This document shows, in pieces, positions 1 through 64,000 of a DNA stretch of 64,000 nucleotides; position 1 is the stretch's first letter; each line of letters begins with the position of its first letter. The stretch is taken from assembly GCF_003957375.1 (NCBI RefSeq), contig NZ_CP025473.1, positions 124,001 through 188,000 of the forward strand. Reading direction: 5' to 3'. Below the pieces are notes generated by a model. That model searched no databases and had not been told where the DNA came from. It saw nothing but the letters and a program-made list of their open reading frames with translations. Both the position numbers and the translations under genes were made by a program. The stretch comes from Enterococcus mundtii (GTDB taxonomy: Bacteria; Bacillota; Bacilli; Lactobacillales; Enterococcaceae).

Positions 1-1
1 A

Positions 2-672
2 TTGACAGCCTTTATCGGTCCAAACGGCGCGGGAAAGTCAACCGTTCTTTCCATGATCAGTCGCTTGATTCCTAAAGATGCAGGTGAGATCTACTTGGAT
101 CATAATGAAGTAAAAGCTTGGAAGTCCAAAGAGATGGCAAAAAAACTAGCTATTTTGAAACAATCCAATGAGATCAGTATGAAAATCACAGTCGAGGAGC
201 TTGTATCGTTCGGGCGTTTTCCTTATTCGAAAGGAAAGCTGACAACGAAAGACCATCAGATCATCGAAGAATCACTCCAGCATCTAGGATTGGAAGAACT
301 GAAGGACCAAACGATCGACACGCTTTCTGGGGGCAGTTGCAACGAGCGTATATTGCGATGGTTCTTGCGCAAGATACTGATTACATTTTGCTGGATGAAC
401 CACTCAATAATCTCGATATGAATTTTGCAGTACAAATCATGCAAATTTTAAAGCGCCTTGTACAAGAATTAGGAAAAACGATCATCATTGTGTTACACGA
501 TATCAATTTTGCGGCGAGTTATGCCGATGAGATCGTCGCAATGAAACAAGGAAAGTTATTTATACAAGGCAAAACGAACGATATTATTAAAAAAGAAGTA
601 CTAGATCAATTATACGAAATGGACATTCGAATCTGTGAAATCGAAGGACGCAGATTTTGTCTTTATTTCTAA
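2..672 (+). pseudogene. Iron-siderophore ABC transporter ATPase, 5' partial and frameshifted
   Basis: ATP-binding subunit of a FecE/FhuC-type importer that would power uptake of iron-siderophore or heme at the membrane. The Walker A motif GPNGAGKST lies at the very start, so the first few residues are outside the window. The signature should read LSGGQLQRA, but one base is missing from a G run at about 329-333: the first frame reads LSGGSCNER and stops at 421, while the second resumes at QRAYIAMVLAQ and carries Walker B (ILLDEP) and the H-loop (VLHD) to 672. It sits 21 bases before the lipoprotein gene. Family assignment is firm. Whether the frameshift is real or a sequencing error is open. 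Confidence 0.85.
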
Positions 673-693
673 AAACTACGAAGGAGCATCAAA

Positions 694-1647
694 ATGAAGA
701 AAATAGTTTTAGGATTTTTAGTCATGGCATCTTTAGGATTAGCAGCATGTGGAAATAACGAAGCACAAACGAGGGAAACAACAGCATCAAGTACTATCGC
801 AACGGATACAATGTTGACAGTCAAAGATAGCAACGGGGAATCTGTGGAAGTGCAACAAAACCCTGAGAAAGTTGTAGTGTTCGACAATGGATCATTAGAT
901 ACGCTTGATGCATTAGGTGTTGGAGACAAAGTCATAGGAGCGGCAACTAAAAATTTACCTGCTTACTTAGAAAAATATCAAGAAGTTGAATCTGCTGGAG
1001 GAATCAAAGAACCTGATTTGGAAAAAATCAATGAGATGCAACCAGATTTGATTATTATTTCAGGTCGTCAAAGTGATTATCAGGAACAGTTGAGCCAAAT
1101 TGCCCCAACACTGTATTTAGCAATGGATGCAGAAAACCCATGGAAATCTATGCAAGAAAATGTGACAACATTGGCAAAGATTTTTGATAAAGAAAAAGAG
1201 GCAGAAGAAAAATTAACAGATTTAACTAAACAAATCGATGAAGTAAAAGAGAAAGCCAATGCGCTTGATCAAACTGCTTTAGTTACTTTAGTGAATGAAG
1301 GGCAACTTTCGGCATATGGTTCAGGTTCACGTTTCGGACTAGTTCATGATTTATTTGGCTTTAAACAAGCTGATGATCGAATCGAAGCGTCTACACATGG
1401 TCAAAGTGTTTCTTATGAATATGTTTTAGAGAAGAACCCAGGGATTTTATTTGTGATTGATCGTACCCAAGCAATTGGTGGAGATACAAGCAACGATAAT
1501 GTAGCTGCAAATGAATTAGTAGCACAAACAGATGCCGGTAAAAATGATCAAGTAATTTCATTGCAATCAGATGTATGGTATTTGAGCGGTGGTGGACTTG
1601 AATCAATGAACTTGATGATTGAAGACGTCAAGCAAGCGCTAAAATAA
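694..1647 (+). CDS. Iron-siderophore ABC transporter substrate-binding lipoprotein
   Basis: 317-residue extracellular binding protein of the FatB/CeuE-like periplasmic-binding fold, delivering ferric siderophore to its ABC permease. It has a lipoprotein signal peptide with lipobox LAAC at residues 16-19 (Cys19 would be lipidated). The mature domain starts with VKDSNGESVEV and PEKVVVFDNGSLDTLDALG, the usual opening of this family. Start ATG follows an AAGGAGCATCAAA ribosome site. It is the last gene of the importer operon: the ATPase lies just upstream and a strong hairpin terminator follows. Control by an iron regulator is likely but the promoter is outside the window. Confidence 0.9.
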   Translation: MKKIVLGFLVMASLGLAACGNNEAQTRETTASSTIATDTMLTVKDSNGESVEVQQNPEKVVVFDNGSLDTLDALGVGDKVIGAATKNLPAYLEKYQEVESAGGIKEPDLEKINEMQPDLIIISGRQSDYQEQLSQIAPTLYLAMDAENPWKSMQENVTTLAKIFDKEKEAEEKLTDLTKQIDEVKEKANALDQTALVTLVNEGQLSAYGSGSRFGLVHDLFGFKQADDRIEASTHGQSVSYEYVLEKNPGILFVIDRTQAIGGDTSNDNVAANELVAQTDAGKNDQVISLQSDVWYLSGGGLESMNLMIEDVKQALK

Positions 1648-1665
1648 TTTTTCAATGAATATACA

Positions 1666-1713
1666 AGAAATGAACGAGTGCCTATCAACTAGATAAGTAC
1701 TCGTTCATTTCTT
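1666..1713. terminator. Bidirectional hairpin terminator
   Basis: The arms AAGAAATGAACGAGT and its complement ACTCGTTCATTTCTT are separated by about 18 bases. It lies between the iron importer operon (+) and the small minus-strand genes, so it can end transcription from both sides. Confidence 0.8.
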
Positions 1714-1715
1714 AT

Positions 1716-1838
1716 TCAATGGGTGATTGTTTGATCATTAGGAAAATCTAGTGTAAGGGTAAATTCATTATCGACTTCATAAGGATCGATTCGTGGGGTA
1801 GGGTCATGGAACAAGTGAGCAAGCCATTGTCGGAACAT
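1716..1838 (-). CDS. Small 40-residue protein of unknown function
   Basis: A short minus-strand frame encoding 40 residues, beginning MFRQWLAHLFHDPTPRID and ending NDQTITH. Support comes from a perfect AAAGGAGG ribosome site 8 bases before the ATG, from its position 67 bases after the 98-residue gene on the same strand, and from its stop codon falling right at the shared terminator. It has no signal peptide or membrane segment and is acidic in its second half. I do not recognise a family. The strong ribosome site and the clean fit between gene and terminator are the reason for listing it. Confidence 0.55.
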   Translation of the reverse strand: MFRQWLAHLFHDPTPRIDPYEVDNEFTLTLDFPNDQTITH

Positions 1839-1905
1839 AAGATCGCCTCCTTTGATTTGACAAAAGGATACAAGGCGAACCTTAGAAAAAGCTTAAAGTA
1901 TAGAA

Positions 1906-2202
1906 TCAAGCGTGTGTTTCGGCTAATGTTTGATAATTGACGATTTTGACTTGACGATAAAAGTCAGCTGGTAGTTTTGACCAACGTTTCAAAAGTTGAT
2001 AAAAATAACTATCTTCCGCTTTGATTTTGTACTCACTTAAGATCAATCCGAAGTAGTTTGGTTTTTTCTTTGCTAATTTGTGATAGATCGATAATGCTTT
2101 TTCTTTGTCTTCATCAACAAATAATGTTTTAACTTCAATATAAGATCCTTCGATGTTCTGTGTTTCTTCAATAAAGTAAATGCTTTTTATATACTCTGTC
2201 AT
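1906..2202 (-). CDS. Conserved hypothetical protein, 98 residues
   Basis: A soluble 98-residue protein starting MTEYIKSIYFIEETQ with GGAGG seven bases upstream of the ATG. It is rich in Lys, Tyr and Phe and has no signal peptide, membrane helix or obvious catalytic motif. The central part (KALSIYHKLAKKKPNYFG) looks like a short helical segment. It is followed on the same strand by the 40-residue frame at 1716-1838, and the two probably form one transcript ending at the 1666-1713 hairpin. I cannot assign a function. Confidence 0.7.
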   Translation of the reverse strand: MTEYIKSIYFIEETQNIEGSYIEVKTLFVDEDKEKALSIYHKLAKKKPNYFGLILSEYKIKAEDSYFYQLLKRWSKLPADFYRQVKIVNYQTLAETHA

Positions 2203-2359
2203 AAGTAAGACCTCCAGCGCTTGTTTAGTTGTTAAGATAACAATAGCTAAAATTTGTTACTAAATCGTGAACAAAAAATTATTCTTTTTCAGTGATTATT
2301 TAAGTTTTTTCGTTTTTCTATAGTTGATCTGTTATTTTAAGGAGATATTAAGTTTTGTC

Positions 2360-2388
2360 TTGCTTCTTTCCGTGAATTTCGATACAGT
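2360..2388 (+). promoter_or_regulatory. Putative promoter of the GNAT gene
   Basis: TTGCTT (2360-2365), a 17-base spacer and TACAGT (2383-2388), about 30 bases before the start codon. Confidence 0.4.
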
Positions 2389-2421
2389 AATTTAAACTAA
2401 AGGAAAAGGTAGGGGAGGCAC

Positions 2422-3000
2422 ATGGAATTATTGATCAATCGAAACTTAGTGTTTGCAGAAAATCGTGTCATAGAAACGGAACGTCTGATTTTAAGGCCAA
2501 TCACATTGGAAGACGTAGAAGACATATTTGAATATGCCCATGATGTAGAAACGACCCGCTTTGTTTTCCCTCGACATCAGTCGATCGAAGATACAAAAAT
2601 CAGTGTTGCGAATTTTTTTATGGCATCACCGCTTGGAAAATATGCTATTGAATGGAAAGAAAACCGCAAGATGATTGGTACGATTGATTTGCGGATACAA
2701 GAAGGAGATGATACGGCTGAATTAGGTTACGCTTTAAATAAAAAGTATTGGGGACAAGGAATCATGCCGGAAGCTGGAAAAGCGCTTCTGAAATTGGGCT
2801 TTGAAAAAATGGATCTCGTAAGGATCTTTGCTTATCATAATACAAAAAATAGTAAATCGGGACGAGTGATGGACAAGTTAGGAATGAGAGAAGAAGCTAT
2901 GATTCCTGATGCAAAACGAGAAAAAGGAGAAATCATTTCAATCGTTCTTAAAGGAATTACCAAAAAAGCTTGGTTGGAAGGTCACCCAAAAACAAGTTAG
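2422..3000 (+). CDS. GNAT family N-acetyltransferase (RimJ/RimL-like)
   Basis: 192-residue acetyl-CoA-dependent acetyltransferase, probably acting on a protein N terminus or small amine. The family opening is visible at about residues 18-30 (RVIETERLILRPITLED), and the acetyl-CoA site region GYALNKKYWGQGIMPEA lies at about 106-122, followed by the HNTKNSKSGRVMDKLGM segment typical of RimJ/RimL relatives. The ATG is preceded by GGGGAGG. It stands alone between its own promoter and the HesB-like gene. The substrate cannot be told from the sequence. Confidence 0.85.
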   Translation: MELLINRNLVFAENRVIETERLILRPITLEDVEDIFEYAHDVETTRFVFPRHQSIEDTKISVANFFMASPLGKYAIEWKENRKMIGTIDLRIQEGDDTAELGYALNKKYWGQGIMPEAGKALLKLGFEKMDLVRIFAYHNTKNSKSGRVMDKLGMREEAMIPDAKREKGEIISIVLKGITKKAWLEGHPKTS

Positions 3001-3047
3001 TTGCAACTTCGTACAAAAATCATTAAGCTAAAATTGAGGTGATTAAG

Positions 3048-3407
3048 ATGGAATTTATCGTATCAAAAGAAGCGGAAGAACTGCTTCGTGGAAAAGTGAA
3101 TGACAATGAACAATTATTGCTAGATGTTGAAGACGGAGATGGACCATTTGCGAATAGCCGGATCACTTGCCAAATCGATACTTCTTTTCGTCTGATTATT
3201 GTAGAAAAAGAAACATCGGCAGATCTAAGCTTATATTCTGAAGTAGTCGATACCCAAATGGGACCAATCAAAATCAAGAAAAGCGCACTTGTTTATTTGG
3301 ATAACCCGACAACGTTAGCAGTAGAACCAACTTACAAGAGTCTGCAACTGAAAGGACCAGGGGGAATCATCAAAAATAACCTCCAAATCGTCACATCAAC
3401 TATCTAA
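3048..3407 (+). CDS. HesB/IscA-fold (iron-sulfur cluster biosynthesis family) protein
   Basis: 119-residue single-domain protein of the Fe-S_biosyn (HesB-like) family found in lactic acid bacteria. The opening MEFIVSKEAEELLRGK and the core LLLDVEDGDGPFANS fit that fold. The C-terminal CxC pair of true IscA/SufA scaffolds is absent; only one Cys is present, in ITCQID. It may therefore not carry a cluster, and its role is unclear. I chose the ATG at 3048 because the in-frame GTG nine bases upstream lies inside the GAGGTG ribosome site. Confidence 0.7.
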   Translation: MEFIVSKEAEELLRGKVNDNEQLLLDVEDGDGPFANSRITCQIDTSFRLIIVEKETSADLSLYSEVVDTQMGPIKIKKSALVYLDNPTTLAVEPTYKSLQLKGPGGIIKNNLQIVTSTI

Positions 3408-3425
3408 GATTTAGAAGGAAAAAGA

Positions 3426-4322
3426 ATGGGAAATTTAGCAATCATTAGTGACTTACATGTGGACATCAATCAATTTGGCGAAGCTGAATTAATGCTCTTA
3501 TGGGAAGTCTTACAACAAAAAAAGATTACTCGACTTCATCTGGCTGGGGATACCGCCAATAAAGTCGATCGCTGTGTCGCAGTTGTTGGCTTTTTTGCTG
3601 AGCGGCTACCAACGACTTTCCATTTTGGCAATCATGAGTTAGCTGATGTTACTGGCGAAGCAATGATCAGTCATTTTCCAGACGTCCATTTTTTGAATGA
3701 GCGCTATATTCCATTAAATGAGAAAACTGTGTTATTAGGCATCAATGGTTGGTATGATTACCAATTCTCAGAAGAAAAAGACGTGAGGAAAATCGTGCGG
3801 ATGAAGCGTTTGTACTGGTATGACCGCTTGATTGAGCGAGATGGAACGGATCTAGAAGTGAATGATCGAGTATTGGAAGCAACACGATCATTATTGGATA
3901 CTCTACACAAAAAGAAATTGAACGTGATTTTATCAACACATTTTGTTCCAAAACAAGAATTCATTGTTTACCAAAACGCGCCTTATGAACGTTGGAACCA
4001 ACTCAATGCGTTCTTAGGTTCAGCTTCATTTGGAAAACTACTCGATCAATACGATAATCTTCAACAAGTCGTCTTTGGGCATACGCATCGACGGTTTGAG
4101 GATAAAGTACTCCAAGGGACGACCTATAGTTGTCGACCATTTGGCTATTATTACGAATGGCAATTAACACGAGATTTTATCGATGAATATCAATTGATTG
4201 ATCGCTACAATCCAATGAAATTACGCGTATTATTACGAACACATCGTCCAGAATTTAAAGAATACCAGTTACAACATTTAAAAAAAGAGTTTGAACAAGC
4301 AGTAACAGTGATTGCTTACTGA
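3426..4322 (+). CDS. Metallophosphoesterase
   Basis: 298-residue calcineurin-like phosphoesterase with a two-metal centre. All family motifs are visible in order: SDLHVD at residues 8-13, AGDTAN near 40, FGNHE near 68, and VFGHTHRR near 215. Length is ordinary for stand-alone bacterial members. It starts 18 bases after the HesB-like gene, with GAAGGAAAAAGA before the ATG, and is probably co-transcribed with it; a terminator follows directly. The substrate is unknown. Enterococcal and lactobacillar genomes often carry such a gene annotated only by family. Confidence 0.85.
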   Translation: MGNLAIISDLHVDINQFGEAELMLLWEVLQQKKITRLHLAGDTANKVDRCVAVVGFFAERLPTTFHFGNHELADVTGEAMISHFPDVHFLNERYIPLNEKTVLLGINGWYDYQFSEEKDVRKIVRMKRLYWYDRLIERDGTDLEVNDRVLEATRSLLDTLHKKKLNVILSTHFVPKQEFIVYQNAPYERWNQLNAFLGSASFGKLLDQYDNLQQVVFGHTHRRFEDKVLQGTTYSCRPFGYYYEWQLTRDFIDEYQLIDRYNPMKLRVLLRTHRPEFKEYQLQHLKKEFEQAVTVIAY

Positions 4323-4329
4323 AAATTTG

Positions 4330-4373
4330 AAGACCACCAAGTATCGATTTAGATGACACTTGGTGGTCTTTTA
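4330..4373 (+). terminator. Hairpin terminator
   Basis: AAGACCACCAAGT pairs with ACTTGGTGGTCTT and is followed by a short T-rich tail; it lies 7 bases after the phosphoesterase stop. Confidence 0.85.
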
Positions 4374-4475
4374 TGTATTTTTTGGTTTTACTTCATCAAT
4401 CATCCCCATTCATTTTTGATCTCCGCTACTTTATTCCGTCAATCCTACTCGGCAACTTCATCGATCATGTAATCT

Positions 4476-4570
4476 AATGCTACATCAGATAATAAGCTAG
4501 CAATTTCTTTTTTCAATTCACTTGTCTAAATTGATACTTAATCGTTCATTTGTCTTATTTGTGTCCATAA
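4476..4570 (-). pseudogene. Remnant of a small ribbon-helix-helix-like protein
   Basis: On the minus strand an ATG at about 4570 opens MDTNKTNERLSINLD and then stops. One base later another frame continues SELKKEIASLLSDVALDYMIDEVAE to a stop. Joined, they give a 40-residue frame with the LSINLDSELKKEI pattern of ribbon-helix-helix antitoxins. One extra A separates the halves. It lies head-to-head with the intact antitoxin at 4635 and may be the relic of a second toxin-antitoxin gene. This is inference from a short stretch. Confidence 0.35.
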
Positions 4571-4634
4571 TGATTCAATTCTCTCTTTGATTTACAAACT
4601 ACGACCCTATCCTACCCTTATTTAAGGGGATATT

Positions 4635-4868
4635 ATGGTAACAATTACAGTTCGTGTGACAGAAGATGAGAAAAAATTTTTGGATGAAATGGCTAAATTT
4701 GAAGGAAAAAGTCTCTCTGCATTACTTAAAACAACAATATTAAATGTTTTAGAAGATGCGTATGATGCAAAGATAGGAGATTTAGCCTATGAAGAGTATT
4801 TGAAAGATAAAAAATCAAATGATTTATCTGTTCTTTTAGAGGAGTATGAGATAGGTGTAAAAAAATGA
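4635..4868 (+). CDS. Ribbon-helix-helix antitoxin (RelB/DUF6290-like)
   Basis: 77-residue protein whose first 45 residues (MVTITVRVTEDEKKFLDEMA, then the helix FEGKSLSALLKTTIL) match the ribbon-helix-helix DNA-binding fold of RelB-type antitoxins. The acidic tail would wrap the toxin. AAGGGGATATT precedes the ATG. Its TGA overlaps the ATG of the downstream RelE-type toxin, the usual coupled arrangement. The gene is intact while the toxin is not. Antitoxins of this kind normally repress their own promoter; I did not find a clear operator. Confidence 0.8.
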   Translation: MVTITVRVTEDEKKFLDEMAKFEGKSLSALLKTTILNVLEDAYDAKIGDLAYEEYLKDKKSNDLSVLLEEYEIGVKK

Positions 4869-5130
4869 GCTACTTGTAAGAACAACGCCTACCTTCGATA
4901 GACAAATAAGAAAACTAGACAAATTCGAAGCAACAACTATTTTAAGATGGTTACATAAACAGAACGAAGGCACAAAAAATCCTGGATATTCAGGTAAGCC
5001 ACTTGTGGGGAACTACACAGTTAAATGGCGCTACAGAATAGGAAATTATCGCGTCATTGCAAAGATTGATGATGAAAAGTTGATTGTTTTAACATTAGAA
5101 GTAGGACATAGAAAAAATATATATCTATAG
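4865..5130 (+). pseudogene. RelE/ParE-type toxin, frameshifted at codon 5
   Basis: The ATG at 4865 gives only MSYL before TAA at 4877. One base later the remaining frame is open to 5130 and reads VRTTPTFDRQIRKLDK, then KWRYRIGNYRVIAKIDD, then VLTLEVGHRKNIYL, a complete RelE/ParE-fold toxin with the RIGNYRVI core and the GHRKNIY tail. Restoring one G (TTG GTA) would give an 88-residue protein. No start codon exists in the open frame near its 5' end, so translation would need a +1 shift. Toxin inactivation with a surviving antitoxin is biologically plausible, but a base-call error is also possible. Confidence 0.85.
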
Positions 5131-5141
5131 TAGAATCTGCT

Positions 5142-5173
5142 CCGAAGTGAACGGTTATACACTTCGGTTTTTT
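5142..5173 (+). terminator. Terminator of the toxin-antitoxin operon
   Basis: CCGAAGTG pairs with CACTTCGG and is followed by TTTTTT. Confidence 0.8.
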
Positions 5174-5203
5174 GTATTCAAATATGTTTTAAAAGTCAAA
5201 TCA

Positions 5204-5239
5204 AAAAGCACCTTATTCAAAAAGGAATGAGGTGCTTTT
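5204..5239. terminator. Hairpin terminator, facing the minus-strand frame
   Basis: A 15-bp stem (AAAAGCACCTTATTC with GAATGAGGTGCTTTT, one G-U pair) with T or A runs on both sides, placed just past the stop of the small minus-strand frame at 5248. Confidence 0.7.
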
Positions 5240-5247
5240 GTATTGAT

Positions 5248-5421
5248 TTATCTACCCGAGATTTTATTCTTATTTTTGATAATGATAAAACTTATCACGC
5301 CAATCACGAAGAGTACCAAGCCAAAAAGTAAAGTATGAGTGATGCCGATTGGATAAGGTGCTACCTGTACTTGATTAAAAACAAGTATTGAAAGATATCC
5401 GATAAATATAGAAATTGGCAT
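5248..5421 (-). CDS. Small membrane protein or C-terminal fragment, 57 residues
   Basis: A minus-strand frame starting MPISIFIGYLSILVFNQ with two hydrophobic segments (about residues 3-16 and 30-48) and a basic tail KNKNKISGR. There is no good ribosome site before its ATG. The same frame is open further upstream except for one TGA eight codons back (about 5443-5445), with sensible coding beyond it, so this may be the end of a longer interrupted gene rather than a complete small protein. Function unknown. Confidence 0.35.
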   Translation of the reverse strand: MPISIFIGYLSILVFNQVQVAPYPIGITHTLLFGLVLFVIGVISFIIIKNKNKISGR

Positions 5422-5479
5422 AAAGATGATTCAAAGGATATTAAGCCAATCAGAGGATGATTTTAGCTTTGAAATCAAT

Positions 5480-5523
5480 AAAAACGGAAATCTAAGGAAT
5501 TGCTTCCAAAGATTCCCGTTTTT
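5480..5523 (-). terminator. glpF terminator
   Basis: AAAAACGGGAATC pairs with GATTTCCGTTTT on the minus strand, followed by a T-containing tail, 17 bases past the glpF stop. Confidence 0.7.
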
Positions 5524-5539
5524 ATAGTACTCATTAATT

Positions 5540-6274
5540 TTATGCCATAAATAATGCTTTGTAGACAAATACTGCTACAACACCGGCACAAATTGGTGCA
5601 ACGACTGGAACCCAAGCGTAATCCCATTGTGAAGAACCTTTGTGCTTCAATGGTAAAAGTGCATGGACCAAACGAGGTGCAAAGTCACGTGCTGGGTTCA
5701 ATCCAGGACCTGTAGGGCCTCCTAGTGAAGCGACCAATGTCCAAACTAAGAAACCAAGAGCTAAGTGAGCTGTTCCTAAGTTATCTTGGAAGAAAGGTGC
5801 TTTTGTGATACCTAATGCGCCAAAGAATAAAACGAATGAACCGAAGAATTCGTTGACGAAACCATTGAACTTAGAACCAACACTGTTGATCGTTGAGAAA
5901 GTTCCTAAGACATGGTTTACATCTTCAGTTTGATCATAGTAAGGTTTATAACAAGCGACCACGATCAATTGTCCTAGAGCTGCTCCAAGTAATTGTGCAA
6001 CGATATAAGGTACGACTTCTGCCCAAGGGAATAAACCATTCGAGGCTAAGGCGATCGTAAATGCCGGATTGATATGATTTCCGCTAATGCCACCAAAAAT
6101 CATTGCTGGCATCATAACGCCAAAACCATAACCAACAGCAATCAGCATCCAGTCACTGCCATATCCTTTTGTTCCTTTTAAATCTACATTTGCGACAGCA
6201 CCATTACCTAAAACAATCAATAATGCTGTACCAAGTAGTTCCGCCGCTAGACGGGTCATAAGTGAATAATCCAT
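5540..6274 (-). CDS. glpF: Glycerol uptake facilitator (aquaglyceroporin)
   Basis: 244-residue major intrinsic protein forming a membrane channel for glycerol. Both NPA boxes are present, GNHINPAF at about residue 62-69 and GLNPARDFAPR near 193-203, with the Arg after the second NPA that lines the selectivity filter and the Asp typical of glycerol-conducting members. Six membrane helices fit. I chose the second ATG: the first, four codons earlier, is part of the GGAGGG ribosome site. glpK and glpO are not adjacent. A long hairpin leader precedes the gene (6303-6360). Confidence 0.9.
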   Translation of the reverse strand: MDYSLMTRLAAELLGTALLIVLGNGAVANVDLKGTKGYGSDWMLIAVGYGFGVMMPAMIFGGISGNHINPAFTIALASNGLFPWAEVVPYIVAQLLGAALGQLIVVACYKPYYDQTEDVNHVLGTFSTINSVGSKFNGFVNEFFGSFVLFFGALGITKAPFFQDNLGTAHLALGFLVWTLVASLGGPTGPGLNPARDFAPRLVHALLPLKHKGSSQWDYAWVPVVAPICAGVVAVFVYKALFMA

Positions 6275-6302
6275 AATACCCTCCATAATTTTATTGAAAT
6301 AT

Positions 6303-6360
6303 AAAAAAGAAACAACAACACAGCGGGTGAAGTGTTCCGTAAGAGGTGTGCTTCTGTTGT
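6303..6360 (-). promoter_or_regulatory. Hairpin leader upstream of glpF, possible attenuator
   Basis: On the minus strand ACAACA and TGTTGT close a region that contains a GAAG/CTTC stem and ends in TTCTTTTTTAT, like an intrinsic terminator 30 bases before the glpF start. In Bacillus the glpF leader is controlled by GlpP antitermination; a similar switch here is inference. The rest of 6361-6660 shows no gene. Confidence 0.4.
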
Positions 6361-6668
6361 CGTGATAAGTGCAAAATAAAAAACGACTTCTTTATAGAAA
6401 GAAATCCGAGCAACAGTCGACACATTGATAAAACCCTATGACACAAAACACCAACCCTAACTATAAATATATCAAAAATAAATAGTGGATTTTATCAAAT
6501 ATTGTCGCTATCAACAAACATTTTTTGAAAATTTCAGAAAAAATGAAACTGAAATGGAACGAATAATCGCACTATGTACTGTGAGTGAATCGTCTACAAA
6601 AAGAAGGGAATTACTTTAATTGAATGCCTCATTAGCTTGCCTGTTTTGGTGTTTCAATAAGGATTATA

Positions 6669-6677
6669 TGCTACAAT
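6669..6677 (+). promoter_or_regulatory. Extended -10 promoter of the regulator operon
   Basis: TGCTACAAT matches the extended -10 form TGnTATAAT at five of six core positions, 30 bases before the start of the Mga-like gene. Confidence 0.45.
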
Positions 6678-6707
6678 GAGGAAAATAGTCGATAAGGGGT
6701 GAAGTCG

Positions 6708-8237
6708 TTGTATTTGTCTTCTGAGTACTTAAAACGTTTTGACAAAGACTTATATTACAAAGTGCTCTTACTCGAAAGCTTTGAGGATCAGGTCGGGCAC
6801 ACAGCGGCACAACTTGCACAAAAGGTTCAACTAGACGCAAGAAGTGTAACCAGATATTTAGTTGAATTGATCAAAAATTATCAATTATTCAGTGGAAAAG
6901 AGCAATCTTTATTTACGAAGAATCATCGATCGGGTTATCATTTTTATGATTTTCTGGATCCTATTGAACGTGAACGCTTTTTGATTTACCTCGTGCAAAG
7001 TACGCTTAAATACCAGCTATTGCACGACATTTTTTTTGAAGAATTTCATACGCTCTATCAATTCTCACAAAAGCATTATATCAGTGAGTCAACTGCTCAT
7101 CGGAAAATCAATGATTGGAAAGAACAATTTTCGAGGTATGGTATCCAACTCAAAAGAGGAAGCTATATTGCGTGTGGAGAAGAAGAAATTATTCGATTAT
7201 ACCTACATATGACTTTTTGGCAGTTATTTCGTGGCAAAGTTTGGCCTTTCGAAACTATTCCACAACAGGACGTCAAACAAATTGCTGACCAGATTTTAAA
7301 GTTTTTTGATATTCGGTTGAATGAGATCAAGAAACGGCGATTAGAGTATATGCTAGGTGCATTTTTCTTACGTAAATCCCAAAAACATTTTGTGGTTTTA
7401 AATAATAAAAAACGACAGTTGATTGAAAAAAATCCACTCTTTGAAGCATTTAGTCAGTGGATGGCGCCTTTTTTTCCAAACTATTTCCAAGGAAAAGAAG
7501 AATTAGGTGCACTATTTTTAGTGCTGATGACCAGAGAAGAATATTATCAATCGTCAGGCATCCGTCAGCAGATTTTTGCTTTTCACCGAAAACAACAAAC
7601 AGCGCCTTTTATAGCTCTATTAGAAATGAAGAATGCGTTAGCAGCATACTGTGAAGAAAAGCAGTTGGCAGAGGAATCATTCACCAAAGAAGCAGAGAAC
7701 TATTTGCTTAGTAGTCACCTGTTCGCGTACTTGTTTCCTCATGCGAAGGAAATGGTTGATGGGGAAGGTAGCAATTTTTCTAGACACTTCATTAGTGAAA
7801 ATGAGTCATTGAAACAATGGTTGTTGGATTTTTTCAATCGAGCGACACAACGTGCAGACGAGTGGGTCTATGAGAATGCGACATTCTTGATGCGAAGGTA
7901 TCTAACCGTGTTAAAAACGATGCGTGTTTTTGATCGACAATTACCAAAAGTCACTATTTTACTGATGACGGACTTTCCTCTTTTTGAAGAAGAATTACTA
8001 AAAGATAACCTAAGGCACTTTTTCAGAGAGGAGTATCAGTTGTACTTTTTACCAGCGGATTATCGAGGAAGAGAGGTCGATCTACTACTATCTACAAGCA
8101 AGATCCATCGCAAACCTTGGGCGGATCTAGACTATTTCATCGTCACAGATGAACTTGAACTCTCGGATTATATCCGTTTATTTGATAAAATCAAAGAAAT
8201 CCAAATAAAGAAAGAGAGAAAAAATCATGACATTTGA
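6708..8237 (+). CDS. Mga-like helix-turn-helix transcriptional regulator
   Basis: About 509 residues, the size of stand-alone Mga/AtxA-type virulence and sugar regulators. The N-terminal part has two helix-turn-helix segments, one around HTAAQLAQKVQLDARSVTRY and a second around YISESTAHRKINDWKEQ, the Mga DNA-binding arrangement. The middle is helical and the C terminus (VTILLMTDFPLFEEELL) resembles the PTS EIIB-like end of this family. I prefer the TTG at 6708 because AAGGGGTG at 6694-6701 gives normal spacing; the GTG at 6699 overlaps that site. Its 3' end overlaps the DUF2829 gene by 11 bases, so the two are translationally coupled. Confidence 0.75.
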   Translation: MYLSSEYLKRFDKDLYYKVLLLESFEDQVGHTAAQLAQKVQLDARSVTRYLVELIKNYQLFSGKEQSLFTKNHRSGYHFYDFLDPIERERFLIYLVQSTLKYQLLHDIFFEEFHTLYQFSQKHYISESTAHRKINDWKEQFSRYGIQLKRGSYIACGEEEIIRLYLHMTFWQLFRGKVWPFETIPQQDVKQIADQILKFFDIRLNEIKKRRLEYMLGAFFLRKSQKHFVVLNNKKRQLIEKNPLFEAFSQWMAPFFPNYFQGKEELGALFLVLMTREEYYQSSGIRQQIFAFHRKQQTAPFIALLEMKNALAAYCEEKQLAEESFTKEAENYLLSSHLFAYLFPHAKEMVDGEGSNFSRHFISENESLKQWLLDFFNRATQRADEWVYENATFLMRRYLTVLKTMRVFDRQLPKVTILLMTDFPLFEEELLKDNLRHFFREEYQLYFLPADYRGREVDLLLSTSKIHRKPWADLDYFIVTDELELSDYIRLFDKIKEIQIKKERKNHDI

Positions 8238-8448
8238 AGAAGTATTGCCACAGTTAAAAACAGGTGCAAAGGTTATTAGAAAAGGTTGGAGTGGATTTGA
8301 ATTGTATGTTGTTCTAGTATCCGATGATGAATTTGATGGTTGTCCAGTAACGCCTTATTTTCTGATCAAAACGAGCGACGAAGGATTTTCTAGCTTTGCG
8401 CCAACCGTTTGCGATATTCTGGCAGAAGATTGGATGATCGTTGAATGA
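8227..8448 (+). CDS. DUF2829 domain protein (family of the Thoeris inhibitor Tad2)
   Basis: 73-residue single-domain protein with the DUF2829 layout: MTFEEVLPQLKTGAKVIRKG at the start, a Trp (W22) followed by a beta-rich core, and the closing DILAEDWMIVE. This family includes phage Tad2, which binds the cyclic ADP-ribose signal of Thoeris defence, as well as many uncharacterised phage and chromosomal members. Here it is chromosomal, overlapping the Mga-like gene upstream by 11 bases and the SDR gene downstream by 4 bases (ATGA). Binding of a cyclic nucleotide is inference only. Confidence 0.8.
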   Translation: MTFEEVLPQLKTGAKVIRKGWSGFELYVVLVSDDEFDGCPVTPYFLIKTSDEGFSSFAPTVCDILAEDWMIVE

Positions 8449-9206
8449 CGAATCATTATCCGGACTTAGCGAATCAAGTCGTCTTTGTGACAGGCGCCGC
8501 TCAAGGAATCGGTGCTGCACAAGCAGAAGCTTTTTTAAATCAAGGAGCGAAAGTATTTGGTGTGGATCTGAAATTAGGTAAGATGGAAGAACTAGCCATA
8601 AAATACCCTACGCATTTTATCTCATTTCTCGGTGATATTTCACAAAAAGAAGTGATTGAACAAGCGGTCACTACGTGTCATGAAAGAGCTGGTGCTATTT
8701 CTATCTTATTGAATACCGCAGGGATTCTTGATGGCTACAAGCCTTTATTAGAAACAGACGAAACACTTTGGGATCGGATCTATGAGGTCAACGTAAAAAG
8801 CCTCTTTCGATTAACAAAACAAGTGTTGCCTGATATGCTCGAAAAGCAAACGGGAACGATCATCAATATGGCTTCCATTGCAGGTATGGTGGCTGGCGGT
8901 GGTGGAATCGCGTATACGAGCGCCAAACACGCAATCATCGGCTTCACGAAACAGTTAGCTCTTGATTATGCTGCGCAAGGGATACGTGTAAAAGCCATCG
9001 CACCAGGTGCCATCCAAACACCGATGAATGCAGCTGATTTTGCAGGTGACGGAGAGATGGCCAAATGGGTCGCAGAAGAAACGCCTGTTAAGCGTTGGGC
9101 ACAGCCGGAAGAAGTGGCAGAATTGACGTTATTTCTTGCGACGCCTCAAGCGAGTTATATCCATGGAGCAATCGTTCCAATCGATGGTGGATGGTTGCTT
9201 AAATAG
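8445..9206 (+). CDS. Short-chain dehydrogenase/reductase
   Basis: 253-residue classical SDR. The NAD(P)-binding glycine motif TGAAQGIG is near residue 16-23. NTAG replaces the usual NNAG, and the catalytic Ser (MASIAG) and the YTSAK motif (Tyr and Lys) follow near 140-160. The C terminus ends with HGAIVPIDGGW, typical of 3-oxoacyl-ACP-reductase-like members. The substrate is unknown; the family includes acetoin, glucose and steroid dehydrogenases. The ATG overlaps the DUF2829 stop, so it belongs to the same operon. Confidence 0.85.
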   Translation: MTNHYPDLANQVVFVTGAAQGIGAAQAEAFLNQGAKVFGVDLKLGKMEELAIKYPTHFISFLGDISQKEVIEQAVTTCHERAGAISILLNTAGILDGYKPLLETDETLWDRIYEVNVKSLFRLTKQVLPDMLEKQTGTIINMASIAGMVAGGGGIAYTSAKHAIIGFTKQLALDYAAQGIRVKAIAPGAIQTPMNAADFAGDGEMAKWVAEETPVKRWAQPEEVAELTLFLATPQASYIHGAIVPIDGGWLLK

Positions 9207-9234
9207 CTGAAAGAAAAATAAGTGGGGGAAACGT

Positions 9235-9873
9235 ATGAAAGTGATCGATTGGTTGATGCCTCTTGGAATGGTTAGTGCAGTTGCTTATTTTGTACATGTG
9301 TTTCTTGGGCAATACCTTTGGGGATCATATGATCCAATCACGACAGACATCAGTTCTTTAACCGCCGTTGGTGCGCCAAATACGAATTTATTGAATATGA
9401 TCTTGCTTATCTATGGCATAGGCTTTTTACTGTTTGTCATTGGAATGGTCGTGAAAGCCTTTGAAAAGTATCATGGGATGACTCGAATCGGTTATCTGAT
9501 CTTTCTTGCAATGGCAATCACCACAGTGGTAGGCTATAAACTATTTCCATTGACAGGCGATAAGGTGGATATGAATTACCAAAATATGATGCATATCGTT
9601 GTGACGATCCTTGTTGTATTTACTACTATATCTTCTTTATTCCTTATTGGGTTTGGTTATCTTAAACAAGAAAAACTACGTACGTTAGGAAAAATATGTA
9701 TTGCAACCGCCATATTGATCACTTTCTTTGGCGCATTGAATCCAATTGGAATGGCACAAGAATGGCATATTTTAGGGTTGACGGAGCGAATGGCGATCTT
9801 TCCACTGCAAGCCTTTGTTTTCTTTCTGTCCTTCATCTATACGACGAATAATAAGCTGATAGTGAAAAAATGA
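9235..9873 (+). CDS. DUF998 family membrane protein
   Basis: 212-residue protein with about six membrane helices. The start MKVIDWLMPLGMVSAVAYFV and the motif YDPITTDISSLTAVGAPN after the first helix match the DUF998 family of unknown function. TGGGGGAAACGT precedes the ATG. It is the last gene of the Mga-like operon, 28 bases after the SDR gene and before a strong terminator. Confidence 0.8.
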   Translation: MKVIDWLMPLGMVSAVAYFVHVFLGQYLWGSYDPITTDISSLTAVGAPNTNLLNMILLIYGIGFLLFVIGMVVKAFEKYHGMTRIGYLIFLAMAITTVVGYKLFPLTGDKVDMNYQNMMHIVVTILVVFTTISSLFLIGFGYLKQEKLRTLGKICIATAILITFFGALNPIGMAQEWHILGLTERMAIFPLQAFVFFLSFIYTTNNKLIVKK

Positions 9874-9914
9874 AATGGTATAGCTAGATGATGATAGAAG
9901 TGTCTGGCTATGAG

Positions 9915-9971
9915 AATAAGCGATATTCGCCAAAAAGTAGTTGCTCTATTTGGCGGATATCGCTTATTTTT
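9915..9971 (+). terminator. Operon terminator with AATAAGCG arms
   Basis: AATAAGCGATATTCGCCAAA pairs with TTTGGCGGATATCGCTTATT (one mismatch) and ends in a T run. Confidence 0.85.
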
Positions 9972-10001
9972 AAAGTCTGTCTTTTTTATCCTATTAATTT
10001 T

Positions 10002-10544
10002 TTAAACTAATTTTTGAATGTTGAATCGTAATCTTTTTCTTAAAGTAGTGCCAGCACAAGCCGCTCCAGTACTTTTGATCAACTCTGGCAACAAGAAGGG
10101 GAAGAACCCACTCAATAGAGCAGTTTGAACAGGCAAATGACTACTAAACGATAACCAAAGAGTTCCTACAGCTAAAGCAAGAAGAGAGCCGAATAGATTG
10201 GCACACCAAGCATGGAAAAAGCGAGAATTGGTCTTCTCAATCCACCAACCAATGACGAAAGACTGAAGAATAAAACCAAAAAGGTAGCCACCTGTTGGTC
10301 CAAATAAGATGCCCATTCCCCCAGTCATGCCAGAAAAGACGGGAAGTCCGATCAAGCCTAATAAGAGGTACAGACAAATTGCGAGAGTACCAGCACGTTT
10401 CCCAAGAAAAGTGGCGGTCAAGCCAATCGCAAAAGTCTGACCAGTAAGTGGAATCAATCCTAATGGAATAACAAATTGTGAAAGAATTGCAATGATTGCG
10501 GCAAATTCGGCAACGAGTATAAGTTCTTTTAATGATTTTGTCAT
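10002..10544 (-). CDS. bioY: Biotin transporter BioY
   Basis: 180-residue substrate-capture (S) component of an ECF-type biotin importer, with about six membrane helices. Family marks are PLTGQTFAIGLTATFLGKRAG near residues 36-56 and the GPTGGYLFGF motif near 82-91. It would use the shared ECF ATPase/T module encoded elsewhere. The ATG follows AAAGGAGAACGG. It is a single gene with its own promoter overlapped by a BirA operator, so it should be repressed when biotin is plentiful. Confidence 0.92.
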   Translation of the reverse strand: MTKSLKELILVAEFAAIIAILSQFVIPLGLIPLTGQTFAIGLTATFLGKRAGTLAICLYLLLGLIGLPVFSGMTGGMGILFGPTGGYLFGFILQSFVIGWWIEKTNSRFFHAWCANLFGSLLALAVGTLWLSFSSHLPVQTALLSGFFPFLLPELIKSTGAACAGTTLRKRLRFNIQKLV

Positions 10545-10557
10545 CCGTTCTCCTTTT

Positions 10558-10585
10558 GTTAACCTTTTTTATTTTTATGGTTAAC
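10558..10585. promoter_or_regulatory. BirA operator of bioY
   Basis: GTTAAC half-sites at 10558-10563 and 10580-10585 with 16 bases between them match the firmicute BirA operator pattern (GTTAAC, spacer, GTTAAC). The site begins three bases downstream of the -10 box, so bound BirA would block transcription start. Confidence 0.8.
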
Positions 10586-10588
10586 GAA

Positions 10589-10617
10589 ATTATAGAGGAA
10601 GAGAAAATAAATGTAAA
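10589..10617 (-). promoter_or_regulatory. bioY promoter
   Basis: On the minus strand TTTACA (10617-10612), a 17-base spacer and a perfect TATAAT (10594-10589). Confidence 0.8.
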
Positions 10618-10720
10618 GTCTCTTTATGGTATATTTTGAAAAAGCACATAAGAAGTAAGCGTACAAAAAAAATTTCCAAATGTGAGAAAAAGTATGAATA
10701 GCAAGTGTTTTGATACGTGA

Positions 10721-10726
10721 TATAAT
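10721..10726 (+). promoter_or_regulatory. Extended -10 promoter of the candidate RNA
   Basis: TATAAT at 10721-10726 is preceded by TGA, giving the extended -10 form TGnTATAAT; no good -35 box. It would start transcription near 10733. Confidence 0.55.
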
Positions 10727-10732
10727 TTTTAT

Positions 10733-11296
10733 ATAACATAATCAACTATATTTAAGCACATAGAAAAATGAGGATGATCATTCATGATCTTTCTACAGAT
10801 AGGTGCCCAACCTAGTCAATGAACTGGTTTGTTGCTTGAAAAGGCCAGTGAACATTCATCGTTTTGCCATGGGTAACAAAAAGCTGTTTGACGAATGAAT
10901 GTGCCAATAATCAACAACTGTGAAAGTGAGAAGTTAATATGTCTATCCACCATTGATAAAGGAAGAAATTAAGCAGTTGCTTGCTTAGAGGAAACATTTC
11001 ATTGAAAAAGCAATGATGCAAGACAGTTTATGAATTTTGAAGCATCACACTGTAGAGGACATGTTCTTTTCCTCATCTAAACCAATTGGGAAGTGGCAGT
11101 TAAAAGCTGTATCTTCAGAGAACAATTGAGAATATCAAAAACTTCGCTGTTTTATCACCCAAGTAGCGAATACAAATTGATTTCTCTTGCTATTGTTCGA
11201 GTCATGGATGCACCTGAACCTGCTAAAGCCAACATAAAAAGATAGCACTCGACTCAACGCAATACGTATGTTTTTTTGAGTTCTATCTTTTTATGT
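10733..11296 (+). ncRNA. Candidate large structured non-coding RNA, unassigned
   Basis: About 560 bases with no open frame, starting behind an extended -10 promoter and ending in a 14-bp perfect stem (11232-11245 with 11283-11296). Many local stems can be read directly: 10800-10804/10810-10814, ACTGG 10823-10827/10845-10849, a 10-bp stem 10852-10861/10892-10902, CTTGC 10980-10984/11018-11022 enclosing TCATTG/CAATGA, ACAGT 11023-11027/11049-11053, GAGGA 11055-11059/11070-11074, CAATTG 11083-11088/11123-11128 and TTCGCT 11143-11148/11165-11170. It is not RNase P RNA, tmRNA, SRP RNA or a T-box. Its size would fit the ROOL class, but I cannot confirm that. Confidence 0.5.
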
Positions 11297-11369
11297 ATGT
11301 CCGAGCGAAGAAAAGACACGGGGACATTATTTCTTATTACTTAGATCTATCCATCTTTTTCACAATCTA

Positions 11370-11405
11370 AAAAAACCAGCTATCCAAAAGATAGCCGGCT
11401 TTTTT
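11370..11405. terminator. Bidirectional terminator between the RNA and rpsD
   Basis: CCAGCTATC and GATAGCCGG pair around a 5-base loop with one mismatch; T runs occur on both strands. It lies 19 bases past the rpsD stop. Confidence 0.75.
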
Positions 11406-11423
11406 GTACCAAAGTTTGTTGAA

Positions 11424-12035
11424 TTATAGGCTTTGGTTGTAGTATTCAACGACAAGTGCTTCGTCGATTTCTGGGTACAATTCGTCACGTTCTGGTAAAC
11501 GAGTCAATGAACCTTCTAATTTTTCAGCATCAAAGCTTACGAATGCTGGACGTCCAACAGTTGCTTCAACTGCTTCTTTTACAGTTGAGATGTTTTGTGA
11601 TTTTTCACGAACTGAAATCACTTGACCAACTGCAACGTGGTATGAAGGGATATCAACACGTTTGCCATCAACCATGATATGACCATGGTTAACTAATTGA
11701 CGTGCTTGACGACGAGTAGTTGCAAGACCTAGACGATAAACAACATTGTCTAAACGTTGTTCTAGTAAGATCATGAAGTTAACCCCGTGTTTACCTTCTT
11801 TGATTTTGCTTGCTTTAACGAACAAGTTACGGAATTGACGTTCGTTCATACCGTACATATGACGTAATTTTTGTTTTTCAGTTAATTGCATACCGTATTC
11901 TGATTGTTTGCCACGGCTGTTTGGTCCATGTTGACCTGGAGCGTAAGGGCGACGTGCTAATTCTTTTCCTGTGCCAGATAATGAAATACCTAGGCGACGA
12001 GAAATTTTCCATGATGGTCCTGTATAACGAGACAT
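11424..12035 (-). CDS. rpsD: 30S ribosomal protein S4
   Basis: 203-residue primary rRNA-binding protein of the small subunit, also a repressor of its own synthesis in many bacteria. The start [21 protein letters not shown] and the S4 RNA-binding domain ([20 protein letters not shown] near 92-111) are typical. I placed the start at the ATG at 12035, preceded by TTGGAGG; the open frame extends 28 codons upstream but that part is leader RNA. It is a monocistronic gene with a strong promoter. Confidence 0.95.
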
Positions 12036-12215
12036 TAAAATTTCCTCCAATAGATAACTATATTTTTTGGAGTAAAATAATCCGTTAAAAAATTCATAAT
12101 CGTATAGTTTGTTCTTCAATCTTCACCTTTGCAGCCGCGGTTACGCAATTGAACCCGAAGCGGGGCAACAAACTAGGGACGAGTTATTATTTTTCTGCTG
12201 CATTATTTTACACGA
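12036..12215 (-). promoter_or_regulatory. rpsD leader, probable S4 autoregulatory element
   Basis: About 180 untranslated bases between promoter and start codon, including a GC-rich block with GCCCCGCTTCGGG and CCGCGGCTGC that can form stems, unlike the AT-rich flanks. Firmicute rpsD genes have an S4-binding leader; this is placed by position and composition, not by a matched model. Confidence 0.5.
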
Positions 12216-12220
12216 ATTAC

Positions 12221-12250
12221 AGTATAAGCGATATGACCTATCAATGTCAA
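12221..12250 (-). promoter_or_regulatory. rpsD promoter
   Basis: On the minus strand a perfect TTGACA (12250-12245), 18-base spacer and TATACT (12226-12221). Confidence 0.75.
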
Positions 12251-12358
12251 GAGAATAAGTAGCAAAAAAGCTTTACAAACCCCAGTTCTGTCTATAGAAT
12301 AAGAGGGTATATGCCAAAAGCATGAAAATAATTGAACAAATCTTAAAGGAGAAAAGAG

Positions 12359-13156
12359 ATGAACCCAGTATCACCGTTGTTTGAAAAGATTGAGGCATCA
12401 ATCGAAAAGAAAGTTGATTTGATCGGAAATAGTTACGCCCGTTATGCCGTGCGTGCTTTATTAGCCAGTTTGTTCTTGACACTTGGAACTGCTGTTGCTT
12501 TTTCGATTGCGATCAAAGGTGAGCATATCGCTCATGGATTTGGAAAAATACTTTATGCGTTTATGTTTAGTTGGTCGTTAGTCATGATTTTATACATGAA
12601 TGCTGAACTTGGTACCTCAAATATGCTTTATATGTCGGTCGGGGTCCAACGTAAGCGGTTAAAATTAGGTCTAGCTGCAAAAATTCTGTTTACTTGTATT
12701 TTATTTAACTTGATTGGTGGGGTATTATTTGGCTTTTTAATTTCCTTGACAACACCATTCCAAGATCTGCCAATGGATAATTATATGTTAGAGTCGATTG
12801 CGGTCAAATTGACGAAACCGACAACAACTATTTTGGTAGAAGCAATGTTTGCCAACATTGTAGTAAATACAGCGGTATTGATTAGTATGCGAATGAAAGA
12901 TGATGCAGGGAAAGTCTTAGCGATTGTTTTCATTATTTTCATTTTTGCTTTTTTAGGCTATGAACACGTTATTGCCAACTTCCCGGCATTTACATTAGCT
13001 TATTTTGTTTCAGGTGGGCAGATGGATGCGATGACTGTTGGTAATGTGATCCACAATCTATCCTTTGCGTTGATTGGGAATTACGTTGGCGGTGGTTTAG
13101 TCATTGGGTTAGGTTATGCATGGTTGAATCAATCAAAATCATCCTATGTTGACTAG
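12359..13156 (+). CDS. Formate/nitrite transporter family channel
   Basis: 265-residue FNT family protein with six membrane helices, exporting or importing formate, nitrite or a similar small anion. Recognisable parts are RALLASLFLTLGTAVAF in the first helix region, the NAELGTSNMLYM segment, and the ANIVVNTAVLIS segment in the second half, matching the repeated half-helix architecture. TAAAGGAGAAAAGAG precedes the ATG. It stands alone or leads the following AlkD gene, which starts 33 bases later. Which anion it carries is not determined by sequence. Confidence 0.8.
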   Translation: MNPVSPLFEKIEASIEKKVDLIGNSYARYAVRALLASLFLTLGTAVAFSIAIKGEHIAHGFGKILYAFMFSWSLVMILYMNAELGTSNMLYMSVGVQRKRLKLGLAAKILFTCILFNLIGGVLFGFLISLTTPFQDLPMDNYMLESIAVKLTKPTTTILVEAMFANIVVNTAVLISMRMKDDAGKVLAIVFIIFIFAFLGYEHVIANFPAFTLAYFVSGGQMDAMTVGNVIHNLSFALIGNYVGGGLVIGLGYAWLNQSKSSYVD

Positions 13157-13189
13157 TTCGTTCCTTTAAAAATCGAAGGAGGCCATCCC

Positions 13190-13822
13190 TTGGAGACAAT
13201 TGTTTTTCCAAATAATAAAGAAAAAGCTCAGCAGATGGAAGCTTACATGAAGCATCATTTCCGATTTGCGGGAGTTCCTAAGCCAGAAAGAGTGTTACTA
13301 CAAAAGGCTCTTTTAAAAGAAAGCCAGAAGATACCTATTTCAGACTTACTTTTATTAGTAAAAGATTATTATATGCAGGAAGAACGTGAGTATCAGTATT
13401 TAGCGATCGATTTAGTCCAAAAGAACGTCAAACGTCTTTCTTTTGATAACTTAGTATGGTTACTTGAGCTTGTCTCACAGAAGGAATGGTGGGACAGTAT
13501 CGATTCTTGGCAAAAAGTCTACAGCACGTGGGGAAAACTTCACCAAGAAGTTGATGCGGTTTTCAAATTATTTGAAGGTCAAGAAGACTTTTGGTTAAGA
13601 CGAATTGCGATTACCCTGCAACTAGGGTTTAAAGAACAGACAGATGTCGCTCTACTCGAACGAGCGATTCATGCAGATCGTTCAACAAAGGAATTTTTTA
13701 TTCAAAAGGCTATTGGTTGGGCGTTGCGGGACTATAGCAAAACAAATCCACTTTGGGTAAAAGAACAATTGACAAAAGAATTAAGTAAGCTTGCAACGAG
13801 AGAAGCAAGTAAGTATTTATAG
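13190..13822 (+). CDS. DNA alkylation repair protein, AlkD-like
   Basis: 210-residue all-helical HEAT-like repeat protein of the AlkD DNA glycosylase family, which removes bulky or positively charged alkylated bases. The features seen are YQYLAIDLVQKN, the WWDSIDSW segment with its conserved Trp/Asp, WLRRIAITLQL, and FFIQKAIGWALRDYSKTNP near the C terminus, all in family order. TTG start after GGAGGCCATCCC. It is followed by the HAD gene 14 bases later. Confidence 0.85.
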   Translation: METIVFPNNKEKAQQMEAYMKHHFRFAGVPKPERVLLQKALLKESQKIPISDLLLLVKDYYMQEEREYQYLAIDLVQKNVKRLSFDNLVWLLELVSQKEWWDSIDSWQKVYSTWGKLHQEVDAVFKLFEGQEDFWLRRIAITLQLGFKEQTDVALLERAIHADRSTKEFFIQKAIGWALRDYSKTNPLWVKEQLTKELSKLATREASKYL

Positions 13823-13836
13823 AGAGGCGAGATAGA

Positions 13837-14610
13837 ATGACACGCAAATTAATTGCTTTTGATATCGACGGCACGTTGTTAGATTCCAACAAACAGGCAT
13901 TGGACAGTACGAGGGAAGCCTTGGAAAAACTGCGTAAAGATGGACATTTAGTGACGATTGCTACAGGGCGTAGTCGCTTTCACGCACAAGAAGTTATCCG
14001 TGATCTAGCATTTAGCAATTATATTCTATGTAACGGTGCAGCCGGATTTTTGGATCATGAACAAGTCTATAAAAATTTGCTGGATCAAGAACAATTACAC
14101 CAATTTATTCAAGAAGCACAAGAAAAGGCTATCGATACAGCATTTGTTAGTTTAGATTCAATCAAACGCTTTTCATCTAATCGTATCGATATGATGGAAG
14201 ATGCGATGCATTCATTTGGTGCACACTTACCAGAATTGGACGAATACTTTGTTGAAAAACAGGATGTGTATCAAGCATTAGCTTTCTTTGATCACTCTTA
14301 TGACCAACAATTCAGTGCTTACGATCGTATCCGTTTTGTGCGCTGGCACGAAAATAGTGTCGATGTGGTGCCACACGATGGTTCCAAAGCGGTAACGATC
14401 ATGAACCTAGCCAATCGAGTAGGGATTGCGCCAGAAGACGTCATCAGTTTTGGTGACGGACAAAATGATCGCGAAATGCTTCGTATGTCTGGTATTGGGG
14501 TGGCAATGGGGAATGCCGTACCAGAAGTCCAAGCGGAAGCAAAAATGGTGACAGATACGAATGATCAAGATGGTATTTGGAAGGCATTGAAAGAGTTAGC
14601 GTTGATTTAG
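13837..14610 (+). CDS. Cof-type HAD phosphatase
   Basis: 257-residue class IIB HAD hydrolase acting on a sugar phosphate or flavin-type phosphate. Motif I DIDGTLLD is at residues 8-15, motif II around IATGRS, and motifs III/IV at SFGDGQNDREML near 206-217 with the final GNAVPEVQAEA. Length and cap region are normal for the Cof/YidA group. GAGAGGCGAGATAGA precedes the ATG. Probably co-transcribed with the AlkD gene and ended by the following hairpin. Confidence 0.88.
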   Translation: MTRKLIAFDIDGTLLDSNKQALDSTREALEKLRKDGHLVTIATGRSRFHAQEVIRDLAFSNYILCNGAAGFLDHEQVYKNLLDQEQLHQFIQEAQEKAIDTAFVSLDSIKRFSSNRIDMMEDAMHSFGAHLPELDEYFVEKQDVYQALAFFDHSYDQQFSAYDRIRFVRWHENSVDVVPHDGSKAVTIMNLANRVGIAPEDVISFGDGQNDREMLRMSGIGVAMGNAVPEVQAEAKMVTDTNDQDGIWKALKELALI

Positions 14611-14645
14611 GTCAAATAAATACTTCGACAATCCGCTTAACAAAA

Positions 14646-14693
14646 CAGAGGACATGCAACAGAATTTTCTGATTGGATGTCCTCTGTGTTTAT
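14646..14693 (+). terminator. Hairpin terminator after the HAD gene
   Basis: CAGAGGACAT pairs with ATGTCCTCTG, followed by a T-rich tail. Confidence 0.85.
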
Positions 14694-14767
14694 TTTCTTT
14701 CTTCTGTTAGGATACAGGAATTACTAAAGTGACTATTCTTTTCTAATTAAATTATGTAATAATTCTT

Positions 14768-15477
14768 TTACATATTGCTATCAATCCAAGCTGTATCATT
14801 TCCTACTCTGAAGTATAAATATAATGATTTAGATACATTTCCTAAATTCCAACCGCCTTTAACGCCACCGTATGCAGAATATCCAGATTGTTCTTTTGCT
14901 CGGAATATACCTTGAGAAATAAGAGAAAAATTACCAAGTCCAGCCCAATTTACGTTGTAAATTCTATCAATTTGGTCATAATTTCCTTGTAGATTGGTAT
15001 AGTCAGCTGTGAAAACAAGCTCAAAACCAGAGTAGAAACCATGAATTGCTGTACCTTTACAACTTGAATAGCCGGAACCACTAGTCCAACTTCCTCCTTC
15101 TCTCCAAGTAGAAATACCAATAATAGGATTTTTAGATTCTTCAATTTCTTTGCTAATATTTTCAATAATAATATCTTTATTTAGTTCGATACCATTTTCA
15201 TCATAAAATGTTGCATCTGTAAAATCTACACGAATACTTTCCAAATCTCCTATTGACTTGCTTGCATTTGATTTCAGAGTTTCAAATACATATTTACTCA
15301 TCCTTGTTGTATTTTTATCGAAAGCTAAAGGGTCTTGCTTTTGTTGGATATTTGTTTCTAAAGGAGTTGAATTTTTATTAATTTCAATAGCTGATACTAG
15401 AGGCGTACCAGTACTTCCCCCCAACTGATAAAATAGTTGTTGCTAAACCAATCTGTATAAACTTTTTTAAAAAACAT
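14768..15477 (-). pseudogene. Secreted protein of unknown function, reading frame broken in the signal peptide
   Basis: The mature part (about 218 residues from 15424) is intact: GTPLVSAIEINKNSTPLE, a long middle domain, and an aromatic C terminus YLYFRVGNDTAWIDSNM. Upstream an ATG at 15477, behind AAGGAAG, should open a signal peptide MFFKK, then FIQIGLATTILSVGGS. That reading needs one A fewer in the A6 run after codon 3 and one G fewer in the G6 run just before the mature part. As written the ATG frame ends early. The C-terminal domain resembles enterococcal secreted proteins of the DUF5626 type, but I am not sure. Function unknown. Confidence 0.6.
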
Positions 15478-15540
15478 AGTGTTACTTCCTTAATAGTATG
15501 TTATTATATTCTTATATATTTTATCATTAGTGAACTTTTT

Positions 15541-15554
15541 AGAAAACGTTTTCT
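15541..15554. promoter_or_regulatory. Palindrome resembling a cre site
   Basis: AGAAAACGTTTTCT is a perfect palindrome with the CcpA-site core AAACGTTT; it differs from the cre consensus at the two outer bases. It lies between the divergent secreted-protein gene and the small peptide frame. Confidence 0.35.
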
Positions 15555-15592
15555 TTAGATGGTGAATGTTTTCTTATTCTGGAGGTGATATC

Positions 15593-15697
15593 ATGGGGGA
15601 CATTGTTGTACACGTTGTTTTAGTTTTTTAATTTCTGTTTTGGTTTATGCTCTTCACAGGTTTAGCACTATGTATTGTTTACTTAGTAAAAAAATAA
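15593..15697 (+). pseudogene. Small membrane peptide with an in-frame stop
   Basis: After a strong TGGAGGTGATATC ribosome site, an ATG opens MGDIVVHVVLVF and hits TAA at 15629. The same frame then continues FLFWFMLFTGLALCIVYLVKK to a stop at 15697. Read through, it would be a 34-codon hydrophobic peptide with a basic end, like type I toxins or small membrane peptides. The stop may be real or a base-call error. No antisense gene was found. Confidence 0.45.
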
Positions 15698-15741
15698 AAA
15701 AATAAATTTTGGTCAATTTACATAGTTAGAGAATAAAGTTA

Positions 15742-15812
15742 TAAAAAGCTGTTGCTAGTTAGTTCCAAATGACCTTTCCTAATATTCTAGAAAAGAGCTT
15801 CTTTTACAACCT
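15742..15812. repeat. Short relic of the ACAACCT-bounded palindromic repeat
   Basis: AAGCT/AGCTT and CTAG/CTAG stems end in GCTTCTTTTACAACCT, the same right boundary as the 118-bp repeats at 24241-24483. Confidence 0.35.
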
Positions 15813-15874
15813 CTTTCCTTTCTTTACTAAAACACTTATAATATAAGATACGTTAGAAGAGAAGAGGAAATCGT

Positions 15875-16672
15875 GTGCGGGTATTGTTTATTGGTGATGT
15901 AGTAGGTGCGATGGGTAGAGAAATGATCACAGAATATCTCCCTCGCTTGAAGAAAAAATATCGTCCACAAATGACGATCGTGAATGGTGAGAATGCGGCT
16001 TCAGGTCGTGGGATCACAGAGAAAATCTATAAGAAGTTTCTGCAAGATGGCGTAGATGTCGTGACGATGGGGAATCATACGTGGGACAATCGTGATATTT
16101 TTGAATTTATCGATGATGCGAAAAAAATGGTTCGTCCAGCAAATTTCCCAGAAGGAACCCCTGGGCAAGGAATCGTTTTTGTCAAAGTCAATCACTTGGA
16201 ACTGGCTGTCATCAATATGCAAGCTCGTTCATTTATGGTTGATTTAGATGATCCATTTCGTAAAATGACCGAGTTAGTCGAAGAAGCTCGGAAAAGAACA
16301 CCAATCATTTTTGTTGATTTTCATGGAGAAACGACGAGTGAAAAACAAGCAATGGGTTGGTTTTTAGATGGAAAAGTATCTGCTGTAGTCGGTACACACA
16401 CGCACGTTCAAACAAACGATGCGCGAATTTTGCCACAAGGAACGGCGTATTTGACGGATGTCGGTATGACGGGTCCATATGATGGGATTTTAGGGATGCG
16501 CCGTGAACCAGTGATTGAAAAATTTTTAACGGCTTTACCAAAGCGTTTTGAAGTGGTGGAACAAGGTCGAGGTCTTTTAAGTGGTTGTATCTTGGACATC
16601 GACGACCAGACGGGACAGGCAAAAAATATCCAATTGATCCAAATCAACGATGACCGCCCTTACAGAGAATAG
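15875..16672 (+). CDS. ymdB: YmdB family metallophosphoesterase
   Basis: 265-residue TIGR00282 family enzyme. Bacillus YmdB hydrolyses cyclic phosphodiesters and affects biofilm and RNA-decay phenotypes. Motifs in order: GDVVGAMGR at residues 7-15, NGENAASGRG near 40, GNHTWDN near 66, DFHGETTSEK near 149 and GTHTHVQTNDARI near 173. GTG start after AGAGGAAATC. It is followed 15 bases later by ymcA, then mutS and mutL, which resembles the Bacillus order in which ymdB, ymcA, mutS and mutL lie close together. Confidence 0.93.
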   Translation: MRVLFIGDVVGAMGREMITEYLPRLKKKYRPQMTIVNGENAASGRGITEKIYKKFLQDGVDVVTMGNHTWDNRDIFEFIDDAKKMVRPANFPEGTPGQGIVFVKVNHLELAVINMQARSFMVDLDDPFRKMTELVEEARKRTPIIFVDFHGETTSEKQAMGWFLDGKVSAVVGTHTHVQTNDARILPQGTAYLTDVGMTGPYDGILGMRREPVIEKFLTALPKRFEVVEQGRGLLSGCILDIDDQTGQAKNIQLIQINDDRPYRE

Positions 16673-16687
16673 AAAGCGAGAGGGAAT

Positions 16688-17062
16688 GTGCAGGACAAAA
16701 CGACGATCCAATTAGAAGTCGACCAATTGGCGACTCTTTTAAAGAAGAATGAAACGATCACACGTTATCAAGAATTGGAACATAAAGTGAAACATAGTCG
16801 TTACTTGAATCAACAAACAGAAACGTTGAAGCAAGCGCAAAAAGATGCAGTACAATATGCGCAATATGGACAAAAAGAAGCAGAAAAAGAAGCGATCAAA
16901 CGGATCGAAGTCTTAACACAATCAATCGACGGCTATCCTTTAGTGATTGCTTACCGCCGTCAACTGGTGGAAGCAAATGAGTTATTGCAACACTTGACTC
17001 AAATGATCCAAAATGAAATCAATGAGTATATAGAGGAGGAGCATAATGCCTCAAAAAACTAA
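16688..17062 (+). CDS. ymcA: YlbF/YmcA family regulator (RicA)
   Basis: 124-residue helical protein of the YlbF/YmcA family. In Bacillus, YmcA, YlbF and YaaT form a complex that binds RNase Y and steers mRNA processing. The helix [20 protein letters not shown] and the segment [15 protein letters not shown] near the C-terminal half are family marks. GTG start after GAGAGGGAAT. Its last 17 bases overlap mutS, which suggests translational coupling. The position directly before mutS is conserved in many firmicutes and supports the name. Confidence 0.85.
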
Positions 17063-19664
17063 GAACACTCCAATGATGGAACAATATCTAAGCATCAAGG
17101 CGCAATACCAAGATGCTTTTTTGTTCTATCGTCTCGGAGATTTTTATGAATTATTTTATGAAGATGCTGTCAAGGCAGCACAAATCTTAGAACTGACACT
17201 AACTAGTAGAAATCGTAATGCGGATGATCCAATCCCGATGTGTGGGGTACCGCATCATTCTGCACAAGGATATATCGACAGTTTGATCGAAAAAGGATAC
17301 AAAGTAGCGATTTGTGAACAGGTAGAAGATCCTAAGACGACTAAAGGCATGGTCAAACGAGAAGTCGTACAATTAGTGACTCCTGGAACAGTGATGGACA
17401 GTAAAGGATTATCAGCCAAAGACAACAACTTTCTGACGGCGGTAGTCAATCAAGGTTCCGCTTTTGGGTTTGCTTATGCCGATTTAAGTACAGGCGAATT
17501 AAAAACGGCCCGCTTACTTGACGAAGAAGCTGTCTTGAACGAAACCTCTGCGTTACAAACAAAAGAATTGATTCTAGGTACAGAGATCAGTGAAACGTTA
17601 TATGAGCAACTAAGTACAAGACTTGGCTTAGTCTTTTCAAAACAAGAAAGTGTAGAAGAAAATGCGGAATTCAATTTTCTAACGAGTGAGTTGACGGATG
17701 AATTAGAAAAGGAAGCGACTGGAAAGTTACTTACTTATTTAGCAGTCACGCAAAAAAGAAGTTTGGCACATATCCAAAAAGCGGTCGAATACCAACCAGA
17801 TCATTTCTTGAAGATGGATTATTATTCTAAATTCAATTTAGAATTAAGCCAGTCGATCCGTACTGGAAAAAAACATGGCACGCTTCTGTGGTTATTAGAT
17901 GAAACCAAAACAGCAATGGGGGGACGTTTGCTAAAACAATGGCTTGATCGTCCGCTGATCCAATCCCATCAAATCAATGCTCGGCAAGAAATGGTGGCAT
18001 CGCTGATCAATAGTTATTTTGAACGTCTTGATTTACAGAGTGCGTTGACGAAAGTCTATGATTTAGAACGTTTAGCTGGACGTGTCGCATTTGGTAACGT
18101 CAATGGTCGAGATTTGATCCAGTTAAAAACATCGCTACAACAAGTACCGATGATTCGCGGGCTGATTGAAGGCATCGATCAAGGGCAATGGACAGAGTTA
18201 TTAACAGATATGCAACCAATGGATTCATTAGTGGAACTGATCGAACAAGCGATCCAAGAAGATGCACCTTTACAAATCACTGAAGGAAACGTCATCAAAG
18301 ATGGATTCAATGAACAGCTAGATACGTATCGTTCTGCGATGAGGAATGGCAAACAGTGGTTAGCGGAATTGGAAGCACGAGAACGTCAAAGTACAGGAAT
18401 CAAAAATTTAAAAGTTGGGTTTAATCGAGTGTTTGGTTATTATATTGAAATCACGAAAGCGAATTTGATGAATGCTGAACTGGAAAAATATGAACGTAAA
18501 CAAACGTTAGCTAATGCAGAACGATTTATCACACCTGAATTAAAAGAATTAGAAACACAGATTCTAGAAGCGGAAGAAAAATCAGTAGATCTAGAATACC
18601 AACTCTTTTTAGCTGTTAGAGAAGAAGTGAAAAAAGCAATCCAACCATTGCAAACCTTAGCAAAATCATTGAGTACTGTAGACGTCTTACAAAGTTTTGC
18701 AACGATCAGTGAGCGTTATCAATATGTTCGTCCAGAATTAACGAACAAAAAAACATTGGTGATCGAAGAAGGTCGTCATCCGGTTGTAGAAAAAGTGTTA
18801 GGGCATCAAGAATATATCCCAAATAGCGTGATCATGTCGGAAGAAGAAATGATCTTGTTGATCACTGGTCCTAATATGTCTGGTAAAAGTACGTATATGC
18901 GACAGTTAGCATTGACGGTATTGATGGCACAGATGGGTTGTTTTGTTCCGGCACAAAAAGCAGTGCTGCCGATTTTTGATCGGATCTTTACTCGAATCGG
19001 TGCAAGTGATGATTTGATTGCAGGACAAAGTACCTTTATGGTAGAAATGATGGAAGCCAACCAAGCGTTGCGCCATGCGACACCGAATAGTTTGATTTTA
19101 TTTGATGAACTCGGTCGAGGAACAGCCACTTACGATGGTATGGCATTAGCACAAGCTATTATTGAGTATATCCATCAACACGTTAAAGCCAAGACATTGT
19201 TTTCTACGCACTATCATGAGTTGACAGTGCTTGATACGGAATTGCCGCAATTGAAAAATGTCCATGTTGGTGCAGTTGAAAAAGATGGCGATGTGGTATT
19301 TTTACACAAGATGATGGATGGTCCAGCAGATAAAAGCTACGGGATCCACGTCGCTAAAATTGCGGGTCTACCAGATGAATTATTGTCACGTGCCTCTGCG
19401 ATCTTAGCCTTTTTAGAATCAGGAGAAACGACACACCATGTCTCGGCACTTGAAGCATCTGTCACGAAAAAAAGCGATTATCCAATGATCCAAACAACTC
19501 AACCAAGCCAGCAGGTCAATGAAGAGAGTCAACAACTATCTTTATTTGGTGAAGCAACGGAAGCTGAAACGCAAATCATTGCTGCATTGAAACAGTTGAA
19601 CCTACTAGAAATGACGCCAATGGATGCGTTGAATAAATTGTACGAACTGCAAAAACAATTATAG
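17046..19664 (+). CDS. mutS: DNA mismatch repair protein MutS
   Basis: 872-residue mismatch-recognition ATPase that binds mispairs and recruits MutL. The N-terminal mismatch-contact segment contains GDFYELF at about residue 32-38. The clamp and lever domains follow, then Walker [10 protein letters not shown] near 608-616 and the ATPase signature FDELGRGT near 684-691. The short C-terminal tail QLSLFGE resembles the beta-clamp-binding motif of firmicute MutS. The start overlaps ymcA, with GAGGAGCATA as ribosome site. Length is normal. Confidence 0.97.
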
Positions 19665-19681
19665 GAAGAAGGTGCTGATCG

Positions 19682-21790
19682 ATGGCGAAGATCCAAGAAT
19701 TATCCGAACGCTTGGCCAATCAAATCGCCGCAGGAGAAGTCGTTGAACGACCTGCTTCTGTGGTGAAAGAACTTGTTGAAAATGCCATTGATGCCCATAG
19801 CTCTCAAATCGATATTCTCGTAGAAGAAGCCGGTTTACGAAAAATCCAAATCATCGATAATGGTGAAGGAATCTTAGCAGAAGACGTTGAAAATGCGTTC
19901 AAACGTCACGCGACGAGTAAAATCCATAACCGTGATGACTTGTTCCGCATTCGGACATTAGGGTTCCGCGGGGAAGCTCTTCCTAGTATTGCTTCTGTCT
20001 CTGAATTGACGATCGAGACAGCCAATCAAGATGAAACACAAGGGACCTATCTTGAATTAAAAGGTGGGGAAGTGTTGACACATCGGCCTGCTCCATTGAG
20101 ACAAGGAACGAAAATCACAGTGAGTAATTTGTTTTTCAACACGCCTGCACGGTTAAAATACGTCAAGACATTACAAACGGAATTGGCGAATATAGGCGAT
20201 ATCGTCAATCGACTAGCGTTGAGCCATCCCGACATCGCCTTTCGTTTAATCCATGATGGCAACAAGATGTTAGCAACAGCTGGTAACGGAGAGTTGAAAC
20301 AAACGATTGCCGGAATCTATGGTTTGGCGACAGCGAAAAAAATGTTGAAGGTTGAAGCAAAAGATCTAGACTTTGAAGTTTCTGGTTACATTTCTTTACC
20401 AGAAGTCACTCGTGCGAGTCGTAATTATCTTTCAACGATCATCAACGGTCGTTTTATCAAGAACTTTTCCTTGAACAAAGCAATCGTGGCAGGTTATGGT
20501 TCTAAACTGATGGTTGGTCGTTTTCCAATCGCTGTTTTAGAAGTCAAAATGGATCCGTTGCTTGTCGATGTGAATGTCCATCCAACGAAGCAAGAAGTCC
20601 GTCTATCGAAGGAAAAAGAATTGACTGAATTGATTGCACAAGCGATTCAACAAGCACTAAGTCAAGAAAATCTGATTCCTAGTGCAGCAGACAATTTGCG
20701 TTTCAAGAAAAAAATCGCCGATCAACCTAAAACGGAACAAATCGAAATCGATCTTTCTTATGCGTTTGAGGAACCACCAAAGAAACCCCAAAGTTTAAAT
20801 TTTGATCGCCAGACAGGTACATTTTACGTGGAAGAAAATCCACAAAAATCAACCTGTCCTGTTGATAAGTCTGTGGAAAATGTTGAAAACTCCTCTGCAT
20901 TTTCTGAAGATACGTTGAATTATCCAGAAAAAGAGGAAAAAACGGTGGATAACTCTGGTGAAAGTGTTGATAACTTTGTAGAAAAACCAGTGGATAACTT
21001 TCAGCAAAATCATTTATCCACTGTTGATAACTACTCAGTACAAGAAGAACGAACAGCATCAGTAGAAGAGAAAAGCATCGAGGAAGAACCCAGTTTTGAG
21101 CAAGAAGAAAGCAAGTTGCATCCCGAGTTTGACATGAGTCAAGATAGCCGAAGTTTGGAGAAAGCAATCAGTAAAGTGAAGCAGGAAGTACCAACGCAAC
21201 GTTTCCCGCATCTTGAATATTTTGGCCAAATGCACGGGACCTATCTATTTGCTCAAAGCAATGAAGGCTTATACATCATTGACCAACATGCAGCACAAGA
21301 GCGGATCAAATATGAGTATTTCCGTGAAAAAATCGGGGATGTTTCAAATGATTTGCAAGAATTACTTGTCCCTTTTGTTTTAGATTATCCCAATAGTGAT
21401 GCAATCAAGCTAAAAGAGAAGAAAGAACTATTGGAAGAAGCAGGCATTTATCTGGAAGAATTTGGTCAGAATAGTTTTATCGTTCGAGCGCATCCGACAT
21501 GGTACCCAAGCGGGGAAGAAGAATCGATTATTCAAGGGATGATCGATATGTTGTTGGCGACTGGTGAAGTGAGTGTGAAGAAATTCAGAGAAGCCACAGC
21601 AATCATGATGAGCTGTAAACGCTCGATCAAAGCGAATCACTACTTGAACGAAGCACAAGCGAGGGTCTTATTAAAAGACTTAGCAAAATGTGAGAATCCG
21701 TTCAACTGTCCTCATGGTCGTCCGGTATTGATCCACTTTACGAATTCAGACATGGAACGAATGTTTAAACGAATCCAAGATCCGCATTGA
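19682..21790 (+). CDS. mutL: DNA mismatch repair protein MutL
   Basis: 702-residue GHKL ATPase and latent nicking endonuclease. N-terminal motifs: ELVENAIDA near 31, DNGEGI near 59, [10 protein letters not shown] near 94. The C-terminal domain has the metal-binding endonuclease motif [12 protein letters not shown] near 534-545 plus SCKRS and CPHGRP. The linker (about residues 390-470) is low complexity, with repeated VDN and VEN units, and at DNA level it holds six near-consensus DnaA boxes (20860-21030). It starts 17 bases after mutS with GGAAGAAGGTG before the ATG. Confidence 0.96.
20860..21030. repeat. Cluster of six DnaA-box-like sites inside mutL
   Basis: Each site matches TTATCCACA at eight of nine bases: 20860-20868, 20944-20952, 20965-20973, 20989-20997, 21014-21022 and 21022-21030. 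Five read as TGTTGATAA or xGTGGATAA and one, in the opposite direction, as TTATCCACT. Most encode Val-Asp in the MutL linker, which may explain part of the pattern. Confidence 0.5.
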
Positions 21791-21815
21791 TCCGCGAGCT
21801 TCGGAAAGGAAGTTT

Positions 21816-22385
21816 TTGATGAAAATAGTATTGGTTTCACAGTCGCCTAGAAGAAAAGAATTACTCGGAAGATTAGTGCCAGTATTTTCAATCCAACCGG
21901 CAGATATCGATGAAACGCCTAAGCCAAATGAAGACCCAATTGCCTACGTCCAACGAATGGCAGCAGAAAAAGCGGCTGCTGTGCAAAAGGACAACGAAGA
22001 AACGTTAGTTATTGCTAGTGATACTACCGTAGTTCTAGGAAACGAAATCCTTGGTAAACCGGAAGATGATGAAGAGGCAAAACGGATGTTACGCAAATTC
22101 AGTGGTACGACACACGACGTCTACACAGCCGTTGTAATAACTGATGGGACTCAAGAAGAATGCATTCTTTCCCATGCATCAGTCACTTTTTATGAATTGA
22201 TCGATGAAGAGATCGAGCGCTATCTAGCAACTGGCGATCACCGCGATAAAGCTGGGGCCTACGGCATTCAAAGTTACGCAGGGGCTTTCGTAGAGTCGAT
22301 TTCTGGAGATTACTATAGTATTGTCGGCTTTCCGATCGGCGCAGTCAATCAGGCGTTGAAAAAATGGCCAGATCTTTTGTCCTAA
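21816..22385 (+). CDS. maf: Maf family nucleotide pyrophosphatase
   Basis: 189-residue house-cleaning pyrophosphatase that hydrolyses non-canonical or modified nucleoside triphosphates such as dTTP/UTP derivatives. It has the N-terminal signature SQSPRRKELL at residues 8-17, ASDTTVVLGNEILGKP near 67-82, and GDHRDKAGAYGIQ near 142-154. The ATG is preceded by GGAAAGGAAG. It lies 25 bases after mutL and ends the ymdB-mutSL-maf run, followed by a terminator. Confidence 0.93.
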   Translation: MMKIVLVSQSPRRKELLGRLVPVFSIQPADIDETPKPNEDPIAYVQRMAAEKAAAVQKDNEETLVIASDTTVVLGNEILGKPEDDEEAKRMLRKFSGTTHDVYTAVVITDGTQEECILSHASVTFYELIDEEIERYLATGDHRDKAGAYGIQSYAGAFVESISGDYYSIVGFPIGAVNQALKKWPDLLS

Positions 22386-22420
22386 AATTGTGGACATCTG
22401 TATCTAGGTGAATAAAATCA

Positions 22421-22464
22421 AAAACACATGATCCGAGTAGCAAGAAACGGATCATGTGTTTTTT
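22421..22464 (+). terminator. Hairpin terminator after maf
   Basis: AAAACACATGATCCG pairs with CGGATCATGTGTTTT and runs into T residues. Confidence 0.88.
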
Positions 22465-22559
22465 CTGTTTACATTAGTTCATGACCTAGATTCAAGCGTA
22501 TCGGCTAGAAGCTATAAAAAAACATGGTACACTTAATCTATCTGAAGGGAGTGGACGAG

Positions 22560-23504
22560 TTGATTACAACGGATAAGTTTTATCATGGTGAAACGAAAAA
22601 AGCGCCGTTCTTTGAAGGTTGGTATTTTAAGCATCAAATCGGCGATGAAGTCTACGCATTTATTCCGGGGTACTCCATTGGAGAACAAGGAGAAAAGTGC
22701 CCGTTTATCCAAGTGATCAATCATGAGTCTTCGGAAGTCTTCCATTTTGATAGTGAAGTCTTTATGGCAAGCGAAGATCGTTTGTTTGTGAAAATCGGTG
22801 AGAACACATTTAGCGAGGAAGGAATCACACTCGCTTTACGTAGCCCCTCATTGACGATTGAAGGAAAGATTTCTTATGGAGAGTTTACTCCGTTAAAAAG
22901 GAGCCGCTATGCCCCAAGTATCATGGGACCTTTCTCTTATTTATCTTTTATGGAATGCTATCATGGAATTTTAAGCATGAAGCATTCATTAAAAGGATCG
23001 ATGAGTTGGAACGGTCAACTCATCGATTTTACGAATGGAATAGGATATTTAGAAAAGGACTGGGGAAGTTCATTTCCTGCAACCTATTTATGGGTCCAAT
23101 GCAATCAGTTTACTAGTTCAGATGCGCGTTTCTTCTTTTCCGCAGCTGAGATCCCGTTTTTAGGGTTCCGTTTTTTAGGAATCATTTCGGTTTTTCAAGT
23201 CGGCGAGGAAGAGTATCGCTTGTCCACCTATGATGGCGCCAAAATCTCGGAGATTTTTCGTGAAGAAAACCATCTGATCATTCGAATACAACAAAAAGAT
23301 ATTGAACTAGAAATGCAAGTGTTAGCAAAAGAAGGGCATGCGTTGATGGCACCACAACAAGGTCAAATGAGTCGGATCATCCGTGAAAAAGCGAGTACAG
23401 AGATGACCTTGATTGTCCGAAAAAACAAGCAAGAAATCTTTCATCAAAAGGGGAAGGCTGCTGGATTTGAAGAAGTGGGCAATCTACACGGGCACACATA
23501 TTAA
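22560..23504 (+). CDS. Tocopherol cyclase-like family protein
   Basis: About 314 residues of the tocopherol-cyclase-like (PF14249) family. In firmicutes these proteins have no tocopherol to act on and the substrate is unknown. Marks are FYHGETKKAPFFEGWYFKH near the start, the GPFSYLSFMECYHGI segment, and the block LIDFTNGIGYLEKDWGSSFP near the centre. I prefer the TTG at 22560 because GAAGGGAG sits nine bases upstream; the ATG 12 codons earlier has no ribosome site. It is monocistronic. Confidence 0.78.
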   Translation: MITTDKFYHGETKKAPFFEGWYFKHQIGDEVYAFIPGYSIGEQGEKCPFIQVINHESSEVFHFDSEVFMASEDRLFVKIGENTFSEEGITLALRSPSLTIEGKISYGEFTPLKRSRYAPSIMGPFSYLSFMECYHGILSMKHSLKGSMSWNGQLIDFTNGIGYLEKDWGSSFPATYLWVQCNQFTSSDARFFFSAAEIPFLGFRFLGIISVFQVGEEEYRLSTYDGAKISEIFREENHLIIRIQQKDIELEMQVLAKEGHALMAPQQGQMSRIIREKASTEMTLIVRKNKQEIFHQKGKAAGFEEVGNLHGHTY

Positions 23505-23554
23505 GGATCTTGACTATAAAAAAGAAATAGAGAGAGCAGTTATATCGCACCTTC

Positions 23555-23613
23555 AAAAATAAGCCTGAACCTCCAGAAATTAGAACAATTTTCGGAGGTT
23601 CAGGCTTATTTTT
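23555..23613. terminator. Long hairpin terminator between converging genes
   Basis: AAAAATAAGCCTGAACCTCC pairs perfectly with its complement ending at 23613; A and T tails allow use in both directions (the tocopherol cyclase-like gene on +, msrB on -). Confidence 0.9.
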
Positions 23614-23642
23614 CGGAGCGATGCGACTTTAACACATTCGAC

Positions 23643-24089
23643 TTATTCGACAATTGATTTATATTCACTGTAACCAGCAGCATCCATTTCTTCATAAGGG
23701 ATAAACTTCAAGGCAGCAGAGTTGATGCAATAGCGTAAGCCACCTTTATCTGCGGGTCCATCATTAAAAACATGTCCAAGATGGGAGTCGGCTTCATTAC
23801 TTCTTACTTCGACTCGGTGCATCCCATGAGAAAAATCCGCTTTTTTTTTGATGTCTTTTCTGCTGATGGGTTGGCTAAAAGCTGGCCAGCCACAGCCGGC
23901 ATCATATTTCTCTGCAGAACTGAAAAGCGGTTCGCCACTGACAATATCGACATAGATCCCTTTTTCATAAAAGTCATCATACTCGCCGGTAAATGGACGT
24001 TCCGTTGCATTTTCTTGTGTAACAGCGTAAGAAATTGGTGATAACGTTTCTTTTAAATTCTCTTCGTTTGTTTCGGTTGGTTTACTCAT
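23643..24089 (-). CDS. msrB: Peptide-methionine (R)-S-oxide reductase
   Basis: 148-residue MsrB that reduces the R form of methionine sulfoxide in proteins. Recognisable parts: [25 protein letters not shown] near 67-72, [18 protein letters not shown], and the catalytic Cys in [10 protein letters not shown] near 126. The two CxxC zinc pairs of other MsrB forms are absent, as in many lactic acid bacteria. There is an ATG start, with GGGG ahead of it. No msrA is fused or adjacent. Confidence 0.95.
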
Positions 24090-24240
24090 TGATAATGCCC
24101 CCTTTGTTTCCTAATCATACTGGCATATGAAATAGAAGCAAACAATCTGCTTTTGGGAGGGGATAGCCAAGCGATTTAGCAGAATTTTAAAGAATAGGAC
24201 TTACTTGCTGCCTAATTACGTCGAGCTACTTGGCTTTCTC

Positions 24241-24358
24241 ACAACCTGATAAACAGTGTTCGAAAAGCTGACCTTCAACATTAAGCTAAAAAATTTGAAA
24301 ATATGAGAAGCTATTTCAAATTTCCTATTCTTACTGTTCAGGTCAGGACGCTTTTCTT
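24241..24358. repeat. 118-bp palindromic repeat, unit 1
   Basis: Begins ACAACCTGATAAACAGTG and ends where the next ACAACCT starts, exactly 118 bases later. GAAAAGCTGACCT (24262-24274) pairs with AGGTCA and GCTTTTC (24340-24345, 24350-24356), leaving a 4-base bulge. An inner AAATTTGAAATA-type stem fills the centre. Confidence 0.75.
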
Positions 24359-24476
24359 ACAACCTAGATAAACGGTGTTCAAGAAGCAACACTTCGGTCA
24401 CAAGCCAAAAAAATCAAAAATGAAACAGCCATTTTTGATTTTTTTGGCTTCTGCCTTAGTGTTAACCGCTTCCTTC
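24359..24476. repeat. 118-bp palindromic repeat, unit 2
   Basis: Same boundary and left end (ACAACCT, then GATAAACGGTGTTC). GAAGC plus AACACT pair with AGTGTT plus GCTTC, again with a 4-base bulge (AACC) on the right arm. A perfect 21-bp inner stem lies at 24402-24422/24430-24450. The right boundary ACAACCT (24477-24483) provides the last codons of treR. Confidence 0.75.
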
Positions 24477-25188
24477 ACAACCTTCTTCTCCTTGCAAATT
24501 CTACGAAGCGGAATTTGTCGAGGCGGTGGATTGATTCAGTGTATTCGAAGCATTCGGTATTCTCTAAATAGACGAGTCCACGAACAATTACGACATAAGG
24601 ATCGTCATGGAGGTCCATTGCTTCTGAAATACTATCGTCGATCGGTTCGACGGTGATTTCTTTTTGGGCATAGGCAATCGAGAGATCTAATTCATTCTCA
24701 AAATATTCATAAATCGAGTTACTTGCTTGCTCGCTAGTCAAAGTAGGAATGGTTTCTTTTAACAAATAGTCTCGATCTAAAATGACGACTTCGCCATTGA
24801 TTTTCCTTTGGCGGACTAAATGCCAGACAGGTGTATCGATCGGCCAACCAGTAACTTTATGCAATTCTTTATCGACTACTGTTTCTTCAAGTGTTTGCAC
24901 GATCGTTTCACTGGGGATATGTTGGTTTTCTTGAAGTTCTTTATAGCTTGTCAATCCAGCAATGGGAAAATCAAAGCGGTTACGGTCTAAAACGATTGAG
25001 CCTTTTCCTTGTTTCTTTTGGATATATCCTTCTGTTGTCAATAGATTGAGTGCTTTACGAATTGTTTCCCGTGAAACACCATAAATTTTGATCAATTGAT
25101 TTTCACTGGGTAGTAAAGTATGAGGAGGATATTCTTTGTCTAAGATTTTCTTTTCTAAGTCTAAAAAAATTTCATTGAATTTGTTCAT
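24475..25188 (-). CDS. treR: Trehalose operon repressor TreR (GntR family)
   Basis: 237-residue GntR/HutC-type repressor. The winged helix-turn-helix is at residues 20-70 (LPSENQLIKIYGVSRETIRK) and the UTRA effector domain from about 90 to 235, which in TreR binds trehalose 6-phosphate. ATG start after GGAGAGGACCG. It is divergent from the trehalose PTS gene. The last residues RRRRL come from the edge of the 118-bp repeat, so the natural C terminus may have been altered by repeat insertion. Confidence 0.85.
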   Translation of the reverse strand: MNKFNEIFLDLEKKILDKEYPPHTLLPSENQLIKIYGVSRETIRKALNLLTTEGYIQKKQGKGSIVLDRNRFDFPIAGLTSYKELQENQHIPSETIVQTLEETVVDKELHKVTGWPIDTPVWHLVRQRKINGEVVILDRDYLLKETIPTLTSEQASNSIYEYFENELDLSIAYAQKEITVEPIDDSISEAMDLHDDPYVVIVRGLVYLENTECFEYTESIHRLDKFRFVEFARRRRL

Positions 25189-25331
25189 CGGTCCTCTCCT
25201 TTGGGCAATCGTTCGTTCTTCGCTTATAAACTATACTATAGCTATATGGAGATTTCAAACTGGAGTTGGATAGAAGGAAGATGTTTCTAGGGCAAGGATA
25301 ATAACGATTACAAGTTATTTATGTTTTTAGC

Positions 25332-25346
25332 ATAAAACGCTTGCAA
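25332..25346. promoter_or_regulatory. cre site overlapping the PTS promoter
   Basis: ATAAAACGCTTGCAA matches the CcpA consensus WTGNAANCGNWNNCW at all but one position and covers the -35 box, so glucose repression of trehalose uptake is expected. Confidence 0.65.
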
Positions 25347-25369
25347 TTTATTGAGAAAAACATTATAGT
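25341..25369 (+). promoter_or_regulatory. Promoter of the trehalose PTS gene
   Basis: TTGCAA (25341-25346), 17-base spacer, TATAGT (25364-25369). Confidence 0.7.
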
Positions 25370-25383
25370 GTGAGTACAAAGCA

Positions 25384-25399
25384 ACTTGTATAAACAAGT
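25384..25399. promoter_or_regulatory. TreR operator
   Basis: Perfect palindrome ACTTGT-ATAA-ACAAGT just downstream of the expected transcription start and before the ribosome site. It resembles the TTGTATA-type operator of Bacillus TreR. Confidence 0.7.
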
Positions 25400-25420
25400 A
25401 AAATGAAAGGGGTTTATGTT

Positions 25421-27400
25421 ATGGGGAAATATCAAGCAGATGCCGAGAAGCTGTTAAAAGGAGTCGGCGGGAAAGAAAATATCGCTGCGGTTAGCCATTG
25501 TGCAACACGAATGCGCTTTGTTTTAAATGACCCTGCAAAAGCAAATGAAGCTGAGATCGAAGAGATTGACAGTGTAAAAGGAATGTTTACCAATGCCGGT
25601 CAATTCCAAGTGATTATCGGGAATGATGTCTCAACATTTTATAACGACTTTGTTGCGGTATCAGGAGTTGAAGGCGTTTCAAAAGAACAAAGTAAAGCTG
25701 CTGCGAAACAGAATCTTAATCCTTTGCAACGAGCAATTGCAGTTCTAGCTGAGATCTTCACACCATTGATTCCAGCAATCATTGTTGGGGGATTGATTTT
25801 AGGGTTCCGTAACGTGTTGGAAGGCATTCAGTTCGAGAGTTTAGGTGGAACGATTGCAGAAAGTTCAACATTCTGGAATGGTGTGAATTCATTCTTATGG
25901 CTACCTGGGGAAGCGATTTTCCATTTCCTACCTGTAGGGATCACTTGGAGTATTGCAAAGAAAATGGGAACGACACAGATTTTAGGAATTGTTTTAGGGA
26001 TTACTTTGGTTTCACCGCAATTATTAAATGCCTATAGTGTCGCTTCAACTGCCGCTGCAGATATCCCATTTTGGGACTTTGGCTTTGCACAAGTACAAAT
26101 GATTGGTTACCAAGCGCAAGTCATTCCAGCGATGCTTGCCGGATTCTTACTTGCTTATTTAGAGATTTTCTTCCGTAAGTATATCCCACAATCGATCTCA
26201 ATGATTTTTGTCCCACTGTTTTCACTATTACCAACTGTTATCGCGGCTAATGTAGTCTTAGGTCCAGTCGGTTGGGCAATTGGTAACTGGATCTCATCAA
26301 TCGTGAATACTGGATTGACTTCATCGATCAGTTGGTTATTCAGTGCGTTATTTGGTTTCTTGTATGCCCCACTGGTTATTACGGGATTACACCATATGAC
26401 AAATGCAATCGATATGCAGTTGATTGCTGACTTTGGTTCAACCAATTTATGGCCAATGATCGCATTGTCAAATATTGCGCAAGGATCTGCCGTACTTGCA
26501 ATCATCTTCTTGCATCGTGGCAATAAAAAAGAAGAACAAGTTTCTATCCCAGCGATGATTTCTTGTTATCTAGGGGTAACGGAACCCGCAATGTTTGGGA
26601 TCAACTTGAAATATGTGTATCCATTTGTAGCTGCAATGATCGGTTCTGGTGTAGCAGGAATGTTTGCGAACTTGATGGATGTTCGAGCAAATGCGATTGG
26701 TGTTGGTGGTTTGCCAGGAATCTTAGCAATCCAAGCACAAACGTGGTTACCATTCACGATTGCAATGATCATCGCAATCATCGTACCCTTTGGTTTAACT
26801 GTAGTGTTTAGACGTAAAGGGATTTTGAACAAATTAGATCCAGTCAATCCAGAAGAAGTAAGTGTTTTACAAACTGCGGAAGGCGTATCTATTCCTACAC
26901 AAAACTTTGAAACCGCAGGAACAACTGCTGTAGCCACTGCCAATGAAGAGTTATTCGCCGTTGCAGATGGACAAATCAAAGTAATTACAGATGTGAATGA
27001 TCCAGTTTTCTCACAAAAAATGATGGGTGAAGGCTATGCGATCGTTCCTGACAATCAAAAAATCTATTCGCCAGTAAATGGTAAAGTAACTAGTGTATTT
27101 GAAACAAAACATGCAATCGGTATTCTAAGTGAAACCGGTATGGAAGTTCTTGTTCACATGGGACTTGATACTGTCGAATTAAAAGGTGCACCTTTCAATG
27201 TTCTTGTAAAAGAAGGCGATCAGGTCTCGCCAACTACACAACTAGCAGAGATGGATCTCAGTGCTGTTGAACAAGCAGGTAAACAAACAGATGTCTTAGT
27301 TGTTCTAACGAATACGGACAAAGTGGCTGATTTCTCATTAAGTAAATCAGGTCAAGTACAACATGAAGAAATGATTGGTCAAGCATCTATCAATCGCTAA
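25421..27400 (+). CDS. treB: Trehalose-specific PTS permease, EIIBCA fusion
   Basis: 659-residue phosphotransferase permease that imports trehalose as trehalose 6-phosphate. The EIIB domain has the phosphorylated Cys27 in SHCATRMRF. The EIIC domain (about 110-480) has ten or so membrane helices and the GITEPAMFG-like motif GVTEPAMFGINLKYVYPF. The EIIA domain (about 510-659) has the active His579 in EVLVHMGLDT. I used the ATG at 25421 behind AAAGGGG; an earlier ATG lies within that site. No trehalose-6-phosphate hydrolase or phosphorylase follows. Confidence 0.88.
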   Translation: MGKYQADAEKLLKGVGGKENIAAVSHCATRMRFVLNDPAKANEAEIEEIDSVKGMFTNAGQFQVIIGNDVSTFYNDFVAVSGVEGVSKEQSKAAAKQNLNPLQRAIAVLAEIFTPLIPAIIVGGLILGFRNVLEGIQFESLGGTIAESSTFWNGVNSFLWLPGEAIFHFLPVGITWSIAKKMGTTQILGIVLGITLVSPQLLNAYSVASTAAADIPFWDFGFAQVQMIGYQAQVIPAMLAGFLLAYLEIFFRKYIPQSISMIFVPLFSLLPTVIAANVVLGPVGWAIGNWISSIVNTGLTSSISWLFSALFGFLYAPLVITGLHHMTNAIDMQLIADFGSTNLWPMIALSNIAQGSAVLAIIFLHRGNKKEEQVSIPAMISCYLGVTEPAMFGINLKYVYPFVAAMIGSGVAGMFANLMDVRANAIGVGGLPGILAIQAQTWLPFTIAMIIAIIVPFGLTVVFRRKGILNKLDPVNPEEVSVLQTAEGVSIPTQNFETAGTTAVATANEELFAVADGQIKVITDVNDPVFSQKMMGEGYAIVPDNQKIYSPVNGKVTSVFETKHAIGILSETGMEVLVHMGLDTVELKGAPFNVLVKEGDQVSPTTQLAEMDLSAVEQAGKQTDVLVVLTNTDKVADFSLSKSGQVQHEEMIGQASINR

Positions 27401-27417
27401 TACACAGAGAAAATATG

Positions 27418-27466
27418 CTACGAGTTTGGGTCTTTATCAAAGACTTAAGCTCGTAGTTCTGTTTTT
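27418..27466 (+). terminator. Terminator after treB
   Basis: CTACGAG plus GTCTTT pair with AAAGAC plus CTCGTAG, followed by a T-rich stretch. Confidence 0.6.
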
Positions 27467-27551
27467 GGGAACACTTTTTTTAAATCGCAAAGTATGCTAC
27501 AATGGATAGAAATATGGGAACGTATGTGTGCGAAAGAAAGAGGAAATTTCA

Positions 27552-28154
27552 ATGTATGAATATCTAAGAGGCATCGTGACTTTTATCAGTCCGTATTATA
27601 TCGTTGTAGAAACGCAAGGGGTGGGCTATCAAATTGCGTTAGGTAACCCTTATCGCTATAGTAGTAAGTTAGATAAAGAAGTAAAAATCTATGTTCATCA
27701 AGTTATTCGTGAAGATGCACATTTACTATACGGTTTTGATTCACTCGAAGAGAAACAATTGTTTTTACGATTAGTCAGTGTTTCAGGGATCGGACCGAAA
27801 AGTGCCTTAGCGATCATGGCGAGTGACGATCATTCCGGCTTGATCCAAGCGGTGGAAACTGGCGATGTGACTTACTTGACGAAGTTCCCAGGTGTAGGTA
27901 AAAAAACAGCACAACAAATGATCTTGGATCTAAAAGGCAAGTTTGGCGAGTTGAGTATCGATACGCCATTTTCTTTATTTGATGAAGCAACGGTGCAAGA
28001 TGCAAGTGCCTTGTCAGAGGCAATGGAAGCTTTAGTTGCTCTCGGCTACAGTGAGCGTGAAATCAAACGAGTAGAGAAACAACTCAAAGAAATCGACAAT
28101 CAAACAACGGATGAGTATCTAAGGCAAGCATTGAAATTGATGATGAAAAAGTAA
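27552..28154 (+). CDS. ruvA: Holliday junction branch migration protein RuvA
   Basis: 200-residue DNA-binding subunit of the RuvAB motor. It has the N-terminal OB fold [20 protein letters not shown], the two helix-hairpin-helix elements [17 protein letters not shown] and [20 protein letters not shown], and the C-terminal RuvB-binding domain. The ATG at 27552 follows AGAGGAAATTTCA; the eight codons upstream lack their own ribosome site. ruvB starts 12 bases downstream. Confidence 0.96.
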
Positions 28155-28166
28155 GGAGGATTCTTG

Positions 28167-29168
28167 ATGACAGATGAATATCTTCTCTCACCAGAACCTG
28201 GTGAGAATGAATTGAGTTTAGAAAAATCTTTACGCCCTCAATTGCTTGCGCAATATATCGGTCAACATAAAGTCAAACAAGAATTGAGTATCTACATCGA
28301 AGCGGCACGTAATCGTGAAGAACCGCTAGACCACGTCTTGTTATACGGTCCTCCAGGTTTGGGGAAAACAACGATGGCTATGGTCATTGCAAATGAGATG
28401 CAAGTCAATATCCGTACGACAAGTGGACCAGCCATTGAGCGACCCGGAGATCTGGTGGCAATTTTGAATGAACTAGAAGCAGGAGATGTCTTGTTTATTG
28501 ATGAGATCCATCGCTTACCTCGCGTGGCAGAAGAAATGCTTTATTCGGCGATGGAAGATTTTTATGTAGATATCATGGTAGGGCAAGGGCCGACCGCTCA
28601 CCCCGTTCATTTTCCGTTACCACCTTTCACGTTGATCGGTGCAACGACTCGAGCAGGGATGCTGTCTGCACCTTTACGTGACCGTTTTGGGATCATTTCG
28701 CATATGGAATACTATGAAGAAGAAGATTTGAGAGAAATCGTTTTACGATCTGCCGATATTTTTCAAACGGAGATCATCACCGAAGGGGCTTTAGAAATCG
28801 CACGACGTTCCCGTGGGACCCCGCGGATCGCTAATCGCTTGTTAAAACGAGTGCGTGATTTTGCCCAAGTACAAGGAAATGGCAAGATCGATCAGTTGAT
28901 TGCTGACCGCGCATTGACACTCTTACAGGTCGATCAAGCAGGATTGGATTATGTCGATCAGAAATTGCTACGTACGATGATCGAGCTGTATGGTGGGGGC
29001 CCAGTCGGTCTAAGCACATTATCCGTTAATATTGGAGAAGAGCGAGAAACAGTCGAAGATATGTATGAACCTTTTTTAATCCAAAAAGGCTTTTTGAAAC
29101 GGACTCCTCGCGGGCGGATCGCTACCGCCTATGCGTATGAACACTTTGGCTATGACTACCAAGTGTGA
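28167..29168 (+). CDS. ruvB: Holliday junction branch migration helicase RuvB
   Basis: 333-residue AAA+ motor that drives branch migration with RuvA. Walker [10 protein letters not shown] near residue 63, Walker B DEIHRLP near 109, sensor [11 protein letters not shown] near 155, arginine finger region [12 protein letters not shown] near 214, and a C-terminal winged helix ending with [19 protein letters not shown] chosen behind AAGGAGG; a TTG sits one codon earlier. The pair ruvAB forms one operon. Confidence 0.97.
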
Positions 29169-29231
29169 TCACTCTTTTCTATTGAAAGAGCAAATAGTAG
29201 AATATTGATTGAAGAGATGGGAGGGATCATT

Positions 29232-29819
29232 TTGGGAGACGCTTCACATACGAAACAAATGATCAAAAAAGTCTTGGTGTTGCTTTGCGAAACACAGCCT
29301 TTTCGCAAAATCAGTGTGCAACAGATCGCACACGAAGCAGGCATCAACCGACAAACATTTTATTATCATTTCACCGATAAGTATGATTTATTGCGTTGGG
29401 TGTACTATGAAGATTCATTGCATTACCTAAAAACAGAATCGCTTTCTCTCGATAATTGGGAAGAGCAAGCATTGCTGATGTTAAAAGCCATTGCCGAAAA
29501 TAAACAGTTCTATTCAAGTACCGTTAGTTCAGAACAGGAGATTCTGCAAAAGCAATTTTCTGCGTTGATCCAACCCTCATTTATTAAAATATTTGAGCAA
29601 ATGGATGAAGAAAAACAACTAACTTCCAAAGATAAATTATTTTATGCGCGTTTTTTCTCTTATGGCTGTAGTGGAGTCTTAGTCAATTGGATCACACAAG
29701 GTTATAAAGAAACACCCTTAGAAGTTGCCATGCAGTTCTTTCGTTTAGCCAAAGATACTGAATTGTATTCGTATCGGTTGTACGCACTAGAAGAAGAAAT
29801 GGAGACAAGAGACGAATGA
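29232..29819 (+). CDS. TetR family regulator (DhaS-like)
   Basis: 195-residue TetR-type regulator. The helix-turn-helix lies at about residues 24-48 (KISVQQIAHEAGINRQTFYYHF) and the C-terminal ligand domain matches the TetR_C_8 group that includes the dihydroxyacetone-kinase activator DhaS; FYSSTVSSEQEILQKQF is typical. I chose TTG 29232 with GGGAGG seven bases upstream. No dha genes are nearby, so the target is unknown. The downstream phosphatase gene starts 47 bases later. Confidence 0.78.
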   Translation: MGDASHTKQMIKKVLVLLCETQPFRKISVQQIAHEAGINRQTFYYHFTDKYDLLRWVYYEDSLHYLKTESLSLDNWEEQALLMLKAIAENKQFYSSTVSSEQEILQKQFSALIQPSFIKIFEQMDEEKQLTSKDKLFYARFFSYGCSGVLVNWITQGYKETPLEVAMQFFRLAKDTELYSYRLYALEEEMETRDE

Positions 29820-29866
29820 CCTTTTTCATCGATTCCATCAAGTAGGAACAAAAAGGAGAGAATGTT

Positions 29867-30331
29867 ATGACGAAAGTATTATTTGTTTGTTTGGGAAATA
29901 TTTGTCGTTCACCCATGGCAGAAGGGTTATTAAAAAAGAAAGTGGCAGAAAAGGATTTGGCAGATTCTTTCGTCATTGATTCTGCTGCAACGAGTACTTA
30001 TGAGGTAGGTAGTGCCCCTCATCCTGGTACCCAAGCGATATTGGCAAAAGAGCACGTGGATACACGTCAAATGATTGCCCGCCAAGTACGTCGAGAAGAC
30101 TTCCAGAATTTTGATTGGATCATTGGCATGGATCAATCAAATGTTGCCGATTTGAGGCAATTAGCGCCTATTGAGGCCCAAGACAAAATCCAACTATTTT
30201 TGAGTCCGGTCATGGGTAAGGAAGCACAAAATGTCCCTGATCCATATTACACAAATAACTTTGAAGAAACCTATCGATTGATCAATGAAGGCTTGGAAAA
30301 ATGGCTTGAATTATGGATGGAAGTGAAATAA
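29867..30331 (+). CDS. Low molecular weight protein-tyrosine phosphatase
   Basis: 154-residue LMW-PTP. The P-loop CLGNICRS (catalytic Cys and Arg, C-x5-R) is at residues 7-14, and the general acid Asp is in VPDPYYTN near 123-130. Such enzymes act on tyrosine-phosphorylated proteins, often regulators of capsule or stress. AAAAGGAGAGAATGTT precedes the ATG. No capsule genes are close. Confidence 0.93.
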   Translation: MTKVLFVCLGNICRSPMAEGLLKKKVAEKDLADSFVIDSAATSTYEVGSAPHPGTQAILAKEHVDTRQMIARQVRREDFQNFDWIIGMDQSNVADLRQLAPIEAQDKIQLFLSPVMGKEAQNVPDPYYTNNFEETYRLINEGLEKWLELWMEVK

Positions 30332-30391
30332 AATAACAATTGTATTATTTTTATGTTTTAGATAAAAGTTGGTATAAATTAAACTATATTC

Positions 30392-30420
30392 TTGTTTTTT
30401 TAAGAAAAATTGGATAAAAT
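30392..30420 (+). promoter_or_regulatory. Putative promoter of the 124-residue gene
   Basis: TTGTTT (30392-30397), 17-base spacer, TAAAAT (30415-30420). Confidence 0.45.
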
Positions 30421-30467
30421 AAGAGTAATTAAGTAACATATTCTTAGCTAGGGGAGGGGTACATTCA

Positions 30468-30842
30468 ATGGATGAAGAAACAGTATCACCAATGAAGAAG
30501 CTGACAAAGTTAGTGACTAATACTTCGTTTCAACTTTTTGATTCATTTGTGAATGACACAGAAGAAAAAGCTGAGAATGTACGGTTACAAGGTGAGTTCA
30601 TTCTAGAACTCCAGAAAGCTGCAGCTCAGAATAGTTTAGTGATTCTACAAGTGCGCGAGAAACCATTAAGCAATAAGTACGAAACCTTTTCCGGTTGGGT
30701 AGCAACGAAAACAGTTGAACACGAGCGAGTGATGATCCGCTTGCAAAACCAAGAGCAACAAATCCGAATCGTCCCAATTGAACAAATCGAAAAAATCACT
30801 AGTCTTTCACCTACGGGAGACCAAGAGCGATTATCTAAATAA
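30468..30842 (+). CDS. Conserved hypothetical protein, 124 residues
   Basis: Soluble protein starting MDEETVSPMKKLTKLVTNTS with GGGGAGGGG ahead of the ATG. The second half (ILQVREKPLSNKYETFSGWV, then RVMIRLQNQEQQIRIVPIEQIEKI) looks like a small beta barrel and faintly recalls YolD-like proteins, but no family can be named safely. It is monocistronic, with its own promoter and a good terminator. Confidence 0.7.
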   Translation: MDEETVSPMKKLTKLVTNTSFQLFDSFVNDTEEKAENVRLQGEFILELQKAAAQNSLVILQVREKPLSNKYETFSGWVATKTVEHERVMIRLQNQEQQIRIVPIEQIEKITSLSPTGDQERLSK

Positions 30843-30846
30843 GAAT

Positions 30847-30887
30847 AAAAGCTATGAAAAAGTAGATTGCTTTTTCATAGCTTTTTT
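30847..30887 (+). terminator. Hairpin terminator
   Basis: AAAAGCTATGAAAAAG pairs with CTTTTTCATAGCTTTT and runs into Ts. Confidence 0.88.
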
Positions 30888-30969
30888 ATATGTTTTCCTT
30901 ACTAGAGAGAGCGGATCTAAAGATTCTCAAAGAACTTGATTTGTTGGATAGGTATGAATAAAAAAAGGA

Positions 30970-31053
30970 CCTGCTAGCCGGGGAGCTAGCAGGAAAGGAG
31001 TTAAAAATGAAAAAGTGTTGTTAGGGTTGTTTGTTGGTATACTTATATATTAA
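30970..31053 (+). other. Hairpin, ribosome site and tiny peptide frame with a 1-base defect
   Basis: A 9-bp hairpin CCTGCTAGC/GCTAGCAGG (30970-30993) is followed at once by AAAGGAG and an ATG at 31007. As written it encodes only MKKCC. With one more A in the A5 run it would read MKKVLLGLFVGILIY and stop at 31053, a 15-residue hydrophobic peptide. Nothing else in 30888-31137 looks coding. Confidence 0.4.
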
Positions 31054-31137
31054 AGGTGAGTTGTGAATATTTTGTGACGAAAGTTTACCAAAGTTGTTAA
31101 TTTTTTTATAGAAAAAGTTAAACATCTCTTTGTTTTG

Positions 31138-32502
31138 TTAGCTAACAATCAAGTCAGACTTTTTTTCATTTTTGAAGAAACTCCAGAGTAATCCGATGAT
31201 AAAGCCAATCAATGCTGGTGTGATCCAGCCCATTCCTAATGAGAAGAATGGAAGATAGGAATCAGCGAATGTTAAAATTCCTTTGACGAAACTTGTTTGC
31301 TTAATTGAATCAGGACAAGCATTCAGTCCATCCACGATGGAAGCGAGTAATGTGAAATATGTGGTCATTCGATAAACAGAAGTACGTTGTTTAAATAATG
31401 GGCCAAACAACACAAGTAAGATCAAGGTCATTGCCAACGGATAAATAAACATCAAGACCGGTAAAGAAATCTGAATAATATTCGTCAAGCCCACGTTTGC
31501 AACTAAACATGCCAATAAACTTGTTCCGGTTACAAAGAATAGATAGCTTCTTTTAGGAAACAATTCAGTGAATGTTTCTGCGAATGCAGTAATCAGTCCG
31601 ATACCTGTTTTTAAACAAGCAAGAATCACGATAAAGGCTAATAGGATACTCCCGTAAGTTCCTAGATAGTGATCAGCAATTTGTGCCAAAGCGATACCAC
31701 CATTCGCACTCATAGGGAATGTTCCTAAACTCATTGTTCCTGCATAAGAAAGTAGGGTATAGATGATCCCCATCAAAACGATGCTGATCGCGCCTGATTT
31801 GATCGTATCTCTTGCAATATCAGAAGGCTTTGTGACACCCATGCCACGAATCGTTGTGACGATAATGATCCCAAAAGCTAAGGCAGCTAACGCATCCAAC
31901 GTGTTGTATCCTTGTGTAAAACCAGTGAAGAATGCTTGGTTTTGGTAGTGAGGTTGTACAGGCGCATCCGCCACTGAGCCAAGTGGGTTGATAAAAGCAA
32001 GTAATAGCAAGATGCCTAGTAATACTAAAAATGCGGGATTCAAAAATTTACCAACATAATCCAAGATTTTAGTTGGACGTTTGGATAACCACCAAGCAGC
32101 TAAAAAGAATAAGAAACTAAAAATAGCTAAAAATAATGTTTGATTTTCTGCTGGAATAAAAGGTGCTAAGCCAATTTCAAAAGAAGTAGTTGCCAAACGT
32201 GGTAAGGCAAAAAATGGACCAATGACTAAATAAAGTAAGACAGTAAAAATAAGTGCATAAGTTTTATTGATTCGTTGTGCTAATTCGTAGACACCAGAGG
32301 TCTTTGAAACACCGATCGCAATAACACCTAAGAATGGTAAACCGATCCCTGTAACTAAAAAGCCAAGATTTGCCCAGAAGATATCCGCACCAGCTTCTTG
32401 CCCCATATGGACAGGAAATATAAGATTACCAGCTCCAAAAAATAGGCCAAATAGCATGGAACCGATGAATAGATTTTCTTTGAATGATAATTTTTTTGAC
32501 AT
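31138..32502 (-). CDS. brnQ: Branched-chain amino acid transport system carrier BrnQ
   Basis: 454-residue LIVCS family sodium- or proton-coupled importer of leucine, isoleucine and valine, with 12 membrane helices. It opens [20 protein letters not shown] and continues [16 protein letters not shown], a conserved first-helix motif. The ATG at 32502 follows AAAGGAG; the longer frame upstream has no ribosome site. Its promoter carries an exact CodY box (32565-32579), so it should be repressed in amino-acid-rich conditions. Confidence 0.93.
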
Positions 32503-32534
32503 AGAAAACTCCTTTACTTTTTTGTATTTTGTTA

Positions 32535-32563
32535 AAAGTAACAAATTATGTGATGAATTGCAA
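32535..32563 (-). promoter_or_regulatory. brnQ promoter
   Basis: On the minus strand TTGCAA (32563-32558), 17-base spacer, TACTTT (32540-32535). Confidence 0.5.
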
Positions 32564-32564
32564 C

Positions 32565-32579
32565 AATTTTCTGAAAATT
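32565..32579. promoter_or_regulatory. CodY box upstream of brnQ
   Basis: AATTTTCTGAAAATT is an exact 15-of-15 match to the CodY consensus AATTTTCWGAAAATT and abuts the -35 box. CodY control of brnQ is well known in firmicutes. The remaining part of 32580-32800 holds no gene that I can support. Confidence 0.85.
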
Positions 32580-32800
32580 ATCGAATTCTCTAGAATGATG
32601 CTACACATTGACGAAATGACTGCTAACCCTGTGATAGCAATAAGTAGCGTGTTTTCACTGCCTCGAAAAAATGTTAGTCAAAAGATTACTCCAATATCTG
32701 AATCTTCTTAATTGAAGAAGTTTCTCACAACCACATGTTACGTGAGGTTGCGCAAAAGTTCAACCGATAAAGCGATCGGAACAAAAACAATAAATAAAAA

Positions 32801-32851
32801 GAAGAACCGCAACTTTTTGAGTAGGATGACCTTGCTCAATCAAGTTGCGGT
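32801..32851 (-). terminator. Terminator of the amino-acid ABC operon
   Basis: ACCGCAACTT pairs with AAGTTGCGGT around a 26-base loop, followed by a T-rich tail on the minus strand. Confidence 0.6.
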
Positions 32852-32880
32852 AGTTTGAATACTAAGGGTGATTTGATACT

Positions 32881-33624
32881 TTATTGGTTATTCAAAATGC
32901 GTGACAAGAACTCTTTCGTACGTGTTTCCTTTGGATGAACGAAGATATCTTCAGGACTTCCTTCTTCCGCAATCACACCTTTATCCATGAAGATCACTCG
33001 GTCAGATACCTCTTTCGCAAATTCCATTTCATGGGTTACGATGATCATTGTCAATCCAGTATGGGCTAGATCTTTGATCGTATTCAAAACTTCACCAACC
33101 ATTTCAGGATCAAGGGCAGAAGTTGGCTCATCGAAGAGCATCACATCAGGGTTCATTGATAGAGCACGAGCGATAGCGACCCGTTGTTTTTGACCACCAG
33201 ATAGTTGAGAAGGGCGAGCTTCGATGTATTGTCTCATACCGACTTTTTCTAGGTTTTCGATTGCCACTTTACGGGCATGCTCTTTCTCTCTTTTTAAGAC
33301 AGTAGTTTGTCCAGAAATACAATTTTCTAAAACATTCATATTATTGAAAAGATTGAAAGATTGGAAAACCATACCGACATTTGTCCGATACTTTGGTAAA
33401 TTATATTTTGGTGCTAAGACGTTTTCGTTGTTGTAAATGATCTCGCCGCCTGATGGTTTTTCTAGTAAATTGATACAACGTAAGAATGTTGATTTACCTG
33501 AACCAGAGGAACCGATGATGGTTACGACTTCCCCTTTATTGACGGTCATGCTAATATCTTTCAGCACTTCATTGTCGCCGAATTTTTTACTTAAATGATT
33601 GATTTTGATGATATTCTCACTCAT
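32881..33624 (-). CDS. Amino-acid ABC transporter ATPase (GlnQ-like)
   Basis: 247-residue ATPase of polar amino-acid importers. Walker [10 protein letters not shown] near 38-46, signature [14 protein letters not shown] near 140-153, Walker [15 protein letters not shown] near 161-174, and the H-loop [11 protein letters not shown]. It follows the fused binding-protein/permease gene by 12 bases on the same strand, with AGGAGGCAGTCCT before the ATG. Because the operon sits behind a lysine riboswitch, the substrate is probably lysine or another cationic amino acid rather than glutamine. Confidence 0.93.
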
Positions 33625-33636
33625 AGGACTGCCTCC

Positions 33637-35232
33637 TTATTCCTGTAGGTTCGCGTTGTTGACTTCTTCAATTTTTGTATACGCAGTAGGTCCGTCGATT
33701 TTCTTCTCAATCACACGTAAGATTCTTGTGATCGTGAAGGTCATGATCAAGTAGATGATCCCAACGATCGTGAATGTTTGGAAGAATTGGAAGTTGGCAC
33801 CAGAGGCAGAGTTCCCTTGGAAGAATAGATCTGCTACACCAATGACACTTAATACGGCGGTGTCTTTGATATTGATGACAAACTCATTTCCAGTAGCCGG
33901 TAAAATATTTCTCAATACTTGCGGAATCACTACTTTACGCATCGTTTGACTGTGTGTCATGCCGATCGCTTGGGCTGCTTCAAATTGTCCGCCATCTACT
34001 GCAAAAATCCCACCACGTACAATCTCAGTCATATATGCACCAGTGTTAATCGAAACGATGAACAACGCAGCAATCGTGCGATCCAGAGAAATACCAAAGG
34101 CTAGAGCCAATCCATAGAAGATGACCATGGCTTGAACCATCATTGGTGTACCACGGAAGACTTCGATATAAACAGATAACAAGAAATTAGCTACTTTTTG
34201 GAAGAAGCGTGTCACTTTATTATCAGATTCTGGAATTGAGCGAAAGACGCCAATCAATAAACCCAATGTTGTTCCTACAACTGTACCGATCAATGCGATA
34301 AATAGTGTCAAACCAGCTCCTCGTAAGAACATGTTGCCATATTGATCCCAGATCGTCTTGAAATCATGGAGCAAGCCAGTTTCTTCTGCATCTCCATCCG
34401 TTGACGCAGGTTGGTCTTCAATGGCTTGGTCCATGATAGCAATACGATCATCATGAGAAATGCCACTTAATATTTGGTTGACTTGTTGGAGATCAGGATC
34501 ACCTTTACGCATCCCTACAGCAATCTGGACATCCTCGGGATTTGTTTGAAAGCCATTTGCTTCATCTAGTTCGAGCATTTTCAAGGCTGGGTTAACGCTT
34601 GTGGCTGTTACGCCTTCTGGACGTTCGCTGACGTAACCGTCAATCATGCCAGAAGCTAGTGCTGTTCGCATGGCTGAAAAGTTATCCATTGCTTGTTGCT
34701 TGTCCACTCCTGGGATCTGATCGATCACGTTATAGTGGAATGTATTCAATTGTGCAGTGATTTTTGCGCCAGAAAGATCTTCTAAACTAGTCGCATTCGC
34801 AAACTTACCATCTTTTTGTACGACGATCACAAGTTCTGATTCATAGTATGGATCAGTAAAGTCGATTTCCTTTTTGCGTTCTGCCGTTGGACTCATGCCG
34901 GCAATGATTGCATCGATCTTTCCGGATTGAAGGGCAGGCGGTAAACCGTCCCATTTCGTTTGGACAATGACTAGTTCTTTACCTAAACCTTCAGCTACCT
35001 TTTTGGCAATTTGAACATCATATCCGCCAGCAAAGCTATTTTGTCCTTGAATTGGATAGGCATTGTTTGCATCTGTTTGTTGAGACCAGTTAAAGGGCGC
35101 ATAACCAGCTTCCATTCCGACACGAAATTGATCGCTCGGTGTTTTATCATCTGCATGAGCCAAAGTGGTCAAGCTAAAGATCGATAGAATAAACGTAAAA
35201 ATTAGAGTGAGTGTAACTGAATTTTTTTTCAT
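33637..35232 (-). CDS. Amino-acid ABC transporter, fused substrate-binding and permease protein
   Basis: 531-residue fusion common in lactic acid bacteria. Signal peptide at residues 1-27 (LILTLAHA-type hydrophobic core ending AHADD). SBP_bac_3 domain at about 35-275 with FRVGMEAGYAPFNW and DAIIAGMSPTAERKKEIDFT. Permease domain at about 305-510 with the EAA-loop-like EAAQAIGMTHSQTMRKVVIP. AAGGAGAAGACAG precedes the ATG. Together with the ATPase it makes a complete importer. Expression is probably controlled by the upstream lysine riboswitch. Confidence 0.93.
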   Translation of the reverse strand: MKKNSVTLTLIFTFILSIFSLTTLAHADDKTPSDQFRVGMEAGYAPFNWSQQTDANNAYPIQGQNSFAGGYDVQIAKKVAEGLGKELVIVQTKWDGLPPALQSGKIDAIIAGMSPTAERKKEIDFTDPYYESELVIVVQKDGKFANATSLEDLSGAKITAQLNTFHYNVIDQIPGVDKQQAMDNFSAMRTALASGMIDGYVSERPEGVTATSVNPALKMLELDEANGFQTNPEDVQIAVGMRKGDPDLQQVNQILSGISHDDRIAIMDQAIEDQPASTDGDAEETGLLHDFKTIWDQYGNMFLRGAGLTLFIALIGTVVGTTLGLLIGVFRSIPESDNKVTRFFQKVANFLLSVYIEVFRGTPMMVQAMVIFYGLALAFGISLDRTIAALFIVSINTGAYMTEIVRGGIFAVDGGQFEAAQAIGMTHSQTMRKVVIPQVLRNILPATGNEFVINIKDTAVLSVIGVADLFFQGNSASGANFQFFQTFTIVGIIYLIMTFTITRILRVIEKKIDGPTAYTKIEEVNNANLQE

Positions 35233-35382
35233 CTGTCTTCTCCTTTTTGTTTGTTCACGTACGTGGTCCTTCAGACATATACTGATAAGACCAACGTTCG
35301 CTCAGCTTCTTTGGCTGGTAACCAAAGCGCTTTGACACGAGTGGTCGAATACATGCATTGCAGTTGCTTATCAAGGAGAAAT

Positions 35383-35640
35383 AAAAAACGACCACTTTGT
35401 AGGTACAAAAGGGCCGCTAAATTTCACAGAGTGATAAACCTCTCACAAAACATAGCGCAACTTAGCATCACTGCTAAGACAGTCCGTAAGCTGTTAACTT
35501 ACGTCCCAACATACTTTTTAAGCAAAAAAAAGTACATTTCGGCGATCCTCCCTAGCCCTGCTTCCACATGTTTGCTCCACTCCACAGGTTTAATGATTCT
35601 CGCGACCTCTACCTCATTGATTGAGGCATCTCGTATTCAG
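35383..35640 (-). promoter_or_regulatory. Lysine riboswitch (L box) with terminator
   Basis: Reading the minus strand, conserved L-box blocks occur in order: GAGGTAGAGGTCGCGAG, then GGGAGGATCGCCGAA, then a GGGACGTAAG stem and GGACTGTC. A 13-bp terminator stem ending in TTTTTT follows at 35417-35383. The spacing of about 150 bases to the start codon fits transcriptional attenuation. This is a pattern match by eye, not a covariance-model result. Confidence 0.82.
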
Positions 35641-35657
35641 TTATTTATACAAAAAAT

Positions 35658-35686
35658 AGTCTACGATAGAGTAGCCACTTTGTCAA
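35658..35686 (-). promoter_or_regulatory. Promoter of the riboswitch operon
   Basis: On the minus strand a perfect TTGACA (35686-35681), 17-base spacer and TAGACT (35663-35658). Confidence 0.7.
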
Positions 35687-35834
35687 TGAGAAACTACATT
35701 TTTGCAGAAAAAAGTTGATAAATAAAGAAAAATACTGTTTATTTAATTTCTTTCATGAAAAAAGGAAAAGAGAATGTTTTCAAAAAAAGAATAATTATAC
35801 ATTTTATGCAAAACTTAAATGATAGTAAAATAAC

Positions 35835-35869
35835 GAAAAACAGACTGCAAAATCACGCAGTCTGTTTTC
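35835..35869 (-). terminator. Hairpin terminator
   Basis: ACAGACTGC pairs with GCAGTCTGT and a TTTTT run follows on the minus strand. Confidence 0.8.
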
Positions 35870-35888
35870 TTTTTTATCTAAAAATATT

Positions 35889-36185
35889 TTAAGCTGTAGC
35901 TTTCTTAGGTTCACGACCAAGAATGGCTTGTAAAATAACTGTTACCCCATAAATAGCTAAAACGAGATAGATCAAACTAGAGTATTGTGTGATCCCCCAG
36001 CCCCATGTGCGATAAACAACTAATGTAATTGCTAGAACAATTGCTGCCAATACATTGAAAAAGGCAAACGCCCATAGATTTCCATTTTCTTTACGTACTA
36101 AATAGAAGATAGAGAAATAAATACTTAATGCTAACCAAGCGATACATGCTAAAATAACGCCCCAATAAATTAAGAATGCAACCAT
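35889..36185 (-). CDS. Hypothetical membrane protein, 98 residues
   Basis: Three hydrophobic segments (about residues 2-30, 38-58 and 68-88) with aromatic-rich loops such as YRTWGWGITQYSS and a basic tail REPKKATA. ATG start after GAGGTGAATCAAT. It is monocistronic, between a terminator and the divergent sirtuin gene. I do not recognise the family. Confidence 0.7.
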   Translation of the reverse strand: MVAFLIYWGVILACIAWLALSIYFSIFYLVRKENGNLWAFAFFNVLAAIVLAITLVVYRTWGWGITQYSSLIYLVLAIYGVTVILQAILGREPKKATA

Positions 36186-36361
36186 ATTGATTCACCTCAT
36201 TTCATACTAAAAATATACAGATCATTGGTATTGTAGCACGTTTTCATTGTTTTGTCAGTGATGTTTGTGAGTATTTTCTCAAAAAAAATCTCTGAATTTT
36301 CATTCGATTGAGGGTATGTTTCATTTTATTTCGATTATAATAGAAGAGAGGTGAGTGATAA

Positions 36362-37078
36362 ATGTTGGAACAAACAATTGAAGAAGCAGCGACAGCGATA
36401 ATTGAAAGTCAAAAACTGACCTTTCTAACAGGGGCAGGTGTGTCCACACCTTCTGGAATACCTGATTACCGTTCACTAACAGGTGTTTATCAAGGGCTGG
36501 ATCGTCCAGAATATTTATTGAGTCATCAAGCGATGGATGAAGAACCACAAAAATTTTATTCGTTTCTCAAACATCTTTATCATCCCGAAGCACGCCCGAA
36601 TATCATCCATCGAGAAATCGTAGAGTTGGCTAAAGAAAAAGAGGTATGGGTCGTTTCGCAAAATATCGATGGGTTACATGAGAAAGCTGGAAGTAAAAAA
36701 CTAGTTAATTTTCATGGGAATCTGTATCATTGTTATTGTCGAAACTGCCATCAACCTGTTGACTGGCAAGATTATCTTACCAGTGATAAGCATCAACTGT
36801 GTGGTGGCCAAATTCGCCCAGATATTGTGTTATATGGAGAAGGGTTCCAGGATGAAGTATTAGAGCAAGCAGCTTTTGCTGTCAGTCAGGCCGACTTGAT
36901 TGTGATTGTAGGGACAAGTTTCCAAGTCCATCCTTTTTGTGATTTGATCCAGTTTCGCTCACCACAAGCGAAACTATTAGTCATCAATCAGACCCCTGTC
37001 TATCTATCAGAGGCGTACCGATTTGTCCAAACAGATGGAACGAAGGTGTTCAAAAAAGTACAGGAGAGTGTAAAATGA
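36362..37078 (+). CDS. NAD-dependent protein deacylase, Sir2 family
   Basis: 238-residue sirtuin that removes acyl groups from lysine while consuming NAD. Motifs: [15 protein letters not shown] at about 22-36, SQNIDGLH near 99-106 and the catalytic His in FHGNLYHC near 119. The zinc-binding region has a clear CRNC pair but the second pair is reduced to a single Cys ([10 protein letters not shown]), which is unusual. GAGAGGTGAGTGATA precedes the ATG. Its stop overlaps the next gene (ATGA), and niaR follows, so NAD use and NAD-precursor control are in one operon. Confidence 0.9.
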
Positions 37079-37911
37079 CAGCTAAAACAGAAAAAGAAAA
37101 AATGATTGCAGGCGAACTTTATTTTGCGGGTGATCCAGAATTATCAGCCGATAGAAAATTTGCTCGAAGTCAAAGCCAGATCATCAACCAAGCGGAAACA
37201 AGTGAACTTCGCAGTCAATTACTTAAAGAGACATTTGGTGCTACCGGCGAGAAGATTTATATGGAACCGACAATCAATTTTGATTACGGCTATAATATTT
37301 ATGTAGGTGAGAATTTTTATGCGAACTTTAATTGTACATTCTTAGATGTCAGTACGATCAAAATTGGTGATAACTGCATGTTTGCCCCTAATGTTCAGCT
37401 TTATACTGCCACACATCCACTACATCCAGTGAAGCGAAATAGTGGGTTAGAATTTGCTAAACCAATCGAGATCGGCAATAATGTGTGGCTAGGTGGTGGA
37501 GTGATCATCACACCTGGAGTGACTTTAGGAGACAATGTCGTGGTCGGGGCGGGAGCAGTCGTGACCAAATCGTTCCCAGATAATGTAGTAATCGCAGGGA
37601 ATCCGGCACGGATCATCAAACGCATCGATGAACCAATGCCTGAAGAGGCATTGGAAGAGTTGAGACAATCGATTGATCAAATCGATCACCAATTAGTAGA
37701 ACTACTTGAAAAAAGAATGACTACCGTCACGAAGATCGGTGACGTCAAACAAGCAACTAACCAAGCGGTTTATGATAAAAAAAGAGAACAACAAGTGTTG
37801 GATAAAGTTGCTAGTTGGTTGAAAACACCAGAATACAGTGAGACGATCTTAGCTACTTATGCAGATATCATGAAGCACTCACGAAACTATCAAAAGAAAC
37901 GAATGGAGTAG
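37075..37911 (+). CDS. Maltose O-acetyltransferase fused to a chorismate mutase-like domain
   Basis: 278 residues. The first about 187 are a hexapeptide-repeat sugar O-acetyltransferase (Maa/LacA type): Mac-domain start [17 protein letters not shown], then [19 protein letters not shown], the His in YTATHPLHP and the repeat end [13 protein letters not shown]. The last about 85 residues, from [20 protein letters not shown] through [14 protein letters not shown] to [15 protein letters not shown], form an AroQ-type chorismate mutase domain. The ATG overlaps the sirtuin stop. Whether the mutase domain is active is unknown; the needed Arg and Lys positions appear present. Confidence 0.88.
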
Positions 37912-37915
37912 ATAA

Positions 37916-38443
37916 ATGATTGAAGGAGAAACTCGCCGAAAAGAAATTATTGAAACGCTAGTTGATGCAGAGAAACCTGTCAGTGCCAGTAAGTTTGCTA
38001 CTCGTTTTGGTGTCAGCCGCCAAATCATTGTAGGAGACATTGCGTTGCTACGAGCGGCAGGAGAAGCGATCGTGGCGACGGCCAGAGGATATCTTTTGGA
38101 AGATGAACAAGCCAAAAATGGGTTCATCAGTAAAATCGCAGTACAACATCAGAGAGAACAAACAGAGGAAGAATTACAGTTGATCGTTGCTCATGGTGGC
38201 GAGATACTAGACGTTATCGTTGAGCATCCCTTGTATGGCGAACTGACAGGAATGCTTCATATCAAGACAGCAGAAGATATTCGTTCATTTATGAAACGTT
38301 ATCGGAAAAGTCAGGCTTCGTTATTGTCTGAATTAACGGATGGGATCCATCTGCATACGATCCGTTACTCACATAAGGAAGTATTGCAACAAATCAAACA
38401 AGGCTTGGCAGAAGCAGGTATCTTGTTCGAAGGGAATCAATAA
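37916..38443 (+). CDS. niaR: NiaR-type transcriptional repressor of NAD biosynthesis
   Basis: 175-residue regulator with an N-terminal HTH_11 domain (KPVSASKFATRFGVSRQIIV at about 21-40) and a C-terminal 3H domain, named for its conserved His residues, seen here in VAHGG, VEHPLYG and IHLHTIRYSHKE. In firmicutes it senses nicotinic acid and represses niacin salvage and uptake genes. It starts five bases after the acetyltransferase-mutase fusion and ends the sirtuin operon at the following terminator. Confidence 0.9.
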   Translation: MIEGETRRKEIIETLVDAEKPVSASKFATRFGVSRQIIVGDIALLRAAGEAIVATARGYLLEDEQAKNGFISKIAVQHQREQTEEELQLIVAHGGEILDVIVEHPLYGELTGMLHIKTAEDIRSFMKRYRKSQASLLSELTDGIHLHTIRYSHKEVLQQIKQGLAEAGILFEGNQ

Positions 38444-38451
38444 TTTACTTT

Positions 38452-38501
38452 ATGAGATTGAGATAGGAGTGTTTTTACTTCTATCTCAATCTCATTTTTT
38501 C
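38452..38501 (+). terminator. Hairpin terminator after niaR
   Basis: ATGAGATTGAGATAG pairs with CTATCTCAATCTCAT and is followed by TTTTTTC. Confidence 0.88.
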
Positions 38502-38594
38502 TTTATTTATAAAATAATTGATTTATGCTATGGCAAAACTTTAACTATACTGAACAGAAATGCTACAAATACTTTTATTGAAAGAGGGAGAAAA

Positions 38595-38880
38595 ATGCTT
38601 CGAGGAACAAATCAAAAAAATTCTTTGCTTTGGAGTAGCTGAAAGCAATTTGGAACAACAGTTGAATGATAGAGAACTCAGGAAAAAAACAAATCCATAT
38701 GACCCATTGGTTTATATGGACGGGTTAGTCGACGATCTCATTCAACAACCTTTTGAGAATTTCTCTCTTCAACCTAAAGAGTTGATTGACCAAATAAAAG
38801 CAGGTAGCAAATATCCACTATGGGAAGAGATTCAAGCCATCATGATGGAGGACCCAAGGTTTCAATTGCAAAGCAAGTAA
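38595..38880 (+). pseudogene. Partial paralogue of a domain of the 813-residue protein, probably frameshifted
   Basis: An ATG at 38595 behind GAGGGAG opens MLRGTNQK, but the coding continues only in the next frame, after an A7 run at 38607-38613: KKILCFGVAESNLEQQLNDR, then NPYDPLVYMDGLVDDLIQQP, to 38880. With A6 the two would join into about 94 residues. The sequence aligns with residues 444-525 of the large protein downstream (LKHILIFGEDKNRKGL and IPYDPKVYIEMIFHALKKRS). It may be a remnant of a duplicated gene, or a small partner protein. Confidence 0.5.
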
Positions 38881-38974
38881 ACGGTCCGTGTCAAGGAGCC
38901 TTCTCGCTGACTAAGTTAAAAATACGTATTCGAAAACGAATGGATAAAAAATAATAATTATTTGGAGGTCAACG

Positions 38975-41416
38975 ATGTTAGATCAAACAACAACTGACTC
39001 AACGAATGAATTTAGAAAAAAATTGGATATATTAGCTTTGTCTTTATCACTACAAGAAAATATCAATAATTTTGGTTTAAATAAAGATTATCAATTATTA
39101 TTCTCAACGTATATTCAAATGATTCGTGATGATCAAGATGATTTTTTTATTGAAAAGAGACAAAAAGAAAATATCATTGAATCGCTAAATCGGACAATAG
39201 ATTTTTATGATTTTGAGAAAATAGAACAAGTTCAAATGATCTTGGAAAAATTGAGAAATAATGATCCAACAGATTTCATACTTATTCCCTCTTCATTTTA
39301 TCCAGGGGAGTATGGAGAGATTTCGTCGCATACATGTGGATTAACAGTCTATAAAAAGAATAACTCTTTTGTAATTATGAAGGTGGATAAAGAGAAAGGA
39401 TTCGATGATCAAACTGTTTCTTATTTTGAGATTCCTCCAACAAATATTTTGAAATTAAGTCAACTATTTCTTGATGAGCGATTTCATGAAGTTCGAAAAC
39501 CCTATTTTGTATTGAACAGATTAGCAACTCTTTCCATCCAAAACGAATCGATCGGTATACCGGCCATCACGATGAAAGGACAAAAGAGTGGAAATTGTTC
39601 CGTTAGCGAAGTCGATGCTTCTTTAAAAACAATTTTATATAATTGTAGAAAAGATCTCTTTTCTTTAGATACGAGTGAGCAAGTGACGCCTAAATGGCAT
39701 TCAGAACATGCTGAATCAATTTTGGAAATGCGTAATCGATTTCTGATTGCTTTAAAAGGAAAGAATCCAGAGCTAAATCGGCAGTTGGATTATATATACC
39801 TTTATTATTTATGTAAAAAAGGGCAGCTCAAAAGTGAATTTTTAAAAAATATTTATACTAAAAATCGTCGATGGCATCTACAAATTCAGTTTCTTTTTAA
39901 GGAAGATCCATATATTTCAGCAATATTCAATAATCCTGGACAACTCCCAACTATAGATGAGAACCTGATCCAAGAAAAATCCAACAATATCATTAAGTCA
40001 CTGGGCATTCATTCTACGAGTAAGCTTGCAGAGTTTTCTGCTGATGATTTAATAGAATATCTTAATCGAAAAAAGTACATAACCAATATAATCAATGGTC
40101 GTTTACCATTTATCCAGGTTCCGATAGCTAAGGAAATGATCCAACGAATGATAGCTAGTTTAGAAAAGAAAAAACAGGAAGTACAAGGGGAATTACACCA
40201 ACGCAAAGTATCAAAAGAAAGAAAGATAGAACAGAAACTGAGCGAACCTGTATCGATCCATGACCCGCAGAAAATGATTTCTCCAATAGAAAAAAATGTC
40301 GAGAACTTAAAACACATATTGATTTTTGGTGAAGATAAGAATAGAAAAGGCTTAATTGAAAAATTGGATCATTTAGATCATAGACAAAAAAAGATACCCT
40401 ATGATCCGAAAGTCTACATAGAAATGATTTTTCATGCCTTAAAAAAGCGTTCATTTAATTCCATGGATTTAGAAAGAGCAATACAAGACAATCCTCTACT
40501 TAAAGAAATCATTCACGTAATAAGAGAAAGTACAGATTTGAACTTAAATGCTGTTTATCCAATGCAATTATTGGAAGAGAGCCAAAAATATGCACAAACA
40601 ATGGAACCTGATAATCAAATCCTTGAAGAGATTGCAGATGCGGGGATCCAAAACCTATTGCTCCATCATTCTGAATTGATCCTGATTGAAGCGGTAAAAA
40701 AAAGAGAAGAGGTTGAGATATGGGTACCATTAGATTCGCTTCATCAGCAAATGGATCAAATAATGGACGGTTTTAGAAATGATGTGTTTGATCATGCTCT
40801 GCGAGTTTTGTATCTTCAAAGAAATCAACTACAAGGTAGACTTGTTTTTTGGAAAAATGAGCAAAGAGTAGTTGCGCCATGGGAGCGTGAGCCAGAATTA
40901 TGGGCAAATCGTGTGCCAAAATCAGTTATCAAAAATAACACCTTTCCTATAGAGGTAACCAAAAAAGCAACTATCGATGTGCTTCCACCGTTAAATGAAG
41001 AGACAAAGAAATATGAACGGACATTCACTTCGCTAGATACGATCGAACCACAAAAAGCTAAGGTAGTAGTCAATGATAACCTTAAGGATTTCAAGAGTGT
41101 CGTTACCCAATTAAGCACGATAGTAAAAGAAGACCAAGTTATAGTGGCCAAAATTCGTTCAAATGAACAGAAGAGTGAATTGGACAATCTTAAAAGATGC
41201 TTATTTGGAAAAGAAACTTCACAAAATAAGGAAGGGGTTATAAAGGAATCCTTAGATGAGCTTAAGCTGTGCAAAAATGTAAGTACGCTATTTGAACAGA
41301 TAGTGCCTGAAACCAGAGGCAAAATGAAGCTAGAGCCACTACAAAAACCAATAAAACGAGTGGTTGATCAAGCGACTGATCAATCAATTCAAAAAAAAGT
41401 CAAACGTATCAAATAA
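38975..41416 (+). CDS. 813-residue protein of unknown function, possible papain-like effector or toxin
   Basis: A large soluble protein with TTGGAGG before the ATG. No signal peptide or membrane helix. In the N-terminal third there is SSHTCGLTVYKK (His119) followed by a beta hairpin, then QKSGNCSVSEVDASL (Gln203, Cys208); a His segment followed by QxxGNC is seen in permuted papain-like peptidase domains of bacterial effectors. The middle (about 385-425) is charged and coiled-coil-like. Residues 444-525 are duplicated in the partial gene upstream. The C terminus is basic (RVVDQATDQSIQKKVKRIK). I do not recognise a named family; the protease idea is inference from motif order only. Confidence 0.7.
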   Translation: MLDQTTTDSTNEFRKKLDILALSLSLQENINNFGLNKDYQLLFSTYIQMIRDDQDDFFIEKRQKENIIESLNRTIDFYDFEKIEQVQMILEKLRNNDPTDFILIPSSFYPGEYGEISSHTCGLTVYKKNNSFVIMKVDKEKGFDDQTVSYFEIPPTNILKLSQLFLDERFHEVRKPYFVLNRLATLSIQNESIGIPAITMKGQKSGNCSVSEVDASLKTILYNCRKDLFSLDTSEQVTPKWHSEHAESILEMRNRFLIALKGKNPELNRQLDYIYLYYLCKKGQLKSEFLKNIYTKNRRWHLQIQFLFKEDPYISAIFNNPGQLPTIDENLIQEKSNNIIKSLGIHSTSKLAEFSADDLIEYLNRKKYITNIINGRLPFIQVPIAKEMIQRMIASLEKKKQEVQGELHQRKVSKERKIEQKLSEPVSIHDPQKMISPIEKNVENLKHILIFGEDKNRKGLIEKLDHLDHRQKKIPYDPKVYIEMIFHALKKRSFNSMDLERAIQDNPLLKEIIHVIRESTDLNLNAVYPMQLLEESQKYAQTMEPDNQILEEIADAGIQNLLLHHSELILIEAVKKREEVEIWVPLDSLHQQMDQIMDGFRNDVFDHALRVLYLQRNQLQGRLVFWKNEQRVVAPWEREPELWANRVPKSVIKNNTFPIEVTKKATIDVLPPLNEETKKYERTFTSLDTIEPQKAKVVVNDNLKDFKSVVTQLSTIVKEDQVIVAKIRSNEQKSELDNLKRCLFGKETSQNKEGVIKESLDELKLCKNVSTLFEQIVPETRGKMKLEPLQKPIKRVVDQATDQSIQKKVKRIK

Positions 41417-41418
41417 GA

Positions 41419-41685
41419 ATGGTAGAAACGAATGATCGAAGCACGAACACTAGAAAGAAAGCTAAAAGTAAATCCCATTGCTTTAGTAGTATTGTGACTC
41501 GGTTCAATAATCTATTTAAAAAAGGGAGAAGCATTCCAGCAGAAAATGAGACAACCAAACAAACCAATCCAGAAAACGTTAGGATGGCTACATTGTTAAC
41601 TGATTTCCGACCAACTAAATTTGGAAAGAATTTCGGGATACCCCAGAAAAAAACATACCAACAAAAAACAATGTCGGAACGTTGA
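41419..41685 (+). CDS. Possible small basic protein, 88 residues
   Basis: Opens two bases after the large gene with MVETNDRSTNTRKKAKSKSH. Basic and low in hydrophobic residues, with SIVTRFNNLFKKGRSI and RMATLLTDFRPTKFGKNFG. No ribosome site of its own, so it would depend on coupling with the upstream gene. It may be real or part of the decaying region that follows. Confidence 0.3.
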   Translation: MVETNDRSTNTRKKAKSKSHCFSSIVTRFNNLFKKGRSIPAENETTKQTNPENVRMATLLTDFRPTKFGKNFGIPQKKTYQQKTMSER

Positions 41686-42175
41686 GTAACCAAAATCCGA
41701 AGGACAAGATGACTGAAAGTGGTAATGATTTCAACAAATAAGCAGAGATGCTTGCATTGTTTTTTTCTTTAGAAAAAGAATAAAAGACTATGAAGACTAT
41801 AGTAAAAAGTTTATAAGACAACAATAAGATAAGCAAAGCAAGAAAGATCGAGCAACGCTGATGTCTGTGCCAATGCAAGGTTTTTTGAAAATGAGAATTG
41901 AACAAGTAGGAAATCCCGAAACAGTCAATTATCGATGGAAAACTTAATGTAGCTGAGGTGAGCGCACAACTAAAAACGTGTAATCAAGTTCTTCTTCAAC
42001 AAGATAAATAACTTCTACGAACATAAGCGAAATCCCTCTTGTAGAGAGAATAAAACAGAAGATGTTAGACAAACAAAAGAAGCTTGAGTTTGAAAAAAGA
42101 GTGACTATGCTCGCATTATTGTTAACTTTAGAGACAAAGGACAAAGAGTTTGTCCAGATAGCTGACTATAAATGA
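41686..42175 (+). pseudogene. Decayed coding region with repeated motif
   Basis: One frame reads as protein interrupted by several stops: NVGTLSNQNPKDKMTESGNDFNK, stop, AEMLALFFSLEKE, stop, KTMKTIVKSL, stop. Near 42026-42175 another stretch is open: SEIPLVERIKQKMLDKQKK, then VTMLALLLTLETKDKEFVQI; the ATG at 42062 gives 37 residues. MLAL(F/L)(F/L)(S/T)LE occurs in both, which suggests two related small genes that have decayed. (No single piece is offered as functional.). Confidence 0.4.
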
Positions 42176-42230
42176 TTGATATCCACGGACGTAAAATGCT
42201 GGAATCAGAGATGATCTTTTACGGTAGAAA

Positions 42231-42277
42231 AAATGAACAGAGAAAAGCAAATGAAGTTGCTTTTCTCTGTTCATTTT
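42231..42277. terminator. Bidirectional terminator next to def
   Basis: AATGAACAGAGAAAAGCAA pairs perfectly with its complement around a 6-base loop, with A and T tails on both sides. Confidence 0.9.
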
Positions 42278-42292
42278 TGTGATTATCCATTA

Positions 42293-42856
42293 TTACTCGA
42301 TCACCAAGACGCCTTCTTTTAAGGCAAAAGGATTTTGGTCGTTGATATGGTCATAGAACATTACGCCATTGATATGGTCAATTTCATGTTGCACCACGAT
42401 TGATTCGTAATTCTTTAAACGGATTTTTTGTTTCTCCCCATTTTTGTCATAATACGAAAGCGTGATTTTTGCATGGCGCACAACATACCCAGGAACTTCA
42501 CGATCGACTGATAAACAGCCTTCACCTTCACCCAAGCAAGCATTCTGGACGGAATGGCTCAAGATTTTTGGGTTATACATGACCGTACTCAACGTCGGTT
42601 TTGTGATTTCTGGATCTGGATTTGGTACGTGGACCGCAATGATCCGTTTTGAAATATCAAGCTGGGGCGCAGCTAGGCCGACACCACCACGTAAATTTAA
42701 TTCTTCTGCTTTGATTGGATCTTGACTATTTTTAAGAAATTCCAACATTTCTTCTCCTAATAAAAGATCTTCCTCACTGAGTGGAAGAGTGACTTCTTGC
42801 GCGACTTCACGTAATGTTGGATTGCCTTCTCGAATAATATCATCCATTGTGATCAT
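42293..42856 (-). CDS. def: Peptide deformylase
   Basis: 187-residue metalloenzyme removing the N-formyl group from nascent proteins. The three motifs are GVGLAAPQL near 58-66, EGCLSVDRE near 112-120 and [10 protein letters not shown] near 155-164, giving the Cys and two His metal ligands. The length and the insertions fit the type II enzyme of Gram-positive bacteria. ATG start after AAAGGGGTACATATTCC. No fmt gene is adjacent. Confidence 0.96.
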
Positions 42857-42972
42857 GGAATATGTACCCCTTTCTTATCAAACACTCTCTTTTCGGTTAA
42901 TAGTTTACCATAAATTTGAAAAAGTAGTAGCCTGATTGTTTAATCAACTAGATTTTCTTAAGGATTCTACAC

Positions 42973-43001
42973 TTGATTTATTAGAAAGATTCAGGTAAAG
43001 T
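42973..43001 (+). promoter_or_regulatory. rpsO promoter
   Basis: TTGATT (42973-42978), 17-base spacer, TAAAGT (42996-43001). About 90 bases of leader follow. Confidence 0.5.
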
Positions 43002-43098
43002 ATAGCTGTATGTTTAAAGCATATGTCCTGTTACTTGGTTAAACGAATCACCAACGTTTTACTCAGTCACAGGGGAATAATTAAACGAGGTGAAAGAA

Positions 43099-43368
43099 AT
43101 GGCAATTTCAAAAGAACGTAAAAACGAAATCATCAAAGATTACGCACGTCATGAAGGAGATACTGGTTCTCCAGAAGTACAAATCGCTGTATTAACTGAA
43201 GAAATCAACCACTTGAACGAACATGCACGTGTTCACAAAAAAGATCATCATTCATACCGTGGTTTGATGAAAAAAGTTGGTCATCGTCGTAACTTGTTAG
43301 CTTACTTACGTAAAACTGACGTTCAACGTTACCGTGAATTGATCCAACGTCTAGGCTTACGCCGTTAA
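43099..43368 (+). CDS. rpsO: 30S ribosomal protein S15
   Basis: 89-residue S15, an early-binding protein of the 30S platform. [21 protein letters not shown] and the [19 protein letters not shown] block are characteristic. ATG at 43099 after GAGGTGAAAGAA; the GTG nine bases earlier lies in that ribosome site. A terminator and a long hairpin separate it from pnp, the usual rpsO-pnp arrangement. Confidence 0.97.
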
Positions 43369-43378
43369 TTTTTAACAG

Positions 43379-43409
43379 AAAGTGGGGTTCGCGTGAATCT
43401 CACTTTTTT
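43379..43409 (+). terminator. rpsO terminator
   Basis: 12-bp stem AAAGTGGGGTTC/GAATCTCACTTT with two G-U pairs, then a T run. Confidence 0.8.
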
Positions 43410-43432
43410 ACTTTAAACTATCAAACATTTCT

Positions 43433-43525
43433 GTGAATCAGCTCGATGGACTCCTACTAACCAAATGAAAGGTGCAAAAGCTCGCTTTCGCGGTTTTCGT
43501 TTGTTTAGTAGCGTCTAGCGTTCAC
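43433..43525 (+). promoter_or_regulatory. Long imperfect hairpin in the pnp leader
   Basis: GTGAA/TTCAC, CTACTAA/TTAGTAG (43454-43460/43505-43511), then CAAATGAAA/TTTTCGTTTG and an inner AAAGC/GCTTT stem form one long arm ending ten bases before the pnp ribosome site. It could be a double-strand RNase target for autocontrol, as known for E. coli pnp; that role is inference. Confidence 0.55.
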
Positions 43526-43545
43526 GAGAAAGAAAAGGAGTATTT

Positions 43546-45656
43546 ATGTCAGAAAAACAAGTTTTTAAAACGACATGGGGCGGACGTCCCTTAGAGATCG
43601 AAGTTGGCCAATTAGCCAAACAAGCCAATGGAGCAGTATTAGTTCGTTATGGGGATACGGTCGTATTAAGTGCGGCAGTTGCTTCAAAAGAAGCGAAAGA
43701 TACAGATTTCTTCCCATTGACGATCAATTATGAAGAAAAAATGTATGCAGCTGGTAAGATCCCAGGAGGATTTATCAAACGTGAAGGTCGTCCAAGTACG
43801 GAAGCAACCCTGACTGCTCGTTTGATCGACCGTCCGATCCGTCCAATGTTTGCAGAAGGTTTCCGTAATGAAGTCCAAGTCACAAATATCGTGATGAGTG
43901 TAGAAACAGATTGTTCCCCAGCAATGGCAGCAATGTTAGGTTCTTCCCTAGCTTTATCGATTTCAGATATCCCTTCGATGGACCGATCGCAGGTGTTGAA
44001 GTTGGTCGTGTCAATGGTGAATACGTCTTGAACCCAACAGTTGAACAAGCAGAGACTACCGATATCGAATTAAGCGTAGCTGGTACAAAACAAGCAATCA
44101 ACATGGTTGAAAGTGGCGCGAAAGAAGTTTCTGAAGAAGATATGCTGGGCGCATTATTATTTGGATTTGACGCAATCAAAGAATTAGTCGCATTCCAAGA
44201 AGAAATCGTTCAAGCTGTCGGCAAAGAAAAAATGGAAGTTTCTTTATTACAAGTCGATGCTGATTTGAAAAAAGAAATTTTTGATGCATCGTATGGCACG
44301 ATGAAAGAAGCGGTCATGACAGAAGAAAAATTAGCTCGTGAAGAGAATATCGCCCAAGTAAAAGTCGATATTCGCGAAGCTTATGCAGAGAAATTTGCGG
44401 GTCATGAAGAGGAAGCGCAATTACTAAAAGAAGTAAAACAAATTACGGAAGATCTTGAAAAAGACGTCGTTCGTGAGTTGATCACGATTGACAAAATCCG
44501 TCCTGATGGTCGTAAATTAGATGAGATCCGTCCTTTAGCATCAGAAGTTGGCTTGTTGCCACGTGTTCATGGTTCTGGATTATTTACTCGTGGACAAACA
44601 CAAGCACTATCATCATGTACATTGGCACCTTTAGGGGAACACCAAATCATTGATGGCTTAGGTGTAGAAGTCAGCAAACGATTCATCCATCACTATAACT
44701 TCCCACAATTTTCTGTGGGTTCAACTGGTCGTGCCGGATCACCAGGTCGTCGTGAAATCGGTCATGGTGCATTAGGTGAACGTGCATTAGCACAAGTGAT
44801 TCCTTCAGAAGAAGAGTTTCCTTACACGATCCGTCTAGTGGCAGAAGTACTTGAATCGAATGGTTCATCTTCTCAAGCAAGTATCTGTGCAGGTACTTTA
44901 GCATTGATGGACGCAGGTGTGCCAATCAAAGCACCTGTAGCTGGTATTGCTATGGGATTAGTATCTGATGGTGAAAACTATACGATTTTAACAGACATCC
45001 AAGGTCTAGAAGACCATTTAGGCGACATGGACTTCAAAGTTGCCGGAACAAAAGATGGGATCACAGCACTACAAATGGATATCAAGATCCAAGGTATCAC
45101 GGAACAAATCTTAAAAGAAGCATTGGCACAAGCAAAACAAGCACGTATGGAAATCTTAGAAGAATTGACTTCAACGATTGCTACACCACGTGAAGAGCTT
45201 AGCCAATATGCACCGAAAATCGAAATGATCCAAATCGATCCTGCGAAAATCAAAGATGTCATCGGTAAAGGTGGCGATACGATCAATGGAATCATTGATG
45301 AAACAGGCGTGAAGATTGATATCGATCAAGACGGTAAAGTAAGTATTGCTTCTTCTGATAAAGAAATGATCCAAAAAGCAATCAAGATCATCGAAGATTT
45401 GACAAAAGAAGTCAAAGTTGGCGAAGTCTACCTTGGTAAAGTTGTTCGTATCGAAAAATTCGGTGCATTTGTCAACTTGATCAAAGGGAAAGACGGCTTA
45501 GTCCATATTTCTCAATTAGCGAATGAACGTGTAAACAATGTAGAAGACGTTGTAAAACTAGGCGATGAAGTGTTGGTGAAAGTGACAGAGATCGACAAAC
45601 AAGGCCGGGTGAATCTTTCAAGAAAAGCAATGTTGAACGAAGAGGACAAGAAGTAA
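43546..45656 (+). pseudogene. pnp: Polyribonucleotide nucleotidyltransferase, frameshifted as written
   Basis: 3'-5' phosphorolytic exoribonuclease; the full length would be 703 residues. [20 protein letters not shown] opens it. The first RNase PH domain carries [11 protein letters not shown], the second carries [20 protein letters not shown], and then come a KH domain ([19 protein letters not shown]) and an S1 domain ([20 protein letters not shown]). At 43971-43973 a C is missing (ATC CCC TTC expected), so the frame ends at 44031 while the correct frame resumes at [12 protein letters not shown]. Since pnp is rarely lost, a sequencing error is the simpler explanation. Confidence 0.92.
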
Positions 45657-45684
45657 TTCTATCATTTTAAGATAAAAGTTTTTT

Positions 45685-45744
45685 AATAAGCGTACTACTA
45701 CGAAAATAATTTTATATTTTCAAAAGTAGTACGCTTATTTTTTT
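45685..45744 (+). terminator. pnp terminator with AATAAGCG arms
   Basis: AATAAGCGTACTACT pairs with AGTAGTACGCTTATT around a 26-base loop, then a T run. Confidence 0.85.
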
Positions 45745-45829
45745 AATCGTTAAAGAAAAGGCATAGAGGGTCAATTTAAATTTTCTTAAAAAACACTTAG
45801 TTATTTAAAGTGCAAAAGGAGGAATGGAA

Positions 45830-46087
45830 ATGATCCATTTTTTATTCTCATTAATAGTAGGTGGCATATTAGGATTCGTTGCTGGAGCTGTTCTTAATGA
45901 AGATGTACCAGGAGGCGTCACTGGAAATATTATTATTGGTTTCTTTGGAAGTTGGTTAGGTGAATTTGTGTTAGGCGATCTAGGTCCATCTATCAGTGGC
46001 TTTTATCTTATCCCATCCTTGATCGGGGCACTCGTTTGTTTAGCTCTCTACTCATTTACTGCTGATTATTTAAGAAGGCATCGTTGA
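45830..46087 (+). CDS. GlsB/YeaQ/YmgE family membrane protein
   Basis: 85-residue protein with three membrane helices, in the transglycosylase-associated (GlsB-like) family seen in stress responses of Gram-positive bacteria. Family marks are the Gly-rich IVGGILGFVAGAVL near the start and GNIIIGFFGSWLGEFVLG. I chose the second ATG (45830), seven bases after AAAGGAGG; the first ATG is only one base from it. Stand-alone gene. Confidence 0.82.
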   Translation: MIHFLFSLIVGGILGFVAGAVLNEDVPGGVTGNIIIGFFGSWLGEFVLGDLGPSISGFYLIPSLIGALVCLALYSFTADYLRRHR

Positions 46088-46110
46088 CTTAGTTATTTTT
46101 ATCGAATTGA

Positions 46111-46139
46111 TTGACACCAAGGTTGAATCCTTGGATAAT
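46111..46139 (+). promoter_or_regulatory. kup promoter with a palindrome in its spacer
   Basis: TTGACA (46111-46116) and GATAAT (46134-46139) with 17 bases between. The spacer is nearly filled by CCAAGG-TTGAAT-CCTTGG (46117-46134), a perfect inverted repeat that could be a repressor site or an artefact of a hairpin. Confidence 0.6.
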
Positions 46140-46187
46140 TAGGTGAAATTTAGGTCAATCATAGGATTGGAGAAATGAGGGGGAACA

Positions 46188-48182
46188 GTGACAACAAAGC
46201 ATAACACAAAAAAAATCTCGATGGCAGGGTTACTAGTAGCCATGGGAGTTGTTTATGGAGATATTGGTACAAGTCCGCTTTATGTAATGAAAGCAATCGT
46301 AGAAGACAATGGCGGCTTGCGAGGGATCAACCCAGATTTTGTTATCGGAGCAGTCTCCTTGATTTTTTGGACTTTGACATTATTAACAACGATCAAATAT
46401 GTCGTGATTGCATTAAATGCAGATAACCATGGGGAAGGTGGTATCTTTTCTTTATATACTTTGGTTAGAAAAGGCGGTAAATATCTGATCATACCTGCAA
46501 TGATCGGTGGCGCAGCATTGTTAGCAGATGGCGTACTGACACCTGCTGTAACGGTTACGACCGCTATTGAAGGATTACGTGGGATTCCACAATTCTTTGA
46601 CCGTTTCGGCAATGACCAGAACATCATCGTTATTATTACTTTAGTTATTATTTTTGTTTTATTCATGGTCCAACGATTTGGCACAGAAGTCGTTGGGAAA
46701 GCATTTGGACCGATTATGTTTTTATGGTTCACCTTTTTAGGTGCTATGGGCATGTTTAATTTCAGTCAAGACTGGACAGTGATCCGTGCCTTAAATCCTT
46801 ATTATGCAATCCAGTTGCTATTTAGTCCTGATAATAAGCTAGGTTTATTCATTCTAGGAAATATCTTTTTGGCTACTACTGGGGCGGAGGCGCTTTATTC
46901 TGACCTAGGACATGTCGGAAAACGAAACATCCGTTTAAGCTGGCCGTATGTCAAAGTATGTTTGGTCTTGAATTATTTTGGGCAGGCAGCATGGCTGTTG
47001 AATGTCTATCAAAATCCAGAAACACAAGCAATCGAAAACTTGAATCCATTTTTCAAAATGATGCCGGCTAGTTTTACAGTCATCGGAGTAGGATTTGCAA
47101 CGATTGCAGCTGTTATCGCTTCGCAAGCACTAATTACTGGATCATTTACTCTAGTTTCAGAAGCAATCAAATTGAAATTATTGCCTCGATTGAAAATCAT
47201 GTATCCTGGAAGCAGCATCGGACAAATGTACATTCCGGCAGTGAATTTGATTCTATGGATTGCTTGTTCACTGGTTGTCGTTACCTTTAGAACCTCACAT
47301 CATATGGAAGCTGCGTACGGACTGTCCATTACCGTAACGATGTTGATGACGACTGCCTTACTTTATTTCTATTTGCTCCAAACTGGCTATCCGAAGTGGT
47401 TGGCTCATACAATTACCTTTTTCTTTGGGGCAATCGAAGTCGTCTTCTTTATTTCAAGTATCGTGAAGTTCTTCCATGGCGGTTTTGTCGCTGTGTTGAT
47501 TGCTTTAGTCATTCTAGCAGTCATGTTTGTTTGGGAACAAGGAAATATCATTCGTGAATCGGTCGCAGAAGAAGTGGCATTAAAAGAATATATTCCACAA
47601 CTTCAAGCATTGAAAGAGGACAAGACCTTACCAATGTATCAAACTAATGTGGTTTTCTTAGTGCCGGATATGGCAGATGGGAAGGTCGGTCGCCAGTTTG
47701 TGTATTCCATTTTAGATAAACGACCAAAGCGGGCGAAGGCCTATTGGTTTGTCCATGTAGAAGTAACCGATGAACCCTATACGAAAGAATATCAAGTGGA
47801 TATGATGGGGACCGATTTCGTTATTCAAGTGAACCTATTCTTAGGATTCCGCGTGCAACAAGAAATCAATGTCTACGTTCGACAAATCATCCACGATTTA
47901 ATGAAACAAGGACGTCTACCAAAACAACCACAGACGTATTCATTGACTCCAGGAAGAGAAGTCGGCGATTTCCAATTCATCTTGATCGACGAAGTAGTTT
48001 CCAATGTAACAACTCTTGGGAAATGGGAACGACAAATCATGCAAGCTAAACTTGCCATCAAGAAAATCGCTACGACGCCAGAAACATGGTTTGGTTTAGA
48101 ATACAGTGAAGTCAAACATGAAACAGTACCTTTGCTGATTGGTGGAACAAGAAAAACATGGTTGAAAGAACGGAAAAAATAA
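46188..48182 (+). CDS. kup: Potassium uptake protein Kup
   Basis: 664-residue KUP/HAK/KT family potassium-proton symporter with 12 membrane helices and a long cytosolic C terminus. [17 protein letters not shown] near residues 19-35 is the family signature; [12 protein letters not shown] and [19 protein letters not shown] follow. GTG start behind GAGGGGGAACA. In lactic acid bacteria Kup is often inhibited by cyclic di-AMP; nothing here tests that. Confidence 0.95.
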
Positions 48183-48202
48183 GTAGATAAAGCGTTAGAT
48201 TA

Positions 48203-48211
48203 TGCTATACT
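48203..48211 (+). promoter_or_regulatory. Extended -10 promoter of the putative antitoxin RNA
   Basis: TGCTATACT matches the TGnTATAAT form, pointing towards the toxin gene on the other strand. Confidence 0.5.
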
Positions 48212-48217
48212 AAAACT

Positions 48218-48335
48218 GAAAAGAGGGGTTGCAATAACAACTCTCTTTTGATAGCGTTGTTTAAAAAACAGCGGCATAGGTTTAGTTAATTGTTGTAAAA
48301 ATAACCGTCTTAAGCCGAGGACGGTTATTTCTTTT
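48218..48335 (+). ncRNA. Putative antisense antitoxin RNA
   Basis: A short transcript predicted between the extended -10 box and the shared terminator. Its 5' part forms AAAAGAG/CTCTTTT and GTTGTTT/AAACAGC hairpins and contains no frame. It converges on the toxin mRNA, as in the enterococcal par-type and holin-like type I systems. Confidence 0.5.
48299..48335. terminator. Shared terminator of toxin mRNA and antisense RNA
   Basis: AAATAACCGTC pairs with GACGGTTATTT. The toxin stop codon lies within the stem, so both RNAs overlap here by the length of the hairpin. Confidence 0.8.
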
Positions 48336-48429
48336 TGTCGTTGTTAAGCAATGCTACAACCAACGTGACCAGAGCGACGGTAAACATACCAAAGCTGAGC
48401 ATCAATTGGACTGTATCGAGTGCCGACAA
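48325..48429 (-). CDS. Holin-like type I toxin, 34 residues
   Basis: Small hydrophobic peptide MSALDTVQLMLSFGMFTVAL followed by VTLVVALLNNDKKK: one membrane helix and a basic tail, matching the putative holin-like toxins of enterococci and lactobacilli. The TTG start is set by GAAAGGAG eight bases upstream; longer readings of the frame lack a ribosome site. It is opposed by a predicted antisense RNA. Overexpression of relatives damages the membrane; here the role is inferred from likeness. Confidence 0.75.
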   Translation of the reverse strand: MSALDTVQLMLSFGMFTVALVTLVVALLNNDKKK

Positions 48430-48728
48430 AAGGCGTCTCCTTTCATAAGAGTTAGAAAGTATGGGCATACGCACCACCTCACTTGCGGAAGGATAGCCAT
48501 TTTCATTGAACTGTACTGTCACATAATAGCATAGCACATGCGCACATTTTAAACCTTAATTAATAAATTTCTTGTTATTGAATAGCTGTTGAATGTTAGT
48601 GACACAAGTGAATAAATCCTTCCATTATTTAGAGTGATCTAGTGGGAGAAGCAGAAATCAAAAGCCTCCTAGTTATACTCTTTTTACGAAAAGTTGTACA
48701 ATTAAAATGGAAAAGTGAGGCGAAACAA

Positions 48729-50027
48729 ATGGTAGTAAATTTTGTCATATTATTTTTGATGATAGCAATCACTGCTTTTTTTGTTGCGAGTGAATTTGCT
48801 TTAGTAAAAATCAGACGTTCCCGTTTAGAGCAATTGGAAAAAGACGACGTGAAGAACGCTAAACTAGCGTTACATGTGACCCACCATTTAGACGATTATT
48901 TATCTGCAAGTCAGTTGGGTATCACATTAACAGGCTTGATCATTGGTTGGGTTGGCGAAGGTTCTGTGGCAGCATTATTGGAACCCTGGATCGGTCAACT
49001 TCCGATTGGACGGGGAATAAGTGCAACGATCTCTGTCGCATTAGGGTTCATTCTGGTGACATATGTCGACGTTGTGGTGGGAGAACTTTTGCCGAAAAGT
49101 TATAGTATCGTCAATACGGAACAAGTTGTGTTATTCGTAGTCAGACCCTTGCATTATTTTTATCTGGCGATGTTTCCTTTCATCTGGGTATTGAATCATT
49201 CGGCAGCAAGCTTAGGTAAATTGCTAGGCGTGAAGCTAGTATCAGAAGGTGAAGAAACACTCTCACAAGAAGAATTGACTTTAGTTGCCCTCAACTCTTA
49301 CCAGCAAGGTGAGTTGACAAAGGATGAATACCAGTACTTAGAAAATGTCTTTGAGTTTGATGACACGCTGGCAAAAGACATTCAAGTCGATCGGACATCG
49401 ATGCAAGTATTTGATGCGTCAGATACAGTCAAACAAGCCATCAAGGAATCGATTGAACGCGGGCATACGAGATATCCTGTCATACTGGAATCCAAAGATA
49501 ATGTGTTAGGATACGTTACATTACCTGCGTTGATCAAACAATCTTTAGAGGATGACCAGATAACGGTGGAGTCTCTGATTGAAGAACCAATCGTGACAGC
49601 AGAAACTATCCCCATCAAAAAACTATTGACGATCATGCGAAGAAAAGGAAAACATATAGCGATCTTAAAGGATGAATATGGTGGAACAAGCGGTCTTGTT
49701 ACGATTGAAGATATTTTAGAGGAAATCGTCGGCGAAATTCGAGACGAAACAGACGTGGATCAAGCTTTGATTGCGAAACAAGAAGATGGTAGCTATATTG
49801 TTTCAGGAAAATTGACCTTAGATGATTTTGAGCGCTACTTCAATGAGGATGTTCCAGAATTTGAAGAGACGAATTTCATCACTCTCGCTGGTTTTATGTC
49901 GAGCTATCAAAAAGATATCGAGGCAGGTACAGTGATTACGATCGGTCAATTTCAATTCACCGTTTTGGAATATGATCATGCGCATATCGACTATTTCAGC
50001 TTGATTATTTTACCAATGAATCCATAA
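48729..50027 (+). CDS. Hemolysin-family CorC/HlyC protein with DUF21 and CBS domains
   Basis: 432-residue protein probably involved in divalent cation (magnesium or cobalt) export. DUF21 membrane domain at about 1-190 with FFVASEFALVKIRRSRLEQL, the CBS pair at about 210-330 (IERGHTRYPVILESKDNVLG, and HIAILKDEYGGTSGLVTIED as its second motif), and the CorC_HlyC domain at the end. I used the ATG at 48729 behind GTGAGGCG; the frame upstream has no ribosome site. Confidence 0.88.
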   Translation: MVVNFVILFLMIAITAFFVASEFALVKIRRSRLEQLEKDDVKNAKLALHVTHHLDDYLSASQLGITLTGLIIGWVGEGSVAALLEPWIGQLPIGRGISATISVALGFILVTYVDVVVGELLPKSYSIVNTEQVVLFVVRPLHYFYLAMFPFIWVLNHSAASLGKLLGVKLVSEGEETLSQEELTLVALNSYQQGELTKDEYQYLENVFEFDDTLAKDIQVDRTSMQVFDASDTVKQAIKESIERGHTRYPVILESKDNVLGYVTLPALIKQSLEDDQITVESLIEEPIVTAETIPIKKLLTIMRRKGKHIAILKDEYGGTSGLVTIEDILEEIVGEIRDETDVDQALIAKQEDGSYIVSGKLTLDDFERYFNEDVPEFEETNFITLAGFMSSYQKDIEAGTVITIGQFQFTVLEYDHAHIDYFSLIILPMNP

Positions 50028-50069
50028 AAAAAAGTGTTCTTCCAATAAGTATAGGAGGAACACTTTTTC
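50027..50069. terminator. Bidirectional terminator
   Basis: AAAAAGTGTTCTTCC pairs with GGAGGAACACTTTTT (one mismatch), with A and T runs at both ends, between converging genes. Confidence 0.88.
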
Positions 50070-50074
50070 TGAAT

Positions 50075-51451
50075 CTAATAACTGATTTCAGCATCTTCAA
50101 TTGAAAATTGCTGTTGTTCGGCATCTAACTGTTTCAAATGTTTTACAGCGCGGATATAAGAGTAGAGCAAGACGATTACAGAACCAGCCCAAGCAAGTGG
50201 TGAAGCGAGAGCGGCTCCTGGATAGCCCCAGATTCCAGTCAGAATAATTGCAGCAAAAGAACGCATGATCAGTTCCATCATCCCTGCAATCGTCGGTACT
50301 TTACTTTGACCAAGTCCTTGTAAAGTGTAACGTAAGATGAATAGGATAGCTAAGATCCAGTAAAGAGAGCCATTGATGTTGAAATACGTTTGCGCCAAAT
50401 CAAAAACGACAGTTTCATTTGCGCTGACAAACAAGCTTACCAATGGTCGGCCAAGGAAAATAACAATTGCTCCGGCTAAGAAACTAAAGCCAATACTCAT
50501 GACTAATGTTTGACGAACGCCTTTTAAGATACGTCCATATTGTTTCGCTCCATAGTTTTGTGCTGTAAAAGTCGCCATCGCAATCCCAAAGGACATCATA
50601 GGTTGAACAGCAAATTGATCGATTCGACCAGCTGCGGCTTGGGCAGCGACGACATCTGTACCTAAGCTGTTTAATGCAGATTGCAGGACGATTGCACCAA
50701 TCGCAATGATCGAAGATTGGAAAGCCATTGGTAAAGCAACATTTAAATGTGTGCGGATCTCTTGTTTATCGAACGAAAAATCTTTTTTACGTAACTGAAG
50801 CATCGGAATCTTTTTCTTGATATAGACGATACATAATAGACTAGAAGCAATTTGCGCAATCACTGTTGCAATAGCAGCACCTTCTACTCCCATACCGAAG
50901 TTGATAATAAAGATCAAATCCAAGACAACGTTGATAATTACCGCAACGATCAAAAAGAGTAAAGGCGTTCGACTATCACCAAGTGCGCGAATAACATTTG
51001 ACAATAAATTGAAGCTGACGGCAGCAAAGATTCCCCATAGGATGATCACGATGAATGTTTGTGCTTCATCAATGATATCTGCAGGTGTTTGCATCAACTG
51101 AAGCATCGGACGAATAAATACTAAGCTAAGGACGGTTAAAATCACAGTAATAATGACACTAATCATGACACTTGTAGCAAAACTTTTTTTCAAACCACGG
51201 AAGTCTTTCGCACCATATCGTTGTGCGGTAATAATGGCTAAACCAGCGGTTAGACCTTGAGCAAAGCCAATAATCAAGAAAGTTAATCCACCGGTAGCTC
51301 CTACAGCAGCTAGTGAGTTTTTCCCTAATGTCTGCCCAACGATGATCATATCAACCATGTTGTAAAACTGCTGAAAAACATTGCCTATCAATAAAGGGAC
51401 AGTAAATAGCAAAATCAGTTTGGCTGGGCTTCCTTTTGTTAAATCGCGCAT
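50075..51451 (-). CDS. MATE family efflux transporter
   Basis: 458-residue multidrug and toxin extrusion exporter with 12 membrane helices. LILLFTVPLLIGNVFQQFYN and VDMIIVGQTLGKNSLAAVGA are the N-terminal family signature, and the second half repeats it (AVQPMMSFGIAMATFTAQNYGA). The ATG follows AAGGAG. It is a stand-alone gene. Substrate unknown; cationic drugs or dyes are usual. Confidence 0.92.
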   Translation of the reverse strand: MRDLTKGSPAKLILLFTVPLLIGNVFQQFYNMVDMIIVGQTLGKNSLAAVGATGGLTFLIIGFAQGLTAGLAIITAQRYGAKDFRGLKKSFATSVMISVIITVILTVLSLVFIRPMLQLMQTPADIIDEAQTFIVIILWGIFAAVSFNLLSNVIRALGDSRTPLLFLIVAVIINVVLDLIFIINFGMGVEGAAIATVIAQIASSLLCIVYIKKKIPMLQLRKKDFSFDKQEIRTHLNVALPMAFQSSIIAIGAIVLQSALNSLGTDVVAAQAAAGRIDQFAVQPMMSFGIAMATFTAQNYGAKQYGRILKGVRQTLVMSIGFSFLAGAIVIFLGRPLVSLFVSANETVVFDLAQTYFNINGSLYWILAILFILRYTLQGLGQSKVPTIAGMMELIMRSFAAIILTGIWGYPGAALASPLAWAGSVIVLLYSYIRAVKHLKQLDAEQQQFSIEDAEISY

Positions 51452-51594
51452 CTTGTAAACTCCTTATTTCTTTTAAAATTTAGTTAGTAGTATATAGTGT
51501 TTACCCTTGGAATACCAATTAGAATCTCATGATAAATAAATAGCTAAAATGCTTTATGTTTTCTGGAAATTTTCAGAGAAGGTCATCATAAAAG

Positions 51595-51645
51595 TAGCCA
51601 AGAAGTGAGTCTGCGATGAAAATCAAAGAGTCAACTACTTGGCTA
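51595..51645 (-). terminator. Hairpin after the DUF960 gene
   Basis: TAGCCAAGTAGT pairs with ACTTCTTGGCTA with one mismatch; the T tail on the minus strand is weak. Confidence 0.5.
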
Positions 51646-51668
51646 TCGTGCAAAACAAAGGGTTTATT

Positions 51669-51992
51669 TTAGTACTGTTTAATTTCACTTGGGAGAAGAA
51701 TGGTTTCTCTGGTCCCATCATCATAGGCAAATACTTGCGCCGGATACTGTGGAGAATAAGGGAATGGCAAATCGATCCCCATCTCAACGGTACTGCCTGC
51801 TTGAGAAAAATGCAAGGTTACTTTCCCATGATTATTAATTAAATCAAAAGCTAAAATATTATCTAATGGAATAACACCCTTAAGGTCTAAATCAATAATG
51901 AACCAAATACTATCGATCAGTTCATCTGGTAAACTTGATACCACACCTAATGATGCGTATCGATTACGGTTATTATCAAAACTTTCAAACAT
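51669..51992 (-). CDS. DUF960 family protein
   Basis: 107-residue soluble protein of the DUF960 family (function unknown), recognised by the opening FESFDNNRNRYASLGVVSSL, the DELIDSIWFIIDLDLKGV block and the GKVTLHFSQ segment. ATG after AAAGGAGGCTAAGCCG. Found widely in enterococci and streptococci as a stand-alone gene. Confidence 0.75.
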   Translation of the reverse strand: MFESFDNNRNRYASLGVVSSLPDELIDSIWFIIDLDLKGVIPLDNILAFDLINNHGKVTLHFSQAGSTVEMGIDLPFPYSPQYPAQVFAYDDGTRETILLPSEIKQY

Positions 51993-52164
51993 CGGCTTAG
52001 CCTCCTTTGTCTAAAAAACCGAAATGACGAGAACAACATATTATTATCAGGATAAACGAGTTATACTTTTTTAACGTTGGTTCATTCTAATAAACATTTA
52101 TACAAAATGCAACAATATTTGCATACTTTTTTTTAAAGTATAAGAATTTTTTAAGAGGTCATGC

Positions 52165-52190
52165 AAAAACCTTATTATATAAGGTTTTTT
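52165..52190 (+). terminator. Orphan hairpin terminator
   Basis: AAAAACCTTA pairs with TAAGGTTTTT around a 5-base loop and ends in a T run. No gene precedes it on the plus strand; it may end a small RNA or read-through. The rest of 51993-52267 shows nothing else I can support. Confidence 0.45.
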
Positions 52191-52267
52191 AAGCTTGTAG
52201 GGAAATACAAATAAGGGGTAATAAATAGGAAACTACTGGTCTTTGAAATACTTTTTTAAGAGAGAAA

Positions 52268-52304
52268 TAAAAAACGAAGCAATGACACTAGTCATCGCTT
52301 CGTT
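52268..52304 (-). terminator. rplY terminator
   Basis: AACGAAGCGATGAC pairs with GTCATTGCTTCGTT (one G-U) and runs into T residues on the minus strand. Confidence 0.85.
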
Positions 52305-52317
52305 GATCAAAAGACGT

Positions 52318-52926
52318 TTATTCTTCAGTTGAACCAATCACTTCTGGTTCAGCTGCTTCACCAGTTGGTTCTTCTTCTTCTGTTGGTGCAACAACTGCGG
52401 CGATTTGTTCTTCTCCATCAGTAATGATCGTGTATGCGTCATTTTTCGGTAGATCCGCTACAGTGATCGAATCACCTAATGCTAAATCAGTGATATCCAC
52501 TTCGATGTTTTCTGGTAATTGATCTGGTGTAGCAGAAACAATCACAGTATATAGGTTTTGAGCCAATACACCACCAGATTTCACACCAGTAGATTCACCG
52601 ACAAGGACAACTTCTGTTTCGACTTCTGTTTCTTCTGTCATATTAACAGATAGGAATTCCACGTGTTCTAATTGGTTGGTAAATGTGTTTGATTGGATTT
52701 TATGAACAAGTGTGTTGACTTTTTTTCCTTCAATGTTCATTGTGATAACTGTGTTTGCGGCATTCTCACGCAATACTTTACTAAATGTCGCACTATCAAA
52801 TGAGATTGGCGTGCTTTCTACATTGTAGCCATAAACGATTGCAGGAACTTTTCCTTCATGACGCAATTTGTTTCTCAACGAACGGGGACGTACTTCTCTT
52901 TTACTTACTTCTAATGATACTGACAT
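52318..52926 (-). CDS. rplY: 50S ribosomal protein L25/general stress protein Ctc
   Basis: 202-residue long-form L25 (TL5/Ctc type) that binds 5S rRNA. SVSLEVSKREVRPRSLRNKL opens the 5S-binding domain; the C-terminal beta domain and a final acidic tail (PTEEEEPTGEAAEPE) follow. ATG at 52926 after AAGGAGG; the TTG two codons before it is less well placed. A leader of about 200 bases precedes it. Confidence 0.93.
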   Translation of the reverse strand: MSVSLEVSKREVRPRSLRNKLRHEGKVPAIVYGYNVESTPISFDSATFSKVLRENAANTVITMNIEGKKVNTLVHKIQSNTFTNQLEHVEFLSVNMTEETEVETEVVLVGESTGVKSGGVLAQNLYTVIVSATPDQLPENIEVDITDLALGDSITVADLPKNDAYTIITDGEEQIAAVVAPTEEEEPTGEAAEPEVIGSTEE

Positions 52927-53133
52927 AACCAAAATTCCTCCTTAAAATGTGACTGTCTGCTTTGGTGTCAGACAGATTTTATTTAAGTGAATGTCACATG
53001 GTCTCTTGCACATTATCAGGTAGCGCGAAAAAACGCAAAAAGGCAGATGCGCGCATCTGCCCTTAAAAAGTCAGAATTCAACTTTTCTCCACCAGGTCAT
53101 TACGCTGTGTATGAGAAATCCAATTCACTTTAC
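52927..53133 (-). promoter_or_regulatory. rplY leader with a perfect GC-rich hairpin
   Basis: The leader contains GGCAGATGCGCGCATCTGCC, a 20-base perfect palindrome followed on the minus strand by TTTTT, and a second stem GTCTG/CAGAC nearer the start codon. This looks like an attenuator for a ribosomal protein gene. It may be an L25 leader, but I have no model match. Confidence 0.5.
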
Positions 53134-53139
53134 TCTTTA

Positions 53140-53168
53140 ACCGTAACGCGAATTTCTAAGTAAGTCAA
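53140..53168 (-). promoter_or_regulatory. Possible rplY promoter
   Basis: On the minus strand TTGACT, 17-base spacer, TACGGT; the -10 box is poor. Confidence 0.35.
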
Positions 53169-53247
53169 GGAAACAACTTAGCGTTTCCATTTTGCAAGGT
53201 GTAAGTTTAAGGTTATAATGCGTATGTAGCTAGGAGAGGAAGCAGTT

Positions 53248-53964
53248 ATGCGGTTAGATAAATTAATAGAAAAAGAATTAGAAACGTCACGTAAAGAAAT
53301 GAAACGACTTTTTGCGATGAAACTCGTACGTATCGATGGTAAAGTGGAACAGAAACAGAATCGTAATGTGGATAGTTTGCTTCACTGTATCGAAGTGGAT
53401 GGCGTAAAGCTACATACAAATGAAGTATACTTTATGCTGAATAAACCGAAAAGAGCAGTAACAGCGGTGACAGACATGCACAAAACGACTGTTATCGATT
53501 TGTTGGCTTCAGCCGACCGCACCCAGCCTTTGTATCCAGTGGGGCGATTAGATCGTGATACAACAGGGTTATCGCTAATCACTTCAAATGGACAATTAGG
53601 CTATGAAATGTTACTGCCTGAGAAGAAAGTGAAGAAAACATACGTAGCAGTCGTCAATGAACAAGTGACAGAAGATGATCAAGTTGCTTTTGAAAAAGGG
53701 ATCATCTTTGATAGTGGCTATCAGTGTTTGCCAGCCCATCTAGAAGTCTTGGATATCCAACAAGGTCAAAGTATCGTACGCCTGACGATCCAAGAAGGAA
53801 AATTCCACCAAGTGAAAAAAATGTTTTTGGCTTATGGAAAAAAAGTGACTGCGTTACAACGTATCAGCATGGGCCCATTACAGTTAGATCCACATTTAGC
53901 TGAAGGTTCATATCGTTCATTGACGTTAGACGAACTAAAAAAACTGAAAAAATATTTTAAATAG
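53248..53964 (+). CDS. rRNA pseudouridine synthase, RsuA family
   Basis: 238-residue enzyme that converts a uridine of rRNA to pseudouridine. The N-terminal S4-like RNA-binding domain is MRLDKLIEKELETSRKEMKR. The catalytic domain has the motif GRLDRDTTGLSLIT near 98-111, whose first Asp is the catalytic residue, and the closing block EGKFHQVKKMF near 183. AGGAGAGGAAGCAGTT precedes the ATG. The RsuA-type length suggests the small-subunit site. Confidence 0.9.
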   Translation: MRLDKLIEKELETSRKEMKRLFAMKLVRIDGKVEQKQNRNVDSLLHCIEVDGVKLHTNEVYFMLNKPKRAVTAVTDMHKTTVIDLLASADRTQPLYPVGRLDRDTTGLSLITSNGQLGYEMLLPEKKVKKTYVAVVNEQVTEDDQVAFEKGIIFDSGYQCLPAHLEVLDIQQGQSIVRLTIQEGKFHQVKKMFLAYGKKVTALQRISMGPLQLDPHLAEGSYRSLTLDELKKLKKYFK

Positions 53965-53983
53965 AAGAAAATAGGAGAATCAG

Positions 53984-54679
53984 ATGAAATATCATACATT
54001 ATTATTTGACGTAGACGATACGTTGTTAGATTTTCAACAAACAGAAACAGAAGCCTTGCACCAACTCTTTGCGGAACAAGGCATTGAACTGACACCAGAG
54101 ATCAGAACAAGTTATAAAGCATTGAATCATCATTTATGGCGAGAATTTGAAAAGGGGCAGATGACAAGAGATGAAGTGACAGGCAACCGCTTTGGTCTGT
54201 TGTTCCAACAGTTCGGCAAGACCGTAGATAGCCAAGCGATGGATCAACGGTATCGACATTATTTGAATCAGGGCCATCATTGGATTCCTGGAAGCCATGA
54301 ATTACTGGAAGCAGTGTCAAGTGAAGCAGAACTTTATATAGTGACGAATGGAGTTTCTCAAACCCAACATCAACGATTAACAGATGCTCGGATGATTCAT
54401 TATTTTCGAGAAATTTTTGTCTCAGAAGCGATTGGCGCACAAAAGCCAATGAAGGCTTTTTTTGATCACGTGTTTGCTAATATTCCTGAGTTGGACAAAG
54501 AACGAACGGTTATTATCGGTGATTCACTGACTTCTGATATCAAAGGTGGAAATGAAGCAGGGATCGATACGATCTGGTTCAATAAAAATAAGTTGCCTGA
54601 AATACCAGAGATCCAACCAACCTATCGGATTGATTCTTTAGAAGAACTTTACCCGCTCTTGGAAATCTCACCTCATTAA
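53984..54679 (+). CDS. YjjG/YfnB family HAD phosphatase
   Basis: 231-residue HAD hydrolase of the noncanonical pyrimidine nucleotidase group. Motif I FDVDDTLLDF is at residues 8-17, motif II VTNGVSQTQHQRL near 119, and motif III/IV IGDSLTSDIKGGNEAG near 176-191. It probably cleans up modified nucleotides. AATAGGAGAATCAG precedes the ATG. It lies 19 bases after the pseudouridine synthase and is likely co-transcribed. Confidence 0.88.
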   Translation: MKYHTLLFDVDDTLLDFQQTETEALHQLFAEQGIELTPEIRTSYKALNHHLWREFEKGQMTRDEVTGNRFGLLFQQFGKTVDSQAMDQRYRHYLNQGHHWIPGSHELLEAVSSEAELYIVTNGVSQTQHQRLTDARMIHYFREIFVSEAIGAQKPMKAFFDHVFANIPELDKERTVIIGDSLTSDIKGGNEAGIDTIWFNKNKLPEIPEIQPTYRIDSLEELYPLLEISPH

Positions 54680-54692
54680 TTTTCAGAAAAAT
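54678..54692. promoter_or_regulatory. Near-consensus CodY box
   Basis: AATTTTCAGAAAAAT matches the CodY consensus at 14 of 15 bases. It overlaps the stop of the YjjG gene and lies 70 bases before udk. Confidence 0.4.
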
Positions 54693-54762
54693 AGTGCATT
54701 TTCCTTTTTTTTCGCTATAATAGATTAGAATGAAAAAACGGATATGAAAGAGGTTTTAGTCA

Positions 54763-55392
54763 ATGACAAAAAGCAAGCCAATTATCATTGGTGTGACGGG
54801 CGGATCGGGAAGCGGAAAGACAAGCGTCAGCCGAGGGATTTTTAGTCACTTTCCAGACCACTCCATCATGATGCTTGAACAAGATTCTTACTATAAAGAT
54901 CAAAGTCATCTTAGCTTTGAAGAACGGTTGAATACAAACTACGATCATCCTTTTGCCTTTGATAATGAACTGCTGATCCAGCACGTTGAAAAACTACTGA
55001 ACTATGAAGCCATTGAAAAACCAGTCTATGATTATGTTGCCCATACGAGAAGTCAAGCAACAATCATCCAAGAACCAAAAGAAGTGATTATTTTGGAAGG
55101 TATCTTGATTTTAGAAGACGAGCGTTTACGTGATTTGATGGATATCAAGATCTATGTAGATACAGACGATGACATTCGGATCATTCGCCGGATCAAACGT
55201 GATATGGAAGAGCGCGGCCGTACCTTAGATTCTGTGATCGAACAATATTTAACAGTCGTTAAGCCGATGTATCATCAGTTTATTGAACCAACAAAACGTT
55301 ACGCTGATATTATCGTCCCAGAAGGTGGCGAAAATCACGTAGCTATCGACTTGATCACAACGAAAGTTGCTAGTTTTTTGAATCATCAGTAA
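54763..55392 (+). CDS. udk: Uridine kinase
   Basis: 209-residue kinase phosphorylating uridine and cytidine in pyrimidine salvage. The P-loop [12 protein letters not shown] is at residues 9-20, then [22 protein letters not shown]-like substrate loops replaced here by [15 protein letters not shown], and [21 protein letters not shown] near 145-165. AAAGAGGTTTTAGTCA precedes the ATG. Stand-alone gene with its own promoter region. Confidence 0.95.
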
Positions 55393-55442
55393 AAAGATGA
55401 GAACAGATGTTAGAACTGAAGTAGCTGTTATGCCTATCTTCT

Positions 55443-55601
55443 AAAACCAAATAAACGGTGTTTTATAAGTAACTTCTGTGGGTAACAAGCCATAAAGGAA
55501 GTGCTCAAATCCGAGAAATAAGCGTGAAAAACCGAAAATTTCCTTTGAATTTTTGGGGTTTTACGCTTATTTCTGAAGGAGCTACTTCACGTTGTTTATT
55601 C
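55443..55601. repeat. Palindromic repeat related to the 118-bp units
   Basis: The left end AAATAAACGGTGTTTTATAA resembles GATAAACGGTGTTCAAGAA of unit 2. AAGTA/TACTT outer stem, 4-base bulge GAGC and CTTC/GAAG inner stem copy the unit architecture with other bases. The central AATAAGCG/CGCTTATT arm (55517-55524/55564-55571) may act as the udk terminator. The rest of 55393-55723 shows no gene. Confidence 0.6.
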
Positions 55602-55723
55602 GGGATTAGGAGGCACCAGAGGATCAAGCTTCTGTTGCTCGAAGTTACATACGACAATTTTGTAGTTGTTCGTTACTTGTTCTTTTATAAAACATAGAAA
55701 AATGAAAAGTGTAGGAGAAGCAT

Positions 55724-56326
55724 ATGGCTGAGAAGAAAACATGGGTACATAGAACCATCCAAGTCGCACCACTCGTTGGATTAAGTATTTTTTTCATATT
55801 GATCATGTATGGCTATCGACATGGCATCTTTCAATCAGCAGATTCTTTGCAACAATTCATGCAACAGTTTGGGAGCTATGCGATCATTTTATTTATTCTT
55901 ATCCAAATCATCCAAGTGATCATTCCGATTCTGCCAGGAGGGATTTCTTCTGTTGCAGGGATGTTGATGTTTGGAAATGTCTTTGGGTTGCTGTATAGTT
56001 GTATTGGCTTGATTATTGGTGAAGCAATCGGCTTTTTATTTGTGCGTTATTATGGTACGAGTTTTGTCCGTTTTATCTTATCACCAAAAAAATTCCGGAA
56101 ATTTGAACAGCTAGTCATTGAAAAAACAAACAATATCAAAAAGGTATTGATCGTTACCTTACTTTTACCTTTTGCGCCAGATGATTTGATTTGTCTCGTT
56201 GCTGGATTGACGAAGCTTTCATTTAGAGAATACATGCAAATTGTTATTCTTTTAAAACCTTGGTCGGTCGCTGTATATAGTATGATCATGTTGTTTTTAT
56301 TCCAGCAAGCACAAGGGCATTTTTAG
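55724..56326 (+). CDS. TVP38/TMEM64 family membrane protein
   Basis: 200-residue integral membrane protein of the DedA-like (SNARE-associated) family. PILPGGISSVAGMLMFGNVFG near 67-87 and the charged half-helix FAPDDLICLVAGLTKLSFREYM near 150 are typical. Such proteins are thought to move lipids across the membrane. GTAGGAGAAGCAT precedes the ATG. A GNAT gene follows after 22 bases. Confidence 0.88.
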   Translation: MAEKKTWVHRTIQVAPLVGLSIFFILIMYGYRHGIFQSADSLQQFMQQFGSYAIILFILIQIIQVIIPILPGGISSVAGMLMFGNVFGLLYSCIGLIIGEAIGFLFVRYYGTSFVRFILSPKKFRKFEQLVIEKTNNIKKVLIVTLLLPFAPDDLICLVAGLTKLSFREYMQIVILLKPWSVAVYSMIMLFLFQQAQGHF

Positions 56327-56348
56327 TTCATTGAATGGAGGAAGTAAA

Positions 56349-56840
56349 ATGTTGGAGAAAGTAGTAGTAACTGAAAAAGAACTCGATGAACTCGTGACAG
56401 TGATCCATGAAATATGGCCCGAAGCCTTTACGCCGATTATCGGTCAAAAGCAAGTCGCTTATATGTTGGAGACGTATCAATCGAAAAAACAGATCGGAAA
56501 AGAATGTGCAGCAGGGGTCAACTATTTCTTATTGAAGCTAGAGGGGAGAACGATTGGCTATACTGCTTATGAAAAAATGGGTTCTTCGATCTATTTAAGT
56601 AAACTCTATATTCTTCGAGAAGTACGAGGGAAAGGTTTGACCTCTGAAGTCTTTCATTGGTACGAACAACTAGCAAAAGAAACAGAAGCACAGGAGATTT
56701 TCTTGCGTGTCAATCAAGGAAATCAACAAGCAATCGCAGTCTATCAACATCAGGGATTTGTCATTGAGGGAGAATTGATCAGCGATATTGGCGAAGGATT
56801 TCAAATGGTTGATTATAAAATGAAAAAAAGACTCGCATAA
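56349..56840 (+). CDS. GNAT family N-acetyltransferase
   Basis: 163-residue acetyltransferase with the acetyl-CoA-binding turn REVRGKGLTSEVFHW near 95-109 and the C-terminal NQGNQQAIAVYQHQGFVIEG block. GAATGGAGGAAGTAAA precedes the ATG at 56349; the longer frame starts inside that ribosome site. The substrate is unknown. Probably co-transcribed with the TVP38 gene. Confidence 0.85.
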   Translation: MLEKVVVTEKELDELVTVIHEIWPEAFTPIIGQKQVAYMLETYQSKKQIGKECAAGVNYFLLKLEGRTIGYTAYEKMGSSIYLSKLYILREVRGKGLTSEVFHWYEQLAKETEAQEIFLRVNQGNQQAIAVYQHQGFVIEGELISDIGEGFQMVDYKMKKRLA

Positions 56841-56867
56841 AATGGTTGCTTGTGTTAAAGTATACGT

Positions 56868-57103
56868 TATGCGACGGGTCGAGAAGATCTCTGAACGTTA
56901 GAGGTCTAATTGATTTTGGCGGCACATGATCCACGGATCACCTACCGGATGTAGGCGTGCTGGACAAGACTTTTGTGGAGAAGGACTTGTCTGTCTGATT
57001 CTTTCAGGCACCAGTGAGTGGCGAACAGAAATGTTCAGCACTCAAAAAAAGCAGGGATTCCCAAATTTGCTAGTCAAATTTTGTGGAGTTCCTGCTTTTT
57101 TGT
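56868..57103 (+). ncRNA. Candidate structured RNA, about 230 bases
   Basis: Behind an extended -10 box (TGTTAAAGT, 56853-56861) comes a gene-free stretch with a chain of clean hairpins: 56885-56892/56900-56907, TGATCC 56927-56932/56935-56940, CCTAC 56941-56945/56951-56955, GACAAG 56963-56968/56986-56991 and GAACA 57023-57027/57032-57036. A strong terminator ends it. It is not an RNase P, SRP or tmRNA by eye. It could be a stand-alone RNA such as 6S, or a riboswitch for the next gene. Confidence 0.45.
57047..57103 (+). terminator. Terminator of the candidate RNA
   Basis: AAAAAGCAGG pairs with CCTGCTTTTT and AAATTTG with CAAATTT inside, followed by T residues. Confidence 0.85.
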
Positions 57104-57137
57104 CTATCGGTTGGCTGCGGATCAGTGTGCTGCTTCC

Positions 57138-57157
57138 ACAACCTCTATAGGGTGTTG
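57138..57157. repeat. Relic of the ACAACCT repeat boundary
   Basis: TGCTTCCACAACCTCTATA and the following GGGTGTTGGCTGC resemble the right and left ends of the 118-bp units; the preceding AGTGTGCTG can pair with CAGCACT at 57036. Confidence 0.3.
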
Positions 57158-57273
57158 GCTGCTTTGCTCCTATGGTATAATCAGTTTTGTACCTACAGAC
57201 ATGTGAGTATGCCTATAGAGATGATACGTTGACATGACAAGTAACTCATGTTTAACACGTAAGGAGTTTTTAT

Positions 57274-58647
57274 ATGATTGATAAAATCAAACGATTTGGG
57301 CGGAACTTTACCCAGACGACACCTTTTATTTTGAGTAATACGGTTATCTTGGTGCCGTATCTGTTATTTTTAAGTTTGAGTGATGGGAACCAATGGTTAT
57401 CGATTTTACCCTTCACTTTGTTCTATACCTTTCGGATGACAGGTCTGTTTTTAGTTAGTAGTATTCGCTTTGGTTTGGATAGTTATACCTTGTTGATGAT
57501 TTCTTTATTGATGGGTGGCGCAGGTTCGTTGATCGGGATTTTTGGCGTCCTTTATTTCCCGTTGTATTATCTGTCAAGTGTACTTTTAGGACTAAGTGCG
57601 GCATGGCTGATCCCCACAAATATCACAGTGAATTACCATGAAAAACAACAGGGATTCACGAACATGTCAGCAAATAAATTTCCATTTGCGATCCTGTTGT
57701 TGCTTGTTTTGTTTCGGGTGATCGAGCTTCCCGGGCCGACACAAGTCGTGATGACATTAGCGTTATATACATTGTTCTACATTATGGCATACCATACGAT
57801 CAGTCATTATCCTCGCTATGAATTGGATTTTAAAGAGATGAAGTCGAATGTGGTAGCTACCAAAGAGTTGCTTTTATTTATTGGCTTTTTCGTTTTATTG
57901 TTTCTTTTGAGAAATGCTCGTTTGTTGATTGATCCTGCATTATTTGATGTAGCAATCTATGGATTTATGCTGTTGTTTCTATTTGCAGCTTTTTATCTGG
58001 GAAGGGCTAGAAAGCAGTGGAAATTACCCACTTGGTTAAATAGTTTTACTTTTCTGAATGGCATGTTAGGTAATTTTCTTTTTTTATTCGGGACACTTTA
58101 TATCGGCCGCGTCTATGGTTTCGACTATTTAGGCGTATATATGTATTTACCTTATATTGCAGGCATGGTGTTAGCCAAAATCATTGGCAATCAAGCAATC
58201 CAGATTCCCACGATCGAACCAGTCCTCATTCAATTAGCTGGATTATTTAGTTCGTTGATGGTTCTGTTACTTCCGCAAATCGGCTTTGTGGTTGGCTTAT
58301 TCTTATTAAGTTTTTGGCACGCGGTAGTAGGCAGTTGGTTGAATCGTACGTATTATGAGATCGATACAGAAATACCGATGGATAATCGTGTGATCAAAAA
58401 GTTTACGACACAAAATAAAGGAAGTGTGACCCATCAATTTTTATTGATGTCATTGCTGTTAGTGATGGCACGATGGTTGGACGAACCTGTGAGTGTATTG
58501 CTCCAATTGACTGGGAGTCTGAGCGTACCAAATGCGATGCTCCAATTGTTAGTTTACGTAAAATGGATAAATGTCAGTGTATTGATCCTTGGAGTAATCA
58601 CTGTTTATCTTTTATGGAGGAAAGAACATGCAAAAAATATTCATTGA
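57274..58647 (+). CDS. Uncharacterised 12-helix membrane protein (MFS-like)
   Basis: 457 residues with about 12 hydrophobic helices and short loops, beginning MIDKIKRFGRNFTQTTPFIL. The layout is that of a transporter but I see no clear major-facilitator signature. TAAGGAGTTTTTAT precedes the ATG. A TATAAT with extended TGG lies about 100 bases upstream (57174-57179). Its 3' end overlaps the yaiI-like gene by 20 bases. Function unknown. Confidence 0.65.
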   Translation: MIDKIKRFGRNFTQTTPFILSNTVILVPYLLFLSLSDGNQWLSILPFTLFYTFRMTGLFLVSSIRFGLDSYTLLMISLLMGGAGSLIGIFGVLYFPLYYLSSVLLGLSAAWLIPTNITVNYHEKQQGFTNMSANKFPFAILLLLVLFRVIELPGPTQVVMTLALYTLFYIMAYHTISHYPRYELDFKEMKSNVVATKELLLFIGFFVLLFLLRNARLLIDPALFDVAIYGFMLLFLFAAFYLGRARKQWKLPTWLNSFTFLNGMLGNFLFLFGTLYIGRVYGFDYLGVYMYLPYIAGMVLAKIIGNQAIQIPTIEPVLIQLAGLFSSLMVLLLPQIGFVVGLFLLSFWHAVVGSWLNRTYYEIDTEIPMDNRVIKKFTTQNKGSVTHQFLLMSLLLVMARWLDEPVSVLLQLTGSLSVPNAMLQLLVYVKWINVSVLILGVITVYLLWRKEHAKNIH

Positions 58648-59074
58648 TGGTGACGGCTCCCCAGTGAAAAATGACGTGATTGAAATTGCGGCATCTTTTC
58701 AATTAGAGGTGATGATCGTGACAAGTGTCGATCACTATACCAATAAAGAGTATCCAAGCGATGTACAGTTTGTATACGTCGATAAAGGGGCAGATAGTGC
58801 AGATTATAAAATCGTCGGACTGATCAAAAAAGGTGATTTTTTGATCACTCAAGATTATGGCTTAGCTTCATTGGTCTTACCTAAAGGTGTTCGAGTCTTT
58901 CATCAATCGGGAAAGGAATTTGATGCCACGAACATTGATGGATTATTAGAACAACGTTATCAGAGCAGTAAGTTGAGAAAAGCGGGCATTCGGACGAAAG
59001 GGCCGAAGCCTTTCACTCATGAAGATCACCAAAGGTTTAAAGAAGTGTTGATCCGAGCGCTTGAAGAAATTTGA
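58628..59074 (+). CDS. YaiI/YqxD family protein (DUF188)
   Basis: 148-residue UPF0178 protein with a PIN-like fold. IFIDGDGSPVKNDVIEIA at residues 4-21, the DKGADSADYKIV block near 52, QDYGLASLVLPKG near 77 and RTKGPKPFTHEDHQRF near the C terminus are conserved. A ribosome site GGAGGAAAGAAC precedes the ATG. Biochemical function unknown. It overlaps the membrane-protein gene, so they are co-translated. Confidence 0.9.
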   Translation: MQKIFIDGDGSPVKNDVIEIAASFQLEVMIVTSVDHYTNKEYPSDVQFVYVDKGADSADYKIVGLIKKGDFLITQDYGLASLVLPKGVRVFHQSGKEFDATNIDGLLEQRYQSSKLRKAGIRTKGPKPFTHEDHQRFKEVLIRALEEI

Positions 59075-59088
59075 ATAGAATATAAAAT

Positions 59089-59136
59089 AGGTGAACATTG
59101 TTTCTAACTAAACAGAAGCGGAGTTCATCTTTTTTA
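59089..59136 (+). terminator. Weak terminator after the DUF188 gene
   Basis: AGGTGAAC pairs with GTTCATCT (one G-U) and a T run follows. Confidence 0.5.
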
Positions 59137-59249
59137 TTGCTAAAATAAGTACGATATCTTTGATTGATTCTATAACAAAAGATATAATTATGAAGATTAT
59201 TTAATTATATAATCATATATTTTTAACCAAAAAGAAGGGAGTGCAGAAA

Positions 59250-59615
59250 ATGAAACATGTGAAGGCGTTGGTGGTAAAAGCAATCATGATCTGGGCGATT
59301 TTGTGGATCGTTTTAACGGGACTGTATGGTGTTAGTTTCATGGATTCAACGATTGTCGGAGTAATCATTGTTGTCATGATCTATGTAGTAGGTGATTTGT
59401 TGATTTTACGAAAAGTAGGAAATATCGCGGCTACAATTGCAGATGCTGGTTCAGCTGCAGCCATTCTATGGTTATATCTTTATTTTATGAACGATATGAC
59501 GGATATTTGGATGAAGGCTTTAGTACCGGCGGTATTGATCGGGATTGCTGAATGGTTCTTCCATAAGTGGTTGCTCTCACAAAGAATCGTACCAGATGAA
59601 CGAAAAATGAAATAA
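59250..59615 (+). CDS. DUF2512 family membrane protein
   Basis: 121-residue protein with four membrane helices. ALVVKAIMIWAILWIVLTGL, GDLLILRKVGNIAATIADAG and GIAEWFFHKWLL fit the DUF2512 family found mainly in bacilli, function unknown. ATG at 59250 behind AAGGGAGTGCAGAAA; the GTG three codons earlier lies inside that ribosome site. Confidence 0.8.
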   Translation: MKHVKALVVKAIMIWAILWIVLTGLYGVSFMDSTIVGVIIVVMIYVVGDLLILRKVGNIAATIADAGSAAAILWLYLYFMNDMTDIWMKALVPAVLIGIAEWFFHKWLLSQRIVPDERKMK

Positions 59616-59745
59616 TCAAACAAAAAAAACTAACATTATCAAATAGATAGCGAGCAAAAGGCTACAGACTAAAAAACAGGAATAGTGCGTATCCTTAACT
59701 CTAATCATCCAGCAATGAGGTTGTGTCAAAAGTACACAGCTTAAA

Positions 59746-59801
59746 AAATAAACGAGAACATCCGAAAATAGTTTCATATTTTGGGATGTTTTCGCTTATT
59801 T
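59746..59801 (-). terminator. Terminator overlapping the 3' end of the UbiB-like gene
   Basis: Long stem AAATAAACGAGAACATCC/GGGATGTTTTCGCTTATTT with one bulge; the stop codon of the minus-strand gene (59798-59796) lies within it. Confidence 0.7.
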
Positions 59802-61541
59802 TCGTCTTTTTTTATAATAGTTGATCAGTGTATCAATGGCTAAAAAGAGAATGACCACAGCTGCGATCGTATACGTGAATATACCTAATAGTGTAATAAA
59901 ATTGATTTGATCGTCTGGTGCAGCTTGGACAAGCAACGAAGAGCCGACGATCAATGCGGCGAGTATCACACCAAATACTAAACGGTTCACCATACTTTCG
60001 ATCCGGTTCATCAGTTGGTCTTGCTTTTTTAGTTCCAAATTGATTTTTCCTTGTCCAGAACGCCAATTTTCTAGAAGGTGATAGACTTGCTGCGGGATTT
60101 TCGGTACGGTTTTGATACCATCGAGTATATCTAAGCCCGCTTGCTTCAAGGTTTCTTCGACAGAGAGATGTGCCAAGAAATAACGTTGTGCAATGGGCGT
60201 GGCGACTTCCATCAAAGAAACTTCAGGATCAAGGACACGAATCACTCCTTCTAATGTGCTAAACGCTTTAAGCAATAACGTGATATCACGATCGATTTGT
60301 AAGTTGTTCTGGTGGCAAATCGAGACGATCTGCGCAAAGACTTCTTGCAAGTCGATTTCTTCAAGGGAGAGGTCTAAATATTGCGTCAAAAAGTTAGCGA
60401 GTTGTTGATGGAATTCACCTTCATCAAAAGGCCCTTCTTGTTGACATAAGTTGATGACGGCTTTTTCAATACGGTAAATATCTCGTGTATAAATCGCTAA
60501 AACGATTTCCATCAGCTTTTGTCTTAGCGAAGCGGAGAGACTACCCATCATACCGAAATCAATATAACTGATTGTATATGGTTGCAATGGTTCAGTGACA
60601 GTAGCAGTCGTTTTGAAAGAAATCGAGCCTAGTTGTTTTTGGTGTTCTTTTGTGTCTGTCGTTACATTTTCTGAAAGTTCTTCAACGCTTAAAGGACGGA
60701 ACAATAAATTCCCAGGATGTGGATCGGCATGGAAAAAGCCATCGTCAAAGATTTGCTTCATAAAATGTTCGATCAATCGTTTAGCCACTTGTTGTTTCAA
60801 TTGAGTATTCGTAAGTCTCTCAATGAGACGTTCATCTGTTTCTTCAAGATTCATCAATTGGTTGAAGTTCTTTCCAGACATTTCTTCCATCACAATGACT
60901 TTTTTTGTGCAAAGTGCCTCATAGATTTTAGGGGATCTAATTTCATACCAATGGTTGTTTAGGTCATAGAAACGTGCGCCATTTTGACTTTCTTTGTAGA
61001 AGTCCAATTCGTTTGTCAATGAACGTTTGACTTCTTGCAACACACCTTTTAAATCGATGACGCTTGTTTCAGGAATATATTTGATCAAAGGAATCGCCCG
61101 TTCGAATAACTGTAAATCCATCATGATTTCCTTCGCAATATTTGGATGTTGGACTTTTACAACGACTGCATCACCATTCTTTAACGTTGCACGATGGGCT
61201 TGACCCATAGAGGCAGAAGCGAAAGGTGCTTTATTGAAGCTAGTAAAAATCGTTTCTAAGGATGCGTCTAATTCCTGTTCAATCGTTTTTTTCGTCGTGA
61301 CAAAGGGATCGCTTGGTACATTGTCTTGCAATGTTTTGAATGTCTTAGTAAACTCAGCAGAGAGTAAGTCATCACGTACAGAAAGCATTTGCCCAATTTT
61401 TATAAAGGTTGAGCCAAGTTCTTCAAAGGCTTTTTTTACTTGTTCAGGATTTTTTTGTTGGATCAGATTTGGCAGAACATTTTCTTTGATGAATACGTGA
61501 ATGATTTCTGCTAAGCGGCTTCGAGAAGTAGTTTTGGTCAT
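59796..61541 (-). CDS. AarF/UbiB family kinase-like protein
   Basis: 581-residue atypical kinase of the ABC1/UbiB family. GSTFIKIGQMLSVRDDLL near 42-59 is the diagnostic KxGQ segment; ASMGQAHRATLKNGDAVVVKV is the nucleotide loop and catalytic-type Lys; DGFFHADPHPGNLL near 260 and YIDFGMMGSLS near 310 complete the kinase core. Two helices at the C terminus anchor it to the membrane. In Gram-positives the role is unclear, perhaps isoprenoid lipid or membrane homeostasis. ATG start with AGGAGG in front. Confidence 0.9.
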   Translation of the reverse strand: MTKTTSRSRLAEIIHVFIKENVLPNLIQQKNPEQVKKAFEELGSTFIKIGQMLSVRDDLLSAEFTKTFKTLQDNVPSDPFVTTKKTIEQELDASLETIFTSFNKAPFASASMGQAHRATLKNGDAVVVKVQHPNIAKEIMMDLQLFERAIPLIKYIPETSVIDLKGVLQEVKRSLTNELDFYKESQNGARFYDLNNHWYEIRSPKIYEALCTKKVIVMEEMSGKNFNQLMNLEETDERLIERLTNTQLKQQVAKRLIEHFMKQIFDDGFFHADPHPGNLLFRPLSVEELSENVTTDTKEHQKQLGSISFKTTATVTEPLQPYTISYIDFGMMGSLSASLRQKLMEIVLAIYTRDIYRIEKAVINLCQQEGPFDEGEFHQQLANFLTQYLDLSLEEIDLQEVFAQIVSICHQNNLQIDRDITLLLKAFSTLEGVIRVLDPEVSLMEVATPIAQRYFLAHLSVEETLKQAGLDILDGIKTVPKIPQQVYHLLENWRSGQGKINLELKKQDQLMNRIESMVNRLVFGVILAALIVGSSLLVQAAPDDQINFITLLGIFTYTIAAVVILFLAIDTLINYYKKRRK

Positions 61542-61720
61542 AACTATGCCTCCTTTCTCTTATCATAACGATAAAGAAAAAAAGCGACAACTATTCCGCT
61601 GTTTTTTTGAATAAAATGACATGTACTTCACCTTTTTTCAAATAAGCTGTTTGCATCTTTTGTTTTTGTGCTAAAATATGAAGTAAAAATGAATGATATC
61701 GAATACAGGAGGAAAATCTT

Positions 61721-62788
61721 TTGAAGATTACTTTATTATATGGTGGACGCAGTGCGGAACACGAAGTTTCGATTCTTTCAGCGTTTTCCGTTTTAAATGC
61801 TATTTATTATGCTTATTATCAAGTACAGCTCGTATTTATTAGTAAAGACGGCCAATGGGTCAAAGGCCCGTTGTTGACTGAAAAACCTACAAGTGAAGAA
61901 GAATTGCACTTGACGTGGGACCCAAGTGGGAAAATGACAGAAGGATTTACCGGCACTGTCATCAATCCAGGAGAGATCAAAGAAGAAGGAACCATCGTCT
62001 TCCCAGTTCTTCACGGTCCAAATGGCGAGGATGGCACGATCCAAGGATTCTTGGAAACCTTGAATATGCCTTATGTTGGTGCGGGTGTATTGACGAGTGC
62101 TTGTGCCATGGATAAGATCATGACAAAATATATTTTACAAGCAGCCGGTGTACCGCAAGTACCTTATGTTCCAGTTTTGAAGAATCAATGGAAAGAAAAT
62201 CCTAAAAAGGTATTTGACCAATGTGAAGGCTCATTGCTTTATCCGATGTTCGTGAAACCAGCAAACATGGGGTCAAGCGTAGGGATCACTAAGGCTGAAA
62301 ATCGAGAAGAATTACAGAATGCCTTAGCAACAGCTTACCAATACGATTCACGTGCCATCGTTGAACAAGGAATTGAAGCACGGGAGATCGAAGTCGCTGT
62401 TTTAGGAAATGAAGACGTCCGCACGACCTTGCCTGGTGAAGTGGTAAAAGACGTGGCATTTTACGATTATGATGCGAAGTACATCAATAATCGCATCGAG
62501 ATGCAGATTCCAGCAGAAGTACCAGCAGAAGTCCATCAAAAAGCACAAGAGTACGCAAAATTAGCGTATACGATGTTAGGTGGAAGTGGCTTGAGCCGTT
62601 GTGATTTCTTCTTGACGAATAAAAATGAATTATTCCTTAATGAATTAAATTCAATGCCTGGCTTTACAGCATTCAGCATGTACCCATTGCTATGGGAAAA
62701 TATGGGCTTGAAATACGGTGACTTGATTGAAGAGTTGATCCAATTAGGCTTGAACCGTTATAATCAAAGACAAAGTTTCTTTGACTAA
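61721..62788 (+). CDS. ddl: D-alanine--D-alanine ligase
   Basis: 355-residue ATP-grasp ligase making the D-Ala-D-Ala dipeptide of peptidoglycan. YGGRSAEHEVSI at residues 6-17, FPVLHGPNGEDGTIQG near 89-104, KPANMGSSVGI near 184 and NELNSMPGFTAFSMYP near 316 are family motifs. The Tyr/Ser residues of the D-Ala-specific omega loop region look normal rather than VanA-like (VEQGIEAREIEV then AFYDYDAKY). TTG start behind AGGAGGAAAATCT. murF follows 197 bases later. Confidence 0.96.
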   Translation: MKITLLYGGRSAEHEVSILSAFSVLNAIYYAYYQVQLVFISKDGQWVKGPLLTEKPTSEEELHLTWDPSGKMTEGFTGTVINPGEIKEEGTIVFPVLHGPNGEDGTIQGFLETLNMPYVGAGVLTSACAMDKIMTKYILQAAGVPQVPYVPVLKNQWKENPKKVFDQCEGSLLYPMFVKPANMGSSVGITKAENREELQNALATAYQYDSRAIVEQGIEAREIEVAVLGNEDVRTTLPGEVVKDVAFYDYDAKYINNRIEMQIPAEVPAEVHQKAQEYAKLAYTMLGGSGLSRCDFFLTNKNELFLNELNSMPGFTAFSMYPLLWENMGLKYGDLIEELIQLGLNRYNQRQSFFD

Positions 62789-62843
62789 TTGAAACATAAT
62801 CAGCACAAGTATGAATGTGTCGAAGTAGTATGTATATCAAAAT

Positions 62844-62935
62844 AAAGGTTGTGGATGATCATCTGGTACTGATTGAAAGCGAAAGATTTTTACTATTCGA
62901 CGCTATCAGTATTGGCGATTTCCACCACCTTTTTT
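62844..62935 (+). terminator. Long hairpin between ddl and murF
   Basis: AAAGGTTGTGGA pairs with TCCACCACCTTT (one mismatch), TACTGAT pairs with ATCAGTA inside, and a T run follows. It is a terminator of ddl, or an attenuator in front of murF. Confidence 0.7.
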
Positions 62936-62985
62936 GTTCCTATTCCTATAGGACTACTGGTCTAAATCGAAAGGACAGAGAATGG

Positions 62986-64000
62986 ATGAACATAACAATA
63001 CAAGAAATTGCTCAAGCAGTTGGAAGTCATCATGAGTCAACTCAATCAATCACAGGGGTAGAATTTGATAGCCGCAAAATCAAAGAAGGCGATTTATTCG
63101 TTCCTTTAGCTGGCGCAAGAGATGGGCATGAATTTATTGAACAAGCTATCGCAAATGGAGCAGTTGCTTCTTTTTGGAGTTGGGCAGCCGAAAAGGCACC
63201 AGAGGGGATCGAGATCATACCAGTTTCTGATCCTTTAAAAGCAATGCAAGAGTTCGCACAATACTATTTGAAAAAAGTTGGGGCGGATGTGGTGGCTGTT
63301 ACCGGTAGTAATGGGAAGACGACCACAAAGGATCTAACAGCTTCTGTCTTAGCGCAAGGATATAAAACTTATAAAACACAAGGAAATTACAATAATAATA
63401 TTGGCATGCCTTATACGATCTTGCATATGCCTCAAGATACTGAAATAATCGTTTTAGAAATGGGAATGGATCATGCCAATGAAATTACGGAACTCTCGTT
63501 ACTGGCACAACCAAAAGTTGCAGCAATCACGATGATCGGTGAGGCTCATATCGAGAATTTAGGTTCACGAGAAGGCATCGCCAAAGCAAAAATGGAAATT
63601 GCTGACGGGTTGGTACCAGACGGATTATTGATCGTACCGAATAATGAACCATTATTAGAACCGTTGGTTGCTCCGTTGTCTCAAAAAATCAAGACGTTTG
63701 GAATCGAACAAGGCGATATTTCTGCACAACAAATCATCGAAGAAAAGCAACAAACGACATTTATCGTTGAAGGCAAATCATTCACGATCCCTTTACCTGG
63801 TAAGTATAATGTAACGAATGCACTGATTGCTTATGCGATCGGGCAGTTTTTCGAGTTGTCTCTGTCGGAAATCCGACGAGGTCTAGCAACTGTTTCCGTG
63901 ACACAAAACCGAACAGAATGGTTGACAGCTGGAAACGGGGCAGCGATCTTAAGTGATGTTTATAATGCCAATCCTACAGCTATGGGATTAGTCTTAGATA
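62986..64000 (+). CDS. murF: UDP-MurNAc-tripeptide--D-alanyl-D-alanine ligase, 3' partial
   Basis: The first 338 codons are in the window and the gene runs off its end; the full enzyme is usually about 450 residues. It adds D-Ala-D-Ala to the UDP-MurNAc-tripeptide. Mur ligase N-terminal domain MNITIQEIAQAVGSH to about residue 100, then the ATP loop VTGSNGKTTTKDL near 105-117, GNYNNNIGMPYT near 137, EMGMDHANEI near 162, and NVTNALIAYAIG at the end of the central domain. ATG at 62986 behind AAAGGACAG; an upstream out-of-frame ATG at 62982 is not used. With ddl it forms the D-Ala-D-Ala branch. Confidence 0.93.
   Translation, partial: MNITIQEIAQAVGSHHESTQSITGVEFDSRKIKEGDLFVPLAGARDGHEFIEQAIANGAVASFWSWAAEKAPEGIEIIPVSDPLKAMQEFAQYYLKKVGADVVAVTGSNGKTTTKDLTASVLAQGYKTYKTQGNYNNNIGMPYTILHMPQDTEIIVLEMGMDHANEITELSLLAQPKVAAITMIGEAHIENLGSREGIAKAKMEIADGLVPDGLLIVPNNEPLLEPLVAPLSQKIKTFGIEQGDISAQQIIEEKQQTTFIVEGKSFTIPLPGKYNVTNALIAYAIGQFFELSLSEIRRGLATVSVTQNRTEWLTAGNGAAILSDVYNANPTAMGLVLD

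What the first reader, a model, noticed from the sequence alone, without database searches (positions are those of the whole stretch)
10733..11296. Large gene-free segment that reads as an unassigned structured RNA
About 560 bases between bioY and rpsD carry no frame, yet begin behind an extended -10 promoter and hold at least eight local stems readable by eye, several of 6-10 bp, closed at the 3' end by a 14-bp perfect stem whose loop contains another 6-bp stem and a T7 run. It does not look like RNase P RNA, tmRNA, SRP RNA, a T-box or a riboswitch for a neighbour, since both flanking genes face away or have their own promoters. Its size matches ornate large RNA classes such as ROOL, which is inference. 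If it is not a known class, it is the best candidate here for something new.
Basis: partly seen in the sequence, partly recalled or inferred. Interest (0 to 1): 0.8.

Follow-up and report, generated by a model that had tools for sequence, protein, structure and literature searches.

The report
Lineage-specific large structured RNA gene
Between two ordinary Enterococcus genes lies what looks like a roughly 550-base RNA gene, seen so far only in E. mundtii and two close relatives, whose overall fold appears to have been kept although more than a third of its letters have changed, and which matches no listed RNA family.

Summary
The main observation holds. Window 10733-11296 has no conserved frame, starts behind an extended -10 promoter and folds better than 100 of 100 shuffles. 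No Rfam family reaches its cut-off there; ROOL, GOLLD, OLE and raiA are absent even at E<=10. It is not ROOL: a true ROOL lies elsewhere in the same genome.

Homologues sit at the same bioY-rpsD site in 3 of 15 genus and 3 of 105 family genomes; the named one is E. mundtii. The RNA is only 327/528 identical to E. mundtii, yet the two independently predicted ensembles share a long-range closing stem and a terminal hairpin beyond 0 of 150 and 0 of 140 shuffled controls; the minus strand and bioY do not. Ordinary covariation tests are weak, as only three sequences exist.

Best reading: an independent non-coding RNA gene, probably a trans-acting regulator showing an invariant motif on a fast-changing scaffold. 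Transcription, target and function are untested.

The parts
10601..10717 (+). conserved upstream (regulatory) region of the RNA gene, shared side with the bioY promoter
   Evidence: window 10601-10750: 144 of 149 aligned bases identical to E. mundtii, against 437 of 498 over 10001-10500 (bioY); no second full copy in 15 genus genomes, only short partial matches
10718..10726 (+). extended -10 promoter (TGaTATAAT); start of transcription inferred near 10733
   Evidence: sequence; 10707-10753 (47 nt) identical in all three genomes
10733..10753 (+). invariant 5' leader
10768..10806 (+). left arm of the long-range closing stem P1 (holds TCTACAG)
   Evidence: predicted independently in window and E. 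mundtii and in all three folds
10915..10979 (+). core hairpin, CAACTGT (10915-10921) with GCAGTTG (10973-10979)
   Evidence: RNAalifold on three sequences; all seven pairs never vary, so covariation is silent
10941..10959 (+). invariant motif GTCTATCCACCATTGATAA, its loop part predicted mostly unpaired in the window, less so in the other two
   Evidence: identical in all three; unpaired probabilities
11042..11076 (+). right arm of P1 (holds CTGTAGAG)
11245..11283 (+). conserved terminal hairpin (11245-11252 with 11276-11283) with small inner stem
11232..11296 (+). 14-bp perfect stem around the terminal hairpin (11232-11245 with 11283-11296); in window and G004, 3' arm absent in E. mundtii
10002..10544 (-). 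neighbour bioY (divergent)
   Evidence: Pfam BioY 6.1e-39
11424..12035 (-). neighbour rpsD (convergent); its terminator is at 11375-11405
   Evidence: Pfam Ribosomal_S4 3.7e-27; terminator-like site on the + strand at 11379-11395

Best explanation
Window about 10733-11296 (+) is an independent non-coding RNA gene of the E. mundtii group. Shown by computation: it has a conserved extended -10 promoter with about 100 conserved bases upstream; its product can close a domain of about 235 nt with a long-range stem (P1) and end in a hairpin; these are found independently in sequences only 62% identical; and a 19-nt motif inside the domain is invariant. Inferred: it is transcribed, and it works in trans, the fast-changing helices serving as a scaffold that presents the invariant motif (UCUAUCCACCAUUGAUAA) to a partner, most likely by base pairing with mRNA, less likely by protein binding. 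That it is a real RNA gene I put near 0.85; that it acts in trans through the motif near 0.4.
For: Three carriers at one site; promoter 47 nt identical and upstream 144/149 identical against 437/498 in bioY; RNA 327/528 identical. Stability: window z -2.67 (0 of 100), G004 z -4.41 (0 of 100), E. mundtii z -1.64 (5 of 100). Overlap of independent ensembles 20.8 against column shuffles of mean 2.0 (0 of 150) and run-preserving shuffles of mean 2.7, largest 15.8 (0 of 140); long-range part 26.2 against mean 1.0 (0 of 140). Minus strand 8 of 60 and bioY 6 and 59 of 60 shuffles reach the exact overlap. In P1, TGAGGA/TCCTCA of the window reads GAAGGA/TCCTTC in E. mundtii: two of six pairs changed on both sides, with a wobble in G004 at one. 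No frame kept, no Pfam family over cut-off in 10 translated pieces.
Against: Only three sequences. RNAalifold on the sequence alignment is weak: z -1.31, 7 of 60 shuffles; minus strand 14 of 60; its covariation term is unfavourable (+3.35) though 19 of 154 pairs change on both sides. In a joint fold-and-align the score beats 47 of 47 shuffles, but the number of shared pairs does not (11 and 4 of 47 as high) nor that of doubly changed pairs (13 and 5 of 47). Counted on named helices 4 of 41 pairs change on both sides (9 of 500 shuffles), 26 of 41 never vary, and the helices were drawn from the same alignment. One block shuffle reached 25.5 against 26.2 on the long-range measure. E. mundtii alone is only modestly stable. 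The motif's complement has no convincing start-site target. No expression data seen.
Confidence: 0.5

Rival explanations
1. The RNA is a structural or ribonucleoprotein scaffold, like the ornate large RNAs OLE or ROOL, and works through its fold or by assembling with itself or a protein rather than by pairing with mRNA.
For: Size about 560 nt, long-range stem, strong fold in G004 (z -4.41); no start-site target found for the motif.
Against: Sequence turns over quickly (327/528 identical) and the interior fold is not shared, whereas ornate classes are recognised by deep conservation of sequence and pairing (my recollection, and passages of PMC12286853); no relative in 105 family or 295 order genomes.
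Confidence: 0.25
2. A local regulator tied to biotin: the RNA or its transcription acts on bioY (shared upstream region) or on birA, whose downstream flank carries 14-16 nt matching the invariant motif on its minus strand.
For: Divergent arrangement with bioY and a BirA-operator-like palindrome at 10558-10585 (motif recalled; letters). CCACCATTGATAAA is shared with the minus strand just past the birA terminator in all three genomes; the gene is a biotin protein ligase by Pfam.
Against: The match is not significant: 15 of 400 shuffles of the region score as high, and the region was picked after the fact. It lies beyond the birA terminator, so it need not be in birA mRNA. bioY is also beside rpsD without the RNA in 10 of 12 non-carriers.
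Confidence: 0.1
3. No functional RNA: a decayed gene or mobile remnant between bioY and rpsD, the conserved part being only the bioY promoter region.
For: RNA body much less conserved than its upstream region; absent in 12 of 15 genus genomes; sequence-alignment RNAalifold weak.
Against: Structure overlap on the + strand only; invariant 47-nt promoter-leader block and 19-nt motif; no Pfam match over cut-off, no phage or plasmid match, one copy per genome.
Confidence: 0.15

Closest known systems
ROOL RNA (RF03087)
   Same: similar length (574 model positions); single gene-free RNA locus; all three carriers of the new RNA also carry a ROOL
   Different: no match to the ROOL model, no sequence similarity to the ROOL of the same genome, no tRNA in the 64-kb window
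RNAIII of Staphylococcus (recalled; not compared by a direct search here beyond the Rfam scan)
   Same: about 500 nt, multi-stem, with short invariant motifs on a variable body: a likeness of working style only
   Different: no Rfam RNAIII match; no frame kept; no agr-like neighbour among the flanking genes looked at
sRNAs mapped in E. faecalis and E. faecium (PMC7724050, passages seen)
   Same: intergenic RNAs of unknown class in the same genus group
   Different: longest predicted there are 432 and 416 nt; the paper's text holds no mention of bioY, rpsD or mundtii

Membership tests
ROOL (RF03087) | match to the covariance model | tested here: not met
   no match over gathering nor at E<=10; the genome's ROOL is elsewhere
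ROOL (RF03087) | often in prophage or near tRNA islands (PMC12286853 passage) | tested here: not met
   ARAGORN finds 0 tRNA in the window; neighbours are bioY and rpsD. Not an obligatory feature.
ROOL (RF03087) | assembly into a nanocage | not testable with these tools
   needs experiment
GOLLD, OLE, raiA and every other Rfam 15 family | covariance-model match | tested here: not met
   no match over gathering in 10733-11296; at E<=10 only 11 weak hits over 10600-11420, best 22.8 bits against a cut-off of 50
riboswitch or leader of a neighbour | lies upstream of, and in the same direction as, the gene it controls | tested here: not met
   bioY and rpsD are both on the minus strand; the RNA reads +
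independent non-coding RNA gene | own promoter | tested here: met
   extended -10, 47 nt identical in three genomes; by sequence only
independent non-coding RNA gene | conserved structure with compensating changes | tested here: inconclusive
   fold overlap strong; compensating changes few
independent non-coding RNA gene | a transcript | not testable with these tools
   no expression data at hand

The most novel reading that the evidence does not exclude
A new class of large structured RNA, confined to the E. mundtii group, whose scaffold helices are rewritten between species while its regulatory promoter region and a 19-nt recognition motif stay fixed; it may tie into biotin control through birA and bioY, and its carriers also hold ROOL.
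Probability: 0.15. Interest if true: 0.65.

Novelty: new member of a known kind. Interest (0 to 1): 0.42.

Why it matters
Large bacterial RNAs of unknown function are few. A roughly 550-nt RNA gene that appears in one small species group, with a fold kept over 38% sequence change, would be a case for studying how such RNAs arise and how a fixed motif and a changing scaffold share the work. E. mundtii RNA-seq already exists (PMC7671544, DRA009597, passage seen), so transcription can be checked at once.

Tried and rejected
Rejected: ROOL or another Rfam class; decayed protein gene (the two sub-threshold Pfam hits, E 0.048 and 0.03, are below cut-off); riboswitch for a neighbour (orientation); spread by phage or plasmid (no match; IMG/VR promoter pattern 0 matches). 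The 18-nt motif occurs in 5 IMG/VR contigs, and its 19-nt form in one Methylococcaceae MAG besides E. mundtii, without flanking similarity, hence chance.

Wider relatives: (E. mundtii query) lists 47 of 105 genomes at E<=0.1, but all except the three carriers are short matches at E>=3.5e-4; I looked at 11 of these loci, and the recurring one in one genus sits at a protein start. One search lists 23 of 105 at E<=1; apart from the three (E<=1.9e-18) the best is 0.0043; I looked at 9 of the other loci: 8 lie in long frames, one (L070) mostly outside one; 3 of 295 at E<=0.01, the same three.

Weak or negative on structure: RNAalifold by column shuffle (sliding windows from z -2.53 to +1.53), joint fold-and-align pair counts. 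Targets of the motif: pattern with wobble and up to 2 mismatches gives 15, 12 and 14 matches (self included) against 6, 7 and 7 for the reversed pattern; of nine further G000 loci and four fetched stretches (three orthologous) none is a convincing start-site target. Relic of the promoter in empty sites: none of the 4 sites long enough to test exceeds shuffles (6 too short). birA link: not significant.

Papers: no description of this RNA turned up in searches (listings only; subscription journals largely missing). Passages only were seen of PMC7724050, PMC12286853 and PMC7671544.

An earlier count gave the empty-site spacing as 141-542; the recount is 138-539.

Full report
What is there. The stretch between bioY (10002-10544, minus; Pfam BioY) and rpsD (11424-12035, minus; Pfam Ribosomal_S4) is 879 bases long. 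Within 10733-11296 the longest start-to-stop frame is 50 aa. An extended -10 element, TGaTATAAT at 10718-10726, stands in front without a good -35, which puts the start near 10733 (inference). The 557-nt piece 10740-11296 folds at -139.6 kcal/mol, z -2.67, 0 of 100 shuffles as stable.

Known families. The Rfam scan of the window gives four matches over gathering, none here. A permissive scan of 10600-11420 up to E 10 lists 11 weak hits, none a large RNA class and the best 22.8 bits against a cut-off of 50. ROOL was tested directly: 5 of 15 genus genomes have it over the cut-off, including this one at G000:C1:2149473-2150048 (207.3 bits), far from the window at 124001-188000. ROOL and the new RNA show nothing better than E 0.27 by blastn. 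So the genome holds both.

Relatives. By DNA search 3 of 15 genus genomes have it (G000, G004, G008), at the same site. G008 is E. mundtii: the pattern scan of named genomes found the motif in NZ_PUAP01000047.1, a contig of the same length, 39112. A model of the 90-nt core finds the same three at E<=1.9e-18 in 105 family genomes, next best 0.0043, and only these three at E<=0.01 in 295 order genomes. Phage and plasmid collections have no match. In 10 of the 12 non-carriers bioY starts 138-539 nt from rpsD; in two (G001, G011) bioY was not in the fetched stretch. The unit was therefore gained in, or kept only by, the E. mundtii group (inference).

Conservation pattern. Against G004 the RNA is 538/565 identical; against E. 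mundtii 327/528. bioY (10001-10500) is 437/498 identical to E. mundtii, the region 10601-10750 is 144/149, and 10707-10753 is identical in all three. So the promoter region is more conserved than the neighbouring protein gene and far more than the RNA body. The region has no second full copy in 15 genus genomes, only short partial matches, and no relic in the four empty sites long enough to test. Inside the RNA, GTCTATCCACCATTGATAA (10941-10959) is identical in all three.

Structure. Each sequence was folded alone and the ensembles compared through a sequence alignment. The exact overlap is 20.8 pairs against 2.0 on average for column shuffles, 0 of 150, and 2.7 for shuffles that keep the runs of identity, 0 of 140, largest 15.8. 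Pairs over more than 150 columns: 26.2 against 1.0, 0 of 140, largest 25.5, so one shuffle came close. The minus strand (8 of 60 as high) and bioY (6 of 60 and 59 of 60) show no such excess. The shared pairs are a long-range stem P1 (10768-10806 with 11042-11076) and a terminal hairpin (11245-11252 with 11276-11283), plus a short hairpin of two pairs near 11003-11012. P1's CTACAG/CTGTAG has pair probabilities of 0.98 or more in all three. At its outer end the window's TGAGGA/TCCTCA is GAAGGA/TCCTTC in E. mundtii and TGAGGA/TCCTCG in G004: two of six pairs changed on both sides, under a structural placement of the left arm that the sequence alignment does not give by itself.

Limits of the structure. 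RNAalifold with column shuffles gives only z -1.31 (7 of 60) and a similar value on the minus strand (14 of 60). The consensus has 19 of 154 pairs with changes on both sides but an unfavourable covariation term, +3.35. Joint folding and alignment beats all 47 shuffles on score in two settings, which partly reflects the stability of the single folds, but not on the number of shared pairs (11 and 4 of 47) or doubly changed pairs (13 and 5 of 47). On named helices 4 of 41 pairs are doubly changed (9 of 500 shuffles), 26 never vary, and the helices came from the same alignment. E. mundtii alone has z -1.64 (5 of 100), G004 -4.41 (0 of 100). I therefore claim P1 and the terminal hairpin, not the interior. 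The 14-bp 3' stem is in the window and G004 but its 3' arm is lacking in E. mundtii; the T7 run is GTTGTTTT in G004. The exact 3' end is unsettled.

Coding. Of 12 frames of 20 aa or more none has a clear counterpart in E. mundtii; the best scores 56 against a self-score of 214, across the conserved core on the minus strand. Ten of 15 translated pieces of 30 aa or more were scanned against Pfam: two sub-threshold hits, none over cut-off.

Function. The motif's loop part is predicted mostly unpaired in the window and partly paired in the other two. Its complement, wobble and two mismatches allowed, gives 15, 12 and 14 matches in the three genomes against 6, 7 and 7 for the reversed pattern; of those looked at none is a convincing start-site target. 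The longest shared one, 14-16 nt, lies just past the terminator of birA (Pfam BPL_LplA_LipB and BPL_C) in all three, in a stretch that is nearly identical between them. It is tempting, since bioY flanks the RNA, but 15 of 400 shuffles score as high, so it is a lead only. I commit to a trans-acting RNA with an invariant motif on a variable scaffold as likeliest (0.4), a structural or protein-bound RNA next (0.25).

Verdict. A probable new RNA gene of a known kind (lineage-specific structured intergenic RNA), not ROOL.

Noticed in passing
G000:C1:2149473-2150048 (L061), outside the window: A true ROOL RNA (207.3 bits); ROOL is in 5 of 15 genus genomes, among them all three carriers of the new RNA.
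   Followed up: partly
window 35445-35619 -, 43516-43695 -, 48354-48538 -, 56870-56983 +: Rfam matches over gathering: lysine riboswitch, rliD, rli28, Ref68.
   Followed up: no
window 10558-10585: Palindrome GTTAAC-N16-GTTAAC in front of bioY, BirA-operator-like (motif recalled; letters).
   Followed up: no
window 10642-10650 and 10754-10762: 9-nt direct repeat AAGCACATA on either side of the promoter, 112 nt apart.
   Followed up: no
L114 574-720, L115, L116: Stretch downstream of birA nearly identical in three genomes, followed by a 13-nt minisatellite (TTCTATGTTTTAG) of varying length.
   Followed up: partly
L002 2150-2720; window 24251-24265 and 24370-24384: Repeated element with TTCACAACCT..GATAAACGGTGTTCAAAA and long hairpins beside the RNA in G004; 3 window matches to its core with up to 2 mismatches, 0.58 expected.
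   Followed up: partly
L003 424-945 (-) and 1165-1211 (-): In E. mundtii a frame with a sub-threshold Flavin_Reduct match (21.9 bits, cut-off 27) and a long perfect-looking hairpin lie between the RNA and rpsD.
   Followed up: partly
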